Positions 1-64,000 of a DNA stretch of 64,000 nt are shown piece after piece. The stretch is from Hyphomicrobiales bacterium (GTDB lineage: Bacteria; Pseudomonadota; Alphaproteobacteria; Rhizobiales; Aestuariivirgaceae). The stretch covers positions 1 through 64,000 of the forward strand of contig JACPNZ010000001.1 in NCBI GenBank assembly GCA_016185245.1, read 5' to 3'. Position 1 is the stretch's first letter; each line of letters begins with the position of its first letter. The notes beneath the pieces were generated by a model. The model saw only the letters and a list, made by a program, of their open reading frames with translations. It was not told where the DNA came from and did not search any database. A program made the translations under genes and the position numbers.

Positions 1-154
1 AAAATCCGCGGCGCAGGCGGGGTGAAGAACCGCTTGTTCCTACCACTACCCTGCGGTGAAGCGCTGCCTGCGCCTCCCCTCCGCCCTTAAGGTGGAGCCC
101 TCTTCCCCCGGCGGCCGGAGTAACCGGCGCCACCCAGGGCGAAGCTATGCCTGC
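1..154 (+). repeat. Long dispersed repeat, copy 1 (inverted partner at 23360-23513)
   Basis: This block reappears as its reverse complement at 23360-23513, position p pairing with 23514-p. I see one mismatch over 154 bases (near position 142). It begins at the window edge, so it may extend further left. No convincing gene lies in it; the short open frame that starts with GTG at 56 is present in both copies and is not supported as a protein. Confidence 0.9.
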
Positions 155-264
155 GGTTGGACACGTAAAGAGAAGCGAATAGGGAGTAGCGAATGGCGAA
201 TAGTTCAGATCGCGCCTTCCCCTACTTGCTACTCGCCTGTCGTTGTCGACTCCAGCCGAAAACC
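155..264. other. Intergenic segment rich in CGAATGG/CGAATAG units
   Basis: Between the long repeat and the end of the TPR gene lie several short related units, gcgaatag, gtagcgaatgg and cgaatag, followed by a complementary gctactcgcc stretch. They can form an imperfect hairpin downstream of the minus-strand TPR gene and may act as its terminator or simply be a small palindromic repeat. A similar tract sits beside the other copy of the long repeat near 23283-23345. Confidence 0.5.
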
Positions 265-1056
265 CTAGCCTTGGCTGCCGGAGAGCTGTTGCCAGGTATT
301 GGGCTGGGCCAGCATCTTCTTGAGATAATCGAGATTGGCCTCGACCTGGTCGGCCGGAAGGTCCTCGCTGGCGATTTTGCGGGCCTCCTCGAAGCGGCCC
401 TGGAGGCCCACCACCAGGGCCAGGTTCTGGCGCAGCCGCGGCTGAGTGGCCGCATTGGGCAGAAGCATCGCCTGGCGCAGAGTCTGCTCGGCCTGTTTCA
501 GATTGCCCTGCAAGGCATAGGACATGCCCATGTTGTTGAGCACCGAGATTTCATTGGGCTGGAGCGCCAGCGCCTTGCCGTAGGCTTCCTGGGCCTTGTC
601 GTAGAGACCCTGCTGGTCATAGGCGGAACCGAGCGCCGAAAAAACTCGCCAGTCGGTGGCGGGAGAAGCGGCCGCCGCCTCGAGGATGGGAAGCGCGTCG
701 GCGGGCTTTCCGGCCTGCAGCAGCTTCTTGCCATAGATGACGGTGACGCGCCCATCGCCGGGATTGCCGCTGTGCAGGCGGTTCAGCACATCGAGCTGCT
801 GCTCGGTCTGGCCGAGGGATTCGAGGCCTGCGGCATAGGCAAGCCCCTTGCCGATGTTATTGGGATCGGACTGCCAGGCCCGTCCCAGTTCGGCGGTCGC
901 CTGAAACGAGGCGGGACGGGTGGAAGCGGTATTCATGCTGTCGGAGGAATCGAGACTTGCCGAGTTCCGCTGACAGCCGGCAACCGACAGCGCCGCCGCC
1001 AGGAGGAGCATCGCGGATGCAGGCCGTAGGGTGTGGCGGAAGGGCGAGAACGTCAT
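265..1056 (-). CDS. TPR lipoprotein, TadD-like
   Basis: Predicted 263-residue envelope lipoprotein made mostly of tetratricopeptide repeats. I start it at the ATG ending at 1056: it gives a clean signal peptide with a lipobox reading LSVAGC, and a GGAG lies about 12 bases upstream. An upstream ATG at 1110 has no visible ribosome site and would bury the signal. The repeats carry typical TPR spacing, for example SALGSAYDQQGLYDKAQEAY and NNMGMSYALQGNLKQAEQTL. The architecture matches the TadD proteins of Tad/Flp pilus systems, which help assemble the pilus, but no other tad gene is in the window, so a general TPR scaffold role is also possible. Confidence 0.75.
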   Translation of the reverse strand: MTFSPFRHTLRPASAMLLLAAALSVAGCQRNSASLDSSDSMNTASTRPASFQATAELGRAWQSDPNNIGKGLAYAAGLESLGQTEQQLDVLNRLHSGNPGDGRVTVIYGKKLLQAGKPADALPILEAAAASPATDWRVFSALGSAYDQQGLYDKAQEAYGKALALQPNEISVLNNMGMSYALQGNLKQAEQTLRQAMLLPNAATQPRLRQNLALVVGLQGRFEEARKIASEDLPADQVEANLDYLKKMLAQPNTWQQLSGSQG

Positions 1057-1189
1057 GGAGCGACTCCGCAATCGGCGCGCGGCAAGCGCATCGCCTGAGA
1101 GTCGGATCATGGTCGGGCAGTGGTCAACAAACTGTTAACCATGATGGGCAAGCGAGTATAACGGAGCGAAAATCGCGAAAGGACATAGG

Positions 1190-2584
1190 ATGACACCGGA
1201 CAAGATTCTGCTGCCCGCGGCGGGTGCGGCGAAGGCCATTGCCATCACGGGGGTGAGCCGCGCCGGCTGGGAGTCTTGCAAAGCCTCGCTTGCCGCAGCT
1301 TCCCGCCGCTGGGCCGAGGCCTATGGTTTCTCGGCTGAGCCGGGGCGTATCCTCGTTATCCCCGATGGCAAGGGTGCCGTCGACCGGGCCCTGTGGGGCA
1401 ACGACGACCGCAAGGGGGCCGATCCCTTCGCCCCCGGCCGCCTGGCCCGGCTTCTGCCACCGGGCCGCTATGCCTTCGGCGAAGGCTTTGCCGACCCACG
1501 CCTTGCAGCCCTTGGCTGGTGTCTCGAGGCTTATGGCTTCGACCGCTACCGCAAACCTTCGGCGCCGGTGGCCCTGTTGCATTGTCCCAAGGGCGTGGAC
1601 CGTTCGGACGTTCTGCGTGCCGCCGAAGCCGCCTGGCTCACCCGGGATATGGTCAATACGCCGGCCTCGGATCTGGGTCCGGCGGAAATCGAGCGGGCGG
1701 CGAAGGCCATGGCGCGCCGGTTCAAGGCTCGCATCGCAGTCGTCGCGGGCCGGGCCCTGGAGCGCGGCTTTCCGATGATCCACCATGTCGGCAAAGCGAG
1801 CCCCCGGGCGCCGCGGCTCATCGACATGGTTTGGGGGTCACGCGCCGCGCCCAAGGTGACGCTGGTCGGCAAGGGCGTCACCTTCGATACCGGCGGTCTC
1901 GACATCAAGCCGGCCTCGGGCATGTTGCTGATGAAGAAGGACATGGGCGGAGCGGCCACGGTTCTGGGGCTCGCCCAGATGATCATGGCGGCAAGGCTGC
2001 CGGTCAGGCTCCGGGTACTGATCCCGGCGGTTGAAAATTCCATCGCCGGCAACGCTTTCCGCCCGGGCGATGTGCTGACCAGCCGCAAGGGGCTCAGCGT
2101 CGAGATCGGCAATACCGACGCCGAGGGCCGGCTCATTCTCGGCGATGCCCTGGCGCTTGCCGACGAGCAGGCGCCGGACCTCCTGGTCGACATGGCAACT
2201 CTCACCGGGGCCGCCCGGGTGGCGCTTGGTCCCGACCTGCCGCCTTTCTACACCGACGACGACGCGGTTGCCGCCGCCATTTCCCAGGCAGCGACGGCTG
2301 AAAATGATCCTCTGTGGCGCATGCCGTTCTGGGATCCCTATCAGCGGCTGTTCGAATCGGGCGTCGCCGATATGAACAACAGCGGCGATTCGGGCTTTGC
2401 CGGGTCGATCACCGCCGCGCTGTTTCTCCGGCGTTTCGTCGAAAAGGCCAAAGCCTATGTGCATTTCGACATTTTCGCCTGGACGCCGCAGGCCCGTCCG
2501 GGACGGCCCAGGGGGGCGGAAGCCCAGGGGCAGCGGGCATTATTCACGATGATTCGGCAGCGTTTCGGAAACGAGCTTGCGTGA
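1190..2584 (+). CDS. M17 family leucyl aminopeptidase
   Basis: Predicted 464-residue cytosolic metallo-aminopeptidase that removes N-terminal residues from peptides. The M17 signature NTDAEGRL is at residues 308-315. The dinuclear metal and catalytic residues all fit E. coli PepA at a constant offset of 42: K228, D233, K240, D251, D310 and E312. The protein is shorter than PepA (about 500 residues), the shortening being in the N-terminal domain, so I do not assign pepA. It is followed by MarR and NlpC/P60 genes in the same direction, suggesting a peptide or cell-wall turnover cluster. The ATG at 1190 follows a short purine-rich stretch (aaaggacatagg). Confidence 0.9.
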   Translation: MTPDKILLPAAGAAKAIAITGVSRAGWESCKASLAAASRRWAEAYGFSAEPGRILVIPDGKGAVDRALWGNDDRKGADPFAPGRLARLLPPGRYAFGEGFADPRLAALGWCLEAYGFDRYRKPSAPVALLHCPKGVDRSDVLRAAEAAWLTRDMVNTPASDLGPAEIERAAKAMARRFKARIAVVAGRALERGFPMIHHVGKASPRAPRLIDMVWGSRAAPKVTLVGKGVTFDTGGLDIKPASGMLLMKKDMGGAATVLGLAQMIMAARLPVRLRVLIPAVENSIAGNAFRPGDVLTSRKGLSVEIGNTDAEGRLILGDALALADEQAPDLLVDMATLTGAARVALGPDLPPFYTDDDAVAAAISQAATAENDPLWRMPFWDPYQRLFESGVADMNNSGDSGFAGSITAALFLRRFVEKAKAYVHFDIFAWTPQARPGRPRGAEAQGQRALFTMIRQRFGNELA

Positions 2585-2646
2585 GGGGAGCGCTTGGGCA
2601 AATATGATACGGGTCCGTAACAATCAAACTGGCGACGACAACCATC

Positions 2647-2991
2647 ATGAGCGTGGCGCTGACCCCGGCACAGGTCCTGAGACTCTGGCACGATGTGGCG
2701 CTCGCCATGGTGCGCGACGACGAGCCCGACCTGTCGCTGCGCCAGATGTCGATCCTCCTCACCATCTATCTCGAGGCGCCGCCGCACACGGTGCGCGATC
2801 TCGCCCGCAAGCTCGAAGTGTCGAAGCCGGTGATCACCCGGGCTCTCGACAGCATGGGCAAGCTCGAACTGGTGTCGCGCCGGCGCGACGAGAAGGACCG
2901 GCGCAACGTGCTCATTCAGCGCACGGTCAAGGGTGCACTCTATCTCGAGAGATTTGCCGATACGGTTGTCAATCTGTCGCGAAGCATCTAG
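2647..2991 (+). CDS. MarR-like winged-helix regulator
   Basis: A 114-residue DNA-binding protein. The sequence from about residue 28 to 95 has the MarR winged-helix order: helix LSLRQMSILLTIY, recognition region TVRDLARKLEVSKPVITRAL, then a wing with VSRRRDEKDRRNVLI. This last block, DxRxxxxxLT-like, is the usual MarR wing. It is shorter than classic MarR proteins (about 140), with brief dimerisation ends. It stops 10 bases before the NlpC/P60 gene and 62 bases after the aminopeptidase, so it is probably co-transcribed with both. The ligand and targets are unknown. Confidence 0.8.
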   Translation: MSVALTPAQVLRLWHDVALAMVRDDEPDLSLRQMSILLTIYLEAPPHTVRDLARKLEVSKPVITRALDSMGKLELVSRRRDEKDRRNVLIQRTVKGALYLERFADTVVNLSRSI

Positions 2992-3001
2992 CGGGTATCC
3001 G

Positions 3002-3850
3002 ATGAACGCGCTCGACCAGCGGCTCAATGCCTGGCGCCCCGATCTGGCGGATGCGCGGCTGAAGGGATCGGTCGAGGCCGAACGCTTCGTCGAGGGCCTC
3101 GTGATGCAGGTGCGCGAGGCGGTGGTGCCGGTGCGCCGCGCGCCCCATGTCGAGGCCAGGCAACTCACCCAGGCACTGCTCGGCGAACGGCTCAAGGTCT
3201 TCGAAGAGCGCGAGGGCTGGTCCTTCGTGCAGCTCCTGGCCGACGGCTATGTGGGCTATGTGGCGGCCACCGCCATCGCGCCGGACCCGGTGCCGCCCAC
3301 CCATCGCATCGCCGTGCCGCTGACCTATCTCTATCCCGCGGCCGATCTAAAGTCGCAGCCGGCCTTGGCGGTCACGCTCAACGCCGAAGTCACGGTTCAA
3401 AGTGTTGAAGGCTCCTATGCCCGGCTTGCCGACGGCCGCTTTGCCTTCGCGCCACATCTTCGGGCCCTCTCCGAGTTCGAAACCGACTTCGTGGTGGTGG
3501 CCGAACGCTTCCTCCATGTTCCCTATTATTGGGGTGGAAAATCGGCCCTGGGACTCGACTGCTCGGGCCTGGTGCAGCTCGCCCTCAATGCCTGCGGCAT
3601 GGCGTGTCCTCGCGACAGCGACATGCAGGAGCGCGACCTCGGCCGGGCCGTAGCATTTGCCGGACCGGGCGGCCTGCGGCGCGGCGATCTCATATTCTGG
3701 AAGGGCCACGTCGGCATCATGGCCGATGGTGCATCCCTGCTCCACGCCAACGGCCATCACCTGATGGTGGTGAGGGAGCCCGTTGCCGAAGCCATCGCCC
3801 GCATCGCCGCCTCGGGCAGTATCATCACATCGGTGCGACGGCTTCAGTAG
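3002..3850 (+). CDS. NlpC/P60 family cysteine peptidase with SH3-like domains
   Basis: A 282-residue protein predicted to cut peptidoglycan stem peptides. The catalytic domain is C-terminal: nucleophile C187 in GLDCSGLVQ, H236 in KGHVGIM and a third polar residue around H248 in LLHANG. Residues about 30-150 look like paired bacterial SH3 domains (GWSFVQLLADGYVGYV). No clear signal peptide is seen at the chosen ATG (3002). An upstream in-frame start at 2933 would run back into the MarR gene, so 3002 is preferred. The last 7 bases overlap the end of the convergent reductase gene. Synteny with the M17 aminopeptidase suggests joint use in peptide or murein fragment processing (inference). Confidence 0.88.
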   Translation: MNALDQRLNAWRPDLADARLKGSVEAERFVEGLVMQVREAVVPVRRAPHVEARQLTQALLGERLKVFEEREGWSFVQLLADGYVGYVAATAIAPDPVPPTHRIAVPLTYLYPAADLKSQPALAVTLNAEVTVQSVEGSYARLADGRFAFAPHLRALSEFETDFVVVAERFLHVPYYWGGKSALGLDCSGLVQLALNACGMACPRDSDMQERDLGRAVAFAGPGGLRRGDLIFWKGHVGIMADGASLLHANGHHLMVVREPVAEAIARIAASGSIITSVRRLQ

Positions 3851-4791
3851 CCATGGGCGCGGTCGACGACATTCTCGAGCGCCAGACCCTGGCGGTAACG
3901 CTCGATCTGGCGGGCGACATAGGCGCAAATAACTTCAGGATCGCTGTCGGCGGCGACATGGGGCGTGACCGTCACCTTGGGATGGGTCCACAGTGGACTA
4001 TCGGGCGGCAATGGCTCGGCCTGGAAAACATCGAGGGTTGCGGCATGCAGGGCTCCCGACTCGAGGGCTGCCAGGATATCGGCCTCGACCTGCTGGCGGC
4101 CGCGCCCGGCATTGATTATGATGGGCGCTCCAAACGGACCCTGGTGCGACAGCTTGGAAATGGTCGCGGAATTGATGATGCCGTCGGTTTCGGGCGTTGC
4201 CGGCAGGAGCGAGACCAGGATGTCGGTGCGGGCCAGGAAGGCATCGAAGCCGGCGGCCCCGGCGAAACTTTCGATGCCCTCGATGTCCTTGCCTGTGCGG
4301 CTCCATCCCGCCACCCGGAAGCCGAGGTCGCGCAAGCGGCAGGCCGAATCCTGGCCCATGACTCCCAATCCCATGATGCCTACCGACATCTGGGTGGCGG
4401 CATGGGTGGGGAAGGAATCCCAGACCTTGCGGCGCTGATTGGCGTCGATACGGCGCTGCTGGCGGTGATGCAGCAGCACGTGCAGCACCACATATTCGGT
4501 CATGCGGCCGGTGAGATCGGGATCGTTGACCCGAACGATCGGCACGTTCTCCGGCAGGGTCGGGTCGTTCAGAATGGCATCGACGCCGGCACCGAGGGAG
4601 AACAGCACCTTGAGGTTCGGCAGGCCTCTGACGACGTTGGGCGGCGGCAGCCAGGCGGCGGCATAGTCGATGTCGGCGATATTGCCGAGGCCATCGGGCC
4701 AGGCACGGACATCCATGGCGGGCGCTGCCTGGCGCATGGCGCGCGCCCAGACTGCGACCGGCCAGGTCGGGAGAATGAACAGGAATGCCAT
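3844..4791 (-). CDS. ghrA: Glyoxylate/hydroxypyruvate reductase A family dehydrogenase
   Basis: A 315-residue NAD(P)H-dependent D-2-hydroxyacid dehydrogenase of the GhrA branch, which reduces glyoxylate to glycolate and hydroxypyruvate to glycerate. The nucleotide-binding motif GIMGLGVMG lies at residues 138-146. The catalytic trio typical of the family is visible: R230 in INAGRG, E259 in DVFQAEP and H278 in VTVTPHVA. The length matches E. coli GhrA (312). It starts 3 bases after the end position of the yejF gene on the same strand, so it may be the last gene of the yej transcript, although its role is unrelated. The substrate is inferred from family similarity only. Confidence 0.85.
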   Translation of the reverse strand: MAFLFILPTWPVAVWARAMRQAAPAMDVRAWPDGLGNIADIDYAAAWLPPPNVVRGLPNLKVLFSLGAGVDAILNDPTLPENVPIVRVNDPDLTGRMTEYVVLHVLLHHRQQRRIDANQRRKVWDSFPTHAATQMSVGIMGLGVMGQDSACRLRDLGFRVAGWSRTGKDIEGIESFAGAAGFDAFLARTDILVSLLPATPETDGIINSATISKLSHQGPFGAPIIINAGRGRQQVEADILAALESGALHAATLDVFQAEPLPPDSPLWTHPKVTVTPHVAADSDPEVICAYVARQIERYRQGLALENVVDRAHGY

Positions 4792-4793
4792 GG

Positions 4794-6422
4794 CTACTGC
4801 CTCACGACCGTCTCCGGTGCCGCCTTCAGATTGAGGGCGGCGGCAATGAGCGCCCGGGTGTACTCCGACTTGGGCGCAGCGAACACCTCCGCCGTGGGCC
4901 CCGCTTCGACCGCCACGCCGTTGCGCATGACAATCACCTCATTGGCGAGGGCGCGCACCACGCGCAGGTCATGGCTGATGAACAGGAAGGCGAGATTGTG
5001 CTTCTGCTGCAACCCGCGCAGCAGGTCGACGATCTGGGCCTGCACCGACATGTCGAGGGCCGAGGTGGGTTCGTCCAACATGATGAAGCGGGGATCGAGG
5101 GCGAGCGCCCGGGCGATGGCAATGCGCTGGCGCTGGCCGCCGGAGAATTCATGCGGATAGCGGTCCATCGATTGCGGGTCGAGCCCCACCTCCTCGAGGG
5201 CGGCGGCCACCCGGGCGCGCCGCTCTTCGAAACTCCGCCGCTTTGCCTGCACGACCAGCCCTTCCTCGACGATCTGCTGGATCGACAGGCGTGGCGACAG
5301 CGATCCGTAAGGGTCCTGGAAAACGATCTGCATGTCCTTGCGCAGGGGCCGCATGGCCTTGTTGTTGAACCCGTCGATTGGCTGCCCCATGTAGACGATG
5401 GGCCCGTCCGAGGGGATCAGGCGGAGGAGCGCCAGGCCGAGTGTGGTCTTGCCCGAACCCGATTCGCCCACCACGCCGAGGGTCTGTCCGGCGCGCACCA
5501 CGGCGTCGATGCCATCGACCGCCTTGATATGCCCGATGGTGCGGCGCAGGAAACCGCGCTTGATCGGAAACCATACCTTGAGGCCGCGGGTTTCCATCAC
5601 CACGGGGGCGGAGGGATCGGACTTGGGAGGAGTGCCCTTCGGCTCGGCCGACAGCAGCATCCGGGTGTAGGCGTGCTGGGGGGCTGCGAATACGTCTTCG
5701 GTTTCTCCCTGCTCGACGATATGGCCCTTCTGCATGATCGCCACCCGGTCGGCCATATGGCGCACGATGCCGAGGTCGTGGGTGATGAGCAGCATGGCCA
5801 TGCCGAATTCGGCCTGAAGATCCTTCAACAGCCTCAGGATCTGGGCCTGCACGGTTACATCGAGTGCCGTCGTCGGCTCGTCGGCGATCAGCAGGTTGGG
5901 GTTGTTGGCCAGCGCCATGGCGATCATCACCCGCTGGCGCTGGCCGCCGGACAACTGATGCGGAAAGTCGAGAAGGCGGGTTTCGGGATCGCGGATGCCG
6001 ACCTTGCCCAGAAGCTCGACGATGCGGGCCCGTGCCGCGCTGCCGGTCACGCCCTGGTGTATTTCGAGAATTTCGCCGATCTGGCGCTCGACCGTATGCA
6101 GAGGATTGAGCGAGGTCATCGGCTCCTGGAAGATCATGGTGATGTCGTTGCCGCGGACCTTGCGCAGTTCGTCCTCGCTGGCATGGAGCAACTCCTTGCC
6201 CTTGAAGGTGACCGAACCGGAAGGATGCGACGCCGCCGGATAGGGCAGGAGCTTGACGATCGACAGCGCCGTCACCGACTTGCCGGACCCCGATTCGCCG
6301 ACGAGCGCCAGAGTCTCGCCGTGGTCGATGGTGAAGGAGGCGCCGTCGACGGCGAGCATCTTGCCGGCACCCTGCCGGAAGGCGACGGAAAGGTCCTTCA
6401 CCTCGAGCAGCGCCTCGCTCAT
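4794..6422 (-). CDS. yejF: ABC transporter ATPase with two nucleotide-binding domains, YejF type
   Basis: A 542-residue cytoplasmic ATPase carrying two fused nucleotide-binding domains, as in YejF and GsiA. The first has Walker [13 protein letters not shown], signature LSGGQRQRV and Walker B LLIADEPT. The second repeats this order with [21 protein letters not shown] and FIMLDEPT. It powers the peptide importer formed with the two permeases and the binding proteins encoded upstream. The start is set at the ATG ending at 6422, which overlaps the yejE stop by 4 bases (ATGA), although the open frame continues further up inside yejE. Peptide specificity is inferred from the yej family. Confidence 0.92.
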
Positions 6423-7522
6423 GCGAAGGTCTTCCGCGGATCGAGCGCATCGCGCACCGCTTCGCCGATCAGCACCAGGAGCGACAGCATGATCGAAACG
6501 ACAAGAAATCCGGTGATCCCGAGCCACGGCGCCTGCAGATTGTTCTTGCCCTGGGCGATGAGTTCGCCAAGCGACGGCGAGCCGGCCGGCAGTCCGAAGC
6601 CCAGATAGTCGAGCGAGGTCAGCGTCGTCACCGACCCCGACAGGATGAAAGGCATGAAAGTGATGGTCGAGACGACGGCATTGGGCAGCAGATGCTTGAA
6701 TATGATCCGGGCATCGGAAAGGCCAAGAGCCCGGGCGGCGCGCACATATTCGAAGTTCCGTGCCCGGAGGAACTCGGCGCGCACCAAGCCGACCAGACTG
6801 GTCCATGAAAACAGCACGAGCACGAACAACAATATCCAGAAGGTCGGGGTGATGAAGGCGGCGAGGATGATCAGCAGATAGAGGGTTGGCATCGATACCC
6901 AGATTTCGATGAAACGCTGAAACAGGAGATCGGTCCAGCCGCCGAGATAGCCCTGCAGCGCGCCTGTCGCCATGCCGATGATCGAGGAGAGAATGGTCAG
7001 AATCAGGCCGAAAGCGACCGAGATGCGGAAGCCGTAGACGAGTCTTGCGATTACGTCGCGGCCCTGGTCATCGGTGCCCAGCCAGTTGAGATTGCCGAAG
7101 GCGCAATTGGGGTCGTTCACGCCCGCTGGATATTTGATGCAAGCCTGTTCACGGGCGAGGCTTGAGGCCGGCGGCGACGGCGCCGGGCTCGGCAGCTCCT
7201 TGTTGACGGTATCGTAGGAATAGCGGATCGGCGGCCAGATCAGCCAGCCATTGGCGGCGATCTCCTCCTGGTTCACCGGATCGCGGAAATCGGTCTTGGC
7301 GAGGAAGCCGCCGAACTTCGCCTCCGGGTAGTCGACGAAGGTCGGAAAGAGAAGCTCGCCCTTGTAGGACACGAGGATCGGCCGGTCGTTGCTCAGGAAG
7401 GGCGCAAACAGCGAAATCAGGAACAGCACGGCGAATATCCAGAACGCCCAGAAGCCGCGCCGGTTCGCCTTGAAAACCTGCCAGCGCCGAGCGTTTAGTG
7501 CGGAAAGGCGGCGTGCACCCAT
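6419..7522 (-). CDS. yejE: ABC peptide transporter permease, YejE type
   Basis: A 367-residue inner-membrane permease of the DppC/OppC family. It has an N-terminal membrane segment (FWAFWIFAVLFLISLFAPF), a long periplasmic insert up to about residue 145 typical of YejE, then five further hydrophobic segments. The EAA loop that docks on the ATPase is visible as YVRAARALGLSDARIIFKHL. It overlaps yejF by 4 bases and begins 4 bases after the end of yejB, so translation is coupled within the operon. Confidence 0.92.
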   Translation of the reverse strand: MGARRLSALNARRWQVFKANRRGFWAFWIFAVLFLISLFAPFLSNDRPILVSYKGELLFPTFVDYPEAKFGGFLAKTDFRDPVNQEEIAANGWLIWPPIRYSYDTVNKELPSPAPSPPASSLAREQACIKYPAGVNDPNCAFGNLNWLGTDDQGRDVIARLVYGFRISVAFGLILTILSSIIGMATGALQGYLGGWTDLLFQRFIEIWVSMPTLYLLIILAAFITPTFWILLFVLVLFSWTSLVGLVRAEFLRARNFEYVRAARALGLSDARIIFKHLLPNAVVSTITFMPFILSGSVTTLTSLDYLGFGLPAGSPSLGELIAQGKNNLQAPWLGITGFLVVSIMLSLLVLIGEAVRDALDPRKTFA

Positions 7523-7525
7523 GGC

Positions 7526-8641
7526 TCAGACGTCTCGCCGCTCGAAATCGATGCGCGGATCGATCCAGGTATAGGTCAGGTCGGAAATCAGGTTCACCCC
7601 CAGGCCGACGAGGGTGAAAATGTAGAGATTGGCAAAGATGATGGGGTAGTCGCGGTCAAGGGCTGCCTTGTAGAAGAGGTAGCCGAGACCGTCGAGCGAG
7701 AAGACCTGTTCGATCAAGAGCGCACTGGCAAAGAACGCCCCCAGGAAGGCACCGGGAAAGCCGGAAATCACCAGCAGCATGGCATTGCGGAAAACGTGGC
7801 CGTAGAGCACCTGGCGCTCGCTCAGGCCCTTGGCCCGGGCGGTTACGACGTATTGCTTGCGGATTTCGTCGAGAAAGAAGTTCTTGGTCAAGAGCGTGGT
7901 GGTGGCGAAGGCGCCGATGCCCATGGCGAAGAGCGGCAGGGTCATGTGCCAGGCGTAGTCGCCGATCTTGCCCAGGAGGCTGAGCCGCTCGAAGTTATCG
8001 GAGGTAAGACCCCTCAACGGGAACCACGAATAGTAGCTGCCGCCGGCGAAAACCACGATCAGCATGATGGCGAAGATGAAGCTCGGTATGGCGTAGCCGA
8101 CGATGATGACGCCAGACGTCCACACGTCGAAAGTGCTGCCATCCTTCACCGCCTTGCGGATGCCGAGTGGAATCGACACGAGATATTGCACGATGGTGAG
8201 CCATAGGCCGAGCGAGATCGACACCGGCATCTTCTCGACCATCAAGCTGACGACGCTGCGGTCGCGGAAGTAGCTGGTGCCGAAGTTGAAGGTGAGATAA
8301 TTCTTCATCATCAGCAGGAAACGCTCGGGCACCGGCTTGTCGAAACCGAACTGCTTTTCCAGCTGCTTGATGAATTCGGGATCGAGGCCCTGGCTGCCGC
8401 GATACTTGATCGTCGTGCCGCTGACAGGGGCAGTGCTCTGCTCCTGGGCGCCGGTGCCGGCTTCGCTGCCCGAATTGCCGCTGATGCGGGACAGCGAATC
8501 GGTGTTGTTTCCCTGAATCTTGGCGATCACCTGTTCGATTGGACCGCCGGGTACGAACTGGATCACCGCAAACGTCATCAGCATGATGCCGAGCAGCGTC
8601 GGGATCATCAGCAGGATGCGTTTGAGAATGTATACGCCCAT
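7526..8641 (-). CDS. yejB: ABC peptide transporter permease, YejB type
   Basis: A 371-residue inner-membrane permease of the DppB/OppB family. It opens with the characteristic MGVYILKRILLMIPTLLGIM segment and the FVPGGPIEQ motif, followed by a polar insert around residues 45-80 that is usual in YejB, then further membrane helices. The EAA loop reads YVVTARAKGLSERQVLYGHV. It lies 9 bases downstream of the first yejA-like gene. With YejE it forms the channel of the importer. Confidence 0.92.
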   Translation of the reverse strand: MGVYILKRILLMIPTLLGIMLMTFAVIQFVPGGPIEQVIAKIQGNNTDSLSRISGNSGSEAGTGAQEQSTAPVSGTTIKYRGSQGLDPEFIKQLEKQFGFDKPVPERFLLMMKNYLTFNFGTSYFRDRSVVSLMVEKMPVSISLGLWLTIVQYLVSIPLGIRKAVKDGSTFDVWTSGVIIVGYAIPSFIFAIMLIVVFAGGSYYSWFPLRGLTSDNFERLSLLGKIGDYAWHMTLPLFAMGIGAFATTTLLTKNFFLDEIRKQYVVTARAKGLSERQVLYGHVFRNAMLLVISGFPGAFLGAFFASALLIEQVFSLDGLGYLFYKAALDRDYPIIFANLYIFTLVGLGVNLISDLTYTWIDPRIDFERRDV

Positions 8642-8650
8642 GGCGGGTGG

Positions 8651-10465
8651 TCAGTTTCCCTGGCCGATCGCGGCGGCCCGTGCCGGGTCATACCACCAGG
8701 TATCGACGAAGCCACGATCATATTTGGGTTTGATCGGTGGTCGGCCGAATTTGTCCCAGTAGGCTACCCAGAAGCTCGGCTTGTACCAGTTGGGCACCCA
8801 GAATTCCTCGGCCCGCAGCACCCGGTCGAGGGCCCGGCCGGCGGTGTCGAGTTCGGCGCGCGAGGTTGCCGCCACTACCTTCTCGATCAGGGCGTCGATG
8901 GCCGGACTCGCAACCCCCGACATGTTGTAGGAGCCAGGCGCCGACGCCGAGGCGGTGCCGAAGAAGATACGCAGGTCGGTTCCCGGCGTCACACCGGAGG
9001 AGAAGCGGCTCGAGATCACATCGAAATCGAAGGTATCGCGCCGTGACTGGTACTGGACATCGTCGACGCTGCGCACCACGGCATCGACGCCGAGCAACTT
9101 AAGGTTCTGCACATAGGGGCCGAGGATGCGCTCGAAGACCGGCGAGTCGATGAGGAACTCGATGGCCAAGGTTTCACCGTTGGCGCTGCGACGGAGATTG
9201 CCGTCGAGCTTCCAACCGGCCTGGTCGAGCAGGGCGGAGGCCTGGCGTAGCAGCTTGCGATCGTGGCCCGAGCCATCGCTTACCGGCGGCACTTCCGGCA
9301 GGCCGAAGACCTCGGGCCGCAGCTTGTCGCGCAACGGTTCGAGCAGGGCCAATTCGGCCGCCGACGGCGGGCCCTTGGCCTTGAGCGGTGACATCTCGAA
9401 GAAGCTCGCGGTGCGGGTATAGAAACCATGGAACAGATTGATGTTCGACCATTCAAAATCGAACGCCAGGTTCAACGCCTTGCGCACTCTTATGTCCTGG
9501 AACTTGGCCCGCCGCAGATTGAGAAAGAAGCCCTGGGCGCCCGACGGCGTCTCGTCCGGCAGTTCGAGCTTGAGAACGCGGCCATCCTGCAGCGCCGGAA
9601 AGTCATAGGCCGTGGCCCAGTCGCGCGAGGAATATTCCTCGCGGAGATCGAGCACGCCGGCCTTCAATGCCTCAAGTCCAGCGGTCCGGTCGCGGAAATA
9701 GTCGAAGCGCACCTCGTCGAAATTGTAGTGGCCGCGGTTGACCGGCAGGTCCTTGGCCCAGTAGTCGGCGCGCCGGCCGTAGGTTACATACTCGCCGGCG
9801 CGAAAGTCCTTGATCCGATAGGGCCCCGAGCCGAGCGGCGGCTCGAGACTCGAAGCGGCGAAGTCACGGGTGGCATAGAAGGCCTTGGAAAAGATCGGCA
9901 GCCCGGCGATGGTGAGCGGCAGATCGCGCGCATTGTCACCGGTGAAACGGTAGCGGACCGAATAGGGACCGAGAACGTCGCAGCCCGCCACCTCTCTGAT
10001 GGTGAGGCGGATGCGCTCATGGCCCTTGGTGGAGAGAAGCCGGAAACTGTCGCAGACATCCTCGGCGGTCAGCGCCGAGCCATCGGCAAATTTCGCTTCG
10101 GGACGGAGCGCGAAGGTAACGCTCATGCGGTCGGCGGCGAGGTCGGCCGTTTTGGCCACGAGTGCGTAGACGGCATCGGGCTCGTCCATGGCCCGCGCCA
10201 TCAGCGTGTCGAACATCAGTTCATAGCCTTGAACCGGATCGCCCTTGAGAATGTAGCCGTTGAAGCTGTCGTAGCTATCGCCCGGAGTTGGGCCGATCGG
10301 GGCGATGCGGCCGCCCTTTGGGGCATTGGGGTTCACATAGTCGAAATGGCCGAAACCGTCCGGATATTTGAGATCGCCGAACACCGAGAGCCCGTGCCTT
10401 GGTTCGGCCAATGCGGCGCCGGCGGTGACGACGAGGAGAGCGGCGGCGAAGGCCTGCCGCATCAT
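8651..10465 (-). CDS. yejA: Periplasmic peptide-binding protein, YejA type (Sec signal)
   Basis: A 604-residue extracytoplasmic solute-binding protein of family 5. The start chosen is the ATG ending at 10465, which overlaps the stop of the upstream paralogue by 4 bases (ATGA). It gives a standard Sec signal, MMRQAFAAALLVVTAGAALA, ending at ALAEP. The mature part begins with the YejA-type region containing FDYVNPNAPKGG. It is the second of two adjacent binding-protein genes; both share the same opening motif but differ widely elsewhere, so they may bind different peptides. The partner permeases follow directly. Confidence 0.9.
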   Translation of the reverse strand: MMRQAFAAALLVVTAGAALAEPRHGLSVFGDLKYPDGFGHFDYVNPNAPKGGRIAPIGPTPGDSYDSFNGYILKGDPVQGYELMFDTLMARAMDEPDAVYALVAKTADLAADRMSVTFALRPEAKFADGSALTAEDVCDSFRLLSTKGHERIRLTIREVAGCDVLGPYSVRYRFTGDNARDLPLTIAGLPIFSKAFYATRDFAASSLEPPLGSGPYRIKDFRAGEYVTYGRRADYWAKDLPVNRGHYNFDEVRFDYFRDRTAGLEALKAGVLDLREEYSSRDWATAYDFPALQDGRVLKLELPDETPSGAQGFFLNLRRAKFQDIRVRKALNLAFDFEWSNINLFHGFYTRTASFFEMSPLKAKGPPSAAELALLEPLRDKLRPEVFGLPEVPPVSDGSGHDRKLLRQASALLDQAGWKLDGNLRRSANGETLAIEFLIDSPVFERILGPYVQNLKLLGVDAVVRSVDDVQYQSRRDTFDFDVISSRFSSGVTPGTDLRIFFGTASASAPGSYNMSGVASPAIDALIEKVVAATSRAELDTAGRALDRVLRAEEFWVPNWYKPSFWVAYWDKFGRPPIKPKYDRGFVDTWWYDPARAAAIGQGN

Positions 10466-12321
10466 TGACCGGCAACCTTCCTGGCCTTGGCCTCGTCCCA
10501 CCACCAGATAGACGGGAAGCCGTCGGAATAATCGGGCAGCTTGTCAGGCCGGGCGAAACGGTCCCAGCGGGCGGTGCGTTCGTAGGGGATATACCACATC
10601 GGCACCACATAGTGGTTCCACATGAGCGCCCGGTCGAGGGCACGGCTGGCGGTGATCAGGCTCGGCCGGTCCTTGACGAAGATGATCTTGTCGATGATCC
10701 GGTCGATGGCCGGATTGGCGATGCCAACATAATTGCGGCTGCCATTGCGGGCCGCCGCCTCGCTGCCCCAGAAATCGCGCTGTTCGTTGCCGGGCGACAG
10801 GGATTGGCCCCAGTTGCCGACGATCACGTCATAGTCAAAGGTCTGAGTCTGGCGCTCGTACTGGGCGCTGTCGATGGTCTTGATCGTCGCGGTGATGCCG
10901 AGCAGTTCGAGTTGTTGCTGGTAGGGCAGGGCGATCCTCTCGAACAACGGGGAATCGAGCAGGAACTCGATGGCGAAGGATTCGCCGGCGGCATTCCTGA
11001 GTACCGACTTGGCGCCGTCCTGGGTCACCGTCCAGCCGGCCTCGGCAAGCAACCTGGAAGCTTCGCGCAAATTCTTGCGACGGTCCTGGGCCGTGGCATT
11101 CACCGGATTGGTGTATTCGGTGGTGAACACCTCCGGCGGCAATCGATCCTTGAGCGGCGTCAGGATTGCCAGCTCCTCGGGCGACGGCAACCCCTTCGCC
11201 TCCATCTCGGAATTGTTGAAATAGCTGCGTGAGCGGATGTACTGGCCGTAGAACAGATTGGTATTGGCCCACTCGAAGTCGAAAGCGAAGTTGAGGGCCC
11301 GGCGCACCCGCGGATCCTTGAACTTGTCGCGGCGGATATTGAGAGCCCAGGACTGCATGCCCTGGACTTGCTTGAGTTCGATCTTCTCCTGCACCACGCG
11401 GCCCGACTTTATCGCCGGAAAATCATAGCCGGTGGCCCAGGTCTTGGAACTCGTCTCGGTACGCCAGTCGAACTGGTCGCCCTTGAAGGCCTCGAAGGCG
11501 ACATTGGCGTCGCGGAAATAGATGTATTCGATCTCGTCGATGTTGTTGCTGCCGATATTGACCGGCAGGTCTTTGCCCCAATAGTCCTCGACCCGTTTCA
11601 TCTTCACCGACACGCCGTTTTTCACCTCGATCGCCCGGTAGGGGCCCGAGGATAGTGGCACTTCGAGCGAGCTCTCCTTGATGTCGCGCTGGCGCCCCTT
11701 GTCGTCCTTGCCCGTCCACCAGTGCTTCGGCAGAACGGGAAGCTGGCCGGTGATCAGCGGCAGTTCGCGGTTGCCAGCTTCGGTGAAGCTGAAAGTCACT
11801 TCATTGTCGCCGGTCTGCTCGGCCTTGGCGACATTCTTGTAGTAGGAATTGTAGAACGGATTGGCGTCACGGAGCGCCTGCATACTCCAGATCACGTCGT
11901 CGGGCGTCATCGGCTGGGCATCATGAAAGCGCGCTTCCGGCCTTAGCCGGTAGACGACCTGGGAGCGATCGTCCGGATGCCAAACGGAGGCGGCGACCAG
12001 GCCATATTCGGTCGAGGGTTCGTCGCGCGATGGCGCCAGGAGGGCTTCATTGTTCGCCCCCTGCCCGGTCTCACCCTTGTAAGTATAGGGGTTGAGATTG
12101 TCGAAAGACCCGATTATTCCGAAGCGCACCCGGCCGCCTTTCGGAGCCTCCGGGTTCACATAGTCGAAATGCTTGAAGTCCGGCCCGTACTTTATGTCGG
12201 TGAAGAGCGTCAGGGCATGGCGGAACTGGCGGTCATCGGCGTGGGCGAATTGAACTCCGAACAGCCTGGTGAGAGGCGACAGGCCAACGAGCTTGAGGAG
12301 GGATCTTCGGGAGAACGGCAT
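10462..12321 (-). CDS. Periplasmic peptide-binding protein, YejA type (twin-arginine signal)
   Basis: A 619-residue family 5 solute-binding protein, first gene of the yej operon. Its N-terminus reads MPFSRRSLLKLVGLSPLTRL, a good twin-arginine motif (SRRSLLK) followed by a short hydrophobic core, so export by the Tat route is predicted, unlike the Sec signal of the neighbouring paralogue. The mature protein has FDYVNPEAPKGGR near the start, shared with YejA. It is translationally coupled to the next gene through ATGA. Two binding proteins feeding one permease pair would widen the substrate range (inference). Confidence 0.88.
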   Translation of the reverse strand: MPFSRRSLLKLVGLSPLTRLFGVQFAHADDRQFRHALTLFTDIKYGPDFKHFDYVNPEAPKGGRVRFGIIGSFDNLNPYTYKGETGQGANNEALLAPSRDEPSTEYGLVAASVWHPDDRSQVVYRLRPEARFHDAQPMTPDDVIWSMQALRDANPFYNSYYKNVAKAEQTGDNEVTFSFTEAGNRELPLITGQLPVLPKHWWTGKDDKGRQRDIKESSLEVPLSSGPYRAIEVKNGVSVKMKRVEDYWGKDLPVNIGSNNIDEIEYIYFRDANVAFEAFKGDQFDWRTETSSKTWATGYDFPAIKSGRVVQEKIELKQVQGMQSWALNIRRDKFKDPRVRRALNFAFDFEWANTNLFYGQYIRSRSYFNNSEMEAKGLPSPEELAILTPLKDRLPPEVFTTEYTNPVNATAQDRRKNLREASRLLAEAGWTVTQDGAKSVLRNAAGESFAIEFLLDSPLFERIALPYQQQLELLGITATIKTIDSAQYERQTQTFDYDVIVGNWGQSLSPGNEQRDFWGSEAAARNGSRNYVGIANPAIDRIIDKIIFVKDRPSLITASRALDRALMWNHYVVPMWYIPYERTARWDRFARPDKLPDYSDGFPSIWWWDEAKARKVAGQ

Positions 12322-12383
12322 GGGTCTCGGCGCTCCGCAACTGATTCGGACCTAATCTTTACGCAAATGCGCGGCCAAAAGAA

Positions 12384-12410
12384 AACACCGGCGAGGGGCT
12401 TGCCGGTGTT
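12384..12410 (-). terminator. Rho-independent terminator after cycM
   Basis: A 9-bp perfect stem, aacaccggc and gccggtgtt, encloses a 9-base loop. Read on the minus strand it is followed by ttttctttt, giving a good U-tract. It lies 26 bases beyond the cytochrome c stop codon and upstream of the yej operon. Confidence 0.85.
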
Positions 12411-12435
12411 AATTCTTGCCAAAGATTGCGGCCGA

Positions 12436-12987
12436 TTATGGGTTCGGGAAGGGCACCTTGGTGTCGGCCAGCGTCGCCAGATAAGCGAGGAGATCGGCGC
12501 GGTCCTTGTCCTTGGCGATGCCGCCAAAGCTCATCTTGGTTCCCGGCACGTATTCCGACGGCTTCTTGAGGAAGGCGAAGAGTTTCTCATAGTTCCAAGG
12601 GTCACCCTTCTTGGAAGCCATGGCCTCCGAGTAGGCAAATCCTTCGTGGCCGGCGCGTAAACGCCCCACGATGCCCCACAGGTTGGGTCCGACCTTGTTG
12701 GGACCACCCTTGCTGAAGTCGTGGCAGCCGGCGCAGGGCTTGGCAACCGTCTCGCCCTTCTTGGGATCGGCGGCGGCCAAAAGCTTGCCCAGCGATTCGG
12801 CCGACTGCGCGGTCCCGGCATCCGTCCCGTCCGCCTGGGTCGCGGTTTCCGCCACCTCAATGACATAACCGGGCTTTTCCGGTCGTTCCGAGTTGTATAT
12901 GACCCCAGCCAGACTCTTGAGGCCGAAAACCATCAGCGCCGTTGCCAGAACGGCGCCGGCAATCTTGTTGAATTCGAAGCTGGACAT
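12436..12987 (-). CDS. cycM: Membrane-anchored class I cytochrome c, CycM-like
   Basis: A 183-residue c-type cytochrome. An uncleaved membrane anchor covers about residues 8-28, followed by a flexible linker of Ala, Thr, Gln and Asp. Haem attaches at CAGCH (C85, C88, H89) and the sixth ligand is most likely M152 in GTKMSFGG. This layout matches the CycM/cytochrome c552 proteins of Rhizobiales, which carry electrons from the bc1 complex to terminal oxidases on the periplasmic side. It is a single-gene unit with a terminator downstream and is divergent from kdsB across 114 bases. Confidence 0.9.
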   Translation of the reverse strand: MSSFEFNKIAGAVLATALMVFGLKSLAGVIYNSERPEKPGYVIEVAETATQADGTDAGTAQSAESLGKLLAAADPKKGETVAKPCAGCHDFSKGGPNKVGPNLWGIVGRLRAGHEGFAYSEAMASKKGDPWNYEKLFAFLKKPSEYVPGTKMSFGGIAKDKDRADLLAYLATLADTKVPFPNP

Positions 12988-13101
12988 GAAAGCTGTGACC
13001 CCTTGCGCCTCTTATCGGGCGCGGAAACTAATTGTTTCTCGGGCCCGCCGCAATACGTATAAGACGGGTCTGTGCAATTTGCCGCGCCGGGCCCCAAGTC
13101 C

Positions 13102-13851
13102 ATGATCGAAAACCAGAATACCATAGTCATAATCCCCGCCCGGATGGCCTCGACCAGGCTTCCGGGCAAGCCCATGGCCGATATTCACGGCGAGCCGATG
13201 ATCGTGCATGTATGGCGTCGAGCGCTCGAGGCCAATGTCGGGCAGGTGCTGGTGGCGGCGGCCGAGAACGAGATCGCCGAGGCGATCAGGGCCCGAGGCG
13301 GCGATGCCATTGTCACCACCCCCAGCCTGCCGTCCGGATCGGACCGCATCACCGAGGCCCTGCGTCTGCGCGATCCCGGTGGGCGCTTCCGCTTCATCGT
13401 TAACCTGCAAGGTGATCTTCCGACCATCGATGCCTTGTCGATCCGTCGCTGCCTTGCCGGCCTCGTCAACGAGGCGGCCGACATATCGACCGTAGCGGCC
13501 CGCATCGAAGCTTACGCCGATGCCGTCAATCCCGATATCGTCAAGGCCATAGCGCCGCTGGGCGAGGATCGGGAGGTGGCCTTTGCCCGCGATTTCGTCC
13601 GCCAGCTGCAACCCGGTCAGGACCCCCCCTACTGGCACCACATCGGCGTTTATGCCTACAAGCGTGACGCGCTCGAGCGCTTCGTTTCGCTGCCGGTCAG
13701 CGCGCGGGAGGCCGAGCGCCGGCTGGAGCAGATGCGGGCCCTCGACGAGGGGATGCGGATCGTCGTGGTCAGGGTCGAAACCGTGCCGCTCGGTGTCGAC
13801 ACGCCTGCCGACCTGGAGACCGCCCGACAGCTGCTGAGGAAACCCGCATGA
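13102..13851 (+). CDS. kdsB: CMP-KDO synthetase (3-deoxy-manno-octulosonate cytidylyltransferase)
   Basis: A 249-residue cytosolic enzyme that couples CTP and KDO to give CMP-KDO for lipopolysaccharide core synthesis. The N-terminal nucleotide-binding signature IIPARMASTRLPGKPM is intact, as is the SGSDRITEA region and the NLQGDLPTI acidic motif. The ATG at 13102 gives the usual length (245-250); an in-frame TTG-type start 30 bases upstream would add an atypical leader. It overlaps pheA by 4 bases (ATGA), so the two are co-expressed. Confidence 0.93.
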   Translation: MIENQNTIVIIPARMASTRLPGKPMADIHGEPMIVHVWRRALEANVGQVLVAAAENEIAEAIRARGGDAIVTTPSLPSGSDRITEALRLRDPGGRFRFIVNLQGDLPTIDALSIRRCLAGLVNEAADISTVAARIEAYADAVNPDIVKAIAPLGEDREVAFARDFVRQLQPGQDPPYWHHIGVYAYKRDALERFVSLPVSAREAERRLEQMRALDEGMRIVVVRVETVPLGVDTPADLETARQLLRKPA

Positions 13852-14714
13852 CCCCGAAGATCGCCTATCAGGGCGAGCCCGGCGCCAATTCCCATATTGC
13901 CTGCATCGAGGCCTATCCCAGCCACCAGCCGATGGCCTGCGGTACCTTTGAGGATGCCTTCCAGGCAGTCAAGGACGGCGAGGCAGCACTCGCCATGATC
14001 CCCATCGACAATTCGGTGGCAGGCCGCGTCGCCGATATCCATCACCTGATGCCGCGCGCCAATCTTCACATCGTCGGCGAGCATTTTCTGCGGGTGCATC
14101 ACCAGCTGATGGTCGTGCCGGGTGCCGATCGAAACGGCATTGCCTCGGTGCACAGTCATGTGCACGCCCTGGGCCAGTGCCGCAAGGTGATCCGTGAACT
14201 GAAGATCAGGCCGATAGTCGCCGCCGACACCGCGGGAGCGGCCCGTGAACTCTCCGAGACCCGCGACCCGACGCGGGCGGTGATCGCCACGGCACTGGCG
14301 GCGGAAATCTACGGGCTCGAGATCATCCGCAATGACGTCGAGGACGAGGCCCACAATACCACCCGCTTCGTCATCCTCTCGGCCGACCGTCTGGATGCCG
14401 AGGCCGAGGCAGCGCCGGTCGTGACCAGTTTCGTCTTCCGGGTGCGCAACGTTCCCGCCGCTCTCTACAAGGCGATGGGCGGCTTTGCCACCAATGGCGT
14501 CAACATGACCAAACTCGAATCCTACCAGCTCGAGGGCCAGTTCTCGGCGACGCAATTCTATGCCGATATCGAAGGCCATCCGGCCGACCGCAACGTGCGG
14601 CTGGCGCTGGAGGAACTGGAGTTCTTCACCAGCTATGTGCGGATCCTGGGGGTCTACAGGGCGAGCCCGTTCCGGGCCGAAATCGCCAGGCGCATGCAGC
14701 CTCAGGAGGACTGA
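13848..14714 (+). CDS. pheA: Prephenate dehydratase with ACT domain
   Basis: A 288-residue monofunctional prephenate dehydratase, converting prephenate to phenylpyruvate in phenylalanine synthesis. The catalytic motif TTRF is seen in HNTTRFVIL, and the periplasmic-binding-like fold starts with IAYQGEPGANSH. A C-terminal ACT regulatory domain begins near residue 187 (VTSFVFRVRNVPAALYKA) with the ligand loop NMTKLES, so phenylalanine feedback inhibition is expected. No chorismate mutase domain is present. It is translationally coupled to kdsB, and its last 13 bases overlap the convergent nudC. Confidence 0.93.
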   Translation: MTPKIAYQGEPGANSHIACIEAYPSHQPMACGTFEDAFQAVKDGEAALAMIPIDNSVAGRVADIHHLMPRANLHIVGEHFLRVHHQLMVVPGADRNGIASVHSHVHALGQCRKVIRELKIRPIVAADTAGAARELSETRDPTRAVIATALAAEIYGLEIIRNDVEDEAHNTTRFVILSADRLDAEAEAAPVVTSFVFRVRNVPAALYKAMGGFATNGVNMTKLESYQLEGQFSATQFYADIEGHPADRNVRLALEELEFFTSYVRILGVYRASPFRAEIARRMQPQED

Positions 14715-15457
14715 AGTGCGGTCCTGACCAGGAGATGGGCAATGGCCATGGGGTTGGTTGCCCACAGGCCTTGCGGATGCCGGCGCTCCACCATCAGCAG
14801 CACTTCGGCGGCGGGAATCCAGCGGGCGTCTTCCAGCTCTCTCGCGTCGATTGAGATCGTGTCGGACAGCGCCTCGCCGATCAAGCCGATCATCAAGCTG
14901 GCAGGAAAGGGCCAGGGCTGGCTCGCCACATACTGGACGTCGCCGATGCGGATGCCCGATTCCTCGAAGACTTCGCGCCGAGCCGCCTGCTCGATGGTTT
15001 CACCCGGCTCGATGAAGCCGGCCAGAGCCGAATACATGCCCGACGCCCAGCTGGTCTGGCGTCCCAACAGGATGCGCCCCCGGTGGCGCGCCACGATGAT
15101 GATGACTGGATCGGTACGGGGGAAATGGTCGGCGTTGCAGGAGGGGCAATGGCGGCGGTAGCCGGCATCGGCGATTTCGTTGCGGCCGCCGCAGTTCGAG
15201 CAGTAGGTTCGCCGCTCGTGCCAGTGGATAAGCGAGCGGGCCTGGGCGAGAAGACCCAATTGCCAGTCGGGCAAGACTTCCTCGAGCGCCAGGCTGCGCA
15301 GGTCCTTGAGGTTTTCCGCATGGGTCGAACGGCAGGCGAACCAAGGCTCGCGGTTCCCGTCGATGCCCAGGAATACTACAATCTCACCAGCTGCCGGAAG
15401 CGAAGTGACAAGTCCATTGCCGTCGACCACGGTCTTGTCGCCGTTGATATGCACCAT
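14702..15457 (-). CDS. nudC: NAD+ diphosphatase (NudC-type Nudix hydrolase), start uncertain
   Basis: From the internal ATG the protein has 251 residues. A zinc ribbon is formed by CSNCGG and CPSCNA (four Cys), followed by the FPRTDPVIIIV motif and a full Nudix box, GFIEPGETIEQAARREVFEESGI in several blocks, including REVFEESG. NudC hydrolyses NAD(H) and removes NAD caps from RNA. Coding similarity continues upstream of this ATG: the same frame stays open to 15625 and contains YIGNSLDRCANERSDGSWL, which resembles the N-terminus of alphaproteobacterial NudC. No ATG, GTG or TTG occurs there; a CTG at 15562-15560 is placed about right. The 251-residue form may therefore be short of the true start. 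Confidence 0.88.
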   Translation of the reverse strand: MVHINGDKTVVDGNGLVTSLPAAGEIVVFLGIDGNREPWFACRSTHAENLKDLRSLALEEVLPDWQLGLLAQARSLIHWHERRTYCSNCGGRNEIADAGYRRHCPSCNADHFPRTDPVIIIVARHRGRILLGRQTSWASGMYSALAGFIEPGETIEQAARREVFEESGIRIGDVQYVASQPWPFPASLMIGLIGEALSDTISIDARELEDARWIPAAEVLLMVERRHPQGLWATNPMAIAHLLVRTALQSS

Positions 15458-15581
15458 GCGGGCGGTGGGTGCGTTACGCCTGGCGGACAGCCAAGAGCCA
15501 TCACTGCGCTCATTGGCGCAGCGATCGAGAGAATTGCCAATGTAGGCAAGGGGTCGTGTCAGGGTGCGGCACCAAAGCGGA

Positions 15582-15608
15582 CGCGCCGGAAGAACTTCTT
15601 CCGGCGCG
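15582..15608 (-). terminator. Strong hairpin between the MerR gene and nudC
   Basis: A 13-bp perfect inverted repeat, cgcgccggaagaa and ttcttccggcgcg, is separated by a single C (a real loop of 3-5 bases). It lies 18 bases after the stop of the minus-strand MerR gene. On the minus strand it is not followed by a proper T-run, so it may attenuate rather than fully terminate, and it sits just before the likely true start of nudC. Confidence 0.55.
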
Positions 15609-15625
15609 TCAGGGATGTTCCAGGC

Positions 15626-16066
15626 TCAAGCGCCAGCGGCAGCCTTGGGCTGGGCCGCCTCGCGCTCCTTGAGCATGCCGTCGACGACAACGACGGTGCG
15701 CTCCAGATCGGCGATCGCATCCTCAAGCTCGATCCGCTGCTGGCGCAGCGCCTCCAGACGCTCGCGCATCTTGGTCGAGGCAATGCGCAGCTGGGTGAGC
15801 TGACCGTCACGAAGATTGTAGAGATCGAGCATCTCCTTGATCTCTTCCAGGGCAAAGCCAACTCTCTTGCCGCGCAGAATGAGTTGCAAGCGGGCCCGAT
15901 CGCGATAGCTGAACAGCCTGGTCCAGCCGCGCCGGGCCGGATGCAGCAGCCCCTTCTGTTCGTAGAATCGCAGGGTACGAGGCGTCACACCGAATTCCCG
16001 GCAAAGTTCAGTGATCGAGTAGGTGCGGTCGCGATGCGACCTCTCTTTGTTGTCGGTTGTGATCAT
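15626..16066 (-). CDS. MerR family transcriptional regulator
   Basis: A 146-residue regulator. The N-terminal winged helix-turn-helix starts YSITELCREFGVTPRTLRFYEQKGLL, the standard MerR recognition element. A long coiled-coil helix follows (about residues 85-130), and the C-terminus lacks the cysteines of metal sensors. The start at 16066 is supported by GGAG nine bases upstream; a longer open frame exists but has no better site. Similar short MerR proteins in Rhizobiales control fatty acid or branched-chain amino acid breakdown genes, but no such genes lie nearby, so the target is unknown. A hyphenated palindrome about 53 bases upstream may be its operator. Confidence 0.85.
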   Translation of the reverse strand: MITTDNKERSHRDRTYSITELCREFGVTPRTLRFYEQKGLLHPARRGWTRLFSYRDRARLQLILRGKRVGFALEEIKEMLDLYNLRDGQLTQLRIASTKMRERLEALRQQRIELEDAIADLERTVVVVDGMLKEREAAQPKAAAGA

Positions 16067-16118
16067 TTCATGTCTCCAGCATAATGCGTCCCCGAGGACA
16101 ACTGCCGGCCTCTCTAGA

Positions 16119-16134
16119 GTTACGTTTGCGTTAG
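16119..16134. promoter_or_regulatory. Possible MerR operator in the MerR/podJ divergent region
   Basis: The sequence gttacgtttgcgttag contains two half sites resembling TTACGT and CGTTA around a TT centre, two positions short of the symmetric TTACGTTTACGTAA. It lies about 53 bases upstream of the MerR start and 224 bases upstream of the PodJ-like gene. Assignment is by eye only. Confidence 0.25.
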
Positions 16135-16357
16135 GCTGGCCAGATCGCCGGTTCAATGCGACTGCACTGTGGTTTATCCATGGTCAACCGGCGGTCGATC
16201 AGCCCCCTCTGGAATTCCAATTCGCACCAAAGGATCAACCGCTTAACTGAATCTTTACCAAACCCGTTAACGAATGGACAGGGAAATCCCGCCATGTCGT
16301 TTCGTCGCATCCCCCGGATGGGTCGGCGCCAGGGTGGCAAGTTGAGAGAAAAAACCA

Positions 16358-19300
16358 ATGAAACCGGGCATTCCGTGGAGTGTAAAGGGTATTGGGCCGG
16401 AGGTCAGGGAGGCTGCAAAACATGCTGCCCGGCGGTCCGGAATGACGCTAGGAGAATGGCTCAATTCGGTGATTCTCGATCAAGCCGAAGAAACTGCGGA
16501 GCCTGCCATGCCTAAACCGCTCTCTCCGGCAAAAGAAATTTACGAGCCGCCCAAGGCATCCCCTTCGGTGCGCCGGGATGATACTACGACGCGGCTCGAA
16601 GAGATCGCCCAGCAGCTGGCCAGGCTCGCCCGAGGCGAAGACGACGGCGCCGCGGCTCCCGTCCGGCACCTGGCCGAGCCTTTCCGTCCAGACACCGAAA
16701 AGCTCGAGCGTATTGTTTCGCGGATTGACGGCAACGAGCGCCAGACGGTCGAAGCCTTCACCGCCGTCAACGATCGACTGTCGGTCCTAGGTGGCCAGAT
16801 CGCCCAGGCGGCGCGCGCCAAGCCCATCGAGCGGCCAGAGGATGTGCCGGGATTTCCCGCCCTCGAGACGGCGATACGCAATGTCGTCGATCACATCGAG
16901 CTGAGCGAGCGCCGCCACCGTGAGACACTGCGCTCCCTGCAGGAGCGGCTCGCCGAAATGAGCGAGCGTGCGGCCGGCGCCGACAGCGACCAGCTGGTAC
17001 GCTCGGCCCCGGCCTTCGCCAGCCTGGAGCAGCGCATCAGCGATCTTGCCAGGCGGGTCGAGCGTTCGGAGGCTCAGGCTCAGGATGGCCTGCTGGAACT
17101 CCTGCGCGACGAAATCGGCCAGCTTGCCGACCGTATCGAGGAGGTGCGGGCGGCGTCCGAGGGCCTCGCCGCCCGGGCCCAGTCGACCGCCGTCAGCACG
17201 ACCCAGGGTGAGATCCGGGATATCGAGAAGCGCATTCTGGAACTGCTGCGCGAGACCCAGACCGCCCTGTCGAATCAGGCGGTCAGCGGCGAAGATCTAC
17301 AGAGGATACGCCACGAAGTGGGGACCCTCAACCGGCGGATCGACGAGCAGCGGGCCGGGTTCGCTTCGAGTCGCGATCTCGAGACATTGCGGGTCGCGGT
17401 CGAGCAGCTGTCGACCCGGGTTGCCCAGGGCCCCGACATGCGGCCGCTCGCCGACTTGGACCGCAGGCTCGGCGAAGTCGCCGGCCGGCTCGAGCAGACG
17501 GTTGCCGCCAGCCGCAATCCATCGCATTTCGCCGACCTCGAAGCCCGTATCGCCGACCTCGACAGACGGCTGGCTGAAGCGATCAGCCATCAGGACGATG
17601 GGGCGGCGCTCGCCAGTGTCGAACAGCATCTTGCCGAGGTCAGCGATCGCATCGCCAAGGCCGAGCAGCAGCTTGGCCGTTTCGACACGGTCGAGCGGGC
17701 CATCGCCCAGCTGTTCGAAGGTCTCGAACAAAGCCGCGGCATTGCCCGGGAGGCGGCCGAGGAAGCCGCCAATCGGGTGGCCGATCGGCTTGCTGCCGCA
17801 TTGCCCAAGGGCGATGCCGGGCCTTTGCCGGAGCTGAAGGCCCTCGAGGACGGTCTGCGGGTGGTGCGCGAAAGTGCCGTTGCCTCGGACCAGCGCAACC
17901 AGGAAACACTCGAAGCGGTGCATGAGACGCTCGAGCAGATCGTCGGCAAGCTGGCAGAACTGGAGACCGCCGCCACCGGCCATCAGCTGGCCATCAACAT
18001 GGCCCAGCAGGCGGCCGCTGAAGCGCTGCCTGCCGAGCCGCGCCAATCGGCCACGCCCAAGCCGGCGGTTGCTTCGATAAAATTACCGGTCGAAAGTGTC
18101 TTTGATGAGCCGGCGACGTTCCGGGATAACCTGCCTCAGATGATGCCGCTGGCCGAGCCGGCGCGGGCGGAGCCAGCCGCCGCCCCAAAGCCTAGCCTTG
18201 GCGCAACCGTGCTGCGGTCGGCTGCGGTCGACTCCCCGCCTGGCAGCGACGAATTGGCAGATGGCGACGATTTCATCGCGGCGGCGCGGCGCGCCGCGCA
18301 AGCGGCCTCGTCGCGGCCCAACACGCTGAGCGCCGACGTCAAGCCGGCCATCAAGTCGGGCGCCAACAGCCGCTTCAAGTTCACCCTGCCATTCATCAGA
18401 AGAAAGCCGCAGGCCAAGCCCATGGTATTTTCGGGTGGCAAACCGGTGTCCGATGCCAAGCCGGCAGCGCCCTCCAACAGCCGGCGCCAGCGGCTGCTGC
18501 TCGCCGTCGTGGCAGCTCTGGTGGTCGTTTCGGCCGGCACCTTCGTGTGGAAAAAAACCCATAAGCCGGCAAAACAGTCGAGCGCCATAGAGGCGCCGCT
18601 GCAATCGGGATCGGTAGCGGCGCAATCTGCGACGGAGACGGCGCCGGCTGACAAAACCATTGCCATGGTATCCGAACCGGTGGGCGATGGCAGTACCGTC
18701 GCTTCCCGGCAAACCGGCAGCCTGTCCGATCTTGTCGATACGCTGACCACCGCAGCCTTGCCGGCCCACAAGTCCGACGCCATCCTCAACTCGATCGTCG
18801 CTCAACCGGGAAGCAGCGTCGAAGCGGTCGAACCGCCGCCGGCGGAAATCGGCAGCCAGAGCCTGCGCGATGCCGCAGCCAAAGGCGATGCCACGGCCCA
18901 ATTCATCGTGGCCAGCCGCTATCTCGACGGTCAGGTCCTGACGCAAGACTTCACCAAGGCCGCCTACTGGTACCAGCAGGCGGCGACGCGTGGTCTGGCA
19001 CCGGCCCAGTACCGGCTGGCGACTTTGTTCGAGCGCGGCAAGGGGGCTCCCAGGGACATGGCAACGGCGCTGCTCTGGTATGAGCGCGCCGCCAGTGCCG
19101 GCAATGTCAAGGCCATGCACAACGCCGCCGTCATCGCGGCTGGCAGCGAGGCCGGAACACCCAACTACGACAAGGCGTTTCGCTGGTTCGGCGAAGCCGC
19201 CAAGCGCGGCCTCAAGGACAGCCAGTTCAATCTGGCGGTGCTTTACGAGCGCGGCCTCGGTGCCCGCATAGATACGGGCGAAGCGCTGTTCTGGTACGGT

Positions 19301-19501
19301 CTTGCCGCCAAGCAGGGCGATACCGACGCCGAGAAGCGGGCGGCAGAACTGGCGAAGGCGCTGCCTGCCGCGACGGCGGCCGACATCGAGAAACGCATTG
19401 CCCAGTGGAAGCCGCAACCGGCCGTCGATGACGCCAACATGGTGGCGGTTACCGATCAAGACTGGAAGCCTGTCGGCAATGTGGCGGCAACCGGCAACTG
19501 A
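16358..19501 (+). CDS. podJ: PodJ-like polar localisation protein with Sel1 repeats
   Basis: A 1047-residue membrane protein. The N-terminus MKPGIPWSVKGIGPEVREAA and a short helical segment with GMTLGEWLNSVI are typical of PodJ-like proteins in Rhizobiales. Residues about 75-560 are rich in coiled-coil heptads (many ERI, LEQRI and ADLDRRL patterns). A proline/alanine linker leads to one membrane helix around 713-731. The periplasmic part holds Sel1-type repeats at about 834-1005 (AQFIVASRYLDG, AQYRLATLFERG, SQFNLAVLYERG). No peptidoglycan-binding domain follows. PodJ organises cell poles and division asymmetry; that role here is inferred. Confidence 0.8.
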   Translation: MKPGIPWSVKGIGPEVREAAKHAARRSGMTLGEWLNSVILDQAEETAEPAMPKPLSPAKEIYEPPKASPSVRRDDTTTRLEEIAQQLARLARGEDDGAAAPVRHLAEPFRPDTEKLERIVSRIDGNERQTVEAFTAVNDRLSVLGGQIAQAARAKPIERPEDVPGFPALETAIRNVVDHIELSERRHRETLRSLQERLAEMSERAAGADSDQLVRSAPAFASLEQRISDLARRVERSEAQAQDGLLELLRDEIGQLADRIEEVRAASEGLAARAQSTAVSTTQGEIRDIEKRILELLRETQTALSNQAVSGEDLQRIRHEVGTLNRRIDEQRAGFASSRDLETLRVAVEQLSTRVAQGPDMRPLADLDRRLGEVAGRLEQTVAASRNPSHFADLEARIADLDRRLAEAISHQDDGAALASVEQHLAEVSDRIAKAEQQLGRFDTVERAIAQLFEGLEQSRGIAREAAEEAANRVADRLAAALPKGDAGPLPELKALEDGLRVVRESAVASDQRNQETLEAVHETLEQIVGKLAELETAATGHQLAINMAQQAAAEALPAEPRQSATPKPAVASIKLPVESVFDEPATFRDNLPQMMPLAEPARAEPAAAPKPSLGATVLRSAAVDSPPGSDELADGDDFIAAARRAAQAASSRPNTLSADVKPAIKSGANSRFKFTLPFIRRKPQAKPMVFSGGKPVSDAKPAAPSNSRRQRLLLAVVAALVVVSAGTFVWKKTHKPAKQSSAIEAPLQSGSVAAQSATETAPADKTIAMVSEPVGDGSTVASRQTGSLSDLVDTLTTAALPAHKSDAILNSIVAQPGSSVEAVEPPPAEIGSQSLRDAAAKGDATAQFIVASRYLDGQVLTQDFTKAAYWYQQAATRGLAPAQYRLATLFERGKGAPRDMATALLWYERAASAGNVKAMHNAAVIAAGSEAGTPNYDKAFRWFGEAAKRGLKDSQFNLAVLYERGLGARIDTGEALFWYGLAAKQGDTDAEKRAAELAKALPAATAADIEKRIAQWKPQPAVDDANMVAVTDQDWKPVGNVAATGN

Positions 19502-19513
19502 GGGCCCCATCGC

Positions 19514-20191
19514 CTATCTGACCTTGCCGGCCGGGAAGCGATGAATGGCGCGGGCTCCCAGCATCCAGACGTGATAGTCGCCGAACAGTCCGGCGAAGGC
19601 CGCGGAGGAAATGCCGAGGGCGCCGGTATAGCTGCCGAAGGCCGGCATGATCAGGCGGCGGGTATCGGCCACGAAGCAGCGGCAGCGGATGCGGTGGCCG
19701 CGCTGGGCAACTGACGCCGCCGGATGCAGGTGTCCGGCGATCTCCAATTCGCCGTCGCCGAGGGCGCGCGGCTCGTGGCGGAGCGTCACCGGTCCCAGCG
19801 CCACCTCGCCCATGATGCCGCCGCCAATGTCCTCGGGCGGCTCGGGGTCGTGATTGCCGGCGATCCAGATGGTGGGAAAATCGCCGGTGAGGGCCCGCAA
19901 CTCCGAAAGATCACCGGCATCGATCCGCTGGCGCGCTTCGCCGTCATGGAAACTGTCGCCGAGAAAGATGAGCCGTTCGGGTTTCACCGCGGCGATCACC
20001 GCGCGCAATTGTCTAAGCGACTCGCGGGTGTCGTAGGGCGGCAGATGCACGCCGCGGCGGGCGAGGCTCGAGCCCTTTTCGAGATGGAGGTCGGCCACCA
20101 GCAGGGCCTTGAAGTCCGGGGCATAGAGGGCGCCCGACAGGTCGGGGAGAAACTCGAGGCCGCCGAGACCGATTTTGTGGGTCCTAGACAA
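19514..20191 (-). CDS. pdeM: Ligase-associated DNA damage response endonuclease PdeM
   Basis: A 225-residue calcineurin-like metallophosphoesterase. All metal motifs are visible in order: DLHLEKG, GDSFHD, GNHD and GHLHP. It is the partner that normally accompanies the ligase-associated DEXH helicase in bacterial DNA repair clusters. The most plausible start is a TTG ending at 20191 (protein beginning with SRTHKIGL), which overlaps the last 8 bases of the helicase gene; no ATG fits, and longer reading frames would run deep into the helicase. The gene ends 13 bases beyond the convergent PodJ-like gene. Confidence 0.87.
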   Translation of the reverse strand: MSRTHKIGLGGLEFLPDLSGALYAPDFKALLVADLHLEKGSSLARRGVHLPPYDTRESLRQLRAVIAAVKPERLIFLGDSFHDGEARQRIDAGDLSELRALTGDFPTIWIAGNHDPEPPEDIGGGIMGEVALGPVTLRHEPRALGDGELEIAGHLHPAASVAQRGHRIRCRCFVADTRRLIMPAFGSYTGALGISSAAFAGLFGDYHVWMLGARAIHRFPAGKVR

Positions 20192-22655
20192 GCCACATGG
20201 CCTCGTCGACGAGTTCGCCTGCGGCTTCGGCGAGAAGGGCATCATGGGCCTCGCCGTAGATGGATTCGCGGCCGATCTCAAGCAGCACCGGCACGGCGAG
20301 CGGCGACACCGTGTCGAGCGCCCGGTGCACGATCTGGCCACGGATGCGCTTCAAAAACGCGCCCAGCCGGTGCACGTCGACCAACCCGTCGGCGGCATCG
20401 TCCCAGCCGGCGCGGAGCAGAATGTGATCGGGCTGGTGGGTGCGCAGCACGTCGTAGATGAGATCGGTATTGACGGTCATCTGCCGCCCGGTCTTTTCCA
20501 GGCCCGGCTGGCGCCGCTCGATCAGGCCGCCGATGATGGCGGCATTGCGAAAAGTGCGTTTCATCAGGTTCGACTCGGCCAGCCAGGCCTCGAGATCGTC
20601 GCCCAGCATGTCCTCGTCGAACAACGCCGCAAGGTCGAGCCGGCCATTGCCGATGAGGAGGGAGAGGTCGCGCACCGCCCAGATGACAAGGGCGTATTCG
20701 GAAGCGACGAAGCCCAGCGGCTGGGCTCCCTTTCGCTCGAGCCTGCGGGTGAGCAACATGCCGAGGCTCTGGTGGGCAAGACGTCCCTCGAAGGGATAGG
20801 CAACGAGATAATGCTTGTCGGCGCGCGGGAAGGTTTCAACCAGCATCTGGTTGGCCTTGGGCACCACCGATTTCCAGCGTTGCAAGCTGAGCCAGTCGCG
20901 CACCTGGGGTGGTAGCGTTACCCATACCTTGGGATTGGCCAGCATCTCGCGTACTCGCTCGGCGAGATAGGTCGATAGTGGAAACTTGCCGCCAGCATAG
21001 GAGGGGATCATCGGTTCGCGCGAGGTGGTGCGGGTGGCAAGGGCGCCGAATTCGTCGAGCCCCTCGAAGCGCAGGACTTCGCCGGAGAACAGAAAGGTGT
21101 CGCCCACCGCCAGCTGCGACAGGAACCATTCCTCCAATTCGCCGAGCACCCGCCCGCCCATGACGACGCGCTTGCCTAAACGCTTCTTCACGTGCGCCAG
21201 CCGCACCTTCAGCATTTCCTCCTCGACGATGGTGCCGACGTTGAGGCGATAGCTTTGAGCCAGGCGCGGATGGCTAAGGCGGAGCAAGCCGTCGGCCTGG
21301 CGCTTGAGCTTGGCGTAACGCTCATAGGCGCGGAGCGCGTAGCCGCCGGTCGCCACATAGTCGAGGCACTTGTCGAAATCCTCGCGGCTGAGATTGCGGT
21401 AGGTCCAGGCGCCGGTGACCTCGGCGAAGAGCGCATCCGCCGCAAACGGCCCGGCGCAGGCGCGGCCCAAGATGTGCTGGGCCAGCACGTCGAGCTTCAG
21501 AACAGAGGGATACTGGGTATCCTGGGCATTGGCCTTGGCCGCCTGCCGGGCTGCTTCGCATTCCAGCACCTCGAAGCGGTTGGAGGGCACGAGCAGGGCC
21601 TCACTCGGTGCATCGAGCCGGTGATTGGAACGGCCGATGCGCTGCAGGAGCCGGCTCGATCCCTTGGGCGCTCCCACATGAATGACCAGATCGACATCGC
21701 CCCAGTCGATGCCGAGATCAAGCGTCGAGGTGCAGACCACGGCGCGCAAGGTTCCCCTGGCCATGGCGGCTTCGACCTTGCGGCGCTGGCCGACATCGAG
21801 CGAGCCATGGTGGAGGGCGATCGGCAGATGATCGTCGTTCGCTTCCCACAGGGACTGGAACACCATCTCGGCCTGGGAGCGGGTGTTGACGAAGACCAAC
21901 GTCATCCTCGCCGCCTTGATCTCGGCATAGATCTCGGGGATCGCGTAGAGGGCCGAGTGTCCCGACCACGGCACCCGCTCGACCGACTTCAAAATGCGGA
22001 TGCTGGGCGGCGCTCCCGGCTGGCCGAGGACGAGCGGTGCGGGAGTAGTACCGGCCGGCACCAGCCAGGCGCGGAGCGCGTCCGGGTCGGCGACGGTCGC
22101 CGACAGGCCGATGCGGCGAGCCTGGGGCGCATGGGTGGCAACCCGGGTGAGCGCCAGCGACAGGAGCACGCCGCGTTTCGAGATGACGATCGAATGGAGC
22201 TCGTCGAGGATCAGGCAGCGAAGATCACGCAGCATGTGGGCGGCACCGGGATCGGCGACCAGCAGCGACACCTGCTCCGGCGTGGTGATCAGGATGTCGG
22301 GTGGCTGTTCGCGCTGGCGCTTGCGCTTGGCGTAAGGCGTGTCGCCGGTGCGCGTTTCGACGCTCACGGGCAGGCCCATCTCGGCGACGGGCGCCTCGAG
22401 ATTGCGGGCGATGTCGACGGCCAGCGCCTTGAGCGGCGAGACATAGAGCGTGTGGATGCCGGAGCGTTTGGCGCCTTGCGCCAGTTCGACGAGGCTCGGC
22501 AGGAAGCCGGCCAGCGTCTTGCCGCCGCCGGTCGGCGAGACGAGCAGCACGCTGTCGCCCTTGGCGGCGTGATCGAGCACGGCAAGCTGGTGATCCCGCG
22601 GGCTCCAGCCTCGCGCGGCAAACCAGTCGTGGAAGCGTTGCGGCAGATGACTCAT
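20184..22655 (-). CDS. Ligase-associated DEXH-box helicase (Lhr family)
   Basis: An 823-residue superfamily 2 DNA helicase of the Lhr type. Walker A is VSPTGGGKTLAGF near residue 40, the DExH box is ILDELHSIV, and motif VI appears as RIGRSNHR. The C-terminal part is the Lhr-specific winged-helix and beta region. It is set from the ATG at 22655 because MSHLPQRFHDWFAARGWSPR is the usual family beginning; the open frame continues upstream without similarity. It is directly followed by pdeM, its known genetic partner. The ATP-dependent ligase and exonuclease that often complete the cluster are not on either side. Confidence 0.9.
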   Translation of the reverse strand: MSHLPQRFHDWFAARGWSPRDHQLAVLDHAAKGDSVLLVSPTGGGKTLAGFLPSLVELAQGAKRSGIHTLYVSPLKALAVDIARNLEAPVAEMGLPVSVETRTGDTPYAKRKRQREQPPDILITTPEQVSLLVADPGAAHMLRDLRCLILDELHSIVISKRGVLLSLALTRVATHAPQARRIGLSATVADPDALRAWLVPAGTTPAPLVLGQPGAPPSIRILKSVERVPWSGHSALYAIPEIYAEIKAARMTLVFVNTRSQAEMVFQSLWEANDDHLPIALHHGSLDVGQRRKVEAAMARGTLRAVVCTSTLDLGIDWGDVDLVIHVGAPKGSSRLLQRIGRSNHRLDAPSEALLVPSNRFEVLECEAARQAAKANAQDTQYPSVLKLDVLAQHILGRACAGPFAADALFAEVTGAWTYRNLSREDFDKCLDYVATGGYALRAYERYAKLKRQADGLLRLSHPRLAQSYRLNVGTIVEEEMLKVRLAHVKKRLGKRVVMGGRVLGELEEWFLSQLAVGDTFLFSGEVLRFEGLDEFGALATRTTSREPMIPSYAGGKFPLSTYLAERVREMLANPKVWVTLPPQVRDWLSLQRWKSVVPKANQMLVETFPRADKHYLVAYPFEGRLAHQSLGMLLTRRLERKGAQPLGFVASEYALVIWAVRDLSLLIGNGRLDLAALFDEDMLGDDLEAWLAESNLMKRTFRNAAIIGGLIERRQPGLEKTGRQMTVNTDLIYDVLRTHQPDHILLRAGWDDAADGLVDVHRLGAFLKRIRGQIVHRALDTVSPLAVPVLLEIGRESIYGEAHDALLAEAAGELVDEAMWLV

Positions 22656-22809
22656 TGCGGACCAGCTTGACTTGGCCTTGCCGGCAACGCAACCGACGCC
22701 ATGGCTGTTGCCCTGACCGCTCCCCTCACCCATCGCGCGGTGCTGGCGATCGCCCTTGCCGATCATGCTGTCGAATGTCGCAGCGCCGCCGATCGGGGCG
22801 GCGGCCGTT

Positions 22810-23223
22810 TCACGCCGTCTGATAGCGGGCGATGGCCGAGCGTTCGAGGGCCGAGGTGACGAGCTTGTCGAGGCCGAGCTTGTCGCGAAGGATCGCCAGA
22901 AAGCGCAGCTCCTCCTTGCCGACGGCGAGGTCCGAGGCCGCCACCTCGACGGCCAGCGCATAGGCGGTCTCGCGGTGCTTGGGCGGCAGGGCCTCGGCGA
23001 CCAGACCGAGGAGGGCGTTGAGGCCCTCGGGCTCCTGCAGGATCTCGCCCGCCTCCTGGGCAACCGTCGTCAGCCGCGCCTGGTCGAAATGGCGGAACGC
23101 CGGCAGGTGCTTGACGATGTGGCCGATCTCGGCGAGTTCGGTGGTATTGATCCGGCCCTCGACCGCCGAGATGGTGACCATGATGTAGATGAGCGCCTGC
23201 TCGGTTGAGATGGTGCCTGACAT
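22810..23223 (-). CDS. TerB-like (tellurite resistance) family protein
   Basis: A 137-residue all-helical cytosolic protein with the acidic-metal-binding pattern of the TerB/DjlA N-terminal family: ALIYIMVTISAVEGRINTTEL, then LRFLAILRDKLGLDK near the end. Such domains occur in tellurite resistance operons but also as single genes of unknown function, as here. The ATG at 23223 is chosen since the longer frame upstream runs into repeat sequence. It may follow nothing and precede the helicase by about 150 bases; co-transcription with the helicase is possible but unproven. Confidence 0.78.
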   Translation of the reverse strand: MSGTISTEQALIYIMVTISAVEGRINTTELAEIGHIVKHLPAFRHFDQARLTTVAQEAGEILQEPEGLNALLGLVAEALPPKHRETAYALAVEVAASDLAVGKEELRFLAILRDKLGLDKLVTSALERSAIARYQTA

Positions 23224-23282
23224 GGGTGACTCCGTTTCGGGCGAAGGGCCTAGACGAGTGAGGCGCCGATGTCCAGCGGTTG

Positions 23283-23345
23283 GGGCGAATGGTGAGTGGC
23301 GAATGGGGAAGGGAGCGATTGCTTCCATTCGCCATTCGCCTCTTT
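23283..23345. repeat. Palindromic CGAATGG tract next to the long repeat
   Basis: ggcgaatggtgagtggcgaatgg is followed by cttccattcgccattcgcc, so the tract can fold into a long interrupted hairpin. Closely related units lie near 170-205, beside the other copy of the 154-bp repeat. Confidence 0.65.
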
Positions 23346-23359
23346 TCACTTTTCAAACA

Positions 23360-23513
23360 GCAGGCATAGCTCCGCCCTGGGTGGCGCCGGTTACTCCGGC
23401 CGCCGGGGGAAGAGGGCTCCACCTTAAGGGCGGAGGGGAGGCGCAGGCAGCGCTTCACCGCAGGGTAGTGGTAGGAACAAGCGGTTCTTCACCCCGCCTG
23501 CGCCGCGGATTTT
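23360..23513 (-). repeat. Long dispersed repeat, copy 2 (inverted relative to 1-154)
   Basis: Reverse complement of positions 1-154 with one mismatch. It fills the gap between the TerB gene and the SnoaL-like gene and ends 8 bases before the stop of the latter. The two copies face each other across about 23 kb. Confidence 0.92.
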
Positions 23514-23520
23514 TTCGCCC

Positions 23521-24018
23521 CTACGGCTGCAGGCCGAGCTGGCCGGCCATGGTGGCGGTGTCGATCAGGCCCCAGTGTTCGGCGATGCGGCCGTCGGCCA
23601 TGCGCACGATGTCGATGGCCTCGACGCTGAAGGTCTTGCCGCTCGCCTTCTGGCCCATGAATTCGCCGAGCTGGCTGCCGCTGAGCGTCGACTGGATGGC
23701 GAAGAGGTCGCCCTCGGCCACGGTGCGCTGGATGGTCATGCGGAGATCGGGGAAGCTCTTGCGTATGTCGGCAAGCCCCGCCTTGAAGCCGGCAACATCG
23801 GGCGAAAAGCCGGGCCAGGGGGCGTGATCGACGAAACCGGCGGCGAAGAAGCGGTCGGCGGCGTCGATCTCGCCGCGGTTGAAGACGAGATCGGCCAGCT
23901 GCCTGAAACTCTTGGCATTGGTCTCGCCGGCGGAGGTGGCGCCGGCCATGCCGTCGGGGGCGAGGGCTACGGCAGCGGTGGCAATCATGCCGGCGGCCAG
24001 GAGGGTCTTGATGAACAT
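23521..24018 (-). CDS. Exported SnoaL-like (NTF2-fold) protein
   Basis: A 165-residue protein with a Sec signal (MFIKTLLAAGMIATAAVALA) and a SnoaL/ester-cyclase-like domain. The NTF2-fold pattern is clear: NRGEIDAADRFFAAGFVDHA, then FPDLRMTIQRTVAEGDLFAI and VRMADGRIAEHWGLID. These proteins bind small hydrophobic molecules or catalyse cyclisation or hydrolysis; no specific activity can be assigned. The stop codon lies only 8 bases from the long repeat, so the gene's own terminator region has been replaced by the repeat. It is divergent from the LysR gene, which is probably its regulator. Confidence 0.8.
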   Translation of the reverse strand: MFIKTLLAAGMIATAAVALAPDGMAGATSAGETNAKSFRQLADLVFNRGEIDAADRFFAAGFVDHAPWPGFSPDVAGFKAGLADIRKSFPDLRMTIQRTVAEGDLFAIQSTLSGSQLGEFMGQKASGKTFSVEAIDIVRMADGRIAEHWGLIDTATMAGQLGLQP

Positions 24019-24161
24019 TGGGATTTCTCCTGTTTTGCCAATCCGATCAATCGGTTGGCTGGTGTCTCACGGATGTTCAGGCGCCTGTGTGGTCACTGTG
24101 GCGGGAAAGGGCGATGCAATAAAGCAGTGAGTTTGCAGGGTGGTCGTGCAAGGATGCAGGG

Positions 24162-25028
24162 ATGAATTGGGACGATCTGCGCTTTGTCCTGGCGGTTTCC
24201 CGGGGGCGAAGCCTGGCTGCGGCGGGCCGGGAGATCAGGGTTGATCCGACAACCGTCGGGCGCCGCATCGTGGCAATCGAGACGGAACTGGGGGCCAGGC
24301 TTTTCGACCGCACCGCCGAGGGCTTTTTTGCCACCCGGGCTGGCGAGATCGCCATTGCCCAGGCGCAAGCGATCGAACTCCGGACGCTGGCGCTGGAACA
24401 GGAAGTGGCGGGCAGCGATGAACGGGTCGAGGGGCCGGTGCGGGTGACGGCACTCGATGCCACCATCGACGGACTGATCATCAAGCACCTGCCGAAGCTT
24501 CTGTCGCGCCATCCCGGCCTGGAACTGACCTTCGCCTCGGATTTCAAGCTGCTCGATTTGTCGCGGCGCGAGGCCGATGTGGCGGTGAGGGCGTCCATGC
24601 CCACTCACCCCGACGCGGTCGGCCGGCTCCTGGGGCGCCAGGCGACGGGGGCCTATTGCCGGAGCGATTTCGAGGTGGGTGAAGCTCCGCCGCTGGTGGG
24701 CTTTCCCCGCTCGCTTGACGGCACCGGCATCGCCACGGCCTTGGCCTCGCTCTTTCCCAAGGGCCGCATCGTGGCCAGGGTCAACAGCGAAGGCCATCTC
24801 CTGAGCCTCGTCCGCGCCGGCGTGGGCGTGGGCCTCATCGACTGTTTTGTCGGCGACGCCGATCCCCACTTGCGCCGCGCCGTGGCCGAGCCGGTGGCGG
24901 TTTACGACATGTGGGCGGTGGCCCACGTCGACATGCGTCAGGCACCACGAGTGCGCGCGGTGATCGATTTCCTCAGCGAGATCTATGCGGAGGAGGCGGA
25001 ACTCATCCGGGGCAACCGCCCGCGATAG
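24162..25028 (+). CDS. LysR family transcriptional regulator
   Basis: A 288-residue regulator. The N-terminal helix-turn-helix is intact: WDDLRFVLAVSRGRSLAAAG then RRIVAIETELGARLFDRTAEGF. The rest is a periplasmic-binding-like effector domain (from about residue 90). It is transcribed away from the SnoaL-like gene across 143 bases, the standard arrangement for a LysR protein and its target. The effector is unknown. Confidence 0.88.
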   Translation: MNWDDLRFVLAVSRGRSLAAAGREIRVDPTTVGRRIVAIETELGARLFDRTAEGFFATRAGEIAIAQAQAIELRTLALEQEVAGSDERVEGPVRVTALDATIDGLIIKHLPKLLSRHPGLELTFASDFKLLDLSRREADVAVRASMPTHPDAVGRLLGRQATGAYCRSDFEVGEAPPLVGFPRSLDGTGIATALASLFPKGRIVARVNSEGHLLSLVRAGVGVGLIDCFVGDADPHLRRAVAEPVAVYDMWAVAHVDMRQAPRVRAVIDFLSEIYAEEAELIRGNRPR

Positions 25029-25178
25029 GCTGCGGGGGAGGTGGAGGCAGATTCGTTTCTTACGATTATGGAGTGTACATTGTTCTTCGCCGGAATCATG
25101 CGGGTGAAGCTGGCCATTATGACGTCGAATGGCCGACCATCCATTGCGGAAGCACGGCCGTAGAGAAGGAAGACAACG

Positions 25179-25967
25179 ATGACCGAGCCGCAAATCCGTT
25201 TCGACGACGGGGCCGCCTATGAGCGGATGATGGGAGGTTGGAGCCGGCTGGCGGGCGCTGTATTTCTCGAATGGCTGGCACCAGGCCAGGGCCTGCGATG
25301 GATCGACGTGGGCTGCGGCAATGGCGCATTCACCGAGCTCATCGTCGAGCGCTCGGCACCTGCCCAGGTACAGGGGATTGATCCGTCGGAGGCGCAATTG
25401 GCCTTTGCGCGGGGCCGGCACCGGGCGGGCGTGGCGGAGTTCCGCCAGGGCGACGCAATGGCGCTCCCCTTCTCCCCCGGAAGTTTCGATGCGGCGGTCA
25501 TGGCGCTGGTGATCTTCTTCATTCCCGATCCGGCCAGAGGTGTCGCCGAGATGGCGCGGGTGGCAAGTCCCGGCGGCACGGTGGCGGCCTACGCATGGGA
25601 TCTTTTCGGTGGCGGGTTTCCCCTCGAGCCTATCCAGGCCGAGTTGCGCGCCCTTGGGGTTGCGCCGCTCATGCCGCCGAGCCCCGGCGCATCCCGGACG
25701 GAAGCCTTGCGGCAGTTGTGGACGGATGCGGGGCTCGAGGCAATCGAGACGCGGGAGATCGCGGTTGAGCGGACATTCGCCGATTTTGAGGATTTCTGGA
25801 CGGTCAGCCTGCTGGGGTCGAGCATTCGCCAGACGCTCGCCGCGATGACTTCCGGCGATATGGCGTTGCTCAAGGAGCGGGTGCGGAAACGCCTGCCGCC
25901 CGATAGCGCTGGCCGTGTCACCGCTGGTGCCCGCGCCAACGCGATCAAGGGCCGCGTGCGGCGGTAG
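25179..25967 (+). CDS. Class I SAM-dependent methyltransferase
   Basis: A 262-residue cytosolic methyltransferase. Motif I for S-adenosylmethionine is WIDVGCGNGAFTELI (about residues 46-60), followed by VQGIDPSEAQLAFARG (motif II) and the post-motif FRQGDAMALPFSPGSFDAAV, all typical of the Methyltransf_11/UbiE-like group. The substrate is not evident. It follows the LysR gene by 150 bases in the same direction, and no other related gene follows. Confidence 0.85.
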   Translation: MTEPQIRFDDGAAYERMMGGWSRLAGAVFLEWLAPGQGLRWIDVGCGNGAFTELIVERSAPAQVQGIDPSEAQLAFARGRHRAGVAEFRQGDAMALPFSPGSFDAAVMALVIFFIPDPARGVAEMARVASPGGTVAAYAWDLFGGGFPLEPIQAELRALGVAPLMPPSPGASRTEALRQLWTDAGLEAIETREIAVERTFADFEDFWTVSLLGSSIRQTLAAMTSGDMALLKERVRKRLPPDSAGRVTAGARANAIKGRVRR

Positions 25968-26385
25968 TCGTGCGTAGTGGGGCAATGCGCCACGGACTGC
26001 ATCGGCCAGGTCAGCGGTGCGTCACCGGAGCGGCATGAGTCTTGATTGACCCGCCCAACTCTCTCATCACCGGCCTTGAGCCGGTGAACCAGTTATTCAA
26101 CGCTCTCGCTTCTTGAACGTCTGGGTGGCAGGCTCAAGGCCTGCCATGGAGTGAGGAAATACGCGGAAGTGATCCAGTCAGCAGTTATCCCGTTCTAACC
26201 GATCCATCCGGGCTCACCGCGATGAGCAGGCCTCCAGAGGGAGCAGACGATGGCAGCATGCAGGAATGAAACAATTATCGCGGCCCGTGCTCCCCTCTCG
26301 TCATGGCCGGGCTTGACTCGGCCATCCATCCCGGGATGAAGAGCTCGTGGCCGGAGATGGGGTGAGCATTGTGGGATGAAGCGCG
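25968..26385. other. Non-coding region with several CTTGA-loop hairpins
   Basis: No supported gene. Two small perfect hairpins are visible: 26068-26086 (stem caccggc/gccggtg, loop cttga) and 26127-26145 (stem ggcaggc/gcctgcc, loop tcaag). A third, 26304-26326, belongs to the inverted repeat framing the GIY-YIG gene and has the same loop. The first two may serve as terminators of the methyltransferase gene. Confidence 0.6.
26297..26332 (+). repeat. Inverted repeat, left of the GIY-YIG gene
   Basis: A 36-base sequence beginning ctcgtcatggccgggcttga is repeated in reverse complement at 26689-26724 with two mismatches. Each copy is itself palindromic (atggccggg, loop cttga, cccggccat). It belongs to a repeat class often seen in Rhizobiales intergenic DNA, whose translated form reads MAGLDPAI or RVKPGHDE. 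Confidence 0.8.
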
Positions 26386-26673
26386 TTACAGCAGCGTTTC
26401 GTAGAGATCGTTCCAGTCGGGATTGGACTTCTCGATCAGGTCCAGCTTCCACCGACGCGGCCAGCGCTTCAGAGAGGTTTCCCGCTGAATGGCATCCACA
26501 ACCATGTCGTAAGTTTCGCACCAGACCAGCATCTTCACGCCGTATCGCTTGGTAAATGCCGATCCGTTGCCTTCACGATGCGCATGGACACGAGCGGCGA
26601 GGTTGGTGGTCACGCCGATGTAGAGGGTGCCGTTTCGCTTGCTCGCCAGAATGTAGACATGGCCTTGAGGCAT
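26386..26673 (-). CDS. GIY-YIG nuclease superfamily protein
   Basis: A 95-residue single-domain protein of the UPF0213/YhbQ type. The GIY-YIG motif is degenerate in the usual way: GHVYILASKRNGTLYIGVTT, then R in NLAARVHAHREG, the KRYGVKMLVWCETY strand and a terminal catalytic Glu region RETSLKRWPRRWK. Small members cut or bind branched DNA, but their function is mostly unproven. The ATG at 26673 is preferred; the longer frame starts within the flanking repeat and adds the artefactual MAGLDPAIQPFQRHD. The gene sits alone between two inverted repeats. Confidence 0.83.
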   Translation of the reverse strand: MPQGHVYILASKRNGTLYIGVTTNLAARVHAHREGNGSAFTKRYGVKMLVWCETYDMVVDAIQRETSLKRWPRRWKLDLIEKSNPDWNDLYETLL

Positions 26674-26688
26674 GTCGTGACGTTGGAA

Positions 26689-26724
26689 GGGCTGGATGGC
26701 CGGGTCAAGCCCGGCCATGACGAG
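26689..26724 (-). repeat. Inverted repeat, right of the GIY-YIG gene
   Basis: Reverse complement of 26297-26332 with 34 of 36 bases identical. It covers the region just upstream of the GIY-YIG start and contains a 9-bp stem with a 5-base loop. Confidence 0.8.
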
Positions 26725-26749
26725 AAGGGGAAAGTTGGCGCAGGGATGC

Positions 26750-29554
26750 CTATGAACCGGGGGCAGCGGCGGCCTTCACCATCGCAATCGCCTCGACCAG
26801 TCCCACGCGCGAGATCGAGATTCCCGGCGGGAAGGCCGTCGTAAACCTCGTGGCAAGTCTTGGGTCGAGGATGACGAAGGTGCCCTTGTCGCCGTCGCGC
26901 CTTATCAGGCGGCCGAAGGCCTGGCGCAGCCTCAGCCTCACCACCATGTCGGTGTAGGCGTTGCCGCCGAAGGCTTCGCGTCTCGCGCGTTCCAGGATTG
27001 TCGGCGTGCCCCAGGGGACGCGGTCGAGGACGATCAGGCGGAGCGAATCGCCGGGCACGTCGACGCCGTCGCGGACTGCGTCGGTGCCAAGCAAACAGGC
27101 ATCGCGCTCGGCGCGGAACATGTCGACAAGCGTGCCGGTATCCATCGGATCGACGTGCTGGGCGTAAAGGGGGAGGCCTGCCTTGGCCAGCGGCGCCTGG
27201 ATGCGCTTGTGCACGGCGCGTAAGCGCGCGATTGCGGTAAAGAGGCCAAGCCCGCCGCCGCCGGAAGCCACGAACAGTTCGCGATAGGCGGCGGCCACCT
27301 GGTCCATGTCCTCGCGGTTGACGTCATTGACCACGATCACCCGGCTCATTGCCTTGTAGTCGAAGGGCGAGTCGAAGCTCGCCCGCTTCACCGCATAGGG
27401 CAGGTGCACCGCACCGGTGCGCATTTCGGCATTGGTCCAGTCGTCGGGCACGTCGGGCGGCCGGTCCTTCAATGTTGCCGAAGTGATGATGATGCCGTCG
27501 GCAGGCTTGAGGACGGCCTGCGCCATGGGCTCGGTGGGGTCGACCCAGTGCGAGTGCAGCCCCACGTCGCTCTCGCGGCCGAAGGCCTGGTCGATTGCAA
27601 ACCATTCGACAAACAGCGGGTTCCTGTCTTGAAGGAGCCGCGACAGCATGTCGATCCAGGAGCCGACCATCAACTCGCCACGCCTACGGAGCGAGCGCGA
27701 CACGGCCTCGATGCGGCCCCGGTCATAGGTCGAAAGCTCGTCGGCCTCGGTGTCGAGTTTTTTCGCCAGTAGCTTGGCAAGGGTCGCCATGGGGCGCTTC
27801 AAGTCGATCAAGGAGGCGGCAAGATCGCCGGCGGCACTCGTCAGGCCTTCGACCAGAGGCAGGCAATCGGTTTCCAGCGCGTTGTAGTTCGATGGCTCCG
27901 AGCGAGCCAGCACCTGCTGGCGGACAAGGGCAAGAAAATGTTCGGCCGAGCCTTCGGCGTGGCCTGCCTGCACACGGCGCGTCCAGCCGGGGCCGGGAAG
28001 GGCGAGGGCTGAGCGCAGCACCAGCTGCATCAGCTTTTCGCCCTCGTCGCTGTCGGCGACGAGATCGCCGATGCGGTCGGCAAGGCCCCGGCCGCGGCGG
28101 CGCTCGCTCTCGGGGCCACGGAGCCAGCGCCGCAGTTCCGAAGTTTCAAACGCGGTCAGATGGCCGGAGAAGGCGCTATCGGCGGCATCGAAGAGATGAT
28201 GACCCTCATCGAAGACGATGCGGCGGATGCCGCCGGGGGCGGCTTCCTCTTCGGTGGTGGTGGCAACACCGAGCGCATGATCGACGGCTGCCTGGTGCAG
28301 GACAAGGGCGTGGTTGGCGATGACAATGTCGGCTTTGCGGCCGGCGCGCGTCGAGCGCTCGATGAAGCATTTGCGATAGTGCGGACACGCCGCATAGATG
28401 CATTCGCCGCGCCGGTCGGTGAGGCCCAAGGAAGAGGCCGAGAGCGAGCGGCCGTCCATATCGTGGGATAGGTCGGCAAAGAGCGAGAAGAGCCAGGACG
28501 GGAAATCGCCGCCCACCATGTCGCCGTCGCGGCTATATCGCGCCCAGCGGGCGATGAGGCAGGCAAAGAGCGCCGAGCGCGGGCTCATGGCGGTCAAGCG
28601 GCCGAAGGCTTCCTGCATGTTGAGGAGGCAGACGTAGTTCTCTCGGCCTTTGCGGATGACGATGCGGGTGCGGCGTTCCTCGGGCTCGGCCACCAGGCGG
28701 GCGCTTTCCTGGTCGAGCTGGCGCTGCAGGTTCTTGGTGTAGGTCGAGACCCAGACGGGTGCATTGTTCTTGCGGGCCCACAGCCAGGCGGGGGCGAGAT
28801 AGCCGAGCGTCTTGCCCAGCCCGGTGCCAGCCTCGGCCAGGAGGATGGCGTTTTCCTCCTTGTGGCGGCGCGGCGCGAAGGCGTGAGTGGCGGCGGCCGC
28901 ATAGTCCATCTGGGCGGGGCGATGCTCGGCATCGGGCCCCAAGAGCTCGCCGAGGAAGGCTTGCGCTTCGGCGGGCGAGATCGCTTCCTGGCGGCCCGGC
29001 GGGCGGGTGCCGTCATCGTCCCATTCCTCGATCCGGTCCCAGACATTGAGGCCGGTGGCGAAACTGCCGACATCGAGCTTGGGATTGGCCTTGAGGAGGG
29101 CTTCCAATGCTGGCTTTGCCCAGGGCCAGTTGGCGCGAGCAAGGAAGCTGGCGTTCTCGGCCGCCTCGCGGATATTGGGATAGTGCTTGTTGGCGAGCCG
29201 ATGCAGGAGGTCGCCGGCGACGAGGTGAAGGGTTTCGATGTCGGTTTCGGCGGGTTCGAGTGCCAGGGAGCGGGCGAGGCCGGAAGGTGTCGGCGTGGCA
29301 AAGCGGGAGGGACAGACGAAAGCGAAAAGCTCGGCCACGTCGAGGTGCTTCTGCTCGCGGGCCATCCTGACCGCGCTGCGAGGTGCGCCCGAGACATTGG
29401 CCAGCCGCTCGACCAGGAAAGTGGCGTGGCAGAGAAGATGGGGGGCGGCGGCAAGGCGAGCCAGACCTTCCTCGGCGGCGAGCAGCTCGCTTTTGGAAGT
29501 TGCCAGCGACACGCCCGCCAATGCGGCTGCCATTTTATGGTCGTGATCGATCAT
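26750..29554 (-). CDS. DinG/XPD-type ATP-dependent DNA helicase
   Basis: A 934-residue superfamily 2 helicase. Walker A is AEAGTGLGKTLGYLAP in the middle third; the DEAH-like box is FDEGHHLFD; an iron-sulphur cluster is suggested by Cys residues in VCLLNM and CIYAACPHYRKC. Late motifs GTDAVRDGVDVPGDSL and LRQAFGRLIRRDGDKG fit motifs V and VI. About 230 residues before Walker A form an extra N-terminal domain without clear catalytic motifs. Such proteins unwind DNA or R-loops in repair. The start was set at the ATG at 29554 (MIDHDHKM); a second ATG seven codons later is equally possible. It is divergent from the hydrolase gene by 36 bases. Confidence 0.86.
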   Translation of the reverse strand: MIDHDHKMAAALAGVSLATSKSELLAAEEGLARLAAAPHLLCHATFLVERLANVSGAPRSAVRMAREQKHLDVAELFAFVCPSRFATPTPSGLARSLALEPAETDIETLHLVAGDLLHRLANKHYPNIREAAENASFLARANWPWAKPALEALLKANPKLDVGSFATGLNVWDRIEEWDDDGTRPPGRQEAISPAEAQAFLGELLGPDAEHRPAQMDYAAAATHAFAPRRHKEENAILLAEAGTGLGKTLGYLAPAWLWARKNNAPVWVSTYTKNLQRQLDQESARLVAEPEERRTRIVIRKGRENYVCLLNMQEAFGRLTAMSPRSALFACLIARWARYSRDGDMVGGDFPSWLFSLFADLSHDMDGRSLSASSLGLTDRRGECIYAACPHYRKCFIERSTRAGRKADIVIANHALVLHQAAVDHALGVATTTEEEAAPGGIRRIVFDEGHHLFDAADSAFSGHLTAFETSELRRWLRGPESERRRGRGLADRIGDLVADSDEGEKLMQLVLRSALALPGPGWTRRVQAGHAEGSAEHFLALVRQQVLARSEPSNYNALETDCLPLVEGLTSAAGDLAASLIDLKRPMATLAKLLAKKLDTEADELSTYDRGRIEAVSRSLRRRGELMVGSWIDMLSRLLQDRNPLFVEWFAIDQAFGRESDVGLHSHWVDPTEPMAQAVLKPADGIIITSATLKDRPPDVPDDWTNAEMRTGAVHLPYAVKRASFDSPFDYKAMSRVIVVNDVNREDMDQVAAAYRELFVASGGGGLGLFTAIARLRAVHKRIQAPLAKAGLPLYAQHVDPMDTGTLVDMFRAERDACLLGTDAVRDGVDVPGDSLRLIVLDRVPWGTPTILERARREAFGGNAYTDMVVRLRLRQAFGRLIRRDGDKGTFVILDPRLATRFTTAFPPGISISRVGLVEAIAMVKAAAAPGS

Positions 29555-29590
29555 CAAGACTAAGTTTAGGACGAGAGGGAGGCGAGCGCC

Positions 29591-30439
29591 ATGGAGCAGA
29601 AATTCATCGAGCTGTTCGACCGTTTCACCCACGGCGGCATGCAGCGCCGGGCCTTTCTCGAAAGGCTTGCGGCGATGGCGGGGAGTGCGGCGGCGGCCAA
29701 TGGGCTGCTGGCGGTGCTGGAAAACAATTATGCCCAGGCGGCCCAGGTGGCGGAGAACGATCCGCGGCTGGAGGCCGGCCCGGCCAAGCTGGCCGAGGGT
29801 GCGTCGGGCTATCTGGTGAAGCCCGCCGGGGCCGGAAAGCTTGCCGCGGTGATGGTAATCCACGAGAATCGCGGCCTCAATCCGCATATCAAGGATGTGA
29901 CGCGGCGCCTGGCGCTGGAAGGCTTTCTTGCCTTTGCGCCGGATTATCTCGCAGGCCGCGGCGGCACGCCCGCCGACGAGGACAAGGCCCGCGACCTGAT
30001 CGGAACGCTGACGGAGTCGGAGATTCTCGCCACTTCGCAGGCCTCGCTCCAGGCGCTCAATAGTTATGGGGAGGCGACCGGCAAGACCGGCGCCATCGGC
30101 TTCTGCTGGGGTGGCGGCCAGGTCAATGCGCTGGCGGTGGCCGCCCCGACGCTCGCAGCCGGTGTCGTCTATTACGGAATGCAGCCGGCCGCCGCCGAGG
30201 TGGCGAAGATCGCCGCCCCGCTGCTCTTGCATTATGCCGGGCTCGATAGCCGCATCAACGCCGGCATCGCCGATTTCGAGGCGGCACTGAAGGCCAATCG
30301 CAAGACCTACGAGCTTTATATGTACGAAGGCGCCAATCACGCCTTCAATAACGACAGCAACGCCGCCCGCTACAACAAGGCGGCGGCCGATCTGGCTTGG
30401 GCGAGGACGGTGGCGTTCCTGAAGAAGTATCTGGGGTGA
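29591..30439 (+). CDS. Dienelactone hydrolase family protein with Tat signal
   Basis: A 282-residue alpha/beta hydrolase. The nucleophile is the cysteine in GFCWGGGQ, as in dienelactone hydrolases, with the acid in LDSRINAG and the histidine in GANHAFNN completing the triad. Before the domain is a segment MQRRAFLERLAAMAGSAAAA, a twin-arginine type leader, so the enzyme is probably exported folded. Related proteins are annotated as carboxymethylenebutenolidase, but the true substrate is unknown. Confidence 0.86.
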   Translation: MEQKFIELFDRFTHGGMQRRAFLERLAAMAGSAAAANGLLAVLENNYAQAAQVAENDPRLEAGPAKLAEGASGYLVKPAGAGKLAAVMVIHENRGLNPHIKDVTRRLALEGFLAFAPDYLAGRGGTPADEDKARDLIGTLTESEILATSQASLQALNSYGEATGKTGAIGFCWGGGQVNALAVAAPTLAAGVVYYGMQPAAAEVAKIAAPLLLHYAGLDSRINAGIADFEAALKANRKTYELYMYEGANHAFNNDSNAARYNKAAADLAWARTVAFLKKYLG

Positions 30440-30460
30440 GCGGCTATCGGTCGAGGGCAA

Positions 30461-30746
30461 TCAGCTTCCGGCAACGATCCATTTCTCCGCCATCTTTCGA
30501 TAGTCCAAGAATGTCAGCTCGTCCGGGTGAAGTTGCTTGGTCGCGCATATGGCTGGGACGTCCTTGCGAAAGGCATGGTACTCGCTGGCAATTCTCGTTG
30601 AAGCAGTTTTCGGTGCCATCGTCCGCTTCGAGAGCGCAACGTGGCTTGAAACCGGAGCGGATGATGGTGAATATGATAGCCCTGAAATTAACCCGATAGT
30701 CGCTGGAAAACGGACAATTGATGAAGACGTCTCGATTATTTATCCC
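30461..30746 (-). pseudogene. Remnant of a VFINCPF-type protein (possibly TIR-like), internally deleted
   Basis: On the minus strand from about 30731 one frame reads DVFINCPFSSDYRVNF, continuing to GFKPRCALEADDGTE by about 30610. This is the recognisable start of a family of uncharacterised bacterial proteins of roughly 180-200 residues. The match then breaks, and a second frame carries a plausible C-terminus ending KMAEKWIVAGS and a stop at 30461-30463. The middle of the protein is missing and the frames do not join, so it is a broken gene. No standard start codon precedes DVFINC. The frame overlaps the end of the small ORF just upstream on the same strand. The relation to TIR or deoxyribosyltransferase-like folds is from memory and unverified. 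Confidence 0.55.
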
Positions 30747-30967
30747 TTTTTCGCTATGCGGTCCCCGGCAGAGCCGATGCTATGGCCCGTCCTCACCGCG
30801 CCCACGGCTTCGGCAAGTTCCCGATCGGTGAAATGAGTTGCCTTGCCGGGAGACTTGAGAATCCGCACGCCATCGGAGGTGATGCCCACTACACTTGTAG
30901 TTTCAACAAGCCGCCCGGTAGCGGCAGAGCGCCGGACTTTGTGTTCGACCTTATTCATGAGAGACAT
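30740..30967 (-). CDS. Small hypothetical protein upstream of the broken VFINCPF gene
   Basis: A possible 75-residue basic protein starting MSLMNKVEHKVRRSAATGRL and ending DRIAKKG. The KVRRSAATGRLVE stretch resembles the opening of many small uncharacterised rhizobial proteins. It is directly upstream of, and overlaps the frame of, the truncated gene, suggesting a former two-gene unit, perhaps a regulator or antitoxin-like partner (inference). No domain can be named. Confidence 0.45.
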   Translation of the reverse strand: MSLMNKVEHKVRRSAATGRLVETTSVVGITSDGVRILKSPGKATHFTDRELAEAVGAVRTGHSIGSAGDRIAKKG

Positions 30968-31115
30968 ATTGCGACAAACCACCGCCTATTCAATATCCAA
31001 ATGAATTGACGCCCCCTCGCCCCACCCCTAAGCGGACGTATTCACTGTCGAAAGCCTATCATGAAATCCGCCGATCTCACCTGGAGCCGCAGCATGGCGG
31101 TTTTGATGAAGAACC

Positions 31116-32333
31116 TTGCCTAGCCCGCCCACCGGGCCGGTCTTGCCGCGGCGGGTGCTAAGCCTGCCGTGGCTGGTCTTTTATGGCGTGGGCGTGACCG
31201 TCGGGGCTGGCATTTTTGCCTTAGTCGGTCAGATCGTCGGACTGGCGGGCGACCATGCGCCGCTGGCCTTCCTGATTTCCGGAGTGGTGGCGGGCTTCAC
31301 CGGCTTTTCCTATGCGGCGCTGGCCAGCGCCTATCCGCGGGCGGCGGGCGAGGCACTGTTCGTCAAGATGGCGGCGGGCGAGGCGTTGGGCCGCATCGTC
31401 GGGCTCGGCATCATCGCCGTGGCGATCACCTCGTGCGGGGTGATCAGCCTGGCCTTTGCCGGCTATGTGGGGAGCGTGACCGCGATCCCCGACAGCGTCA
31501 GCCTGATCGGCATTCTCGTCGCCCTCGCGGCGATCGCCTGGGTGGGGGTGAAGGAGAGCGTGGTGTTCGCCGGGTTCATCACCGTGCTCGAGGTGGGGAC
31601 ACTTCTGGTCGTGGCGACGGCGGGCCTGCCGCTGGCGCTGGAGGCCGACACGCTCGGCCGCATCTGGTCGCTGCCGGGCGATGGCCGGGTCTGGAGCGGG
31701 GTTTTCGCGGGCGCCTTCGTGGCCTTCTTCGCCTTCATCGGCTTCGAGGACATCGAGAACATGGCGGAGGAGACGCGCAACCCAAACCGCAACATCCCGC
31801 GCGCCATCCTGCTAACGCTCGTCGTTTCGGTCGCCATCTATGCCCTGGTCGCGACTGTCGCCGCGGCCTTTCCCGAGCGCGACGCCATTGCCGCGAGCAA
31901 GGCGCCGCTGGCGCTGCTGTTCGAGCGGGCCACCGGAATGCCGGGAACGCTGGTGGCGGTGATGGCGGCGATCGCCATGATCAACGGCATTCTGGTGCAG
32001 ATCGTGATGGCGAGCCGGGTGCTCTACGGCATGGCGAGGGAGGGCATGCTGCCGGCCGCCGTCGGAGTTCTCGACCAGCGCCGCCAGACGCCGCTGCGCG
32101 CCATCATCCTTGTCGCCGCGGCGGCGGGCGGGCTGGCGCTGCTGGTGCCGCTGCTGCAACTGGCGGAACTGACCAGCCTGGTGATGCTGCTGGTGTTTAC
32201 CCTGGTGAATGCCAGCCTGTTCATCCTTGGCGGCCGGCGTGACGCCGCCCCGGTGTTGCGGCGCTGGCGTTGGTGTGGGGTTGCGGGCGCGCTGGTTTCC
32301 GTGGGGCTCGTCGTGGCGGAGATCGCCAGCTGA
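31116..32333 (+). CDS. APC superfamily amino acid permease
   Basis: A 405-residue inner-membrane transporter with about 11-12 hydrophobic segments. The first helix holds the APC glycine motif GVGVTVGAGIFALVGQIVG, the unwound substrate-binding element. The segment FAFIGFEDIENMAEETRNPN is the conserved APC helix 6 to loop signature. The start is uncertain: the frame opens at a TTG (31116) with no ATG nearby, and a short ATG-led frame (31061-31123) stops in front of it. The substrate is probably an amino acid or polyamine but cannot be told. LysS follows 60 bases later. Confidence 0.87.
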   Translation: MPSPPTGPVLPRRVLSLPWLVFYGVGVTVGAGIFALVGQIVGLAGDHAPLAFLISGVVAGFTGFSYAALASAYPRAAGEALFVKMAAGEALGRIVGLGIIAVAITSCGVISLAFAGYVGSVTAIPDSVSLIGILVALAAIAWVGVKESVVFAGFITVLEVGTLLVVATAGLPLALEADTLGRIWSLPGDGRVWSGVFAGAFVAFFAFIGFEDIENMAEETRNPNRNIPRAILLTLVVSVAIYALVATVAAAFPERDAIAASKAPLALLFERATGMPGTLVAVMAAIAMINGILVQIVMASRVLYGMAREGMLPAAVGVLDQRRQTPLRAIILVAAAAGGLALLVPLLQLAELTSLVMLLVFTLVNASLFILGGRRDAAPVLRRWRWCGVAGALVSVGLVVAEIAS

Positions 32334-32393
32334 CATTGACCGGCCGGGGTCCGCCCCCTAAACAGGCCCGTTCATCAGCGAAAGCCTGTCAAA

Positions 32394-34010
32394 ATGCCCG
32401 TCGATCCCGCACTTCGTTCTGCCGCGCTCGAAAGCCGGGCCTGGCCCTTCGAGGAAGCGCGGAAACTGGTGGCGCGGGCCAAACGCCTGGGCAAGACCGA
32501 GGTGCTGTTCGAGACGGGCTATGGTCCTTCGGGGCTTCCCCATATCGGCACCTTCGGCGAAGTGGCGCGCACCACCATGGTGCGCCACGCCTTCGAGACC
32601 TTGTGCGATATCCCGACCAGGCTCTTGTGCTTTTCCGACGACATGGACGGGATGCGGAAAATTCCCGACAATGTGCCGGACAGGTCGTTCCTCGCTCCTC
32701 ACCTGCATAAGCCGCTGACCGTGGTTCCCGATCCCTTCGGCGGCGCCTACGAGAGCTTCGGGCATCACAACAACGCCATGCTGCGGCGGTTTCTCGACAC
32801 TTTCGGGTTCCAATACGAGTTCGCCAGCGCCACCGACTATTACAAGTCGGGGAAGTTCGACGCGATGCTGCTCAAGGCGCTCGACAAGTTCGACGCCATC
32901 ATGGCGGTGATGCTGCCCTCCCTCGGCGAGGAGCGCCAGGCGACCTACTCACCCTTCCTGCCGATCTCGCCTTCGACGGGGCGAGTGCTCTATGTGCCGA
33001 TGAAGGAGGTGAACGCCAAGGCGGGCACCATCACTTTCGCCGACGAGGACGGCAGCGATGTGACGATCCCGGTGACCGGCGGGCGCTGCAAGCTGCAATG
33101 GAAGCCCGACTTCGGCATGCGCTGGGCCGCACTTGGCGTCGATTTCGAGATGTTCGGCAAGGACCACCAGACCAATGCGCCGATCTATGATCGGATCTGC
33201 GAGATCCTCGGCGGCGTGGCGCCCGAACATTATGTCTATGAGCTGTTTCTCGACGAGAAGGGCCAGAAGATTTCGAAGTCGAAGGGCAATGGGCTGACCA
33301 TCGACGAGTGGCTGACCTATGCCGATCCGCAATCGCTGGCGCTCTATATGTACAACCGACCGCGCGAGGCGAAGAAACTCTATTTCGACGTGATCCCCCG
33401 CGCCGTCGACGAATATGCCCAGTTCCAGCAGGCTTATCCTCGCCAGGAGGCGAAGGAACGGCTGATGAATCCCGTCTGGCACATCCATGCCGGCAATCCG
33501 CCGCCGCCGGAGGAGGGCGGGGTGTCGTTTTCCTTGCTGCTCAATCTGGTGGCGGTGGCCAACGCCGAGGACAAATCGGTGCTGTGGGGTTTTCTCAAGC
33601 GCCATGCGCCCAATCTATCGCCCGCGACGCACCCGCGGCTCGATGCCCTGGCGGGACATGCGGTCCGCTACTTCGCCGATTTCGTCAAGCCGAAGAAGCA
33701 ATATCGTCCGCCGACGGAGGATGAGCGGATGGCGCTGGAGGATTTGTCGGCGGCCCTGGCGCTTCTGCCGGAAGGCTCAACGCCCGAAGCGATCCAGACC
33801 AAGGTCTATGACGTGGGCCGGCGCGACCCCTACAAGACGGTGCAGAAGGACGGCTCGACCGGCGTGGCGCAGGGCTGGTTCAACATGCTCTATCAGGTGC
33901 TCTTGGGCGAGGAGAAGGGCCCGCGCTTCGGTTCCTTCACGGCACTCTATGGGCTGGCCAACACCAGGGCGCTGATCGGCAAGGCGCTCAGGGGCGAGCT
34001 GGTGAAGTAG
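32394..34010 (+). CDS. lysS: Lysyl-tRNA synthetase, class I (archaeal type)
   Basis: A 538-residue enzyme that charges tRNA-Lys. It is the class I form found in archaea, spirochaetes and many alphaproteobacteria rather than the common class II form. The Rossmann-fold HIGH motif is HIGT at residues 50-53 ([16 protein letters not shown]) and the KMSKS loop is KISKSKGN at 292-299. The C-terminal helix bundle that reads the anticodon follows. The length is normal for the family (about 530). ATG 32394 directly gives the usual beginning. Confidence 0.95.
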
Positions 34011-34022
34011 GCCGTGGGCCGT

Positions 34023-34814
34023 TCAGTAGCCCATGCGCTCATACATCTTGGCGGCGACCGCGGTGAGGAGAGCCGAGACGCCCGCCAGCACGGCGAGATC
34101 AGTGGCGATGCCGTATTCGGACGCACTGTTCGTCAGCATTAGGCTGCGCAGGGCATCGACCTGGTAGGTCAGCGGATTGACATGGGCAATGGCGCGCAGC
34201 CAGCCGGGCATCAGCGATATGGGATAGATGGCGTTGCTGGCGAAGAAGATCGGCATGGTCAGCACCTGGCCGATGCCCATGAAACGCTCGCGCGTCTTGA
34301 CGATGCACGCGATGATCAGCGAGAAGGTCGAAAACAGACCGGAGCCGAGTACGATGGCGACAAGGACGCCCGCCATGTGTAGCGGATCGAAGCTCAGCCC
34401 GACGCCCAACGTGGCGGCGAGAATGTAAACGACGACGGCCTGCGACAGGGCCCGGACGCTGGCCGAGAGGGCCTTGCCGATGACCAGCGCCGAGCGCGGC
34501 GCGGGACTGACGAGATAGCGCTGCACCACGCCAAGGTCGCGCTCCCAGATGGCCGAGATGCCGTAGAAAATCGCGACGAAGAGGACGCTCTGGGCGAGAA
34601 TCCCGGCGGAGAGGAAATCGAGATAGTTGACGTCGCCGGGCGACACGCCGCGCACCTTCGCCATCACTTCGCCGAAGAGGAGAAGCCAGAGAACAGGCTG
34701 GATGGCGCGGCTGGCAAGTTCCCATGGATCATGGCGGAGCTTCTGCATTTCCACCGCGATGATGCCGTAGGTCTGCTGGATGAAGGTTGCCACCGGGTTC
34801 ATCGGGTTGTCCAT
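34023..34814 (-). CDS. ABC-2 type exporter permease
   Basis: A 263-residue inner-membrane permease with six hydrophobic segments and the DrrB-like pattern: WELASRAIQPVLWLLLFGEV at the start, ERDLGVVQRYLVSPAPRSAL in the coupling region and NPLTYQVDALRSLM near the end. It pairs with the ATPase gene upstream, whose stop overlaps this start (TGATG). Families of this type export drugs, lipids or polyketides. The start at 34814 was preferred over a much longer open frame that shadows the ATPase. Converges with lysS across 12 bases. Confidence 0.87.
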   Translation of the reverse strand: MDNPMNPVATFIQQTYGIIAVEMQKLRHDPWELASRAIQPVLWLLLFGEVMAKVRGVSPGDVNYLDFLSAGILAQSVLFVAIFYGISAIWERDLGVVQRYLVSPAPRSALVIGKALSASVRALSQAVVVYILAATLGVGLSFDPLHMAGVLVAIVLGSGLFSTFSLIIACIVKTRERFMGIGQVLTMPIFFASNAIYPISLMPGWLRAIAHVNPLTYQVDALRSLMLTNSASEYGIATDLAVLAGVSALLTAVAAKMYERMGY

Positions 34815-35647
34815 CAGCCATGCTCCCGGGCGGCACGGCGGGCCTGGCGCACATCCTCGTAGGATTTCTGGCGCTCGGCGTCGGTCCCTTCTCCGGCCAG
34901 CGCGATGAAGACGTCGTCGAGCGTCGCGTCGTTTCCCAGCCGCCGCTTGAGTTCCGCGGGCGTGCCTACGGCGATGAAGCGTCCGCGGTCGATCATGGCG
35001 ATGCGGTCGCAGTTGGCGTCGATCTCGTCCATGTTGTGGGAGGAGACGACCATGGTGGCGCCGTAGCGCGCGCGCAGCTGCAGCACGTGCTCCCACACGA
35101 TTTCGCGGGCGGCGGGGTCAAGGCCCACGGTGGGCTCGTCGAGGAACAGCACGTCGGGCCGGTGCAGCAGACTCTGGGCGATCTCCAGCCGCCTGATCAT
35201 GCCGCCGGAATAGTGTCCGACGAGATTGCCGGCGTGCTCGGTCAGGCCCATGGTATCGAGAATCTGGGCGATGCGCTGGTGCTGCTGGTGCCGGGGAATG
35301 CCGTAGAGCCGGCTCGACAGCAGCATGTTTTCAATGCCGGTGAGCGAGCCGTCGGCCGAGAGAAGCTGCGGCACATAGCCGATGTGGCGGCGCACTTGGG
35401 CGGCGTTGCGGCGAATGTCGAAGCCGGCGATGTGCGCCATTCCGGAGCTGGGCGGCAGCAGCGTGGCGAGCATCTTGATCAGAGTGCTCTTGCCGGCGCC
35501 ATTGGGGCCGATGAGACCGAAGACCTCGCCCTTGGCGATGTTGGCGGAGACGGCGTTGACCGCGATGAAATCGCCGAACCGCCGGGTGAGGCCGTCGATA
35601 TCGATGATGGACGAGCCAGCGGGAATGCCGGACACGGTCATGTCCAT
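34814..35647 (-). CDS. ABC exporter ATPase, DrrA-like
   Basis: A 277-residue ATP-binding protein. Walker A is GPNGAGKSTLIKML, the signature is YSGGMIRRLEIA and Walker B is VLFLDEPTVGLDP, followed by the H-loop region VVSSHNMDE. The signature YSGGM and length fit the DrrA/NodI type exporters. With the adjacent ABC-2 permease it forms a two-gene export system; the cargo is unknown. Upstream lies a short copied fragment of the S24 regulator gene. Confidence 0.88.
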   Translation of the reverse strand: MDMTVSGIPAGSSIIDIDGLTRRFGDFIAVNAVSANIAKGEVFGLIGPNGAGKSTLIKMLATLLPPSSGMAHIAGFDIRRNAAQVRRHIGYVPQLLSADGSLTGIENMLLSSRLYGIPRHQQHQRIAQILDTMGLTEHAGNLVGHYSGGMIRRLEIAQSLLHRPDVLFLDEPTVGLDPAAREIVWEHVLQLRARYGATMVVSSHNMDEIDANCDRIAMIDRGRFIAVGTPAELKRRLGNDATLDDVFIALAGEGTDAERQKSYEDVRQARRAAREHG

Positions 35648-35736
35648 TCTAGAACCTTTGGGACGGAGTACAGAGCCATCGGTAGATTGGCGAACTCTGC
35701 GCCGAATTTGTGTCGGCCGCCGGGACCGGTTCCCGG

Positions 35737-35809
35737 CCTACTGGCTGGCCCATATGATGCGGGCCATCCAGTCGAGGTCCTTGGTGTCGAGGGTGCGGGC
35801 CGGGTGGTC
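35737..35809 (-). repeat. Copy of the 3' end of the S24 regulator gene
   Basis: Matches 36366-36438 in the same orientation over 73 bases with two mismatches. It contains the last ~23 codons and stop of the LexA-like gene, so it is a detached, untranslated duplicate. The two copies bracket the small membrane protein gene. Confidence 0.88.
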
Positions 35810-35836
35810 TGGTGGACGGACGCGAGTTCGGTGGGT

Positions 35837-36133
35837 CTAGCGGTTCTTGACGAAGCCGACGATGGCGGTGAGGATCGCGCCGCCGGCGCCGCTGGCAATC
35901 AGCTCCTTGATGATGGTGCCGATGTTGAGCCCGGAGGTTGCCGCTGCGGCAGCGTCGGGGGCTACCGCCACGCCGGTCAGGCGCTGGATGATCTGGGCGA
36001 GAATGACCCCGCCGATGGCGCCAGCGATCGAATTGCCGGTCGATCCCAGACTCTTGTCCTTGAGGACCGAGCCCACGGCGTTGCCGCCGACAGCGCCGGC
36101 AACGAGCTGAATGATCAGACTGACGATATCCAT
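35837..36133 (-). CDS. Small glycine-rich membrane protein
   Basis: A 98-residue protein with at least two hydrophobic, glycine- and alanine-rich segments: DIVSLIIQLVAGAVGGNAVG and GNSIAGAIGGVILAQIIQRL, and a third near the C-terminus (GAGGAILTAIVGFV). No catalytic residues are seen. Similar short proteins are common in Rhizobiales but have no known role. The gene lies between the detached copy of the S24 gene tail and the S24 gene itself, on the same strand, so it could have arrived by the same duplication or insertion event. Confidence 0.7.
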   Translation of the reverse strand: MDIVSLIIQLVAGAVGGNAVGSVLKDKSLGSTGNSIAGAIGGVILAQIIQRLTGVAVAPDAAAAATSGLNIGTIIKELIASGAGGAILTAIVGFVKNR

Positions 36134-36365
36134 GGCATTTCCTCTTCAATTGGCAGGCGTTGATGTTGTTGCTTGTATTTCCCCGCGTCGGACAGCGTAG
36201 GCGTCATGGCTGACAAATGAAAGACGCAAATGGCAGCGGGTTGCGACCGGACACGCTTCGTCCTCCGGCGCGGGGCCCGCTGCCTTCGGCAGCTCCCGCG
36301 CGTTCGAAGCCTTCCATCGCTCCACCGGAGCGATGGATTGGCTGACGCCAACCGGCTTCTCACCC
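36134..36365. other. Non-coding gap downstream of the S24 gene
   Basis: No supported gene. The stretch aagccttccatcgctccaccggagcgatgg near 36311 can form a small hairpin (catcgctcc/ggagcgatg) and may end transcription of the S24 gene. Confidence 0.4.
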
Positions 36366-36438
36366 CCTACTGGCTGGCCCAGATGATGCGGGCCATCCAG
36401 TCGAGGTCCTTGGTGTCGAGGGTGCGGACCGGGTGGTC
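36366..36438 (-). repeat. 3' end of the S24 regulator gene (source copy)
   Basis: Direct repeat partner of 35737-35809, forming the genuine C-terminal codons and stop of the S24 gene. Confidence 0.85.
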
Positions 36439-37002
36439 GGGGTTGAAGGAGGCGAGCTCGACGGTCTTGGCGGTCTGGCGCTGCATGACCTTGGCCATCA
36501 CCTGGCCGTCGCTGGTCTTGACCACCACCCGGTCGCCCTTGCGGATCGTCGCCGAGGGCGAGACGACGATGGTGTCGCCTTCGCGATAGACGGGCTGCAT
36601 CGAATCGCCGGTGATTTCGAGGGCATAGGCATTGAGGTCGGAGACGCCGGGTACGTCGATCTCCTCCCAGCCATTGCCGGAGGGGAAACCCGAATCGTCG
36701 AAATAGCCGCCCTTGCCGGCGCGGGCGAGGCCGAGAAGCGGAATCTGCCGGCGGCGCGGCGCCTGGCCCTTGCGGCCGATCAGGAGCTCGGCGAATTCCT
36801 CGACCGGAGCGCCGGCGGCATCGAGCACCCGGTTGATGCTCTCCATGGTCGGCCAGCGCGGCCGGTCATCGGGGCCGAAACGCTTCGACGGGTTGAAGGA
36901 AGTGGGATCGAGCCCGGCCTTCTTGGCCAGCCCAGACGCGGAAAATCCATAGCGCTCGGCTATCGTGTCGATGGCCGACCAGACCTGCTTGTGCGTGAAC
37001 AT
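36367..37002 (-). CDS. LexA/CI-like HTH regulator with S24 self-cleavage domain
   Basis: A 211-residue repressor. The N-terminal helix-turn-helix (about residues 5-75) includes YGFSASGLAKKAGLDPTSFN. The C-terminal S24 domain has the nucleophile S134 in GDSMQP and the general base K171 in VMAKV, spaced 37 residues as in LexA; a scissile A95-G96 bond is present in GLARAGKGG. RecA-stimulated autocleavage is therefore possible. It is divergent from DUF952-pyrD over 112 bases with two palindromes that could be its operators. Unlike prophage repressors it has no phage genes near it. Confidence 0.87.
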   Translation of the reverse strand: MFTHKQVWSAIDTIAERYGFSASGLAKKAGLDPTSFNPSKRFGPDDRPRWPTMESINRVLDAAGAPVEEFAELLIGRKGQAPRRRQIPLLGLARAGKGGYFDDSGFPSGNGWEEIDVPGVSDLNAYALEITGDSMQPVYREGDTIVVSPSATIRKGDRVVVKTSDGQVMAKVMQRQTAKTVELASFNPDHPVRTLDTKDLDWMARIIWASQ

Positions 37003-37023
37003 TGTGCCTCTCCCGTTCGATTT

Positions 37024-37035
37024 TGCGGTGCCGCA
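37024..37035. promoter_or_regulatory. Palindrome upstream of the S24 regulator
   Basis: tgcggtgccgca is a 5-bp perfect inverted repeat with a 2-base centre, 21 bases upstream of the S24 start codon. It is a candidate operator; not verified. Confidence 0.3.
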
Positions 37036-37066
37036 AGTTTTGTCACCGTCTAGGAAAAACTACCTC

Positions 37067-37077
37067 AAACAAAGTTT
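37067..37077. promoter_or_regulatory. Second palindrome between the S24 gene and DUF952
   Basis: aaacaaagttt (AAAC, 3-base centre, GTTT) lies 38 bases before the DUF952 start. It could serve either divergent gene as a control site; evidence is symmetry and place only. Confidence 0.22.
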
Positions 37078-37114
37078 CTTGTCCAGTGAATTTCTTCAGC
37101 ATAAGGTGCCGGCG

Positions 37115-37456
37115 ATGGAAATTCTCTACAAGATCTGCGCCATCGCCGAGTGGCGGCGGGCCGAAGCGGAGGGCCGCTATCGCGGCTCGGCGGCCGACCG
37201 GGCCGATGGCTTCATTCATCTTTCCGCCGCCCACCAGGTGCGCCAGACGGCGGCCAGGCATTTTGCCGGGCAGGCGGGGCTGGTGCTGGTGGGCTTTGCC
37301 GCCGATGGACTCAAAGGCTTGCGCTGGGAAGCCTCGCGGGGAGGGGCGCTGTTTCCCCATGTTTATGGCGAAATCGATGCGGCCATGGCGGTCGCGGTGA
37401 CGGATTTGCCGTGGGCGGCCGGCGGCCACCGCTTTCCCGATCACATCCCGGCATGA
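37115..37456 (+). CDS. DUF952 family protein
   Basis: A 113-residue cytosolic protein of the DUF952 family, with the typical core LYKICAIAEWRRAEAEGRY, DRADGFIHLSAAHQVRQTA and a C-terminal PHVYGEID motif. The fold resembles ADP-ribosyltransferase-like small proteins, but no function is established. It is translationally coupled to pyrD by an ATGA overlap, an arrangement common in Rhizobiales. The ATG at 37115 is chosen; the longer open frame crosses the divergent promoter region. Confidence 0.85.
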   Translation: MEILYKICAIAEWRRAEAEGRYRGSAADRADGFIHLSAAHQVRQTAARHFAGQAGLVLVGFAADGLKGLRWEASRGGALFPHVYGEIDAAMAVAVTDLPWAAGGHRFPDHIPA

Positions 37457-38541
37457 ACCTGGCGCGGCTGGGTTTTCCGCTGCTGCGTCCGCTGCTCCAG
37501 CGGCTGGAGGCGGAGAGAGCCCACCGGCTCACCATCGGGCTTCTGGCGGGGTTCGGCTCCACCAGCCCCCCGCCTCGCAATCCGCGACTCGGGGTCGAGG
37601 CCTTCGGGCTGTCCTTTGCCAATCCGCTGGGGCTGGCGGCGGGCTTCGACAAGAACGCCGAGGTGCCCGATGCCATGCTGGGGCTGGGCTTCGGCTTTGT
37701 CGAGGTGGGAACCGCAACACCCCGGCCGCAAGCTGGAAATCCCCGGCCGCGGCTCTTCCGCCTCACCGAGGACCGGGCGGTCATCAACCGGATGGGCTTC
37801 AATAACGAGGGCCATGGGGCGGTCGCGGCGCGCCTGGCGCGGAGAAGGGCGCGGGGCGGTATCGTCGGAGTCAATATCGGTGCCAACAAGGATGCCGCCG
37901 ACCGGATCGGCGACTACGTGCAGGGCATTGCCCGTTTCGCCGGGCTTTCCTCCTTTATCACCGTCAACATCTCCTCGCCCAACACGCCGGGGCTCAGGGC
38001 GCTGCAATCGCGGACCGAGCTTGTCACCTTGCTCGACCGGCTCAACGGGACGCGGGCCGGCGCTTCGGCGCGGCCGCCGATGCTGCTGAAGATCGCCCCC
38101 GATTTGCGTGACGACGAACTTGCCGACATCGCCGAAGCCTGCGGTGGCGGGGTGGTCGACGGCATCATCGTTTCCAATACGACGATCTCGCGGCCGTCCT
38201 TGCGTTCGCCATTGGCGAGGGAACAGGGCGGGCTCTCGGGCCGGCCACTGTTCGAACTTTCGACCCTGCAATTGGCCCGCATGTATCGCCTGACCCAAGG
38301 CCGCATTCCGCTGGTCGGGGCGGGAGGAATATCCGATGCCGGCACGGCCTGGCGAAAACTCCGGGCCGGAGCCACATTGTTGCAGCTCTATTCGGCGTTG
38401 GTGTTTGAAGGGCCGGGGCTTGTCGGCGAAATCCTCGACGGACTCAGCCGCAGGCTGGCCGAAAGCGGCAAGGGCTCGCTCGCCGAAATGACCGGCGTCG
38501 ACGCCGAAGCGATCGCTCACCAGGGATTGAGCGGCACATAG
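37453..38541 (+). CDS. pyrD: Dihydroorotate dehydrogenase (quinone), class 2
   Basis: A 362-residue membrane-associated flavoenzyme of pyrimidine synthesis, oxidising dihydroorotate with quinone. The N-terminal helical extension (LRPLLQRLEAERAHRLTIGL) that binds membrane quinone marks class 2. FMN-site motifs are in order: NPLGLAAGFDKNAE, NRMGFNNEG, NISSPNTPGLR with the catalytic Ser, LLKIAPDL, SNTT and VGAGGISD. Its last 25 bases overlap the end of the convergent binding-protein gene. Confidence 0.95.
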   Translation: MNLARLGFPLLRPLLQRLEAERAHRLTIGLLAGFGSTSPPPRNPRLGVEAFGLSFANPLGLAAGFDKNAEVPDAMLGLGFGFVEVGTATPRPQAGNPRPRLFRLTEDRAVINRMGFNNEGHGAVAARLARRRARGGIVGVNIGANKDAADRIGDYVQGIARFAGLSSFITVNISSPNTPGLRALQSRTELVTLLDRLNGTRAGASARPPMLLKIAPDLRDDELADIAEACGGGVVDGIIVSNTTISRPSLRSPLAREQGGLSGRPLFELSTLQLARMYRLTQGRIPLVGAGGISDAGTAWRKLRAGATLLQLYSALVFEGPGLVGEILDGLSRRLAESGKGSLAEMTGVDAEAIAHQGLSGT

Positions 38542-39389
38542 GCGTTGAACAGCTTCTCGGTGGCGCCGTCGCTCTGCAGCTTGTCGAGGGCGGCGTCGAA
38601 GGCCTGGCGCAGGTCCGGACGGTTGGCGCGCACCAGGAAGGCGAAGTTCCGGCTGAAGGTCGATGGATCGCTGTAGGCGCCAGGGAGTAGCTTGCAGCAG
38701 CCGCGCGAAGCTTCGCCCGCGACCCAGTAGATGAGGCGCAGGCCGTCGCCGAAGAGGGCATCGACATTGCCGGTGCGCAGCGCCTCCTGGGCCAGGCTGT
38801 CGCTGTCGAAGGCCACCAGCTTGGCTGCCCCGTAGTAGCGCTCGAGAAAGGCGCCATGGGTGGAGGCCTTCACAAAACCGATGCGCTTGCCGGCGAGCCC
38901 TGCGGCATCGCCGCTGGCGAGCGGGCTTCCCGACTGGCTGGCGAAGCGGGCAAGCGAGCGGAACCAGGGCCTGGTCATCAGCGCGTCGGAGAGCGCCGCC
39001 GCATCGATGCGGGGGCCGGCGACGATCATTTCTCCCTGACCTGCGGCGAGGGCCGGGAGAAGGTCGGAGAGCGGCATCAAGTTTACCGTGCACTCGGCCC
39101 GCAAGGTGGCGCAGGCCGAGGCCGCCAGATCGACGGCAAGCCCGGAGGGGGCGCCTGAGCGGGCGCGGAAGCTGAAGGGCGGAAAATCCTCATCGGCCAG
39201 GAGCCGCAGCGAGGTTCCAACCGGCAGGGTGGGGAGGCGGGGCTCGGCCTCGACCCGGCGGAAACGCGGCAGCGGATAATTCTGGGCCGCGAGGGTTTCG
39301 CTCGCAATCCAAAGTAGCCCCAACGTCAATAAAAACATCCGGAGGATGGTTGCCCACCGGCATCCCGCCGGTGTCAATATTTGACGCAT
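38517..39389 (-). CDS. Family 3 extracellular solute-binding protein
   Basis: A 290-residue periplasmic protein of the amino acid type (family 3). A signal peptide is present (FLLTLGLLWIASETLAA), then LRLLADEDFPPFSFRAR, GLAVDLAASACATL and the typical hinge KRIGFVKASTHGAFLE. No permease or ATPase gene is near, so it may serve a transporter encoded elsewhere or act as a sensor-like orphan. Two starts are possible: the ATG at 39389 given here, or MFLLTL at 39338, which gives a more compact signal. Confidence 0.8.
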   Translation of the reverse strand: MRQILTPAGCRWATILRMFLLTLGLLWIASETLAAQNYPLPRFRRVEAEPRLPTLPVGTSLRLLADEDFPPFSFRARSGAPSGLAVDLAASACATLRAECTVNLMPLSDLLPALAAGQGEMIVAGPRIDAAALSDALMTRPWFRSLARFASQSGSPLASGDAAGLAGKRIGFVKASTHGAFLERYYGAAKLVAFDSDSLAQEALRTGNVDALFGDGLRLIYWVAGEASRGCCKLLPGAYSDPSTFSRNFAFLVRANRPDLRQAFDAALDKLQSDGATEKLFNAYVPLNPW

Positions 39390-39418
39390 CGTTATTTTCC
39401 GCCGACCGAGAAGTGCAT

Positions 39419-41146
39419 GTGAGTCTCGCAGATTTCCATCGGGCATCCGGGTTTCTAGAGGCCCAGGATGTGGCCGGCATGATAGCCGGCGGTTTTCCGG
39501 AAGTCTTGCCCCGCGTCTCGGCGGCCTCCCTAGCGGAAGCGCTCCGCCGCCTGCCGCGCGACGAATTCGACCAGGCGCTACGCGACAAGATCGTGCCGCT
39601 GGTCAATCTGCCGGGCCTCAGCCTGCATGTGGCCTGTGGTGCGGCCGCCCGCAAGCTTGCCGACGACGAAGGCCTGAAACTGGTGGGCGAGGCCGAACTC
39701 GCGGATTTCCATCAGGCCCTGCGGGCGAGCCACGGCACGCTTCTGTTGCGCGACGCCACTTTTGGCCTGGTGCGCGCCGATCCAGACAAATCGGCCCGCC
39801 GGCGGCTGACGGGGGCACAGGGATTTGCCAGCCTGGCGATCTTGGGCCTTGCCGCCGGTCTCTGGCTGTTGCTGCCGGAGAAGGCCCTGTGGCTTATCGG
39901 CAGCCTGGTTGCAGCACTGTTCTTTCTGGCCGTGATCGCGTTGCGCCTGCTCTGTCTCCTGCCGCAGCCGGTCCGGCCGCGGCCGCTGCTCAGGCCCATC
40001 GAGGATGGGGAGCTTCCCGCCTATTCGGTGCTGGTGCCCTTGTTCCGCGAGATCTCGGTGTTGAACCAGCTGCTCACCGCGCTCGTCCACATCGACTATC
40101 CGGCCGAGAAGCTCGACATCAAGCTGATCCTGGAAGAAAGCGACATCGCCATGCGCCGCGCCGTGGCGGCGATCGAGCTGCCGGCGCAGTTCGAGGTGAT
40201 CGTGGTGCCGGGCGGCAGGCCCCAGACCAAGCCGCGGGCGCTCAACTACGGCCTGCGCTTTGCTCGCGGCGAACTTCTGACGATCTACGATGCCGAGGAT
40301 ATTCCCGAGCCCGGGCAATTGCGGCTGGCGGCCGAAACCTTCGCCGCCAGCTCCTCCGGCGTTGCCTGCCTGCAGGCCGAGCTTGCCTTCTACAACCCCA
40401 ACGAAAACTGGCTGACCCGGCAATTCACCATCGAATATGCAACGCTGTTCGGCCTGCTCCTGCCGACGCTGGCCGGCTACGGCCTGCCGCTGCCCTTGGG
40501 CGGCACGTCGAACCATTTCCGGGTGGCGGCACTGCGCCGGGTGGGGGCCTGGGATCCGTTCAACGTGACCGAGGACGCCGATCTGGGCTTGCGGCTGGCG
40601 CGGGCGGGCTATGGGACACTCACCATCGACAGCCGCACCTATGAGGAAGCAACCGTCAGGCCGGGCAATTGGCTTCAGCAGCGGGCCCGCTGGCTGAAGG
40701 GCTTTCTGATCACCTGGCTCGTCCACATGCGAGCCCCGCGGCGGCTTGCGGCGGAGCTCGGGCCGTCGGGGTTCTGGGCTTCCCAGGCCTTGACGATCGG
40801 CATCTTCGGTTCGGCGCTGTTGCATCCCCTCTGCATGGGAGCGACGGTCGCTCTCTTCATTGTCGAACCGACACTGCCGGCCGATGCCGGGTTTCCGACG
40901 ATTGCTTTGGCCGGTCTCAATCTGATGGTGCTGGTGACGGGCTATGGCGCCACCATGCTGGCGGGAGTGAAGGCGCTGCGCCGCCTCCGTATCAGGGGCT
41001 GGATTCTGCCGATCCTGTCGACGCCCCTCTACTGGCTGCTAATCTCGGTCGCGGCCTGGCTGGCGCTGTGGCAGTTCCTGACCGATCCCTATTACTGGAA
41101 CAAGACCGAGCACGGACTTTCCAGCCTGCAGAAGCGGCGGGGGTGA
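39419..41146 (+). CDS. Membrane glycosyltransferase, family 2 (cellulose synthase-like)
   Basis: A 575-residue processive-type glycosyltransferase. An N-terminal region (about 1-110) resembles the GspE/MshEN-like domain. Two membrane segments follow, then the GT-A domain: LVPLFREISVLNQLL, TIYDAEDIPEPGQL (metal-binding D-x-D), TEDADLGLRLA and QQRARW (the QxxRW motif). Four more hydrophobic segments close the protein. It should transfer sugars from UDP- or GDP-donors to a polymer crossing the membrane; the polymer is unknown. The start is doubtful: GTG at 39419 is given, but GTG 39413 or an earlier TTG (39350) are in frame; the earlier ones would overlap the divergent gene. Confidence 0.85.
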   Translation: MSLADFHRASGFLEAQDVAGMIAGGFPEVLPRVSAASLAEALRRLPRDEFDQALRDKIVPLVNLPGLSLHVACGAAARKLADDEGLKLVGEAELADFHQALRASHGTLLLRDATFGLVRADPDKSARRRLTGAQGFASLAILGLAAGLWLLLPEKALWLIGSLVAALFFLAVIALRLLCLLPQPVRPRPLLRPIEDGELPAYSVLVPLFREISVLNQLLTALVHIDYPAEKLDIKLILEESDIAMRRAVAAIELPAQFEVIVVPGGRPQTKPRALNYGLRFARGELLTIYDAEDIPEPGQLRLAAETFAASSSGVACLQAELAFYNPNENWLTRQFTIEYATLFGLLLPTLAGYGLPLPLGGTSNHFRVAALRRVGAWDPFNVTEDADLGLRLARAGYGTLTIDSRTYEEATVRPGNWLQQRARWLKGFLITWLVHMRAPRRLAAELGPSGFWASQALTIGIFGSALLHPLCMGATVALFIVEPTLPADAGFPTIALAGLNLMVLVTGYGATMLAGVKALRRLRIRGWILPILSTPLYWLLISVAAWLALWQFLTDPYYWNKTEHGLSSLQKRRG

Positions 41147-41153
41147 AGCTCGG

Positions 41154-41417
41154 GGCACCTCGCGCACCGCTCCCCGCGCCGCACTGGTGGCCAAGGCGGC
41201 ATCGGCCCGGAGGGCTGCGCGGCTTGCACGCGAGCAGTAAATTGATAATACCCTTTCGATATCCCTTAGCTCATAGCGGATAATCCGACGCTCCGGTTTG
41301 GGAGCATGAACCACGTCTTCCACCACATCGCCGATGGCAAGTCGCTTTGTCTGGAATGGCCCCGTAGCCGGACATGGAGCCGACAGGCCAGAACCGACGA
41401 GGTTGACCCATTCCGGA
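41154..41417 (-). repeat. ilvD-tail repeat, copy A
   Basis: Matches copy B (43528-43795) in the same orientation along most of its length; a 39-base stretch (41293-41331 and 43667-43705) is identical. On the minus strand its end reads [19 protein letters not shown], nearly the C-terminus of IlvD ([19 protein letters not shown]). The other half, not related to ilvD, reads RIIRYELRDIE in the same frame. Confidence 0.85.
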
Positions 41418-41504
41418 CATCAGATCACTTGGCGAGCATTGCGTTCCTTTTGCCTTTGGCGCGCCTGAAAGGCGTTTTGAGCGACATTGGGCAATTGGGT
41501 TCTA
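41418..41504. other. Left boundary of the accessory segment
   Basis: Short non-coding stretch between repeat A and the stop codon of the TPR/transmembrane gene. Base composition shifts here from GC-rich to clearly more AT-rich. No gene is seen. Confidence 0.5.
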
Positions 41505-43193
41505 TTACTTATTGGGAGCTCCTAACTTGATATGGTCTGCTGGGGAGTAGCTGGGGTAGTTCGAAGCAGACCCATCCGGCGGAACAGGGCCTCGCTGATA
41601 AAAGTCGCGAATGGTCAAAACAGAAAGTGCTGATTTTAAATTCTTGGTTAGAGATTGGAACGCCCCAAGTCGCTCAATATCCTTCTGGAGTTCATATCTC
41701 GTTGTGGTATTTTCATTGTCGGCCAATAACTGATAGGATAATGTCCCGTAGACCCATGCAAGGACGAGTCCGAGAGGCGTGCCGAGGACAGCCACACCCA
41801 TGAGGCCGGCAATTATGTTGAACAAGGGAACAGACTTTGCCGCAGAATAACTCCAGAAGAATATGGGAACTGCGCAAATAAGACACGCAATCGCTTTTAC
41901 TTGATCATCTCTTTCTTGATTTGCAAAGTCGCTTGGTCTTTTCAATCTGATGGTCCGCTCGGCCAAGGCTTTGAACTTTTGCTCCTTGGATGCGGACGAA
42001 TTGAAAAATTCTGTAACTCGTTCTGCGTTGCGGCTAAGCGCCTCTTTTGTCGAATCGTGAACAAGTCTTTGCGTTACATAGTCTGGCGCTTTGTCCGAAT
42101 TGTCCAATATTCCAACAATACGCTCTAAATCAGCCAATATTTTGAAATTGACCCCTCCGGTAGACGGCGAACTCGACTTGAAAAAGCCCTGTTGTATTTC
42201 TTCTGGCACATCGAAAAAAGTAGCTACGTTTGCGAAGCCTTGGTCAAGCAAGTTTGCGATGGTCTTAGCCACAATATTTCTAGTGGCTCTATTGAATTGC
42301 AAAAGCGATTGGGAACGGCTCTCAAAAAACTCTTGCATCCCCAGTATACCATTAACGGGAATGGAATCTTTACATTTGAAAAAATAGCTCACGTCTGCTT
42401 CTTCGCAGATTTCTACAAGCTCCAGACAATCGTTGACTTGTCCCTTCGTGGCAAAGAGTTCGGCCGCAAGGAAGACCGCACCAATATTTCGTGGGTCAGT
42501 TTTTAGGGCTAACAGGGCAAAATTTAGTGCGTCATCTGTCCTATCCTGAAGATTGCAAATCACACCTTGCCAATACTGTGATGATGAGCAGTAATATTTG
42601 CTATCTGGTTTGGCGTAACGTGCGGCATTTGCAAATGCCTCAAAAGCGCCAACACTGTCACCTTTCTGCTCGGCGAGGAGAATGCCCATCAAATACCGCG
42701 CGATGTAGTTGAATTTATCAAGTTCAACCACCTTCATGAAATCTTCGAGCGCCTCTTCGTGCCAGCCGTTTTTCAATGAGGATGAAGCCCGGCGCGCAAA
42801 TTCAAGTGATTGAGTTTTGGTGGGGTTGGCGAGAAGGTCTGTCATTCTCTCAAGCTCGGTATTAGTGATATCGAGGCTGGCTGCCAGGGTATCAAACCCG
42901 ACGTCAAGGACGTCTCTGATCTTGTAGAGACGATCCTCAATCGAACCCATAGTGCCGCTTATTTGTTGAAGTTCAGAAACCTGTATGTCAGCTGACGCCG
43001 CCACTCGTTCTATGCCCTTGAACAAAGCGGGTTCCGCTCCTTTGTAAAAAGTGAGACTCGCGTTCCTGAGATCGGCCAACGAGGCGTTGGCCGTTGATAG
43101 CTCATCTAGAACATTGAGGGTGGTGTAATAGTATCCACGGCTCCATTCGCGCCGGCGCTGCGCCGATTCTAAGAATAAGTTGCGTTCCGCCAT
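41505..43193 (-). CDS. TPR protein with two C-terminal membrane helices, uncharacterised
   Basis: A 562-residue protein that I cannot assign to a named family. Residues 1-110 are helical and coiled-coil-like (LFKGIERVAASADIQVSELQ). TPR-like repeats follow from about 127: RRASSSLKNGWHEEALEDFM, NYIARYLMGILLAEQKGDSV and ALNFALLALKTDPRNIGAVF. Two membrane helices cover about 433-452 and 457-490, then a cytoplasmic-looking tail of about 70 residues. The coding sequence is visibly richer in A and T than its neighbours. The ATG at 43193 is preceded by GAGG. It lies between two ilvD-tail repeats, so horizontal gain is likely. The layout of a helical sensor plus membrane anchor is compatible with a defence or stress effector, but that is a guess. 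Confidence 0.8.
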   Translation of the reverse strand: MAERNLFLESAQRRREWSRGYYYTTLNVLDELSTANASLADLRNASLTFYKGAEPALFKGIERVAASADIQVSELQQISGTMGSIEDRLYKIRDVLDVGFDTLAASLDITNTELERMTDLLANPTKTQSLEFARRASSSLKNGWHEEALEDFMKVVELDKFNYIARYLMGILLAEQKGDSVGAFEAFANAARYAKPDSKYYCSSSQYWQGVICNLQDRTDDALNFALLALKTDPRNIGAVFLAAELFATKGQVNDCLELVEICEEADVSYFFKCKDSIPVNGILGMQEFFESRSQSLLQFNRATRNIVAKTIANLLDQGFANVATFFDVPEEIQQGFFKSSSPSTGGVNFKILADLERIVGILDNSDKAPDYVTQRLVHDSTKEALSRNAERVTEFFNSSASKEQKFKALAERTIRLKRPSDFANQERDDQVKAIACLICAVPIFFWSYSAAKSVPLFNIIAGLMGVAVLGTPLGLVLAWVYGTLSYQLLADNENTTTRYELQKDIERLGAFQSLTKNLKSALSVLTIRDFYQRGPVPPDGSASNYPSYSPADHIKLGAPNK

Positions 43194-43420
43194 TTCCCTC
43201 AACGTCCTGCAAGTGCAACCTTCGAACCATCATGTCTCAATTTTGAAGTTTGGTACAGAACCTATATTCATAGTTTCAAAACTGTGTTTGTCGCTGACAG
43301 GCACACAAACACAACACAATGGGTTCTCCCGTTAGCTGCCCTGACCGGCTTTTTCTGAACCAGGCGATGCGAGAACACGTCCTCCGTCTGGCTGTTCAAA
43401 CGCGTTGCGAATGGCCGCTC
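43194..43420. other. AT-rich upstream region of the TPR gene
   Basis: The first ~120 bases upstream of the TPR gene are AT-rich (for example gtttcaaaactgtg), plausibly holding its promoter. From about 43320 the sequence returns to GC-rich intergenic-repeat character leading into repeat B. No gene supported. Confidence 0.45.
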
Positions 43421-43797
43421 CTGGCCCTTCTGCGACATGGTCCGGGACGCGGATGAAGTCTGCTTTCCCCTCGTCGGCAGACGTCCTTGCGTTGCCCGGG
43501 TGGTGCCAGCTGCGAGTTCACATCTACGGCACTTCGCGGACCGCACCTCTTGCCGTACTGGTGGCCAAGGCGGCATCGGCCCGGAAGGCTGCGCGGCGTG
43601 CACGGGACCAGTAAATTGATGATGCCCCTTCGATATCCCTTAGCTCATAGCGGATGATCCGAGACACCGGTTTGGGAGCATGAACCACGTCTTCCACCAC
43701 ATCGCGGATGGCAAGTCACTTGGTCCGCAATAGCCCCGAAATCGGACATGGAGCCGACAGGCCGGGACCGACGAGGTTGACCCAAGCCGGAAATTCA
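43421..43797 (-). repeat. ilvD-tail repeat, copy B (composite)
   Basis: The part 43421-43590 matches 44899-45068, that is, the last codons of ilvD plus about 105 bases of its downstream flank; it keeps an in-frame [19 protein letters not shown] and stop. The part 43528-43795 matches repeat A. B is thus the link between A and the true ilvD end. Confidence 0.85.
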
Positions 43798-44188
43798 GCC
43801 CGATAGACTCCTCACCGGGCCACCAATGTAATCTCGCAGCTGCGACTTTCCTAAGCGACGCTTCTAAGCAATTGCGACGGCAGTAAGTATGAGCACGCGG
43901 TTCGCTTGGCCGAGTTCAAAGACCCGTCTCGCGGCTTAACCCCGCCGGATATCAACAACCACCGGTACATTCGGGGCGCGGCGTTTGCCGCCCAAGTTGC
44001 TCCACTGGGGCGATTTGCCAGCCTCGCCGTCACTTCTCACCTCCCACCTTTCCCATTGCTTCGCGATGGGCCCTGTATTCTCCCGCAAGCGGAGAGGCAG
44101 AGCTAGACTCTCGCGGTTGAAACTCTCATACTCACTTGCTCATCGGGGGCGCATTATCGTCAACCTCGCTTACTCATGGAGAATCACC
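43798..44188. other. Non-coding region before the DUF1326 gene
   Basis: No supported gene. It includes a copy of the palindromic element found elsewhere in the window, about 44041-44100 (cccattgcttcgcgatgggccc followed by ctcccgcaagcggag). Short open frames here lack similarity and typical codon use. Confidence 0.5.
44041..44100. repeat. TTGCTTCGC palindromic intergenic repeat
   Basis: Contains cccat, tgcttcgcg, atggg (hairpin) and a second stem tctcccgcaagcggaga. Related copies are near 46969-47116 and 63879-63945. Confidence 0.65.
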
Positions 44189-44803
44189 ATGGCGCAATGG
44201 AAGATCGCCGGCCAGTATATGGAATCGTGCAATTGCGCTTTTCTGTGCCCGTGCAACACGTCAAATCTCGCCGCACGCCCGACCGAAGGTGACTGCAAGG
44301 CGGCGATCGCCATGCAGATCGAGCGCGGCGAAAAGGATGGCGTCAAGCTCGATGGCCTCTCCTTCATCGTGCTGATGCGCTCACCTGGCCCGATGATCGA
44401 GGGAAAGATCAAAGTCGGGCTGATCGTTGATGAAAAGGCGGACGGCGCCCAAACCGAGGCGATCGTCGCTATTGCCTCAGGCGCAGTGGGCGGGCCAATG
44501 GCCAATCTTGCTCCTCTGGTCTCGGAAGTGGCCGGCGTGGAAAAGCGGCCGATCAGCTTCAGCGCCAAGGGGATGAACTTCAAGGTCAAGGCTGGCGAAT
44601 TGGTCGATCAGGAAATCGAGGGCGTGCCTAGCATGATCGACGCCAATCAGCCGGTCTATATCGACAATACTGGGCATCCAGCCAATAAGCGCCTGGCGCT
44701 CGCCAAAGCGATCGTCAGTGTTTTCAATGGGTTTGGGATCGCGTGGAAAGATCGCACCGGCACCCGCAACGGTCACTTCGCGCCTTTTTCTTGGAGCAGT
44801 TGA
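44189..44803 (+). CDS. DUF1326 family protein
   Basis: A 204-residue cytosolic protein of the DUF1326 family. The hallmark cysteine-rich opening is complete: YMESCNCAFLCPCNTSN, with three or four Cys that could bind metal. Later segments (EVAGVEKRPISFSAKGMNFK, YIDNTGHPANKRLALAKA) fit the family, which often occurs beside DUF2182 membrane proteins; none is present here. Function is unknown. The ATG at 44189 follows ggagaatcacc, a good ribosome site. The gene lies between ilvD-tail repeats B and C. Confidence 0.83.
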   Translation: MAQWKIAGQYMESCNCAFLCPCNTSNLAARPTEGDCKAAIAMQIERGEKDGVKLDGLSFIVLMRSPGPMIEGKIKVGLIVDEKADGAQTEAIVAIASGAVGGPMANLAPLVSEVAGVEKRPISFSAKGMNFKVKAGELVDQEIEGVPSMIDANQPVYIDNTGHPANKRLALAKAIVSVFNGFGIAWKDRTGTRNGHFAPFSWSS

Positions 44804-44898
44804 AAGGAGAATTTCGCCGGAATGACGGGATTCTCCCTTTCCCCGGTTTGCACGCCGGTTCGGAAGGTACAGTAAAGATAACAGTCTGATGTCGCCTT

Positions 44899-45068
44899 CT
44901 GGCCCTTCTGCGACATGGCCCGGGACGCGGATGAAGTCTGCTTGCCCCTTGCCAGCAGACGTCCTTGCGTTGCCCGGGTAATGCCAGTCTGCCAGCTCAC
45001 ATCCTACGGCACCTCGCGGACTGCGCCGCGGGCGGCACTAGTGGCGAAGGCGGCGTAGGCGCGGAGTG
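44899..45068 (-). repeat. ilvD 3' end and flank (copy C)
   Basis: Source or sister of the duplicated segment in B. It includes the last ~20 codons and stop of ilvD and about 105 bases downstream. The flank reads MSQKGQ in one frame, a motif class known from dispersed rhizobial repeats. Confidence 0.8.
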
Positions 45069-46848
45069 CGGTGGTCACATTGCGCTTGCGCTTCTCGGCG
45101 GGCTTCCAGGCATTCTTTCCCTTGGCTTCCTCAGCCGTACGGCGGCGGGCGAGTTCGGGCTCGGCGACGGCGAGGTGGATCGTCCGGTTAGGAATGTCGA
45201 TCTCGATCCGGTCGCCGGTTTCAACGAGACCGATCAAGCCCCCCTGTTCGGCCTCGGGCGAGACATGGCCGATCGACAGACCCGATGTGCCGCCGGAGAA
45301 GCGGCCGTCGGTGACCAGGGCACAGACCCTTCCGAGGCCCTTCGATTTGATGTAGCTCGTCGGATAGAGCATTTCCTGCATGCCGGGTCCGCCGCGCGGG
45401 CCCTCGTAGCGAATGACCACCACAGCGCCCGCCTTCACTTTGCCGTTGAGGATGCCAACGACGGCGCTGTCCTGGCTTTCGAAGACGATTGCCGGGCCGG
45501 AAAATTTGAGGATCGAGTCATCCACACCGGCGGTCTTCACGATGCAGCCGTCGAGCGCCAGATTGCCCTTGAGCACGGCAAGGCCGCCATCCTTGGAGAA
45601 AGGATGGGCGGCATCGCGAATGACACCCTTGGCCCGGTCGAGGTCGAGCTCGTTGAAACGCTTGGACTGGCTGAAGGCCACTTGCGTCGGCACACCACCC
45701 GGAGCGGCGAGATAGAACTGGCGCACTGATTCGCTGTTGCTGCGCCCGATATCCCAGCGGTCGAGCGCCTTGGCCATGGTGGCCGAGTGGACGGTCGGCA
45801 GGTCGCGGTTGATGAGGCCCGCCCGGTCGAGCTCGCCCAGGATCGCCATGATGCCGCCGGCCCGGTGCACGTCTTCCATGTGCACGTCCGACTTGGCCGG
45901 GGCGACCTTGCACAGGACCGGCACGCGCCGCGACAGCCGGTCGATGTCGGCCATGGTGAAGTCGATCTCGCCCTCATGGGCGGCGGCGAGAATGTGCAGC
46001 ACCGTGTTGGTCGAACCGCCCATGGCGATATCGAGCGTCATGGCGTTCTCGAAGGCGCCGAAGCTTGCGACCTTGCGGGGCAGCACGGTTTCGTCGTCCT
46101 GCTCGTAATAGCGCTTGGCGATATCGACGATCAGGTGGCCGGCTTCGAGGAACAGGCGCTTGCGGTCGGCGTGGGTGGCAAGGGTCGAGCCATTGCCGGG
46201 CAGCGACAGGCCCAGCGCCTCGGTCAGGCAGTTCATCGAATTCGCCGTGAACATGCCGGAGCAGGAGCCGCAGGTGGGGCAGGCGTTCTGCTCGTATTTC
46301 TTGACGTCGGCCTCGGAGACGCTGTCATCGGCGGCGGCGACCATGGCGTCGATCAGGTCGACGGCCTTCACTTCGCCGGTCGCGAGCACCACCTTGCCCG
46401 CTTCCATCGGCCCGCCGGAGACGAAGACCGAGGGGACGTTGAGACGGAGCGAGGCCATCAGCATGCCGGGGGTGATCTTGTCGCAGTTGGAAATGCACAC
46501 CATGGCGTCGGCGCAATGGGCGTTGACCATGTATTCGACACTGTCGGCGATCACTTCGCGCGAGGGTAGCGAATAGAGCATGCCGTCATGGCCCATGGCG
46601 ATGCCGTCATCGACGGCAATGGTGTTGAACTCCTTGGCCACCCCGCCGGCCGCCTCGATCTCGCGGGCCACCATCTGGCCCAGATCCTTCAGATGCACGT
46701 GGCCGGGGACGAACTGGGTGAAAGAGTTGACGACGGCGATGATCGGCTTGCCGAAGTCGCCGTCCTTCATGCCGGTGGCGCGCCACAGTCCGCGGGCGCC
46801 GGCCATGTTGCGGCCATGGGTGGTGGTGCGGGAGCGATAGGCGGGCAT
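45004..46848 (-). CDS. ilvD: Dihydroxy-acid dehydratase
   Basis: A 614-residue iron-sulphur enzyme of valine, leucine and isoleucine synthesis that dehydrates 2,3-dihydroxy acids. The cluster cysteines are in [11 protein letters not shown] and [19 protein letters not shown], and the active-site block [19 protein letters not shown] is intact. The start [20 protein letters not shown] is canonical. The C-terminal ~20 codons occur again in degraded form in repeats A and B downstream. Confidence 0.96.
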
Positions 46849-47137
46849 GGGAACCTCGCAAGGGTTGCTGTCGTGGCTAATTCCCTAGCGAATGCGTGGG
46901 GCGAGGCCAAGTTCAAAACGAACAGGGCTGGCATGAGCCGTGTTGGGGCTGGTGGACGACGCGGACTGCCCCTCTCCCCTTGCCGGGAGAGGGGGCCCAT
47001 TGCGAAGCAACGGGAGGGTGAGGGGACCCGAAGTCAATGGCTTGCGCCCGGCCCCCTCATCTTCCCACGCCTTCGGCGCGGGCCCCTTCTTCTCCCGCAA
47101 GGGGAGAAGAGGAAGTAGTGCCGTGCTGCCGCTATGC
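46849..47137. other. Intergenic gap with two palindromic repeats
   Basis: No gene. The right half (46969-47116) is filled by two oppositely oriented copies of the TTGCTTCGC/GGGCCC element. About 46860-46968 is ordinary sequence that should hold the ilvD promoter. Confidence 0.6.
46969..47116. repeat. Paired palindromic intergenic repeats
   Basis: Hairpin 1 at 46969-46994 has a 10-bp perfect stem (cccctctccc/gggagagggg) with a 6-base loop. Hairpin 2 at 47089-47109 has stem cttctccc/gggagaag. Between them are gggcccattgcgaagcaacgg and its inverse-type relative cacgccttcggcgcgggccc. It could end transcription from both sides (ilvD promoter side and the oxidoreductase 3' end). Confidence 0.75.
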
Positions 47138-49654
47138 CTACGCCCGCAGCGTGGCGTTCTCCGGATCGTAGGGGCTTTCGGGGATGACTGTCGCTTTGAA
47201 CATCTCGCCCAGGATCTTGATCTCGAGCTCGGTGCCGATGGCGGAGACCTCCGGCTTCACCATGCCCAGGGCGAGCGACTTGTTGACGCGAAAGCCGAAG
47301 CCGCCGTTGGTGGCGCGGCCGACCAGCTTGCCCTTGGCATAGAGTGGCTCGGAACCCCGGGCATCGGAGTCTGTATCCTTGACGCCATGGACTTCCATGG
47401 TGACGAAGTTCCAGGCGAGGCCCTTCTCGCGGCCGGCAACGAGCGCATCGCGGCCCACGAACTGGCCCTTGTTGGGATGGACGAAGCGGTCGAGACCCGA
47501 TTCATAGGCGGAGTATTCGATGGAAAGCTCGCGAGGCACGAGCCGGTAGCTCTTCTCGATGGAGAGGGACGACATGGTCTTGATGCCATAGGGGCGGATG
47601 CCGAACTCTTGGCCCGCCGCCATCAATTGGTCGAAGAGGGCCACCTGCTGCTCGATCGGGTGATGGAACTCCCAGCCGAGTTCGCCGACGAAATTGACCC
47701 GCATGGCGAAGGCGGTTGTCGTGCCGACACTAATCTGCCTGCCGGAAAGCCACGGGAAGGCGGCGTTGGAGAGGTCGGCGTCGGTGAGCTTGTGCAGGAC
47801 TTTCCGGGAATTGGGACCGGCCAGCACCAAGACACCCCATTGCGACGTGATGGGTTCGAAACGCACCGAACCGTCGGCGGGCAGCGCCTTCCTGAGATAG
47901 TCGTGGTCGTGGCGCTCGAAGGCGCCGGCGGAGACGAGGTAGTAGCCCTGCTCGCGAGCCTTGTAGACGGTGAATTCGGCGCGCACCCCGCCCCTGGGCG
48001 TGAGCATGTGGCAGAGCGCCAGACGGCCCACCTTCTTCGGGATCTTGTTGGCAAGGATCGAGTCGAGCCAGGCTTCGGCGCCGGGGCCGGTGACGAAGCA
48101 CTTGGCGAAGGCCGACATGTCCTGCAAGCCCACATTGCTCATCACATTGCGGCATTCCTCGCCGACGAAGTTGAAATAGTTGGAGCGGCGGAACGACCAT
48201 TTCTCGACGATGCGGCCATCCTCCGTGGGCGGAGCATGATTGTGACCGGTGAGCACGTCAGGGCTGGCGAGTTCGGCCTTCGACAGCGCATAGCCTTTGG
48301 GCGCGAACCAGCCGGGGCGCTCCCAGCCGTAGACCGAGCCGAAGACCGCACCCAGGTCCTTCATCCGGTCATAGCAGGGGGTGCGCTTCAGGGGCCGGGC
48401 GGCGGCGCGCTCCTCGTCCGGGTAATGGGGGGTGAAGACGTTTGAATAGGCCTCCTCGTTCTTGCGCTTCAGGTAGCCGCGCGTCGCATAGGGACCGAAG
48501 CGGCGGGGATCGACGCCCATCATGTCGATCGAGGGTTCGCCCTCGACGATCCATTCGGCGAGCTGCCAGCCGGCACCGCCCGCCGCGGTGACGCCGAAGG
48601 AATGGCCTTCGTTGAGCCAGAAGTTCTTCAGTCCCCACGCCGGGCCGATGATCGGCGAGCCGTCGGGCGTATAGGCGATGGCGCCGTTATAGACCTTCTT
48701 GATGCCGACTTCGCCGAAGGCCGGAACGCGGGCAATCGCCGTTTCGATATGCGGGGCAAGCCGGTCGAGGTCTTCCTGGAAGAGCTCATATTCGCTCTGC
48801 TCCGAGGGCCCATCCATGTAGCAGCAGGGAGCGCCATGCTCGTAGGGCCCGAGCAGCAGGCCGCCGTTTTCCTCGCGCATGTACCAGCTTGAATCGGCCT
48901 CGCGCAAAACCCCCATTTCGGGCAGGCCCTTGGCCTGGCGCTCCTTGATGAGCGGATGGGGCTCGGTGACGATATATTGGTGCTCGACCGGGATTACGGG
49001 AATATCGAGGCTCACCATGGCGCCGGTCTTGCGGGCAAAATTGCCGGAAGCCGAGACGACATGCTCGCAGGCGATGTCGCCGCGATCGGTCTTGACCAGC
49101 CATTCGCCGTTTGCCTTCTGTTCGATACCAATGACCGTGGTGTTGCGATAGATTTCGGCACCGCGGGCGCGCGCGCCCTTGGCCATGGCCTGGGTGAGGT
49201 CGGCGGGCTGGATATAGCCGTCGTCGGGGTGCTGGATGGCGCCGAGGAGCCCGTCGGTTTCGCACAGGGGCCAGATGTCCTTGAGCTGGGAGGGCGTCAG
49301 CAGGTTGACCTTGACGCCGATCGTCTCGGCGACGCCGGCGTAATACATGAACTCGTCCCAGCGGTCCCTGGTGCGGGCGAGGCGAATGTTGGAGCATTTC
49401 TTGAAGCCGACATTCTGGCCGGTCTCGGCTTCCAGCGAATTGTAGAGGTTGACCGAGTATTTGTGGATCTGGCCGACCGAATAGGAGAGGTTGAACAGCG
49501 GCAGGAGCCCCGCCGCATGCCAGGTCGAGCCGGAAGTGAGTTCCTTGCGTTCGACCAGGACCACATCGCTCCAGCCTTTTTTGGCCAGATGATAGAGGGT
49601 GCCGACACCGACCACGCCGCCGCCGATCACCACCACCCGCGCACTCGTCTTCAT
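47138..49654 (-). CDS. Dimethylglycine/sarcosine dehydrogenase-type FAD oxidoreductase
   Basis: An 838-residue two-domain enzyme. The N-terminal DAO domain begins VVVIGGGVVGVGTLYHLAKK (FAD GxGxxG) with LVERKELTSGSTWHAAGLL, where the His is the usual FAD attachment region in this family. The C-terminal half (from about 430) is a GcvT-like folate-binding domain (ARPLKRTPCYDRMKDLGAVF, and later MRVNFVGELGWEFHHP). Such enzymes demethylate dimethylglycine or sarcosine with tetrahydrofolate as acceptor. The exact substrate is not settled. It stands alone after the acs/DUF2127 pair. Confidence 0.88.
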   Translation of the reverse strand: MKTSARVVVIGGGVVGVGTLYHLAKKGWSDVVLVERKELTSGSTWHAAGLLPLFNLSYSVGQIHKYSVNLYNSLEAETGQNVGFKKCSNIRLARTRDRWDEFMYYAGVAETIGVKVNLLTPSQLKDIWPLCETDGLLGAIQHPDDGYIQPADLTQAMAKGARARGAEIYRNTTVIGIEQKANGEWLVKTDRGDIACEHVVSASGNFARKTGAMVSLDIPVIPVEHQYIVTEPHPLIKERQAKGLPEMGVLREADSSWYMREENGGLLLGPYEHGAPCCYMDGPSEQSEYELFQEDLDRLAPHIETAIARVPAFGEVGIKKVYNGAIAYTPDGSPIIGPAWGLKNFWLNEGHSFGVTAAGGAGWQLAEWIVEGEPSIDMMGVDPRRFGPYATRGYLKRKNEEAYSNVFTPHYPDEERAAARPLKRTPCYDRMKDLGAVFGSVYGWERPGWFAPKGYALSKAELASPDVLTGHNHAPPTEDGRIVEKWSFRRSNYFNFVGEECRNVMSNVGLQDMSAFAKCFVTGPGAEAWLDSILANKIPKKVGRLALCHMLTPRGGVRAEFTVYKAREQGYYLVSAGAFERHDHDYLRKALPADGSVRFEPITSQWGVLVLAGPNSRKVLHKLTDADLSNAAFPWLSGRQISVGTTTAFAMRVNFVGELGWEFHHPIEQQVALFDQLMAAGQEFGIRPYGIKTMSSLSIEKSYRLVPRELSIEYSAYESGLDRFVHPNKGQFVGRDALVAGREKGLAWNFVTMEVHGVKDTDSDARGSEPLYAKGKLVGRATNGGFGFRVNKSLALGMVKPEVSAIGTELEIKILGEMFKATVIPESPYDPENATLRA

Positions 49655-49756
49655 GTTGAAACCCTTCCGATCCCGAGCCCTGGAATTGAGGGCACATTAG
49701 TGAGGCGAATTCAACAGGCGTGAGACGAAACGACCGGCCAGCCGCCAATTCCGACA

Positions 49757-50232
49757 CTACTCCAACGGGAGGTGCCGCCGCACCAGGCGGTATTCGTGCC
49801 AGACCAGCGCCATGACCACGATGTCGAGGATCGTCAGGGCGATGAGACCGAGGGACTGGGTGTAGGAGTAGCGGTAGAACTGGTAGGCGACGAACAGGGC
49901 GAGCACCACCAGGGTGGCGGGATAGGACCACAGCTTGCCGCGCAACAGGCCGACGACCAGCGCCAGCTTCACCAGGCCGTGGCTCAGCAGATAGAAGGCA
50001 TAGAAGTTCTTGGAGCCGACGGAAAAGCCCTGGGCCAGCTGCTGCAGATGGCTGGAGATGAAGTCGTTGGGGTCCTCGGCCAGCTCGTCCAGGGTCGCCC
50101 AGCGTACCAGAGTGGCGATATCGGCGGTGCTGACCAGATAGAGCAGAATTCCGCCGGCGCTTTCGATCACCGCATTGGCGCCCTTCAGCAGCACGCTGAT
50201 TTCGAAAGCCCGGTGAATGGTCCTCTCGCTGA

Positions 50233-50236
<4 letters not shown>
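49757..50236 (-). CDS. DUF2127 membrane protein
   Basis: A 159-residue membrane protein of the DUF2127 family with four hydrophobic segments, including [20 protein letters not shown] and [20 protein letters not shown]. Function is unknown. It overlaps the stop of acs by 4 bases (ATGA), so it is translated from the same message, suggesting a link to acetate or acetyl-CoA metabolism (inference). Confidence 0.85.
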
Positions 50237-52197
<1,961 letters not shown>

Positions 52198-52288
52198 GGA
52201 CGATTTCCTCCCAGACGTGACGGCATTGGCCAACCCCTTGGCGGGCAATTCTATAGCGTGCAATGCAACTCCTGTCTAAGACCGCCCC

Positions 52289-53173
52289 ATGAACCGCCAT
52301 ATCGCCTATTTCATCGTGCTCGGCCTGTTCTGGGGCCTGTCGCCGTCGCTCTACCGGGCCATGGGCGAGGCCGCCGTACCGGTCTCTCACATCATCGCCT
52401 ATTCCGGCGTGGGCGTCGGGCTGGCGCTCGCGGCGGCGGCCAGGCTGACGGCCGGCCGAGTCGATCTGAGCCGGCCCATTCTGCTCTATGGGCTGGGCTG
52501 CGCGCTGTTGATGAACGTGCCCTTCGGCGCCGGGCTGTTCTTTGCCCGGCATGTGCCGACGATCGAACTGGCGCTGATCATGTCGACGGCCCCGTTCTTC
52601 AACTATGTCGTGGCGCTGGTCACCGGCCGCGAGAATGCCGCACCGCGCCGGCTCGTCGCCGTCGCGGCGGGATTTCTGTCGAGCGTGGTTCTGATCCTGT
52701 CGCGCCAGGGAACGCTGTCGGGCCAGGTTTCGTGGTGGATGGTGGCGGCCTTTTCCAGTCCCATCATGTACACGGCCTACAACTGGTTTGCCGCCCGCTA
52801 CTGGCCGGCGCGGGCCGACATCATGTCGGTGGGGGCGGCCGAATCGATCTGGTCGGCCGCCACCGTCTTGCCGATCGTGGCGATTGCGGCACCGCCCTGG
52901 TCGCCGGCAACGCCGGCCCTCTTCGCCTATTGGAGCGTGCTGGCGGCGACCCTCATGTGGATCGCCGAGCGCATCGCCTTCTTCACGCTCATCCGCGACA
53001 AGGGCGCGGTCTATACGATCCAGGCGGTCTATGTGGCAACGCCTGCCGCCGTCATCTTCGCGGCGGTCTTCTATGGCGGCGGTAGTGATCCCTGGCTGTG
53101 GCTGTCGCTGGCGATCCTGATGGTTGCCCTGTGGCTCAATAATTCCGGATCGTCGATCCGGCAGTCCGCCTGA
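52289..53173 (+). CDS. EamA/DMT superfamily transporter
   Basis: A 294-residue inner-membrane protein with about ten hydrophobic segments arranged as two EamA halves. It starts YFIVLGLFWGLSPSLYRAMG; the first half closes with LALIMSTAPFFNYVVALVTG and the second with YTIQAVYVATPAAVIFAAVF. Members export amino acids or other metabolites; the substrate here is unknown. It is divergent from acs across 91 bases. Confidence 0.85.
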   Translation: MNRHIAYFIVLGLFWGLSPSLYRAMGEAAVPVSHIIAYSGVGVGLALAAAARLTAGRVDLSRPILLYGLGCALLMNVPFGAGLFFARHVPTIELALIMSTAPFFNYVVALVTGRENAAPRRLVAVAAGFLSSVVLILSRQGTLSGQVSWWMVAAFSSPIMYTAYNWFAARYWPARADIMSVGAAESIWSAATVLPIVAIAAPPWSPATPALFAYWSVLAATLMWIAERIAFFTLIRDKGAVYTIQAVYVATPAAVIFAAVFYGGGSDPWLWLSLAILMVALWLNNSGSSIRQSA

Positions 53174-53229
53174 TCTCGGCCTCGACGAGGCCGCGGGTCA
53201 TGGGCCACGGATGAAGAGGTCGCGGCCGA

Positions 53230-53652
53230 TCAGGCCTTCACGCCGCCCAGGGCGCAGACGATCTCCCATTCCTCGGAAGTCACCGGCTGCACCGACAATC
53301 GGGAATTTTTCACCAGCACCATGTCGGCCAGGCGCCGATCGGTCTTGATGGTCTCGAGGCTCACCGGTTTTGGCAGGCCTGAGGCGGCGCGGATGTCGAC
53401 GCAGTCCCAGCTATCGACGTGCGAAGTCGAATCGCGGTGCGCCAGCTTGCAGACCTCGACGATGCCGACGATCGCCTTGCCCTGGTTGGAGTAATAGAAG
53501 AAGCCCTTGTCGCCGAGCTTCATCGCCCGCATGTTGTTGCGGGCCTGATAGTTGCGGATGCCCGACCATTCCTCGCCGGTTTTGCCCTTGGCCAGCAGCA
53601 TCTCCCAGGAGAAGACGTCGGGCTCGGACTTGAACAGCCAATGGGCCATCAT
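53230..53652 (-). CDS. EVE domain protein
   Basis: A 140-residue single EVE domain, related to eukaryotic THYN1, a PUA-like fold that reads modified bases in DNA or RNA. The family opening HWLFKSEPDVFSWEMLL is present, as are GIRNYQARNNMRAMKLGDKG and FFYYSNQGKAIVGIVEV, which form the base-binding cage. It follows gpsA on the same strand after 53 bases, so it may belong to the tsaD-gpsA operon. Confidence 0.9.
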   Translation of the reverse strand: MMAHWLFKSEPDVFSWEMLLAKGKTGEEWSGIRNYQARNNMRAMKLGDKGFFYYSNQGKAIVGIVEVCKLAHRDSTSHVDSWDCVDIRAASGLPKPVSLETIKTDRRLADMVLVKNSRLSVQPVTSEEWEIVCALGGVKA

Positions 53653-53705
53653 CTGGCCTCCGGGTTCTTGGCGCAGATAGGTGCAAAGAGCATCGAAAAT
53701 TCCTT

Positions 53706-54611
53706 CTATCTGATTTCCTGGCCGGCGGGGCGGGCCAGCAGCCGGGCGATTTCCCGGGCGGGCTGGGCGCTTTCGTCGACAATGGCATGGACCGCGGCGA
53801 CGATCGGCATGTCGACCTGGTGCCGGCGGGCCAGTTCGTGGGCGATCCTGACGGTCGAAGCGCCTTCGACCACGCCGCGCGATTGCGCCAGCGCTGCGGC
53901 GACGCTGCGGCCTTGGCCGATGGCGAGGCCGAAGGCATAGTTGCGCGACTGGGGGCTGGCGCAGGTGAGCAGGAGATCGCCCAGGCCGGAGAGTCCGATG
54001 AGGGTTTCGGGTTTGGCGCCAAGTTTGCGGCCGAAGCGCATGAGCTCGGCAAAGCCCCTGGTGGTGAGGGCGGCGCGGGCGCTGTCGCCGAGGCCTCGGC
54101 CATCGGAAATACCGCAGGCGATGGCCAGCACGTTCTTCAAGGCGCCGCCCACTTCCACTCCCAGCACATCGTCGGAATTGTAGATGCGGAAGGCCGGCAG
54201 CGACAGGGCCTCGGCCCATTCGCCCGCTTCCGCCAGGGTCGGCCCGGCCAGCACCACCGCCGTCGGCAGGCCTCCCATCACGTCGGCGGCAAAGCTCGGC
54301 CCCGACAGGACCAGGACGCGGGCTCCGGGCAGGATCTCGCTCACCACCCCATTCATGAACAGGCCGGTTGCCTGCTCGATGCCCTTGGCGCCGATGATGA
54401 TCGGCTGATTCTTGTGAAGGTCCGGCCGGATCGCAATGAGCACGTCGCGCACCGCCTGGGCCGGCACGGCGACGATGATCGCATCACAGTTCGCCAGCGA
54501 GGCGGGGAGCGCCCGCGACCACAGGGCCACCTGATGGCCGGCCGCACCGGCCACATGGGCGAGCGCCCGGCCCCAGGCGCCTGAGCCGGCGATGCCGATG
54601 CGCCGTCTCAT
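53706..54611 (-). CDS. gpsA: NAD(P)H glycerol-3-phosphate dehydrogenase, shortened N-terminal domain
   Basis: A 301-residue enzyme reducing dihydroxyacetone phosphate to glycerol-3-phosphate for phospholipids. Motifs are intact: [15 protein letters not shown] (dinucleotide), [25 protein letters not shown], the catalytic lysine in [15 protein letters not shown], and [20 protein letters not shown]. Compared with E. coli GpsA (339) the stretch between VALWSR and [11 protein letters not shown] is about 30 residues short, so part of the Rossmann domain seems lost. It overlaps tsaD by 4 bases. Confidence 0.92.
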
Positions 54612-55702
54612 GCCTTGGCTCCGAGCTTGCCGGAACCGTACACGGGCAGCGACACCCGATCGAGGGGCCAGCGGGCGCGCGCCGCAACGCCCAGGTCGTC
54701 GATGAGGCCGAGGGCGAGGCGTTCGGCCCCGGCCCAGGCGATCATCGCGCCATTGTCGGTGCACAGTGCCGCCGGCGGCACGATGAGTTGGAAACCATGC
54801 TCTGTGGCGGAACGCTCGAAGATCTGCTTGAGGGTGGCATTGGCGGCCACTCCTCCCGCCACGATCAGGGTGGGTTTGGCCGCATCGGGGTGCAAATCGC
54901 GGAAGGCGGCGATGGCCCGGTCGAGCCGGTCGGAAAGGGTTTCGGCGACCGCGGCCTCGAAGCCGGCGCAGACATCGGCCACATCCTGTTGCGACAGCGC
55001 GCCCAGCTTCTCGACCGTCTCGCGCACCGCGGTCTTGAGGCCGGAGAAGGATAAGTTGCAGTCCTTGCGGCCCTTGAGGGGGCGGGGGAAATCGAAACGC
55101 CGGGCATCGCCCCGGCGGGCCTGTAGTTCGACCTGGGGGCCGCCGGGAAAGCCGAGGCCAACGAGCTTCGCCACCTTGTCGAAGGCTTCGCCGAGGGCAT
55201 CGTCGATGGTGGTGCCGAGGCGGCGGTAGCGGCCGACGCCGTCCACTGACTGGAACTGGGTATGGCCGCCGGAAATGAGCAGCAACAGATAGGGAAAGGG
55301 GCAGGGGCCGAGGAGCCTGGGGGTGAGCGCATGGCCTTCGAGATGATTGACGGCGATGAGCGGCTTGCCATGGGCAAGGGCTATGGCCTTGGCCATGGTG
55401 AGGCCGACGATGACGCCGCCGAGGAGCCCCGGCCCGGCCGTGGCGGCGATGCCGTCGAGGTGGGCGAAGTTGAAGTTGGCCTCGGCCATGGCCTGTCTGA
55501 CGATCGGATCGAGCAGGGTGACATGGGCTCTGGCGGCGATTTCCGGAACCACCCCGCCATAGGGTGCATGGTCGGCAATCTGCGAGCGCACCACATTGGA
55601 CAGGATCACGCCCGAGCCGTCGGGGGCACGGCGCACCACGCCTGCGGCGGTTTCGTCGCAGGAGGTTTCGATGCCGAGAATATGGATGGGCGCTTCGGCC
55701 AT
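54608..55702 (-). CDS. tsaD: tRNA N6-adenosine threonylcarbamoyltransferase
   Basis: A 364-residue enzyme that attaches the threonylcarbamoyl group to A37 of tRNAs reading ANN codons. The ASKHA signature [16 protein letters not shown] opens it; the metal-binding histidines are in VNHLEGH, and further motifs are LLISGGHTQ and [13 protein letters not shown]. Translation is coupled to gpsA (ATGA). It is divergent from hemC across 73 bases, a common alphaproteobacterial order. The ATG at 55702 is chosen; a longer frame has no similarity. Confidence 0.95.
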
Positions 55703-55775
55703 GGGGCTGGTGACGGCTCCGGGCAATCGGGCTAAGAGGTGCCAGCCTCTAGCATCCGCCGGACAAGACTTGCAA

Positions 55776-56690
55776 ATGCCCCGCTTGAAGATCGGAACCC
55801 GCGGCTCGCCGCTTGCGCTCGCCCAGGCGCGCGAGACCCGCGACCGGCTGATCGCCGCCCATGGTTTGGCCGCAGCCGATGTCGAGATCGTCGCCATCAC
55901 CACGACCGGCGACCGGGTGCGCGACCGGCCGCTCACGGAGATCGGCGGCAAGGGGCTGTTCACCAAGGAGATCGAGGAGGCCCTTCTGGCGGGCGACATC
56001 CAGTTGGCGGTGCATTCGATGAAGGACCTGCCGGCGCGGCTGCCGGAGGGCCTCGAGATCGCCGCCGTGCTGCCGCGCGAGGATGCTCGCGATGCCTTCC
56101 TGAGCCCGGTTGCGGCGGGGATCATGGACCTGCCGAATGGCGCCAAGGTGGGCTCGTCGTCGGTGCGGCGTACGGCTCAACTCCTGCGCCTCCGGCCCGA
56201 CCTCAAACCTTTGCAATTCCGCGGCAATGTCGAAACCCGGCTGCGCAAGCTCGATGCGGGCGTGGCCCAGGCGACGTTTCTGGCGGCCGCCGGTCTCAAC
56301 CGGCTGGGGCTGGCCGAGAAGATTACCGCCCTTGTTCCGATGGAACAGATGCTGCCGGCGGTGGCGCAAGGAGCGATCGGCATCGAGATCAGGTCGCAGG
56401 ACGCGGCAACAGGCGCGCTGCTCGCCGCCATCGATCATCGGGAGAGCGCCATCGCGGTTTCTTGCGAGCGGGCTTTCCTTGCCGCCCTCGATGGCTCCTG
56501 CCGCACGCCGCTCGCCGGCCATGCCTGGCTCGATAGTGGTGTACTGCGGTTTCGTGGGCAAGCGCTCACCCATGACGGCGTCCATTGCTTCGAGGCAACG
56601 CGGGAGGGAAGTCCCGCCGATGCCGCAGGCATGGGCCGCGAGGCGGGCGAGGAAGTCAAAGCGCGCGGCGGCGCGCTGATCGCCTACTGA
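55776..56690 (+). CDS. hemC: Porphobilinogen deaminase (hydroxymethylbilane synthase)
   Basis: A 304-residue cytosolic enzyme joining four porphobilinogen units in haem synthesis. Catalytic D84 is in AVHSMKDLP and the dipyrromethane cofactor cysteine is C242 in [11 protein letters not shown], numbers identical to E. coli. The start [13 protein letters not shown] is typical. Its stop overlaps the hemD start by one base (TGATG). Confidence 0.96.
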
Positions 56691-57400
56691 TGAAGCTCAT
56701 CGTCACCCGCCCGGCCGAGGATGCGGGGCCGCTTACGGCGAAGCTCGAAGGGCTCGGCCACCGGGTCATCGTGCTGCCGCTCTTGACCATCGTGCCGCGC
56801 TCCTCGGTGGCGATTCCACCGTTGCCCTGGCAGGCGGTCGTTGTCACCAGCGCCAATGGGGTGCGGGCGTTTGCTGGTGATGATCGCCTGAAATCAGTCC
56901 GTATACTGACGGTTGGACCCCAGTCGCTGTCTGCCGTGAGGGCTGCGGGCTTTGCTAAGTGCGAAGCCCATGGCGGCGATGTCGATGGGTTGGCCACCTT
57001 TGTCGCAGAGCACCTCAGGCCCGATGACGGACCGATCCTCTATCTGTCGGGCAGCGAGACCACGGGCGATCTCGCAGGCCGGCTGAAGTCGGCTGGCTTC
57101 AATTGCCATCGCGCCGTCGTCTATGACGCGGTCGCGGCGACGATGCCGGGACCGGCGGAAGCCCAACTGCGGGCCCGCGAGGTGGATGCGGTTTTGCTCT
57201 ATTCGCCGCGCAGCGCCCGCATCTGGTGCGACATCATGGGCCGGGCGGGGCTGATGGAAGCGGCGGCGCGGCCGGCCTATCTGTGCCTTTCAGAAAATGT
57301 CGCCGCCCAACTGCCGGTGGGGTGGCGCAGTCTCGTCGCAATCTCGCCCGACGAGGCTGCGATGCTGGCGCTGCTTGAACATTTCGCCGCAACCCTTTAG
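56690..57400 (+). CDS. hemD: Uroporphyrinogen-III synthase
   Basis: A 236-residue enzyme closing hydroxymethylbilane into uroporphyrinogen III. Conservation is low in the family, but the opening VTRPAEDAGPLTAKLEGLGH, the VVVTSANGVRAF loop and YLSGSETTGDLAGRL / LLYSPRSARIW blocks fit HemD. Position right after hemC with TGATG coupling confirms it. Confidence 0.92.
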   Translation: MKLIVTRPAEDAGPLTAKLEGLGHRVIVLPLLTIVPRSSVAIPPLPWQAVVVTSANGVRAFAGDDRLKSVRILTVGPQSLSAVRAAGFAKCEAHGGDVDGLATFVAEHLRPDDGPILYLSGSETTGDLAGRLKSAGFNCHRAVVYDAVAATMPGPAEAQLRAREVDAVLLYSPRSARIWCDIMGRAGLMEAAARPAYLCLSENVAAQLPVGWRSLVAISPDEAAMLALLEHFAATL

Positions 57401-57409
57401 GCCGAAACG

Positions 57410-58561
57410 ATGACGACCGATCCCACCCCGGACGCCGAGCCCGCCGTGAAGCCCCAGGTCATCGACCTGCAGGCCGAGGACGTGACGGTTGCCGAAACGC
57501 CGCCCAAAGCCGCGCCATCGGAACCCACTCATCCGCCGACGCCACCGCGCCGCAAATCCAGTGGCAGGCTGCGCTGGATCGCGGTTGCCCTTGTTGTGGG
57601 CCTTGCCGGCGGCGCCTGGCTCTATCGCGATCTCCTGTCCACCTATCTTCCTACCAACGAGATGACAGCCCTCAGCTCCCGGGTCGGCAGCCTGGAAGCC
57701 GGCGCCAAGACCATGGGCGACCAGCTCCAGGCGGTTGCCGCCTCGGCCGATCAGGCCAGCAAGACGGTCGCAGCGCTTGATGGCGCGGTGAAAGATGCCG
57801 CGGCCGGGGTGGCAAGCGTGAGATCCGGCCTCGCCGATTTCGACAGGCGCCTTGCCGCCACCGACAAGAGCCTGCAGTCGCTGAAATCCGACATTGACAA
57901 GCTACGCGCGGCGGTTTCCTCCGGCACCGGTGGCGGCGGGCCCGCCGATGCCACAGCCCTTGCCGCCATCGGCCAGCGCCTCGATGGGCTGGAAAAGGAT
58001 GTGGCAAGCCTCAAGGCCGGGCAGGGCACGGGAGCCGACACGGCAATGGTCGCGGCGTTGCGTCAGGCCCTCTCCGATATCCAGGCGAAGATCGCCGCCG
58101 GCGTTCCTTACCGCGACGAACTCGACCGCATTCTCCGCATGGTACCTTCGGTCGGCGGCAACGACGGGCTCGCCGCCCATGCCGACGAAGGTCTGCCGGC
58201 GGCCAGGGGGCTCGCCCAGGAGCTGCGCAACGACATTCCAACCCTTCCCGGCCCGGCGCCGGCCGTTGCCGACCAGGGCGGCTATCTGTCGGGCTTGTGG
58301 AACGCGCTGACCTCCGTCGTTACCATCCGCGACGTGGGCGAGACCGACTGGCAGGCCGTGGCCCGGACCGCCGCCGACCTTGCCGACAAGAACGATCTCG
58401 CCGCCGCCGTAGCAGGGATCGACCAGGCCCAGGGCGCACCACCGGCCGCCTTGAGCCGCTGGCGCGAGCGGGCGGCGGCCCGCCTCAAGCTCGAACAGGC
58501 GGTGCAGGAGCTGGTCAAATCCGTCGATCTGGTGATCGCCGCCAAGGGCGGTGGCCAATGA
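57410..58561 (+). CDS. Mitofilin/Mic60-like inner-membrane protein
   Basis: A 383-residue protein. A proline-rich cytoplasmic head is followed by one membrane helix at about 55-71, a periplasmic coiled coil (residues 80-180; ALSSRVGSLEAGAKTMGDQL) and a C-terminal helical domain (ETDWQAVARTAADLADKNDL) like the mitofilin domain. This is the alphaproteobacterial homologue of the mitochondrial crista-organising protein Mic60, known to sit between hemD and hemY, exactly as here. It is thought to shape inner-membrane or intracytoplasmic membrane curvature. Confidence 0.85.
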   Translation: MTTDPTPDAEPAVKPQVIDLQAEDVTVAETPPKAAPSEPTHPPTPPRRKSSGRLRWIAVALVVGLAGGAWLYRDLLSTYLPTNEMTALSSRVGSLEAGAKTMGDQLQAVAASADQASKTVAALDGAVKDAAAGVASVRSGLADFDRRLAATDKSLQSLKSDIDKLRAAVSSGTGGGGPADATALAAIGQRLDGLEKDVASLKAGQGTGADTAMVAALRQALSDIQAKIAAGVPYRDELDRILRMVPSVGGNDGLAAHADEGLPAARGLAQELRNDIPTLPGPAPAVADQGGYLSGLWNALTSVVTIRDVGETDWQAVARTAADLADKNDLAAAVAGIDQAQGAPPAALSRWRERAAARLKLEQAVQELVKSVDLVIAAKGGGQ

Positions 58562-60042
58562 TCCGCCTCATCTGGCGCTTTGCCTTCGTCGTTGCGGCGG
58601 CCGCACTCTTCGCCTGGCTTGCCGACAATCCCGGTACCGTCACTGTCCTGTGGAAGGGCAAGCAGATCACCACTTCGGTGGTGGCGGGGGCGGGGTTCCT
58701 GCTGCTCGCCCTGATCGTGCTGCTGTTTTTCTGGAACCTGCTGCGCCGGTTGTGGCGCAGTCCGAAGGTCGTCGGCTCCTTTCTGCGCGGGCGCCGGAAC
58801 CGCAAGGCCTATGAGTCGCTGTCGCGCGGCATTATCGCCGCCGGGGCCGGCGATGCGGCGGCGGCCGCCCGGCACGCGGCGATCGCCGGCAATGCACTCG
58901 CCGACGAGCCCCTGGTCAATGTGCTGGCGGCCCAGGCAGCCCAGCTCAAGGGCGACCGTCCGGCAGTGAAGCGCATCTTCGAAGAGATGACCAAATCACC
59001 CGAGACCGAGGCCCTGGGCTTGCGCGGCCTCTTTGCCGAAGCCCGCCAGGCGGGCGACATCGCCACGGCCCGCCGCCATGCCGAGCGCGCCCTTTCCCTC
59101 AACCCGCGTCTCGCCTGGGCTTCAGGTGCCATGTTGCAGCTCCAGGCCATGGGCAAGGACTGGGCAGGGGCGGCGGCAACGCTCGCCCAGCAGGCGAAAT
59201 CGGGCCTGCTGGCAGCACCCGAGGCTGCGCGCCGGCGGGCCGCCATGCTGGCCGCCCATGCAATCAAGCTCGAGGAGCGCGAGCCGGTGCAGGCGCTCGA
59301 GGCCGCGACCAGCGCCCTCAAGCTCGATCCGGGGCTGGTTCCGGCGGCACTCGTGGCGGCGCGCCTTCACATCGCCAACGGCTCGCCGCGCAAGGCGGCG
59401 CGGTACTTGCGCGAGTGCTGGAGCCGGGCGCCGCATCCCGATATCGCCGAAGTCCATGCCCGTCAGAAACCCGGCGAGGGACCCGAAGCCCGCCTCGAGC
59501 GGGTGCGCGACCTGGTGGGCGATCCCGCCGGCAACATCGAGGCGGGCGTGGCACTCGCCCGGGCGGCAGTGGCGGCCCAGCGCTGGGACCTGGCGCGGAC
59601 AAGCTTGGAGCCTTTTACCGCCGGCCGCCCGGAAGCCCGCATCTGCGCGCTGATGGCGGAGATCGAAGAGGGCCAGGGCGACAAGGGCCGGGCCCGCGAG
59701 TGGCTGGCGCGTGCGGTGACGGCACCGCGCGATCCCATGTGGGTGAGCGATGGTGTCGCCGCGCACCGCTGGACGCCCACGTCGCCGGTTTCGGGCGAAA
59801 TCGTCACTGCCCAGTGGAAAACGCCCTACGAGATGCCGGAGCTAACGCCGCAGCGGGCGGCGGAAACCGAGGTGCCGGTCCTTGCGCCTGTGCCGGCCGT
59901 GGAATTGGCCGCCGAACCGCCGAAGCCCGCCGAACGGCCGCGAGCCGTCGAAGCCTTCCGGCCACCCGACGATCCAGGCGTCGGCGAGGCCGTTGCGGAG
60001 CCGGAGGCGGCGGCGCGCCGGTCGCTCGCCGCCGAAGGTTGA
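58558..60042 (+). CDS. hemY: HemY-like TPR membrane protein
   Basis: A 494-residue protein of the HemY N-terminal family. Two membrane helices (about residues 5-22 and 41-60) form the HemY_N domain, then TPR-like repeats to about residue 390 and a proline-rich tail. It is not the protoporphyrinogen oxidase also called HemY; its role in late haem synthesis or envelope is unclear. It overlaps the mic60-like gene by 4 bases (ATGA), so hemC to hemY is one operon. Confidence 0.9.
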   Translation: MIRLIWRFAFVVAAAALFAWLADNPGTVTVLWKGKQITTSVVAGAGFLLLALIVLLFFWNLLRRLWRSPKVVGSFLRGRRNRKAYESLSRGIIAAGAGDAAAAARHAAIAGNALADEPLVNVLAAQAAQLKGDRPAVKRIFEEMTKSPETEALGLRGLFAEARQAGDIATARRHAERALSLNPRLAWASGAMLQLQAMGKDWAGAAATLAQQAKSGLLAAPEAARRRAAMLAAHAIKLEEREPVQALEAATSALKLDPGLVPAALVAARLHIANGSPRKAARYLRECWSRAPHPDIAEVHARQKPGEGPEARLERVRDLVGDPAGNIEAGVALARAAVAAQRWDLARTSLEPFTAGRPEARICALMAEIEEGQGDKGRAREWLARAVTAPRDPMWVSDGVAAHRWTPTSPVSGEIVTAQWKTPYEMPELTPQRAAETEVPVLAPVPAVELAAEPPKPAERPRAVEAFRPPDDPGVGEAVAEPEAAARRSLAAEG

Positions 60043-60100
60043 AAATCGCCGCGAAACCGTCTATCGCTTCGCCCCATCGCTGGCGCACCCCGCCAGAAGA

Positions 60101-60176
60101 GGCCGCTTTAGCTCAGTCGGTAGAGCACCGCATTCGTAATGCGGGGGTCGCGTGTTCGAGTCACGCAAGCGGCACC
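60101..60176 (+). tRNA. tRNA-Thr (anticodon CGT)
   Basis: A 76-base tRNA with encoded CCA. The acceptor stem pairs gccgctt with aagcggc; the anticodon stem ccgca/tgcgg encloses ttcgtaa with anticodon CGT at 60134-60136, reading ACG; the T loop is gttcgagtc. All arms fold without gaps. It lies between the hem operon and sdhC. Confidence 0.97.
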
Positions 60177-60288
60177 ATTTCTCGAGATTATAGGCGATTT
60201 TTGCAACTCAGCAAACCACTCGCGTTGCGACCGGTTTGCGGTATTGCAGCGCACAAGCTAGAAAGGCCACGACCCAAGGATAGGAATC

Positions 60289-60687
60289 ATGGCTGAAACC
60301 AAGCCGACGGCGCGGCCCCTGTCGCCGCATCTGCAGATCTACCGGCCGATGCTGACGATGATGATGTCGATCATCCATCGCCTCACCGGCGTGGCGCTGG
60401 CATTGGGGATGGTCCTGCTGGTGTGGTGGCTGTCAGCGGCGGCGATGTCGGACGATTATTTCAACCTGGTGCAGGAACTGTTCGGCAGTTGGTTCGGAAA
60501 GCTGGTCATGCTGGGCTTCTCCTGGGCGCTCATTCATCACGCGCTGGGCGGCCTCCGCCATCTCATTTGGGACACGGGCCGGGGCTTCGAGCTCAAGACG
60601 GTGGAACTGATGGCAAGGGCCAATCTGGCGGGCTCGTTCAGCCTGACCATCCTGTTGTGGATCGTCGGCTACGGGGCGCGGACATGA
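60289..60687 (+). CDS. sdhC: Succinate dehydrogenase cytochrome b556 subunit
   Basis: A 132-residue membrane anchor of complex II with three helices. The family signature [20 protein letters not shown] with SIIHRLTG is at the start (quinone-site Ser and Arg), and the haem histidine is in the [13 protein letters not shown] segment. First gene of the sdhCDAB operon; an aggaatc ribosome site precedes the ATG. Confidence 0.95.
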
Positions 60688-61064
60688 GCCTCAGGACGCC
60701 ACTGGGTACGGTTCGCGGTCTGGGCTCGGCCAAGACCGGCACCGAACACTGGTGGATGCAGCGGGTGACGGCGATCGCCAATCTGCCGCTGGTCGGATTC
60801 TTTCTCTATTTCATCGTGGCCCATCTGGGGGCGCCGCGGTCGGCCGTGGTGGCGAGTCTCGCCAATCCCCTGGTGGCGATCCTTCTTGCCCTCGCCATGG
60901 TGTCGATGCTGTGGCACATGCGGCTGGGGCTTCAGGTGGTGATCGAGGACTATGTGCATGGGGCGGCGGCGAAGCTCGCGCTTTTGCTGTTCAACTCCTT
61001 CTATGCCGCCGTACTCGGCGCGGCAGTGCTTTATGCAATTCTCAAGATGAGCTTTGGACTTTGA
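60684..61064 (+). CDS. sdhD: Succinate dehydrogenase membrane anchor subunit
   Basis: A 126-residue hydrophobic subunit with three helices. [19 protein letters not shown] opens the first; the conserved [17 protein letters not shown] carries the haem and quinone residues. It overlaps sdhC by 4 bases and sdhA by 1 base, so the three are tightly coupled. Confidence 0.94.
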
Positions 61065-62899
61065 TGGCTGACAGCAAGAACAAGGCGCCCAGCAGCGTTG
61101 CCGTCGGAGGCCGGGCCTATCCGATCACCGATCACAGTTTCGACGTCGTCGTGGTAGGCGCCGGTGGTGCGGGCCTGCGTGCGACACTCGGTGCTTCGCA
61201 GGCGGGACTTCGCACCGCCTGCATCTCGAAGGTGTTCCCGACCCGCTCGCATACGGTGGCGGCCCAGGGCGGTATTGCCGCCGCCCTCGGCAATATGGGC
61301 CCGGACGACTGGCGCTGGCACATGTATGACACGGTGAAGGGGGCCGACTGGCTGGGCGACCAGGACGCCATCGAATATCTCTGCCGCAACGCGCCCACCG
61401 CCGTCTACGAGCTCGAACATTTCGGCCTGCCCTTTTCGCGCACCGAGGAGGGCAAGATTTATCAACGCCCGTTCGGCGGCATGATGATGAATTTCGGCGA
61501 CGGCCCGCCGGCCCAGCGCACCTGTGCCGCCGCCGACCGCACCGGACACGCCATGCTGCATACGCTTTATGGCCAATCGCTGCGCCATGCGGCCGAGTTT
61601 TTCATCGAGTATTTCGCTCTCGACCTGATCATGGAGAAGGGTGTGTGTCGAGGCGTGATGGCGCTGTCGCTCGAGGACGGCACGGTGCATCGTTTCCGGG
61701 CGCACCGGACCATTCTCGCAACCGGCGGCTATGGCAGGGCCTATTTCTCGGCCACCTCGGCCCACACCTGCACCGGTGACGGCAATGCCATGGTGCTGCG
61801 GGCCGGGCTCCCCTTGCAGGACATGGAATTCGTGCAGTTCCATCCGACCGGCATCTACAGCGCCGGCTGTCTCATCACCGAGGGGGCGCGCGGCGAGGGT
61901 GGCTATCTCACCAATTCGATGGGCGAACGCTTCATGGAGCGCTATGCGCCCTCGGCCAAGGATCTGGCCTCGCGCGATGTGGTGTCGCGCTCGTCAACGA
62001 TCGAGATTCGCGAAGGCCGCGGCGTCGGCCCGCACAAGGACCATGTGCATCTCCATCTCGAGCATCTCGATCCGAAAATTCTCGAGGAGCGACTGCCGGG
62101 GATCACCGAGTCGGCCCGCATCTTCGCCGGCGTCGACATCACCCGGGAGCCCATCCCGGTGTTGCCGACGGTGCACTACAACATGGGGGGCATTCCCACC
62201 AATTATCACGGGCAGGCGCTCGCCGGCGATCCCACCGATCCCGAGAAGACCGTGGCCGGTCTCCTGGCGGTGGGCGAGGCGGCCTGTGTTTCCGTACACG
62301 GAGCAAATCGCCTGGGGTCGAATTCGCTGATCGATCTCGTCGTATTCGGCCGCGCCGCCGGATTGAAATGCGCCGAGGAGGTGAAGCCCAACAGTCCCCA
62401 TGGCGACCTTGCCGCCGATGCCGGCGAGGCGGCGGTCGCCCGGCTCGACCGCTATCGCTTTGCTTCGGGTGCCACGCCGACGGCGGAGCTCAGATTGCGC
62501 ATGCAGAAGACCATGCAGGAGGATGCGGCCGTGTTCCGCACCGGCGAAACGCTTCAGAGCGGGGTCAGACGCTTGGGCGGAATCTGGAAGGGCATCGACG
62601 ATATAAGGGTGACCGACCGGTCGCTGATCTGGAATTCCGATCTGGTCGAGACCCTGGAGTTCGAGAACCTCCTGCTGCAGGCGGCGGTGACGGTGGAAGG
62701 GGCCTTAGCGCGCGAGGAAAGCCGTGGGGCCCATGCGCGCGAGGATTTCCCCAATCGCGACGATGCCAAATGGATGAAGCACACGCTGGCCTGGACCGAT
62801 GGTGCGGCGAGGTCAGTGAAACTCGGCTACCGCCCGGTGCATGACTATACGATGAGCAGGGACATCGACTACATCAAGCCCAAGGCAAGGGTGTATTGA
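61064..62899 (+). CDS. sdhA: Succinate dehydrogenase flavoprotein subunit
   Basis: A 611-residue FAD subunit oxidising succinate to fumarate. FAD motifs [16 protein letters not shown] and the covalent-FAD histidine region [12 protein letters not shown] are intact; the active-site blocks HPTGIY and [12 protein letters not shown], and the late [10 protein letters not shown], follow. Normal length. Unlike the C-D-A junctions, 159 bases of repeat sequence separate it from sdhB. Confidence 0.96.
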
Positions 62900-62913
62900 T
62901 GGGAGCCCTCGGC

Positions 62914-63055
62914 GCGACCCTCACCCCTAACCCGACCCGCCGCATTCGCTGCGCTCACAAGGGTTCGCCCCCACAAGGGGGAGGAGAATCTAGTGCCCAT
63001 CGTACGGCGGCGCGTCGTGGAGCCAGCCTCGGTTTCCCACAAGGGGGAGGGGAAT
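62914..63055. repeat. Intergenic repeat between sdhA and sdhB
   Basis: Holds accctcacccctaacccgac and two copies of cacaagggggaggrgaat about 60 bases apart (near 62973 and 63039). It looks like an inserted dispersed element of the kind common between rhizobial genes. The second copy lies directly before the sdhB ATG and serves as its ribosome site. Confidence 0.7.
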
Positions 63056-63058
63056 AAA

Positions 63059-63835
63059 ATGGTTGAATTCGCACTGCCGAAGAACTCGAAGGTCCAGCCG
63101 GGCAAGGTTTGGCCGAAGCCTGACGGAAAGAACCTGCGCGAGTTCAAGGTCTATCGCTGGAACCCGGAGGACGGGAAGAACCCGCAGGTCGATAGTTATA
63201 TGCTCGACATGGACAATTGCGGGCCGATGGTGCTCGATGCGCTGATCAAGATCAAGAACGAGCAGGATGCAACGCTCACCTTCCGGCGCTCGTGTCGGGA
63301 AGGGGTGTGCGGCTCATGCGCCATGAACATCGATGGCACCAACTCGCTTGCCTGCCTCAAATCCTGCGCCGAGGTCAAGGGGCCGGTGCGGGTTTACCCT
63401 TTGCCGCATCTTGCGGTGGTCAAGGACCTGGTGCCCGATCTCACCCACTTCTATGCCCAGCACCGCTCGATCGAGCCGTGGCTCAAGACCACCACGGCGG
63501 AGCCGCCGGCCGAATGGCGGCAGAGCCACGAGGACCGCGCCAAGCTCGACGGGCTTTACGAATGCATCCTGTGCGCCTGCTGCTCGACGTCTTGTCCTTC
63601 CTACTGGTGGAACGGCGAGCGCTATCTCGGCCCCGCCGTGCTGCTGCAGGCCTATCGCTGGCTGATCGACAGCCGCGACGAGGCAACCGGCGAGCGCCTC
63701 GACAATCTCGAGGACCCGTTCAGGCTCTATCGTTGCCACACCATCATGAACTGCACCAAGGCCTGTCCCAAGGGCCTGAACCCCGCCAAGGCCATCGCCG
63801 AGATCAAGAAGATGATGGTGGAGCGAAGGGTTTAG
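63059..63835 (+). CDS. sdhB: Succinate dehydrogenase iron-sulphur subunit
   Basis: A 258-residue electron-transfer subunit. Ligands for the three clusters are in order: CREGVCGSC plus a further Cys (2Fe-2S), [11 protein letters not shown] (4Fe-4S) and [14 protein letters not shown] (3Fe-4S). The ATG at 63059 is preceded by gggggaggggaataaa, derived from the repeat. A 22-codon longer frame lies inside the repeat and is not expected to be used. Confidence 0.96.
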
Positions 63836-64000
63836 GCGGTGGCTGCGGAAGGGCCGTTGCGTTAGCTAGCTTGCAGCCGACCCCCTCATCCTCCCACCGC
63901 TTCGCGGCGGGGCCCCTCCTTTTCCCCGTGGGAGAAGGGAAGATTGCCTCGCGCAAGTCGCGGTCCGTACCTTGCATCTCCTCAAGCAAAGGTTAATCCT
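63836..64000. repeat. 3' flank of sdhB with palindromic repeat
   Basis: 63879-63945 contains gaccccctcatcctcccac, gcttcgcggcggggcccct and ttttccccgtgggagaag, another copy of the TTCGC/GGGCCC element. It probably ends the sdh message. No gene is seen up to the window edge. Confidence 0.6.

Follow-up and report, generated by a model that had tools for sequence, protein, structure and literature searches.

How did the 3' end of ilvD, the gene for dihydroxy-acid dehydratase, come to stand three times in succession, with one main gene between each copy and the next? The question is raised by a locus in the 64,000 nucleotides of Hyphomicrobiales DNA analysed here (the window, by which we mean the whole of that stretch). 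A first-pass annotation, made from the letters alone, had proposed stacked integrations at the end of ilvD. Our best reading, which is partly supported, is likewise serial insertion: two related circular units would have entered the 3' end of ilvD one after the other, each by a single crossover, and to this we give a probability of roughly 0.58. Within the literature searches made, no paper was found that joins ilvD, an integration site and a genomic island.

Results

Layout of the locus

The order is ilvD, tail C, arm D, the DUF1326 gene, arm X, tail B, D, the TPR gene, X, tail A and a glycosyltransferase gene (Table 1), and the two cargo genes lie where they had first been placed, DUF1326 between C and B and TPR between B and A. 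Despite the proposed insertions ilvD is complete, its 614 aa covering positions 1-611 of the 616 in NF009103. In a tree it falls with 12 ilvD rows from the same genus, a grouping whose SH-aLRT of 86 does not reach the 95 that the tool sets as its mark, and the closest ilvD protein is 86% identical. A substrate-binding gene adjoins the glycosyltransferase gene in 27 of 29 same-genus loci, and in none of the 29, each seen with at most ~1.5 kb of flank, does ilvD lie next to it.

Table 1. Positions of genes, tails and arms in the window.
Feature	Position	Strand	Support
ilvD, dihydroxy-acid dehydratase, 614 aa, full length	45004..46848	-	NCBIfam NF009103 1162 bits, TIGR00110 811 bits; Pfam ILVD_EDD_N and ILV_EDD_C
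Tail C, final codons of ilvD	45004-45069	-	
D of unit 1, left arm, immediately 3' of the ilvD stop	44896..45003	-	
DUF1326 protein, cargo of unit 1, 204 aa	44189..44803	+	PF07040 169.9 bits
X of unit 1, right arm, with scrap of an IS5-type transposase start	43590..43799	-	
Tail B, stop TAG, proposed hybrid middle junction X-tail-D	43524..43589	-	
D of unit 2, left arm	43418..43523	-	
TPR protein, cargo of unit 2, 565 aa	41505..43202	-	Pfam TPR_16, TPR_17 below cut-off
X of unit 2, right arm	41216..41424	-	
Tail A, outermost, stop lost (CGA)	41154..41215	-	
Glycosyltransferase, far-side flank, stop 7 nt from tail A	39350..41146	+	Pfam PF13632/PF13641

Three tails and two arms

Comparison of the window with itself recovers the three repeats of the ilvD tail that had been described, all in one orientation. 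A (41154-41420) and B (43528-43794) share tail and X (267 nt, 88%, E 5e-93), B (43418-43585) and C (44896-45065) share tail and D (170 nt, 85%, E 2e-47), and A (41154-41215) and C (45008-45069) have the tail alone in common (62 nt, 81%, E 7e-9). The arms are complementary: only tails C and B are followed by D, and only tails B and A are preceded by X, so that the middle site is chimeric, with X on one side of B and D on the other; direct repeats that include the ilvD 3' end bound both ends of the units. The X arms of units 1 and 2 are 88% identical over 205 nt, and the translation of X in unit 1 weakly matches the starts of IS5-type transposases. The D arm of unit 1 differs from 43418-43523 by 10 mismatches and two one-base gaps, stop-codon bases included.

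Aligned in this way the repeats are real, and the alignment yields two features of which the first-pass annotation had made no use: the order of the arms and the near-synonymous divergence of the tail ends. Some details were revised. The block outside ilvD shared by A and B is present, at ~205 nt rather than ~190, and B and C share a further ~110 nt past the ilvD stop (D) that had escaped notice. A stop codon is kept in B (TAG), but A reads GTG CCC CGA in its place.

Divergence within the tails

Counts are small in this section, as they are throughout. Any two of A, B and C are separated by 6-8 differences in their last 29 bases, almost all of them synonymous. Nine columns of this patch are variable and seven of them are third codon positions (hypergeometric P 0.0007). 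Among the nine complete codons, those whose change alters the protein number 1 of 6 for A/B, 0 of 6 for A/C and 1 of 6 for B/C; relative to C, the A patch has changes at 6 of its 29 bases, every one synonymous, and the B patch (43528-43556) at 8, with 1 of 6 changed codons nonsynonymous. As a decay control we took the displaced tail of an S24 gene in a sister species (G034), where 7 of 9 changed codons are nonsynonymous (Fisher P 0.007 against A/C, 0.04 against A/B and against B/C). The tails had been called decayed, which holds for part of their length, but in the last 29 bases nearly every difference is synonymous; each of A, B and C would therefore once have been a working ilvD end. To the best-matching same-genus tail, A and C are identical at 24 of 29 bases and B at 22 of 29.

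The A/B pair is also mosaic, with 1 difference among the 33 bases of the upper tail and 7 among the 29 that follow (Fisher P 0.02), and its remaining 25 differences are spread evenly across codon positions (9/9/7). Compared with 21 listed ilvD ends, A and B show a single changed residue in the upper tail (Tyr to Asp), which is slight ground for a loss of constraint there. The 29-nt patch diverges more than D (8/29 against 10/109 entered, P 0.02) and more than X (7/29 against 24/205, P 0.08). As divergence in the patch exceeds that in either arm, one fixed crossover point would be insufficient to account for it.

Copies, empty sites and siblings elsewhere

A search of the own genome with the 401-nt B block found, among the best 11 of 47 candidate places, A, B and C and one 68-nt scrap of X on another contig. 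Across 61 genomes the block gave two short matches beyond these copies (58 nt at the ilvD end of G017 and 27 nt in G031), and at the two best candidate places in each of 396 other genomes of the order it matched in five, over 36-58 nt. A dispersed repeat family is rejected on these searches: all three copies are here, with a single 68-nt scrap besides, and in the genomes covered there is no scatter of the A/B sequence away from ilvD. No full X-tail-D copy and no sibling element of the units was found elsewhere in these genomes, nor did the B DNA match plasmids or the ilvD tail peptide phages.

None of 20 same-genus loci, which offer 0.5-19.7 kb of sequence downstream of ilvD, has the tail repeat there; one 15-nt match and one peptide match of 33% identity are taken as chance. 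Over 101 ilvD loci, 76 of them with at least 3 kb downstream, 21 gave tail matches of 15-45 nt anywhere; in five of the 21 it is a same-strand match of 15-35 nt on the downstream side, again taken as chance. There being no close relative, no empty site was found.

Cargo genes

The TPR gene has 47% G+C against 64% for the window, and occurs in one of 37 genomes of the genus, this one; relatives that hold the same two genes and lack the tails were accordingly not encountered. Its protein has weak TPR repeats and, by inspection, a putative membrane stretch, and a single-sequence structure prediction was unusable (mean pLDDT 37.5). The DUF1326 gene (58% G+C) has relatives in the genus at 33-42% identity, no such gene being seen in the first 1.5 kb past ilvD at the genus loci examined, and its closest plasmid relative, at 63.5%, is on Polaromonas pPNAP04. 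The TPR protein had no match in plasmids. Pattern matches to TPR and DUF1326 in viral contigs (10 and 7) were none of them confirmed, and libraries of defence and phage proteins gave no match.

Integration genes

As the first-pass annotation had noted, no integrase is seen at the locus: the contig has no match to PF00589, a family that covers tyrosine integrases and has serine recombinases outside its scope, and all six proteins of this family in the genome are encoded on other contigs. Among the matches listed for the genus, only one shares a contig with an ilvD orthologue (G027), ~760 kb away. Our own integrase model, of 35 proteins, matched once in 102 ilvD loci, in a frame that reads as an acetyl-CoA carboxylase subunit and was discounted (L046), and had no match over 40 longer stretches. 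Both cargo genes were scanned, smaller reading frames aside, and neither is an integration or a transfer gene. Two element classes were tried and rejected. Integron cassettes fail because four junction stretches fold about as their shuffles do (z -1.4 to +1.5), with no attC-like fold, and PF00589 occurs only on other contigs; a composite transposon fails because X is a fragment of ~205 nt with no full transposase frame.

A second gene-tail repeat and a scan for others

An S24 repressor gene in the window has the same layout of tail, gene and tail, as has its orthologue in the sister species. The tail copy in the window is 91.6% identical over 95 nt, with 2 mismatches in the last 73, and looks like a local duplication. 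The 98-codon S24 cargo was not found in plasmids.

Gene-tail repeats were sought, alongside a mirrored 5' control, in 61 stretches of the own genome (691 kb), 22 of the genus (300 kb) and 80 loci of named genomes (1.31 Mb). The own genome gave four tail matches (ilvD twice, S24 and 3853-5160) against three mirrored; 3853-5160 was rejected as seemingly antisense to paralogous ABC-transporter sequence, and one mirrored match is the B/C pair itself, so that three accepted against two mirrored make no clear excess over the control. The accepted matches all lie inside this window, within the sample of the genome. The genus gave none of either kind, and the named genomes one weak tail match (L031, 67% over 257 nt) and no mirrored one. 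Under a narrower reading-frame filter, which excludes the S24 case, the counts are 3 against 3, 0 against 0 and 1 against 1. The full sister-species S24 locus (L252) was left out of the scan, and a stretch from the same place that starts inside the gene (L279) was uncounted.

Discussion

Serial insertion is favoured because the arm order and the near-synonymous divergence of the tail ends fit it. Each unit would have carried the last ~20 codons of an ilvD between arms X and D, and its insertion would have restored a complete ilvD and displaced the old tail outward. Unit 2, with the TPR gene, would have entered first, leaving the host's own tail beside the glycosyltransferase gene, and tail A may thus be the former native end of ilvD. 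Unit 1, with the DUF1326 gene, would then have used the restored tail, producing the present tail C and the hybrid junction B, whose X and upper tail would derive from unit 1 and whose D from unit 2. The circular intermediates and the order of events are inferred from this arrangement, as is a site-specific recombinase that acted in trans or has since been lost. The proposal of stacked integration thus gains from the arms and the tail codons, but the searches turned up neither a recombinase nor an empty site nor a sibling element to accompany it. For that reason, and because of the over-diverged tail patch and the IS5-type scrap that makes up part of X, homologous insertion and duplication of a composite repeat both keep some weight; insertion by an integrase and insertion by homology are indistinguishable at this locus, and local duplication is possible.

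Duplication would have begun with an IS5-type element that broke a copy of ilvD near its end and so formed X-tail-D, pieces of which were then duplicated locally, with cargo entering by recombination between copies. The whole composite is indeed present in B and parts of it in A and C, and the S24 tail copy in the window resembles a local duplication. The transposase-start scrap in X matches L177, a locus with a PF13340 match (37.5% over 48 aa, E 1e-5), L002 (57.9% over 19 aa, E 0.17) and two plasmid sequences annotated as IS5 transposase (E 0.04 and 0.1), and weak D-like scraps occur at L160 (E 9e-5), L122 (E 0.001) and L149 (E 0.004). However, a dead local duplicate of the tail is expected to differ at random, which the last 29 bases do not; the jump of A/B divergence within the tail and the failure to find a full X-tail-D copy elsewhere also argue against this account, which we consider unlikely though of real weight.

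Campbell insertion would require no site-specific system: foreign linear or plasmid DNA, bearing a donor's ilvD end and the gene behind it, would have entered by homologous recombination. This would suit a contig with no tyrosine recombinase, crossovers seemingly not at one fixed point, and tail ends about as different as those of separate species (A and C differ at 6 bases, no closer than the same-genus matches given above). Against it, the homology is just ~62 nt with sharp ends common to two events, and X and D are common to both units, so the donors would have to be the same type of element rather than random ilvD neighbours; we regard it as improbable. Chance or an assembly artefact, for which the unfinished assembly of 58 contigs might speak, is very improbable given E-values of 5e-93 and 2e-47 and copies that differ by 12-19% and are therefore not assembly duplicates.

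For serial insertion, the nearest known kind is the tandem accretion of CIMEs, which are described as integrated units that lack integration genes and keep both end sites; in accretion a new unit enters an end site of the resident and makes a chimeric middle site, the target being a gene 3' end (PMC5704250). Both end sites, the chimeric middle site, the 3' target and the failure to find integration genes recall the CIME, ICE and IME cases described there; the present locus is set apart from them by the size of its units, just ~1.5 or 2.4 kb and each holding one main gene, by the failure to see any trace of transfer genes, and by its target, alphaproteobacterial ilvD. Integrated elements in the 3'-distal parts of protein genes are reported from Thaumarchaeota, one of them in a dihydroxy-acid dehydratase gene (PMC6563490), the same enzyme family and the same gene end; those elements are archaeal and verified by empty sites, whereas the array at ilvD is known without one. 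The 3' end of thdF/trmE is occupied by tandem arrays of Salmonella genomic island 1 (PMC5704250, PMC8409611), likewise a serial occupation of one protein-gene end, but the array is of a single element that encodes its own Int and Xis (PMC4605294), unlike the units here. A Xanthomonas chromosomal integron adjoins ilvD (PMC2246292) and also places cassette-like single genes beside it; the four junctions here have no attC-like fold and the contig no PF00589 match.

A bolder version of serial insertion would make the units minimal one-gene mobile elements, in which arms of ~110 and ~240 nt surround a copied gene tail and any cargo, the recombinase acts in trans, the tail patch is renewed from each host's ilvD, and the S24-repressor gene is a second target; we think this doubtful.

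If serial insertion is the right reading, ilvD would join the protein genes at which bacterial elements dock, and displaced tails would offer, in their codon changes, a simple means of separating serial integration, where changes are synonymous because the tails come from other working genes, from local duplication, where decay is random. The arms would then stay fixed while the cargo between them is exchanged, and with no integrase in view this raises the question of how such small units move.

The array downstream of ilvD

The window is part of contig C56 (102,012 bases) of a 3.5 Mb assembly in 58 contigs. Comparing the window with itself confirmed the proposal of the first-pass annotation that the end of ilvD is present as three tail repeats, A, B and C, in one orientation. 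Along the minus strand, ilvD is followed by tail C, arm D, a DUF1326 gene on the opposite strand, arm X, tail B, arm D, a TPR gene, arm X, tail A and a convergent glycosyltransferase gene. The ilvD gene is intact (614 residues), with tail C as its genuine end. Arm D (~110 nt) begins at the stop codon and is common to C and B only, while arm X (~205 nt) lies before the tail and is common to B and A only.

Coordinates of features in the window
Feature	Position	Strand	Remarks
Glycosyltransferase gene	39350-41146	+	Far-side flank of the array
Tail A	41154-41215
Tail B	43524-43589
Tail C	45004-45069		Own end of ilvD
S24-family repressor gene	36367-37002	minus	PF00717
S24 tail copy	35737-35830		95 nt, 91.6%; 2 mismatches in last 73; stop kept
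S24 gene to tail copy	35737-37002		One 98-codon ORF between them
Inverted repeat copies	1-180; 23334-23513		180 nt, 95.6%
Intergenic repeat	47040-47115; 63869-63942		77 nt, 78%

Two further repeats were observed in the window: a near-identical inverted pair, where no Rfam match was found, and an intergenic repeat that is perhaps a REP-like element.

Cargo genes and the locus in relatives

Two paralogues of the DUF1326 protein (PF07040), both more distant, are encoded in the genome, and 6 genus genomes out of 37 hold relatives, this genome being one of the six. The protein matches 116 plasmid records, and its best relative (63.5%, Polaromonas) adjoins a DUF2182 gene; no such frame was seen by eye next to the gene in the window. 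The TPR gene (47% G+C) is present in one of the 37 genus genomes, and nine others among 397 genomes of the order match it over short stretches only, at 26-44% identity. Neither cargo gene matched the defence and phage libraries.

The ilvD gene itself looks native: the tree places it, with moderate support (SH-aLRT 86), among 12 sequences of the same genus. Of 29 same-genus loci of the glycosyltransferase gene, 27 have a substrate-binding gene next to it and 20 extend as far as pyrD; in none of the 29, each with a flank of at most about 1.5 kb, does ilvD adjoin the glycosyltransferase gene. Downstream of 20 same-genus ilvD ends (0.5-19.7 kb), no second tail was found in any, barring two chance-like short matches, and our own integrase model detected no integrase. 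Scattering of the repeat block, which the first-pass annotation had named as one of two cases against its reading, was not seen: 61 relatives and 397 order genomes, the latter scored at the two best candidate places in each, gave only 27-68 nt matches beyond the genome's own A, B and C.

The tails as a mosaic

In the upper 33 nt of the tail, a single base separates A from B, and C is 6 bases away from A and 7 from B. One change shared by A and B, Tyr to Asp, departs from 21 same-genus ilvD ends (one further row, which stops short of the end, being excluded); the other, Phe to Leu, occurs among normal same-genus ends. The final 29 nt, which comprise nine codons plus two bases, show 7, 6 and 8 differences for A/B, A/C and B/C. 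Seven of the nine variable columns in this patch are third codon positions (P 0.0007), and 1/6, 0/6 and 1/6 of the changed codons are nonsynonymous in the same three pairs; hence each tail end looks as if it had been selected as IlvD protein until it was set aside. The 25 A/B differences beyond the patch fall 9, 9 and 7 on the three codon positions. The closest same-genus matches are 24, 22 and 24 of 29 bases for A, B and C, so the three ends diverge about as much as between species. The stop codon, said to be kept in both A and B, is retained as TAG in B but has since been lost from A, which reads CCC CGA where the same-genus genome G013 has CCC TGA.

A second case at an S24 repressor gene

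The layout of tail, gene and tail at ilvD recurs in the window at an S24-family repressor gene, which is present in 33 of 37 genus genomes. The copy in the window is so similar to its source that a recent local duplication is just as likely as an insertion. Among 29 orthologous loci from other genomes, searched 0.2-1.5 kb downstream (in 20 genomes also 2.0-19.2 kb), only the sister species G034 (gene and tail within L252 2067-3263) has a displaced tail, ~1.06 kb downstream and 85% identical over 74 nt, with one convergent 298-codon ORF before it that is beta-helix-like by inspection; two other loci gave merely a 20-nt opposite-strand match and a 12-residue match. Seven of nine changed codons in the G034 tail are nonsynonymous, a picture of decay that serves as control for the tails at ilvD. 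When gene-tail repeats were scanned for more widely, they were not clearly in excess of a mirrored control, which thus gives no support for a genome-wide mechanism.

Origin of the array

Our best reading of the array, at a probability of about 0.58, is that units were inserted in series through crossovers within the end of ilvD. A circle carrying X, tail and D, crossing over within the ilvD tail, would produce ilvD, tail, D, cargo, X and tail; a second insertion into the restored tail would give exactly the observed layout, with B as a hybrid junction. For this we infer an enzyme, a circle and an empty site. Duplication of a composite repeat is a rival still in contention, and while copying of such a repeat would by itself give no cause for D to follow only the first two tails or X to precede only the last two, it stays alive because both arms are partly old mobile debris. 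Arm X terminates in a scrap reading RRIIRYELRDIE that resembles IS5-family transposase starts, matching the PF13340 locus L177 over 48 residues (E 1e-5) and, more weakly, L002 and two annotated IS5 genes on plasmids; weak D-like scraps occur in loci L149, L122 and L160. At L149 (genome G016), weakly matching D-like (137-205) and X-like (1823-1939) scraps flank a DUF1326 gene in the order and orientation of the DUF1326 unit here, and a DUF2182-like frame was also seen there by eye.

Serial insertion also has to accommodate the 29-nt patch, whose divergence exceeds that of D (P 0.02) and somewhat exceeds that of X (P 0.08). Had the crossover point been fixed, the patch should have moved with one arm and be as old as that arm, which the extra divergence does not fit; either the crossover point varied, as it does in homologous recombination, or the units took fresh tails from one host after another, or the counts are too small. 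In Thaumarchaeota, a dihydroxy-acid dehydratase gene is on record as an integration target (PMC6563490). Serial insertion at ilvD would most resemble the accretion of CIMEs, as these are defined in PMC5704250: integrated units without integration genes that retain both end sites and accrete in tandem.
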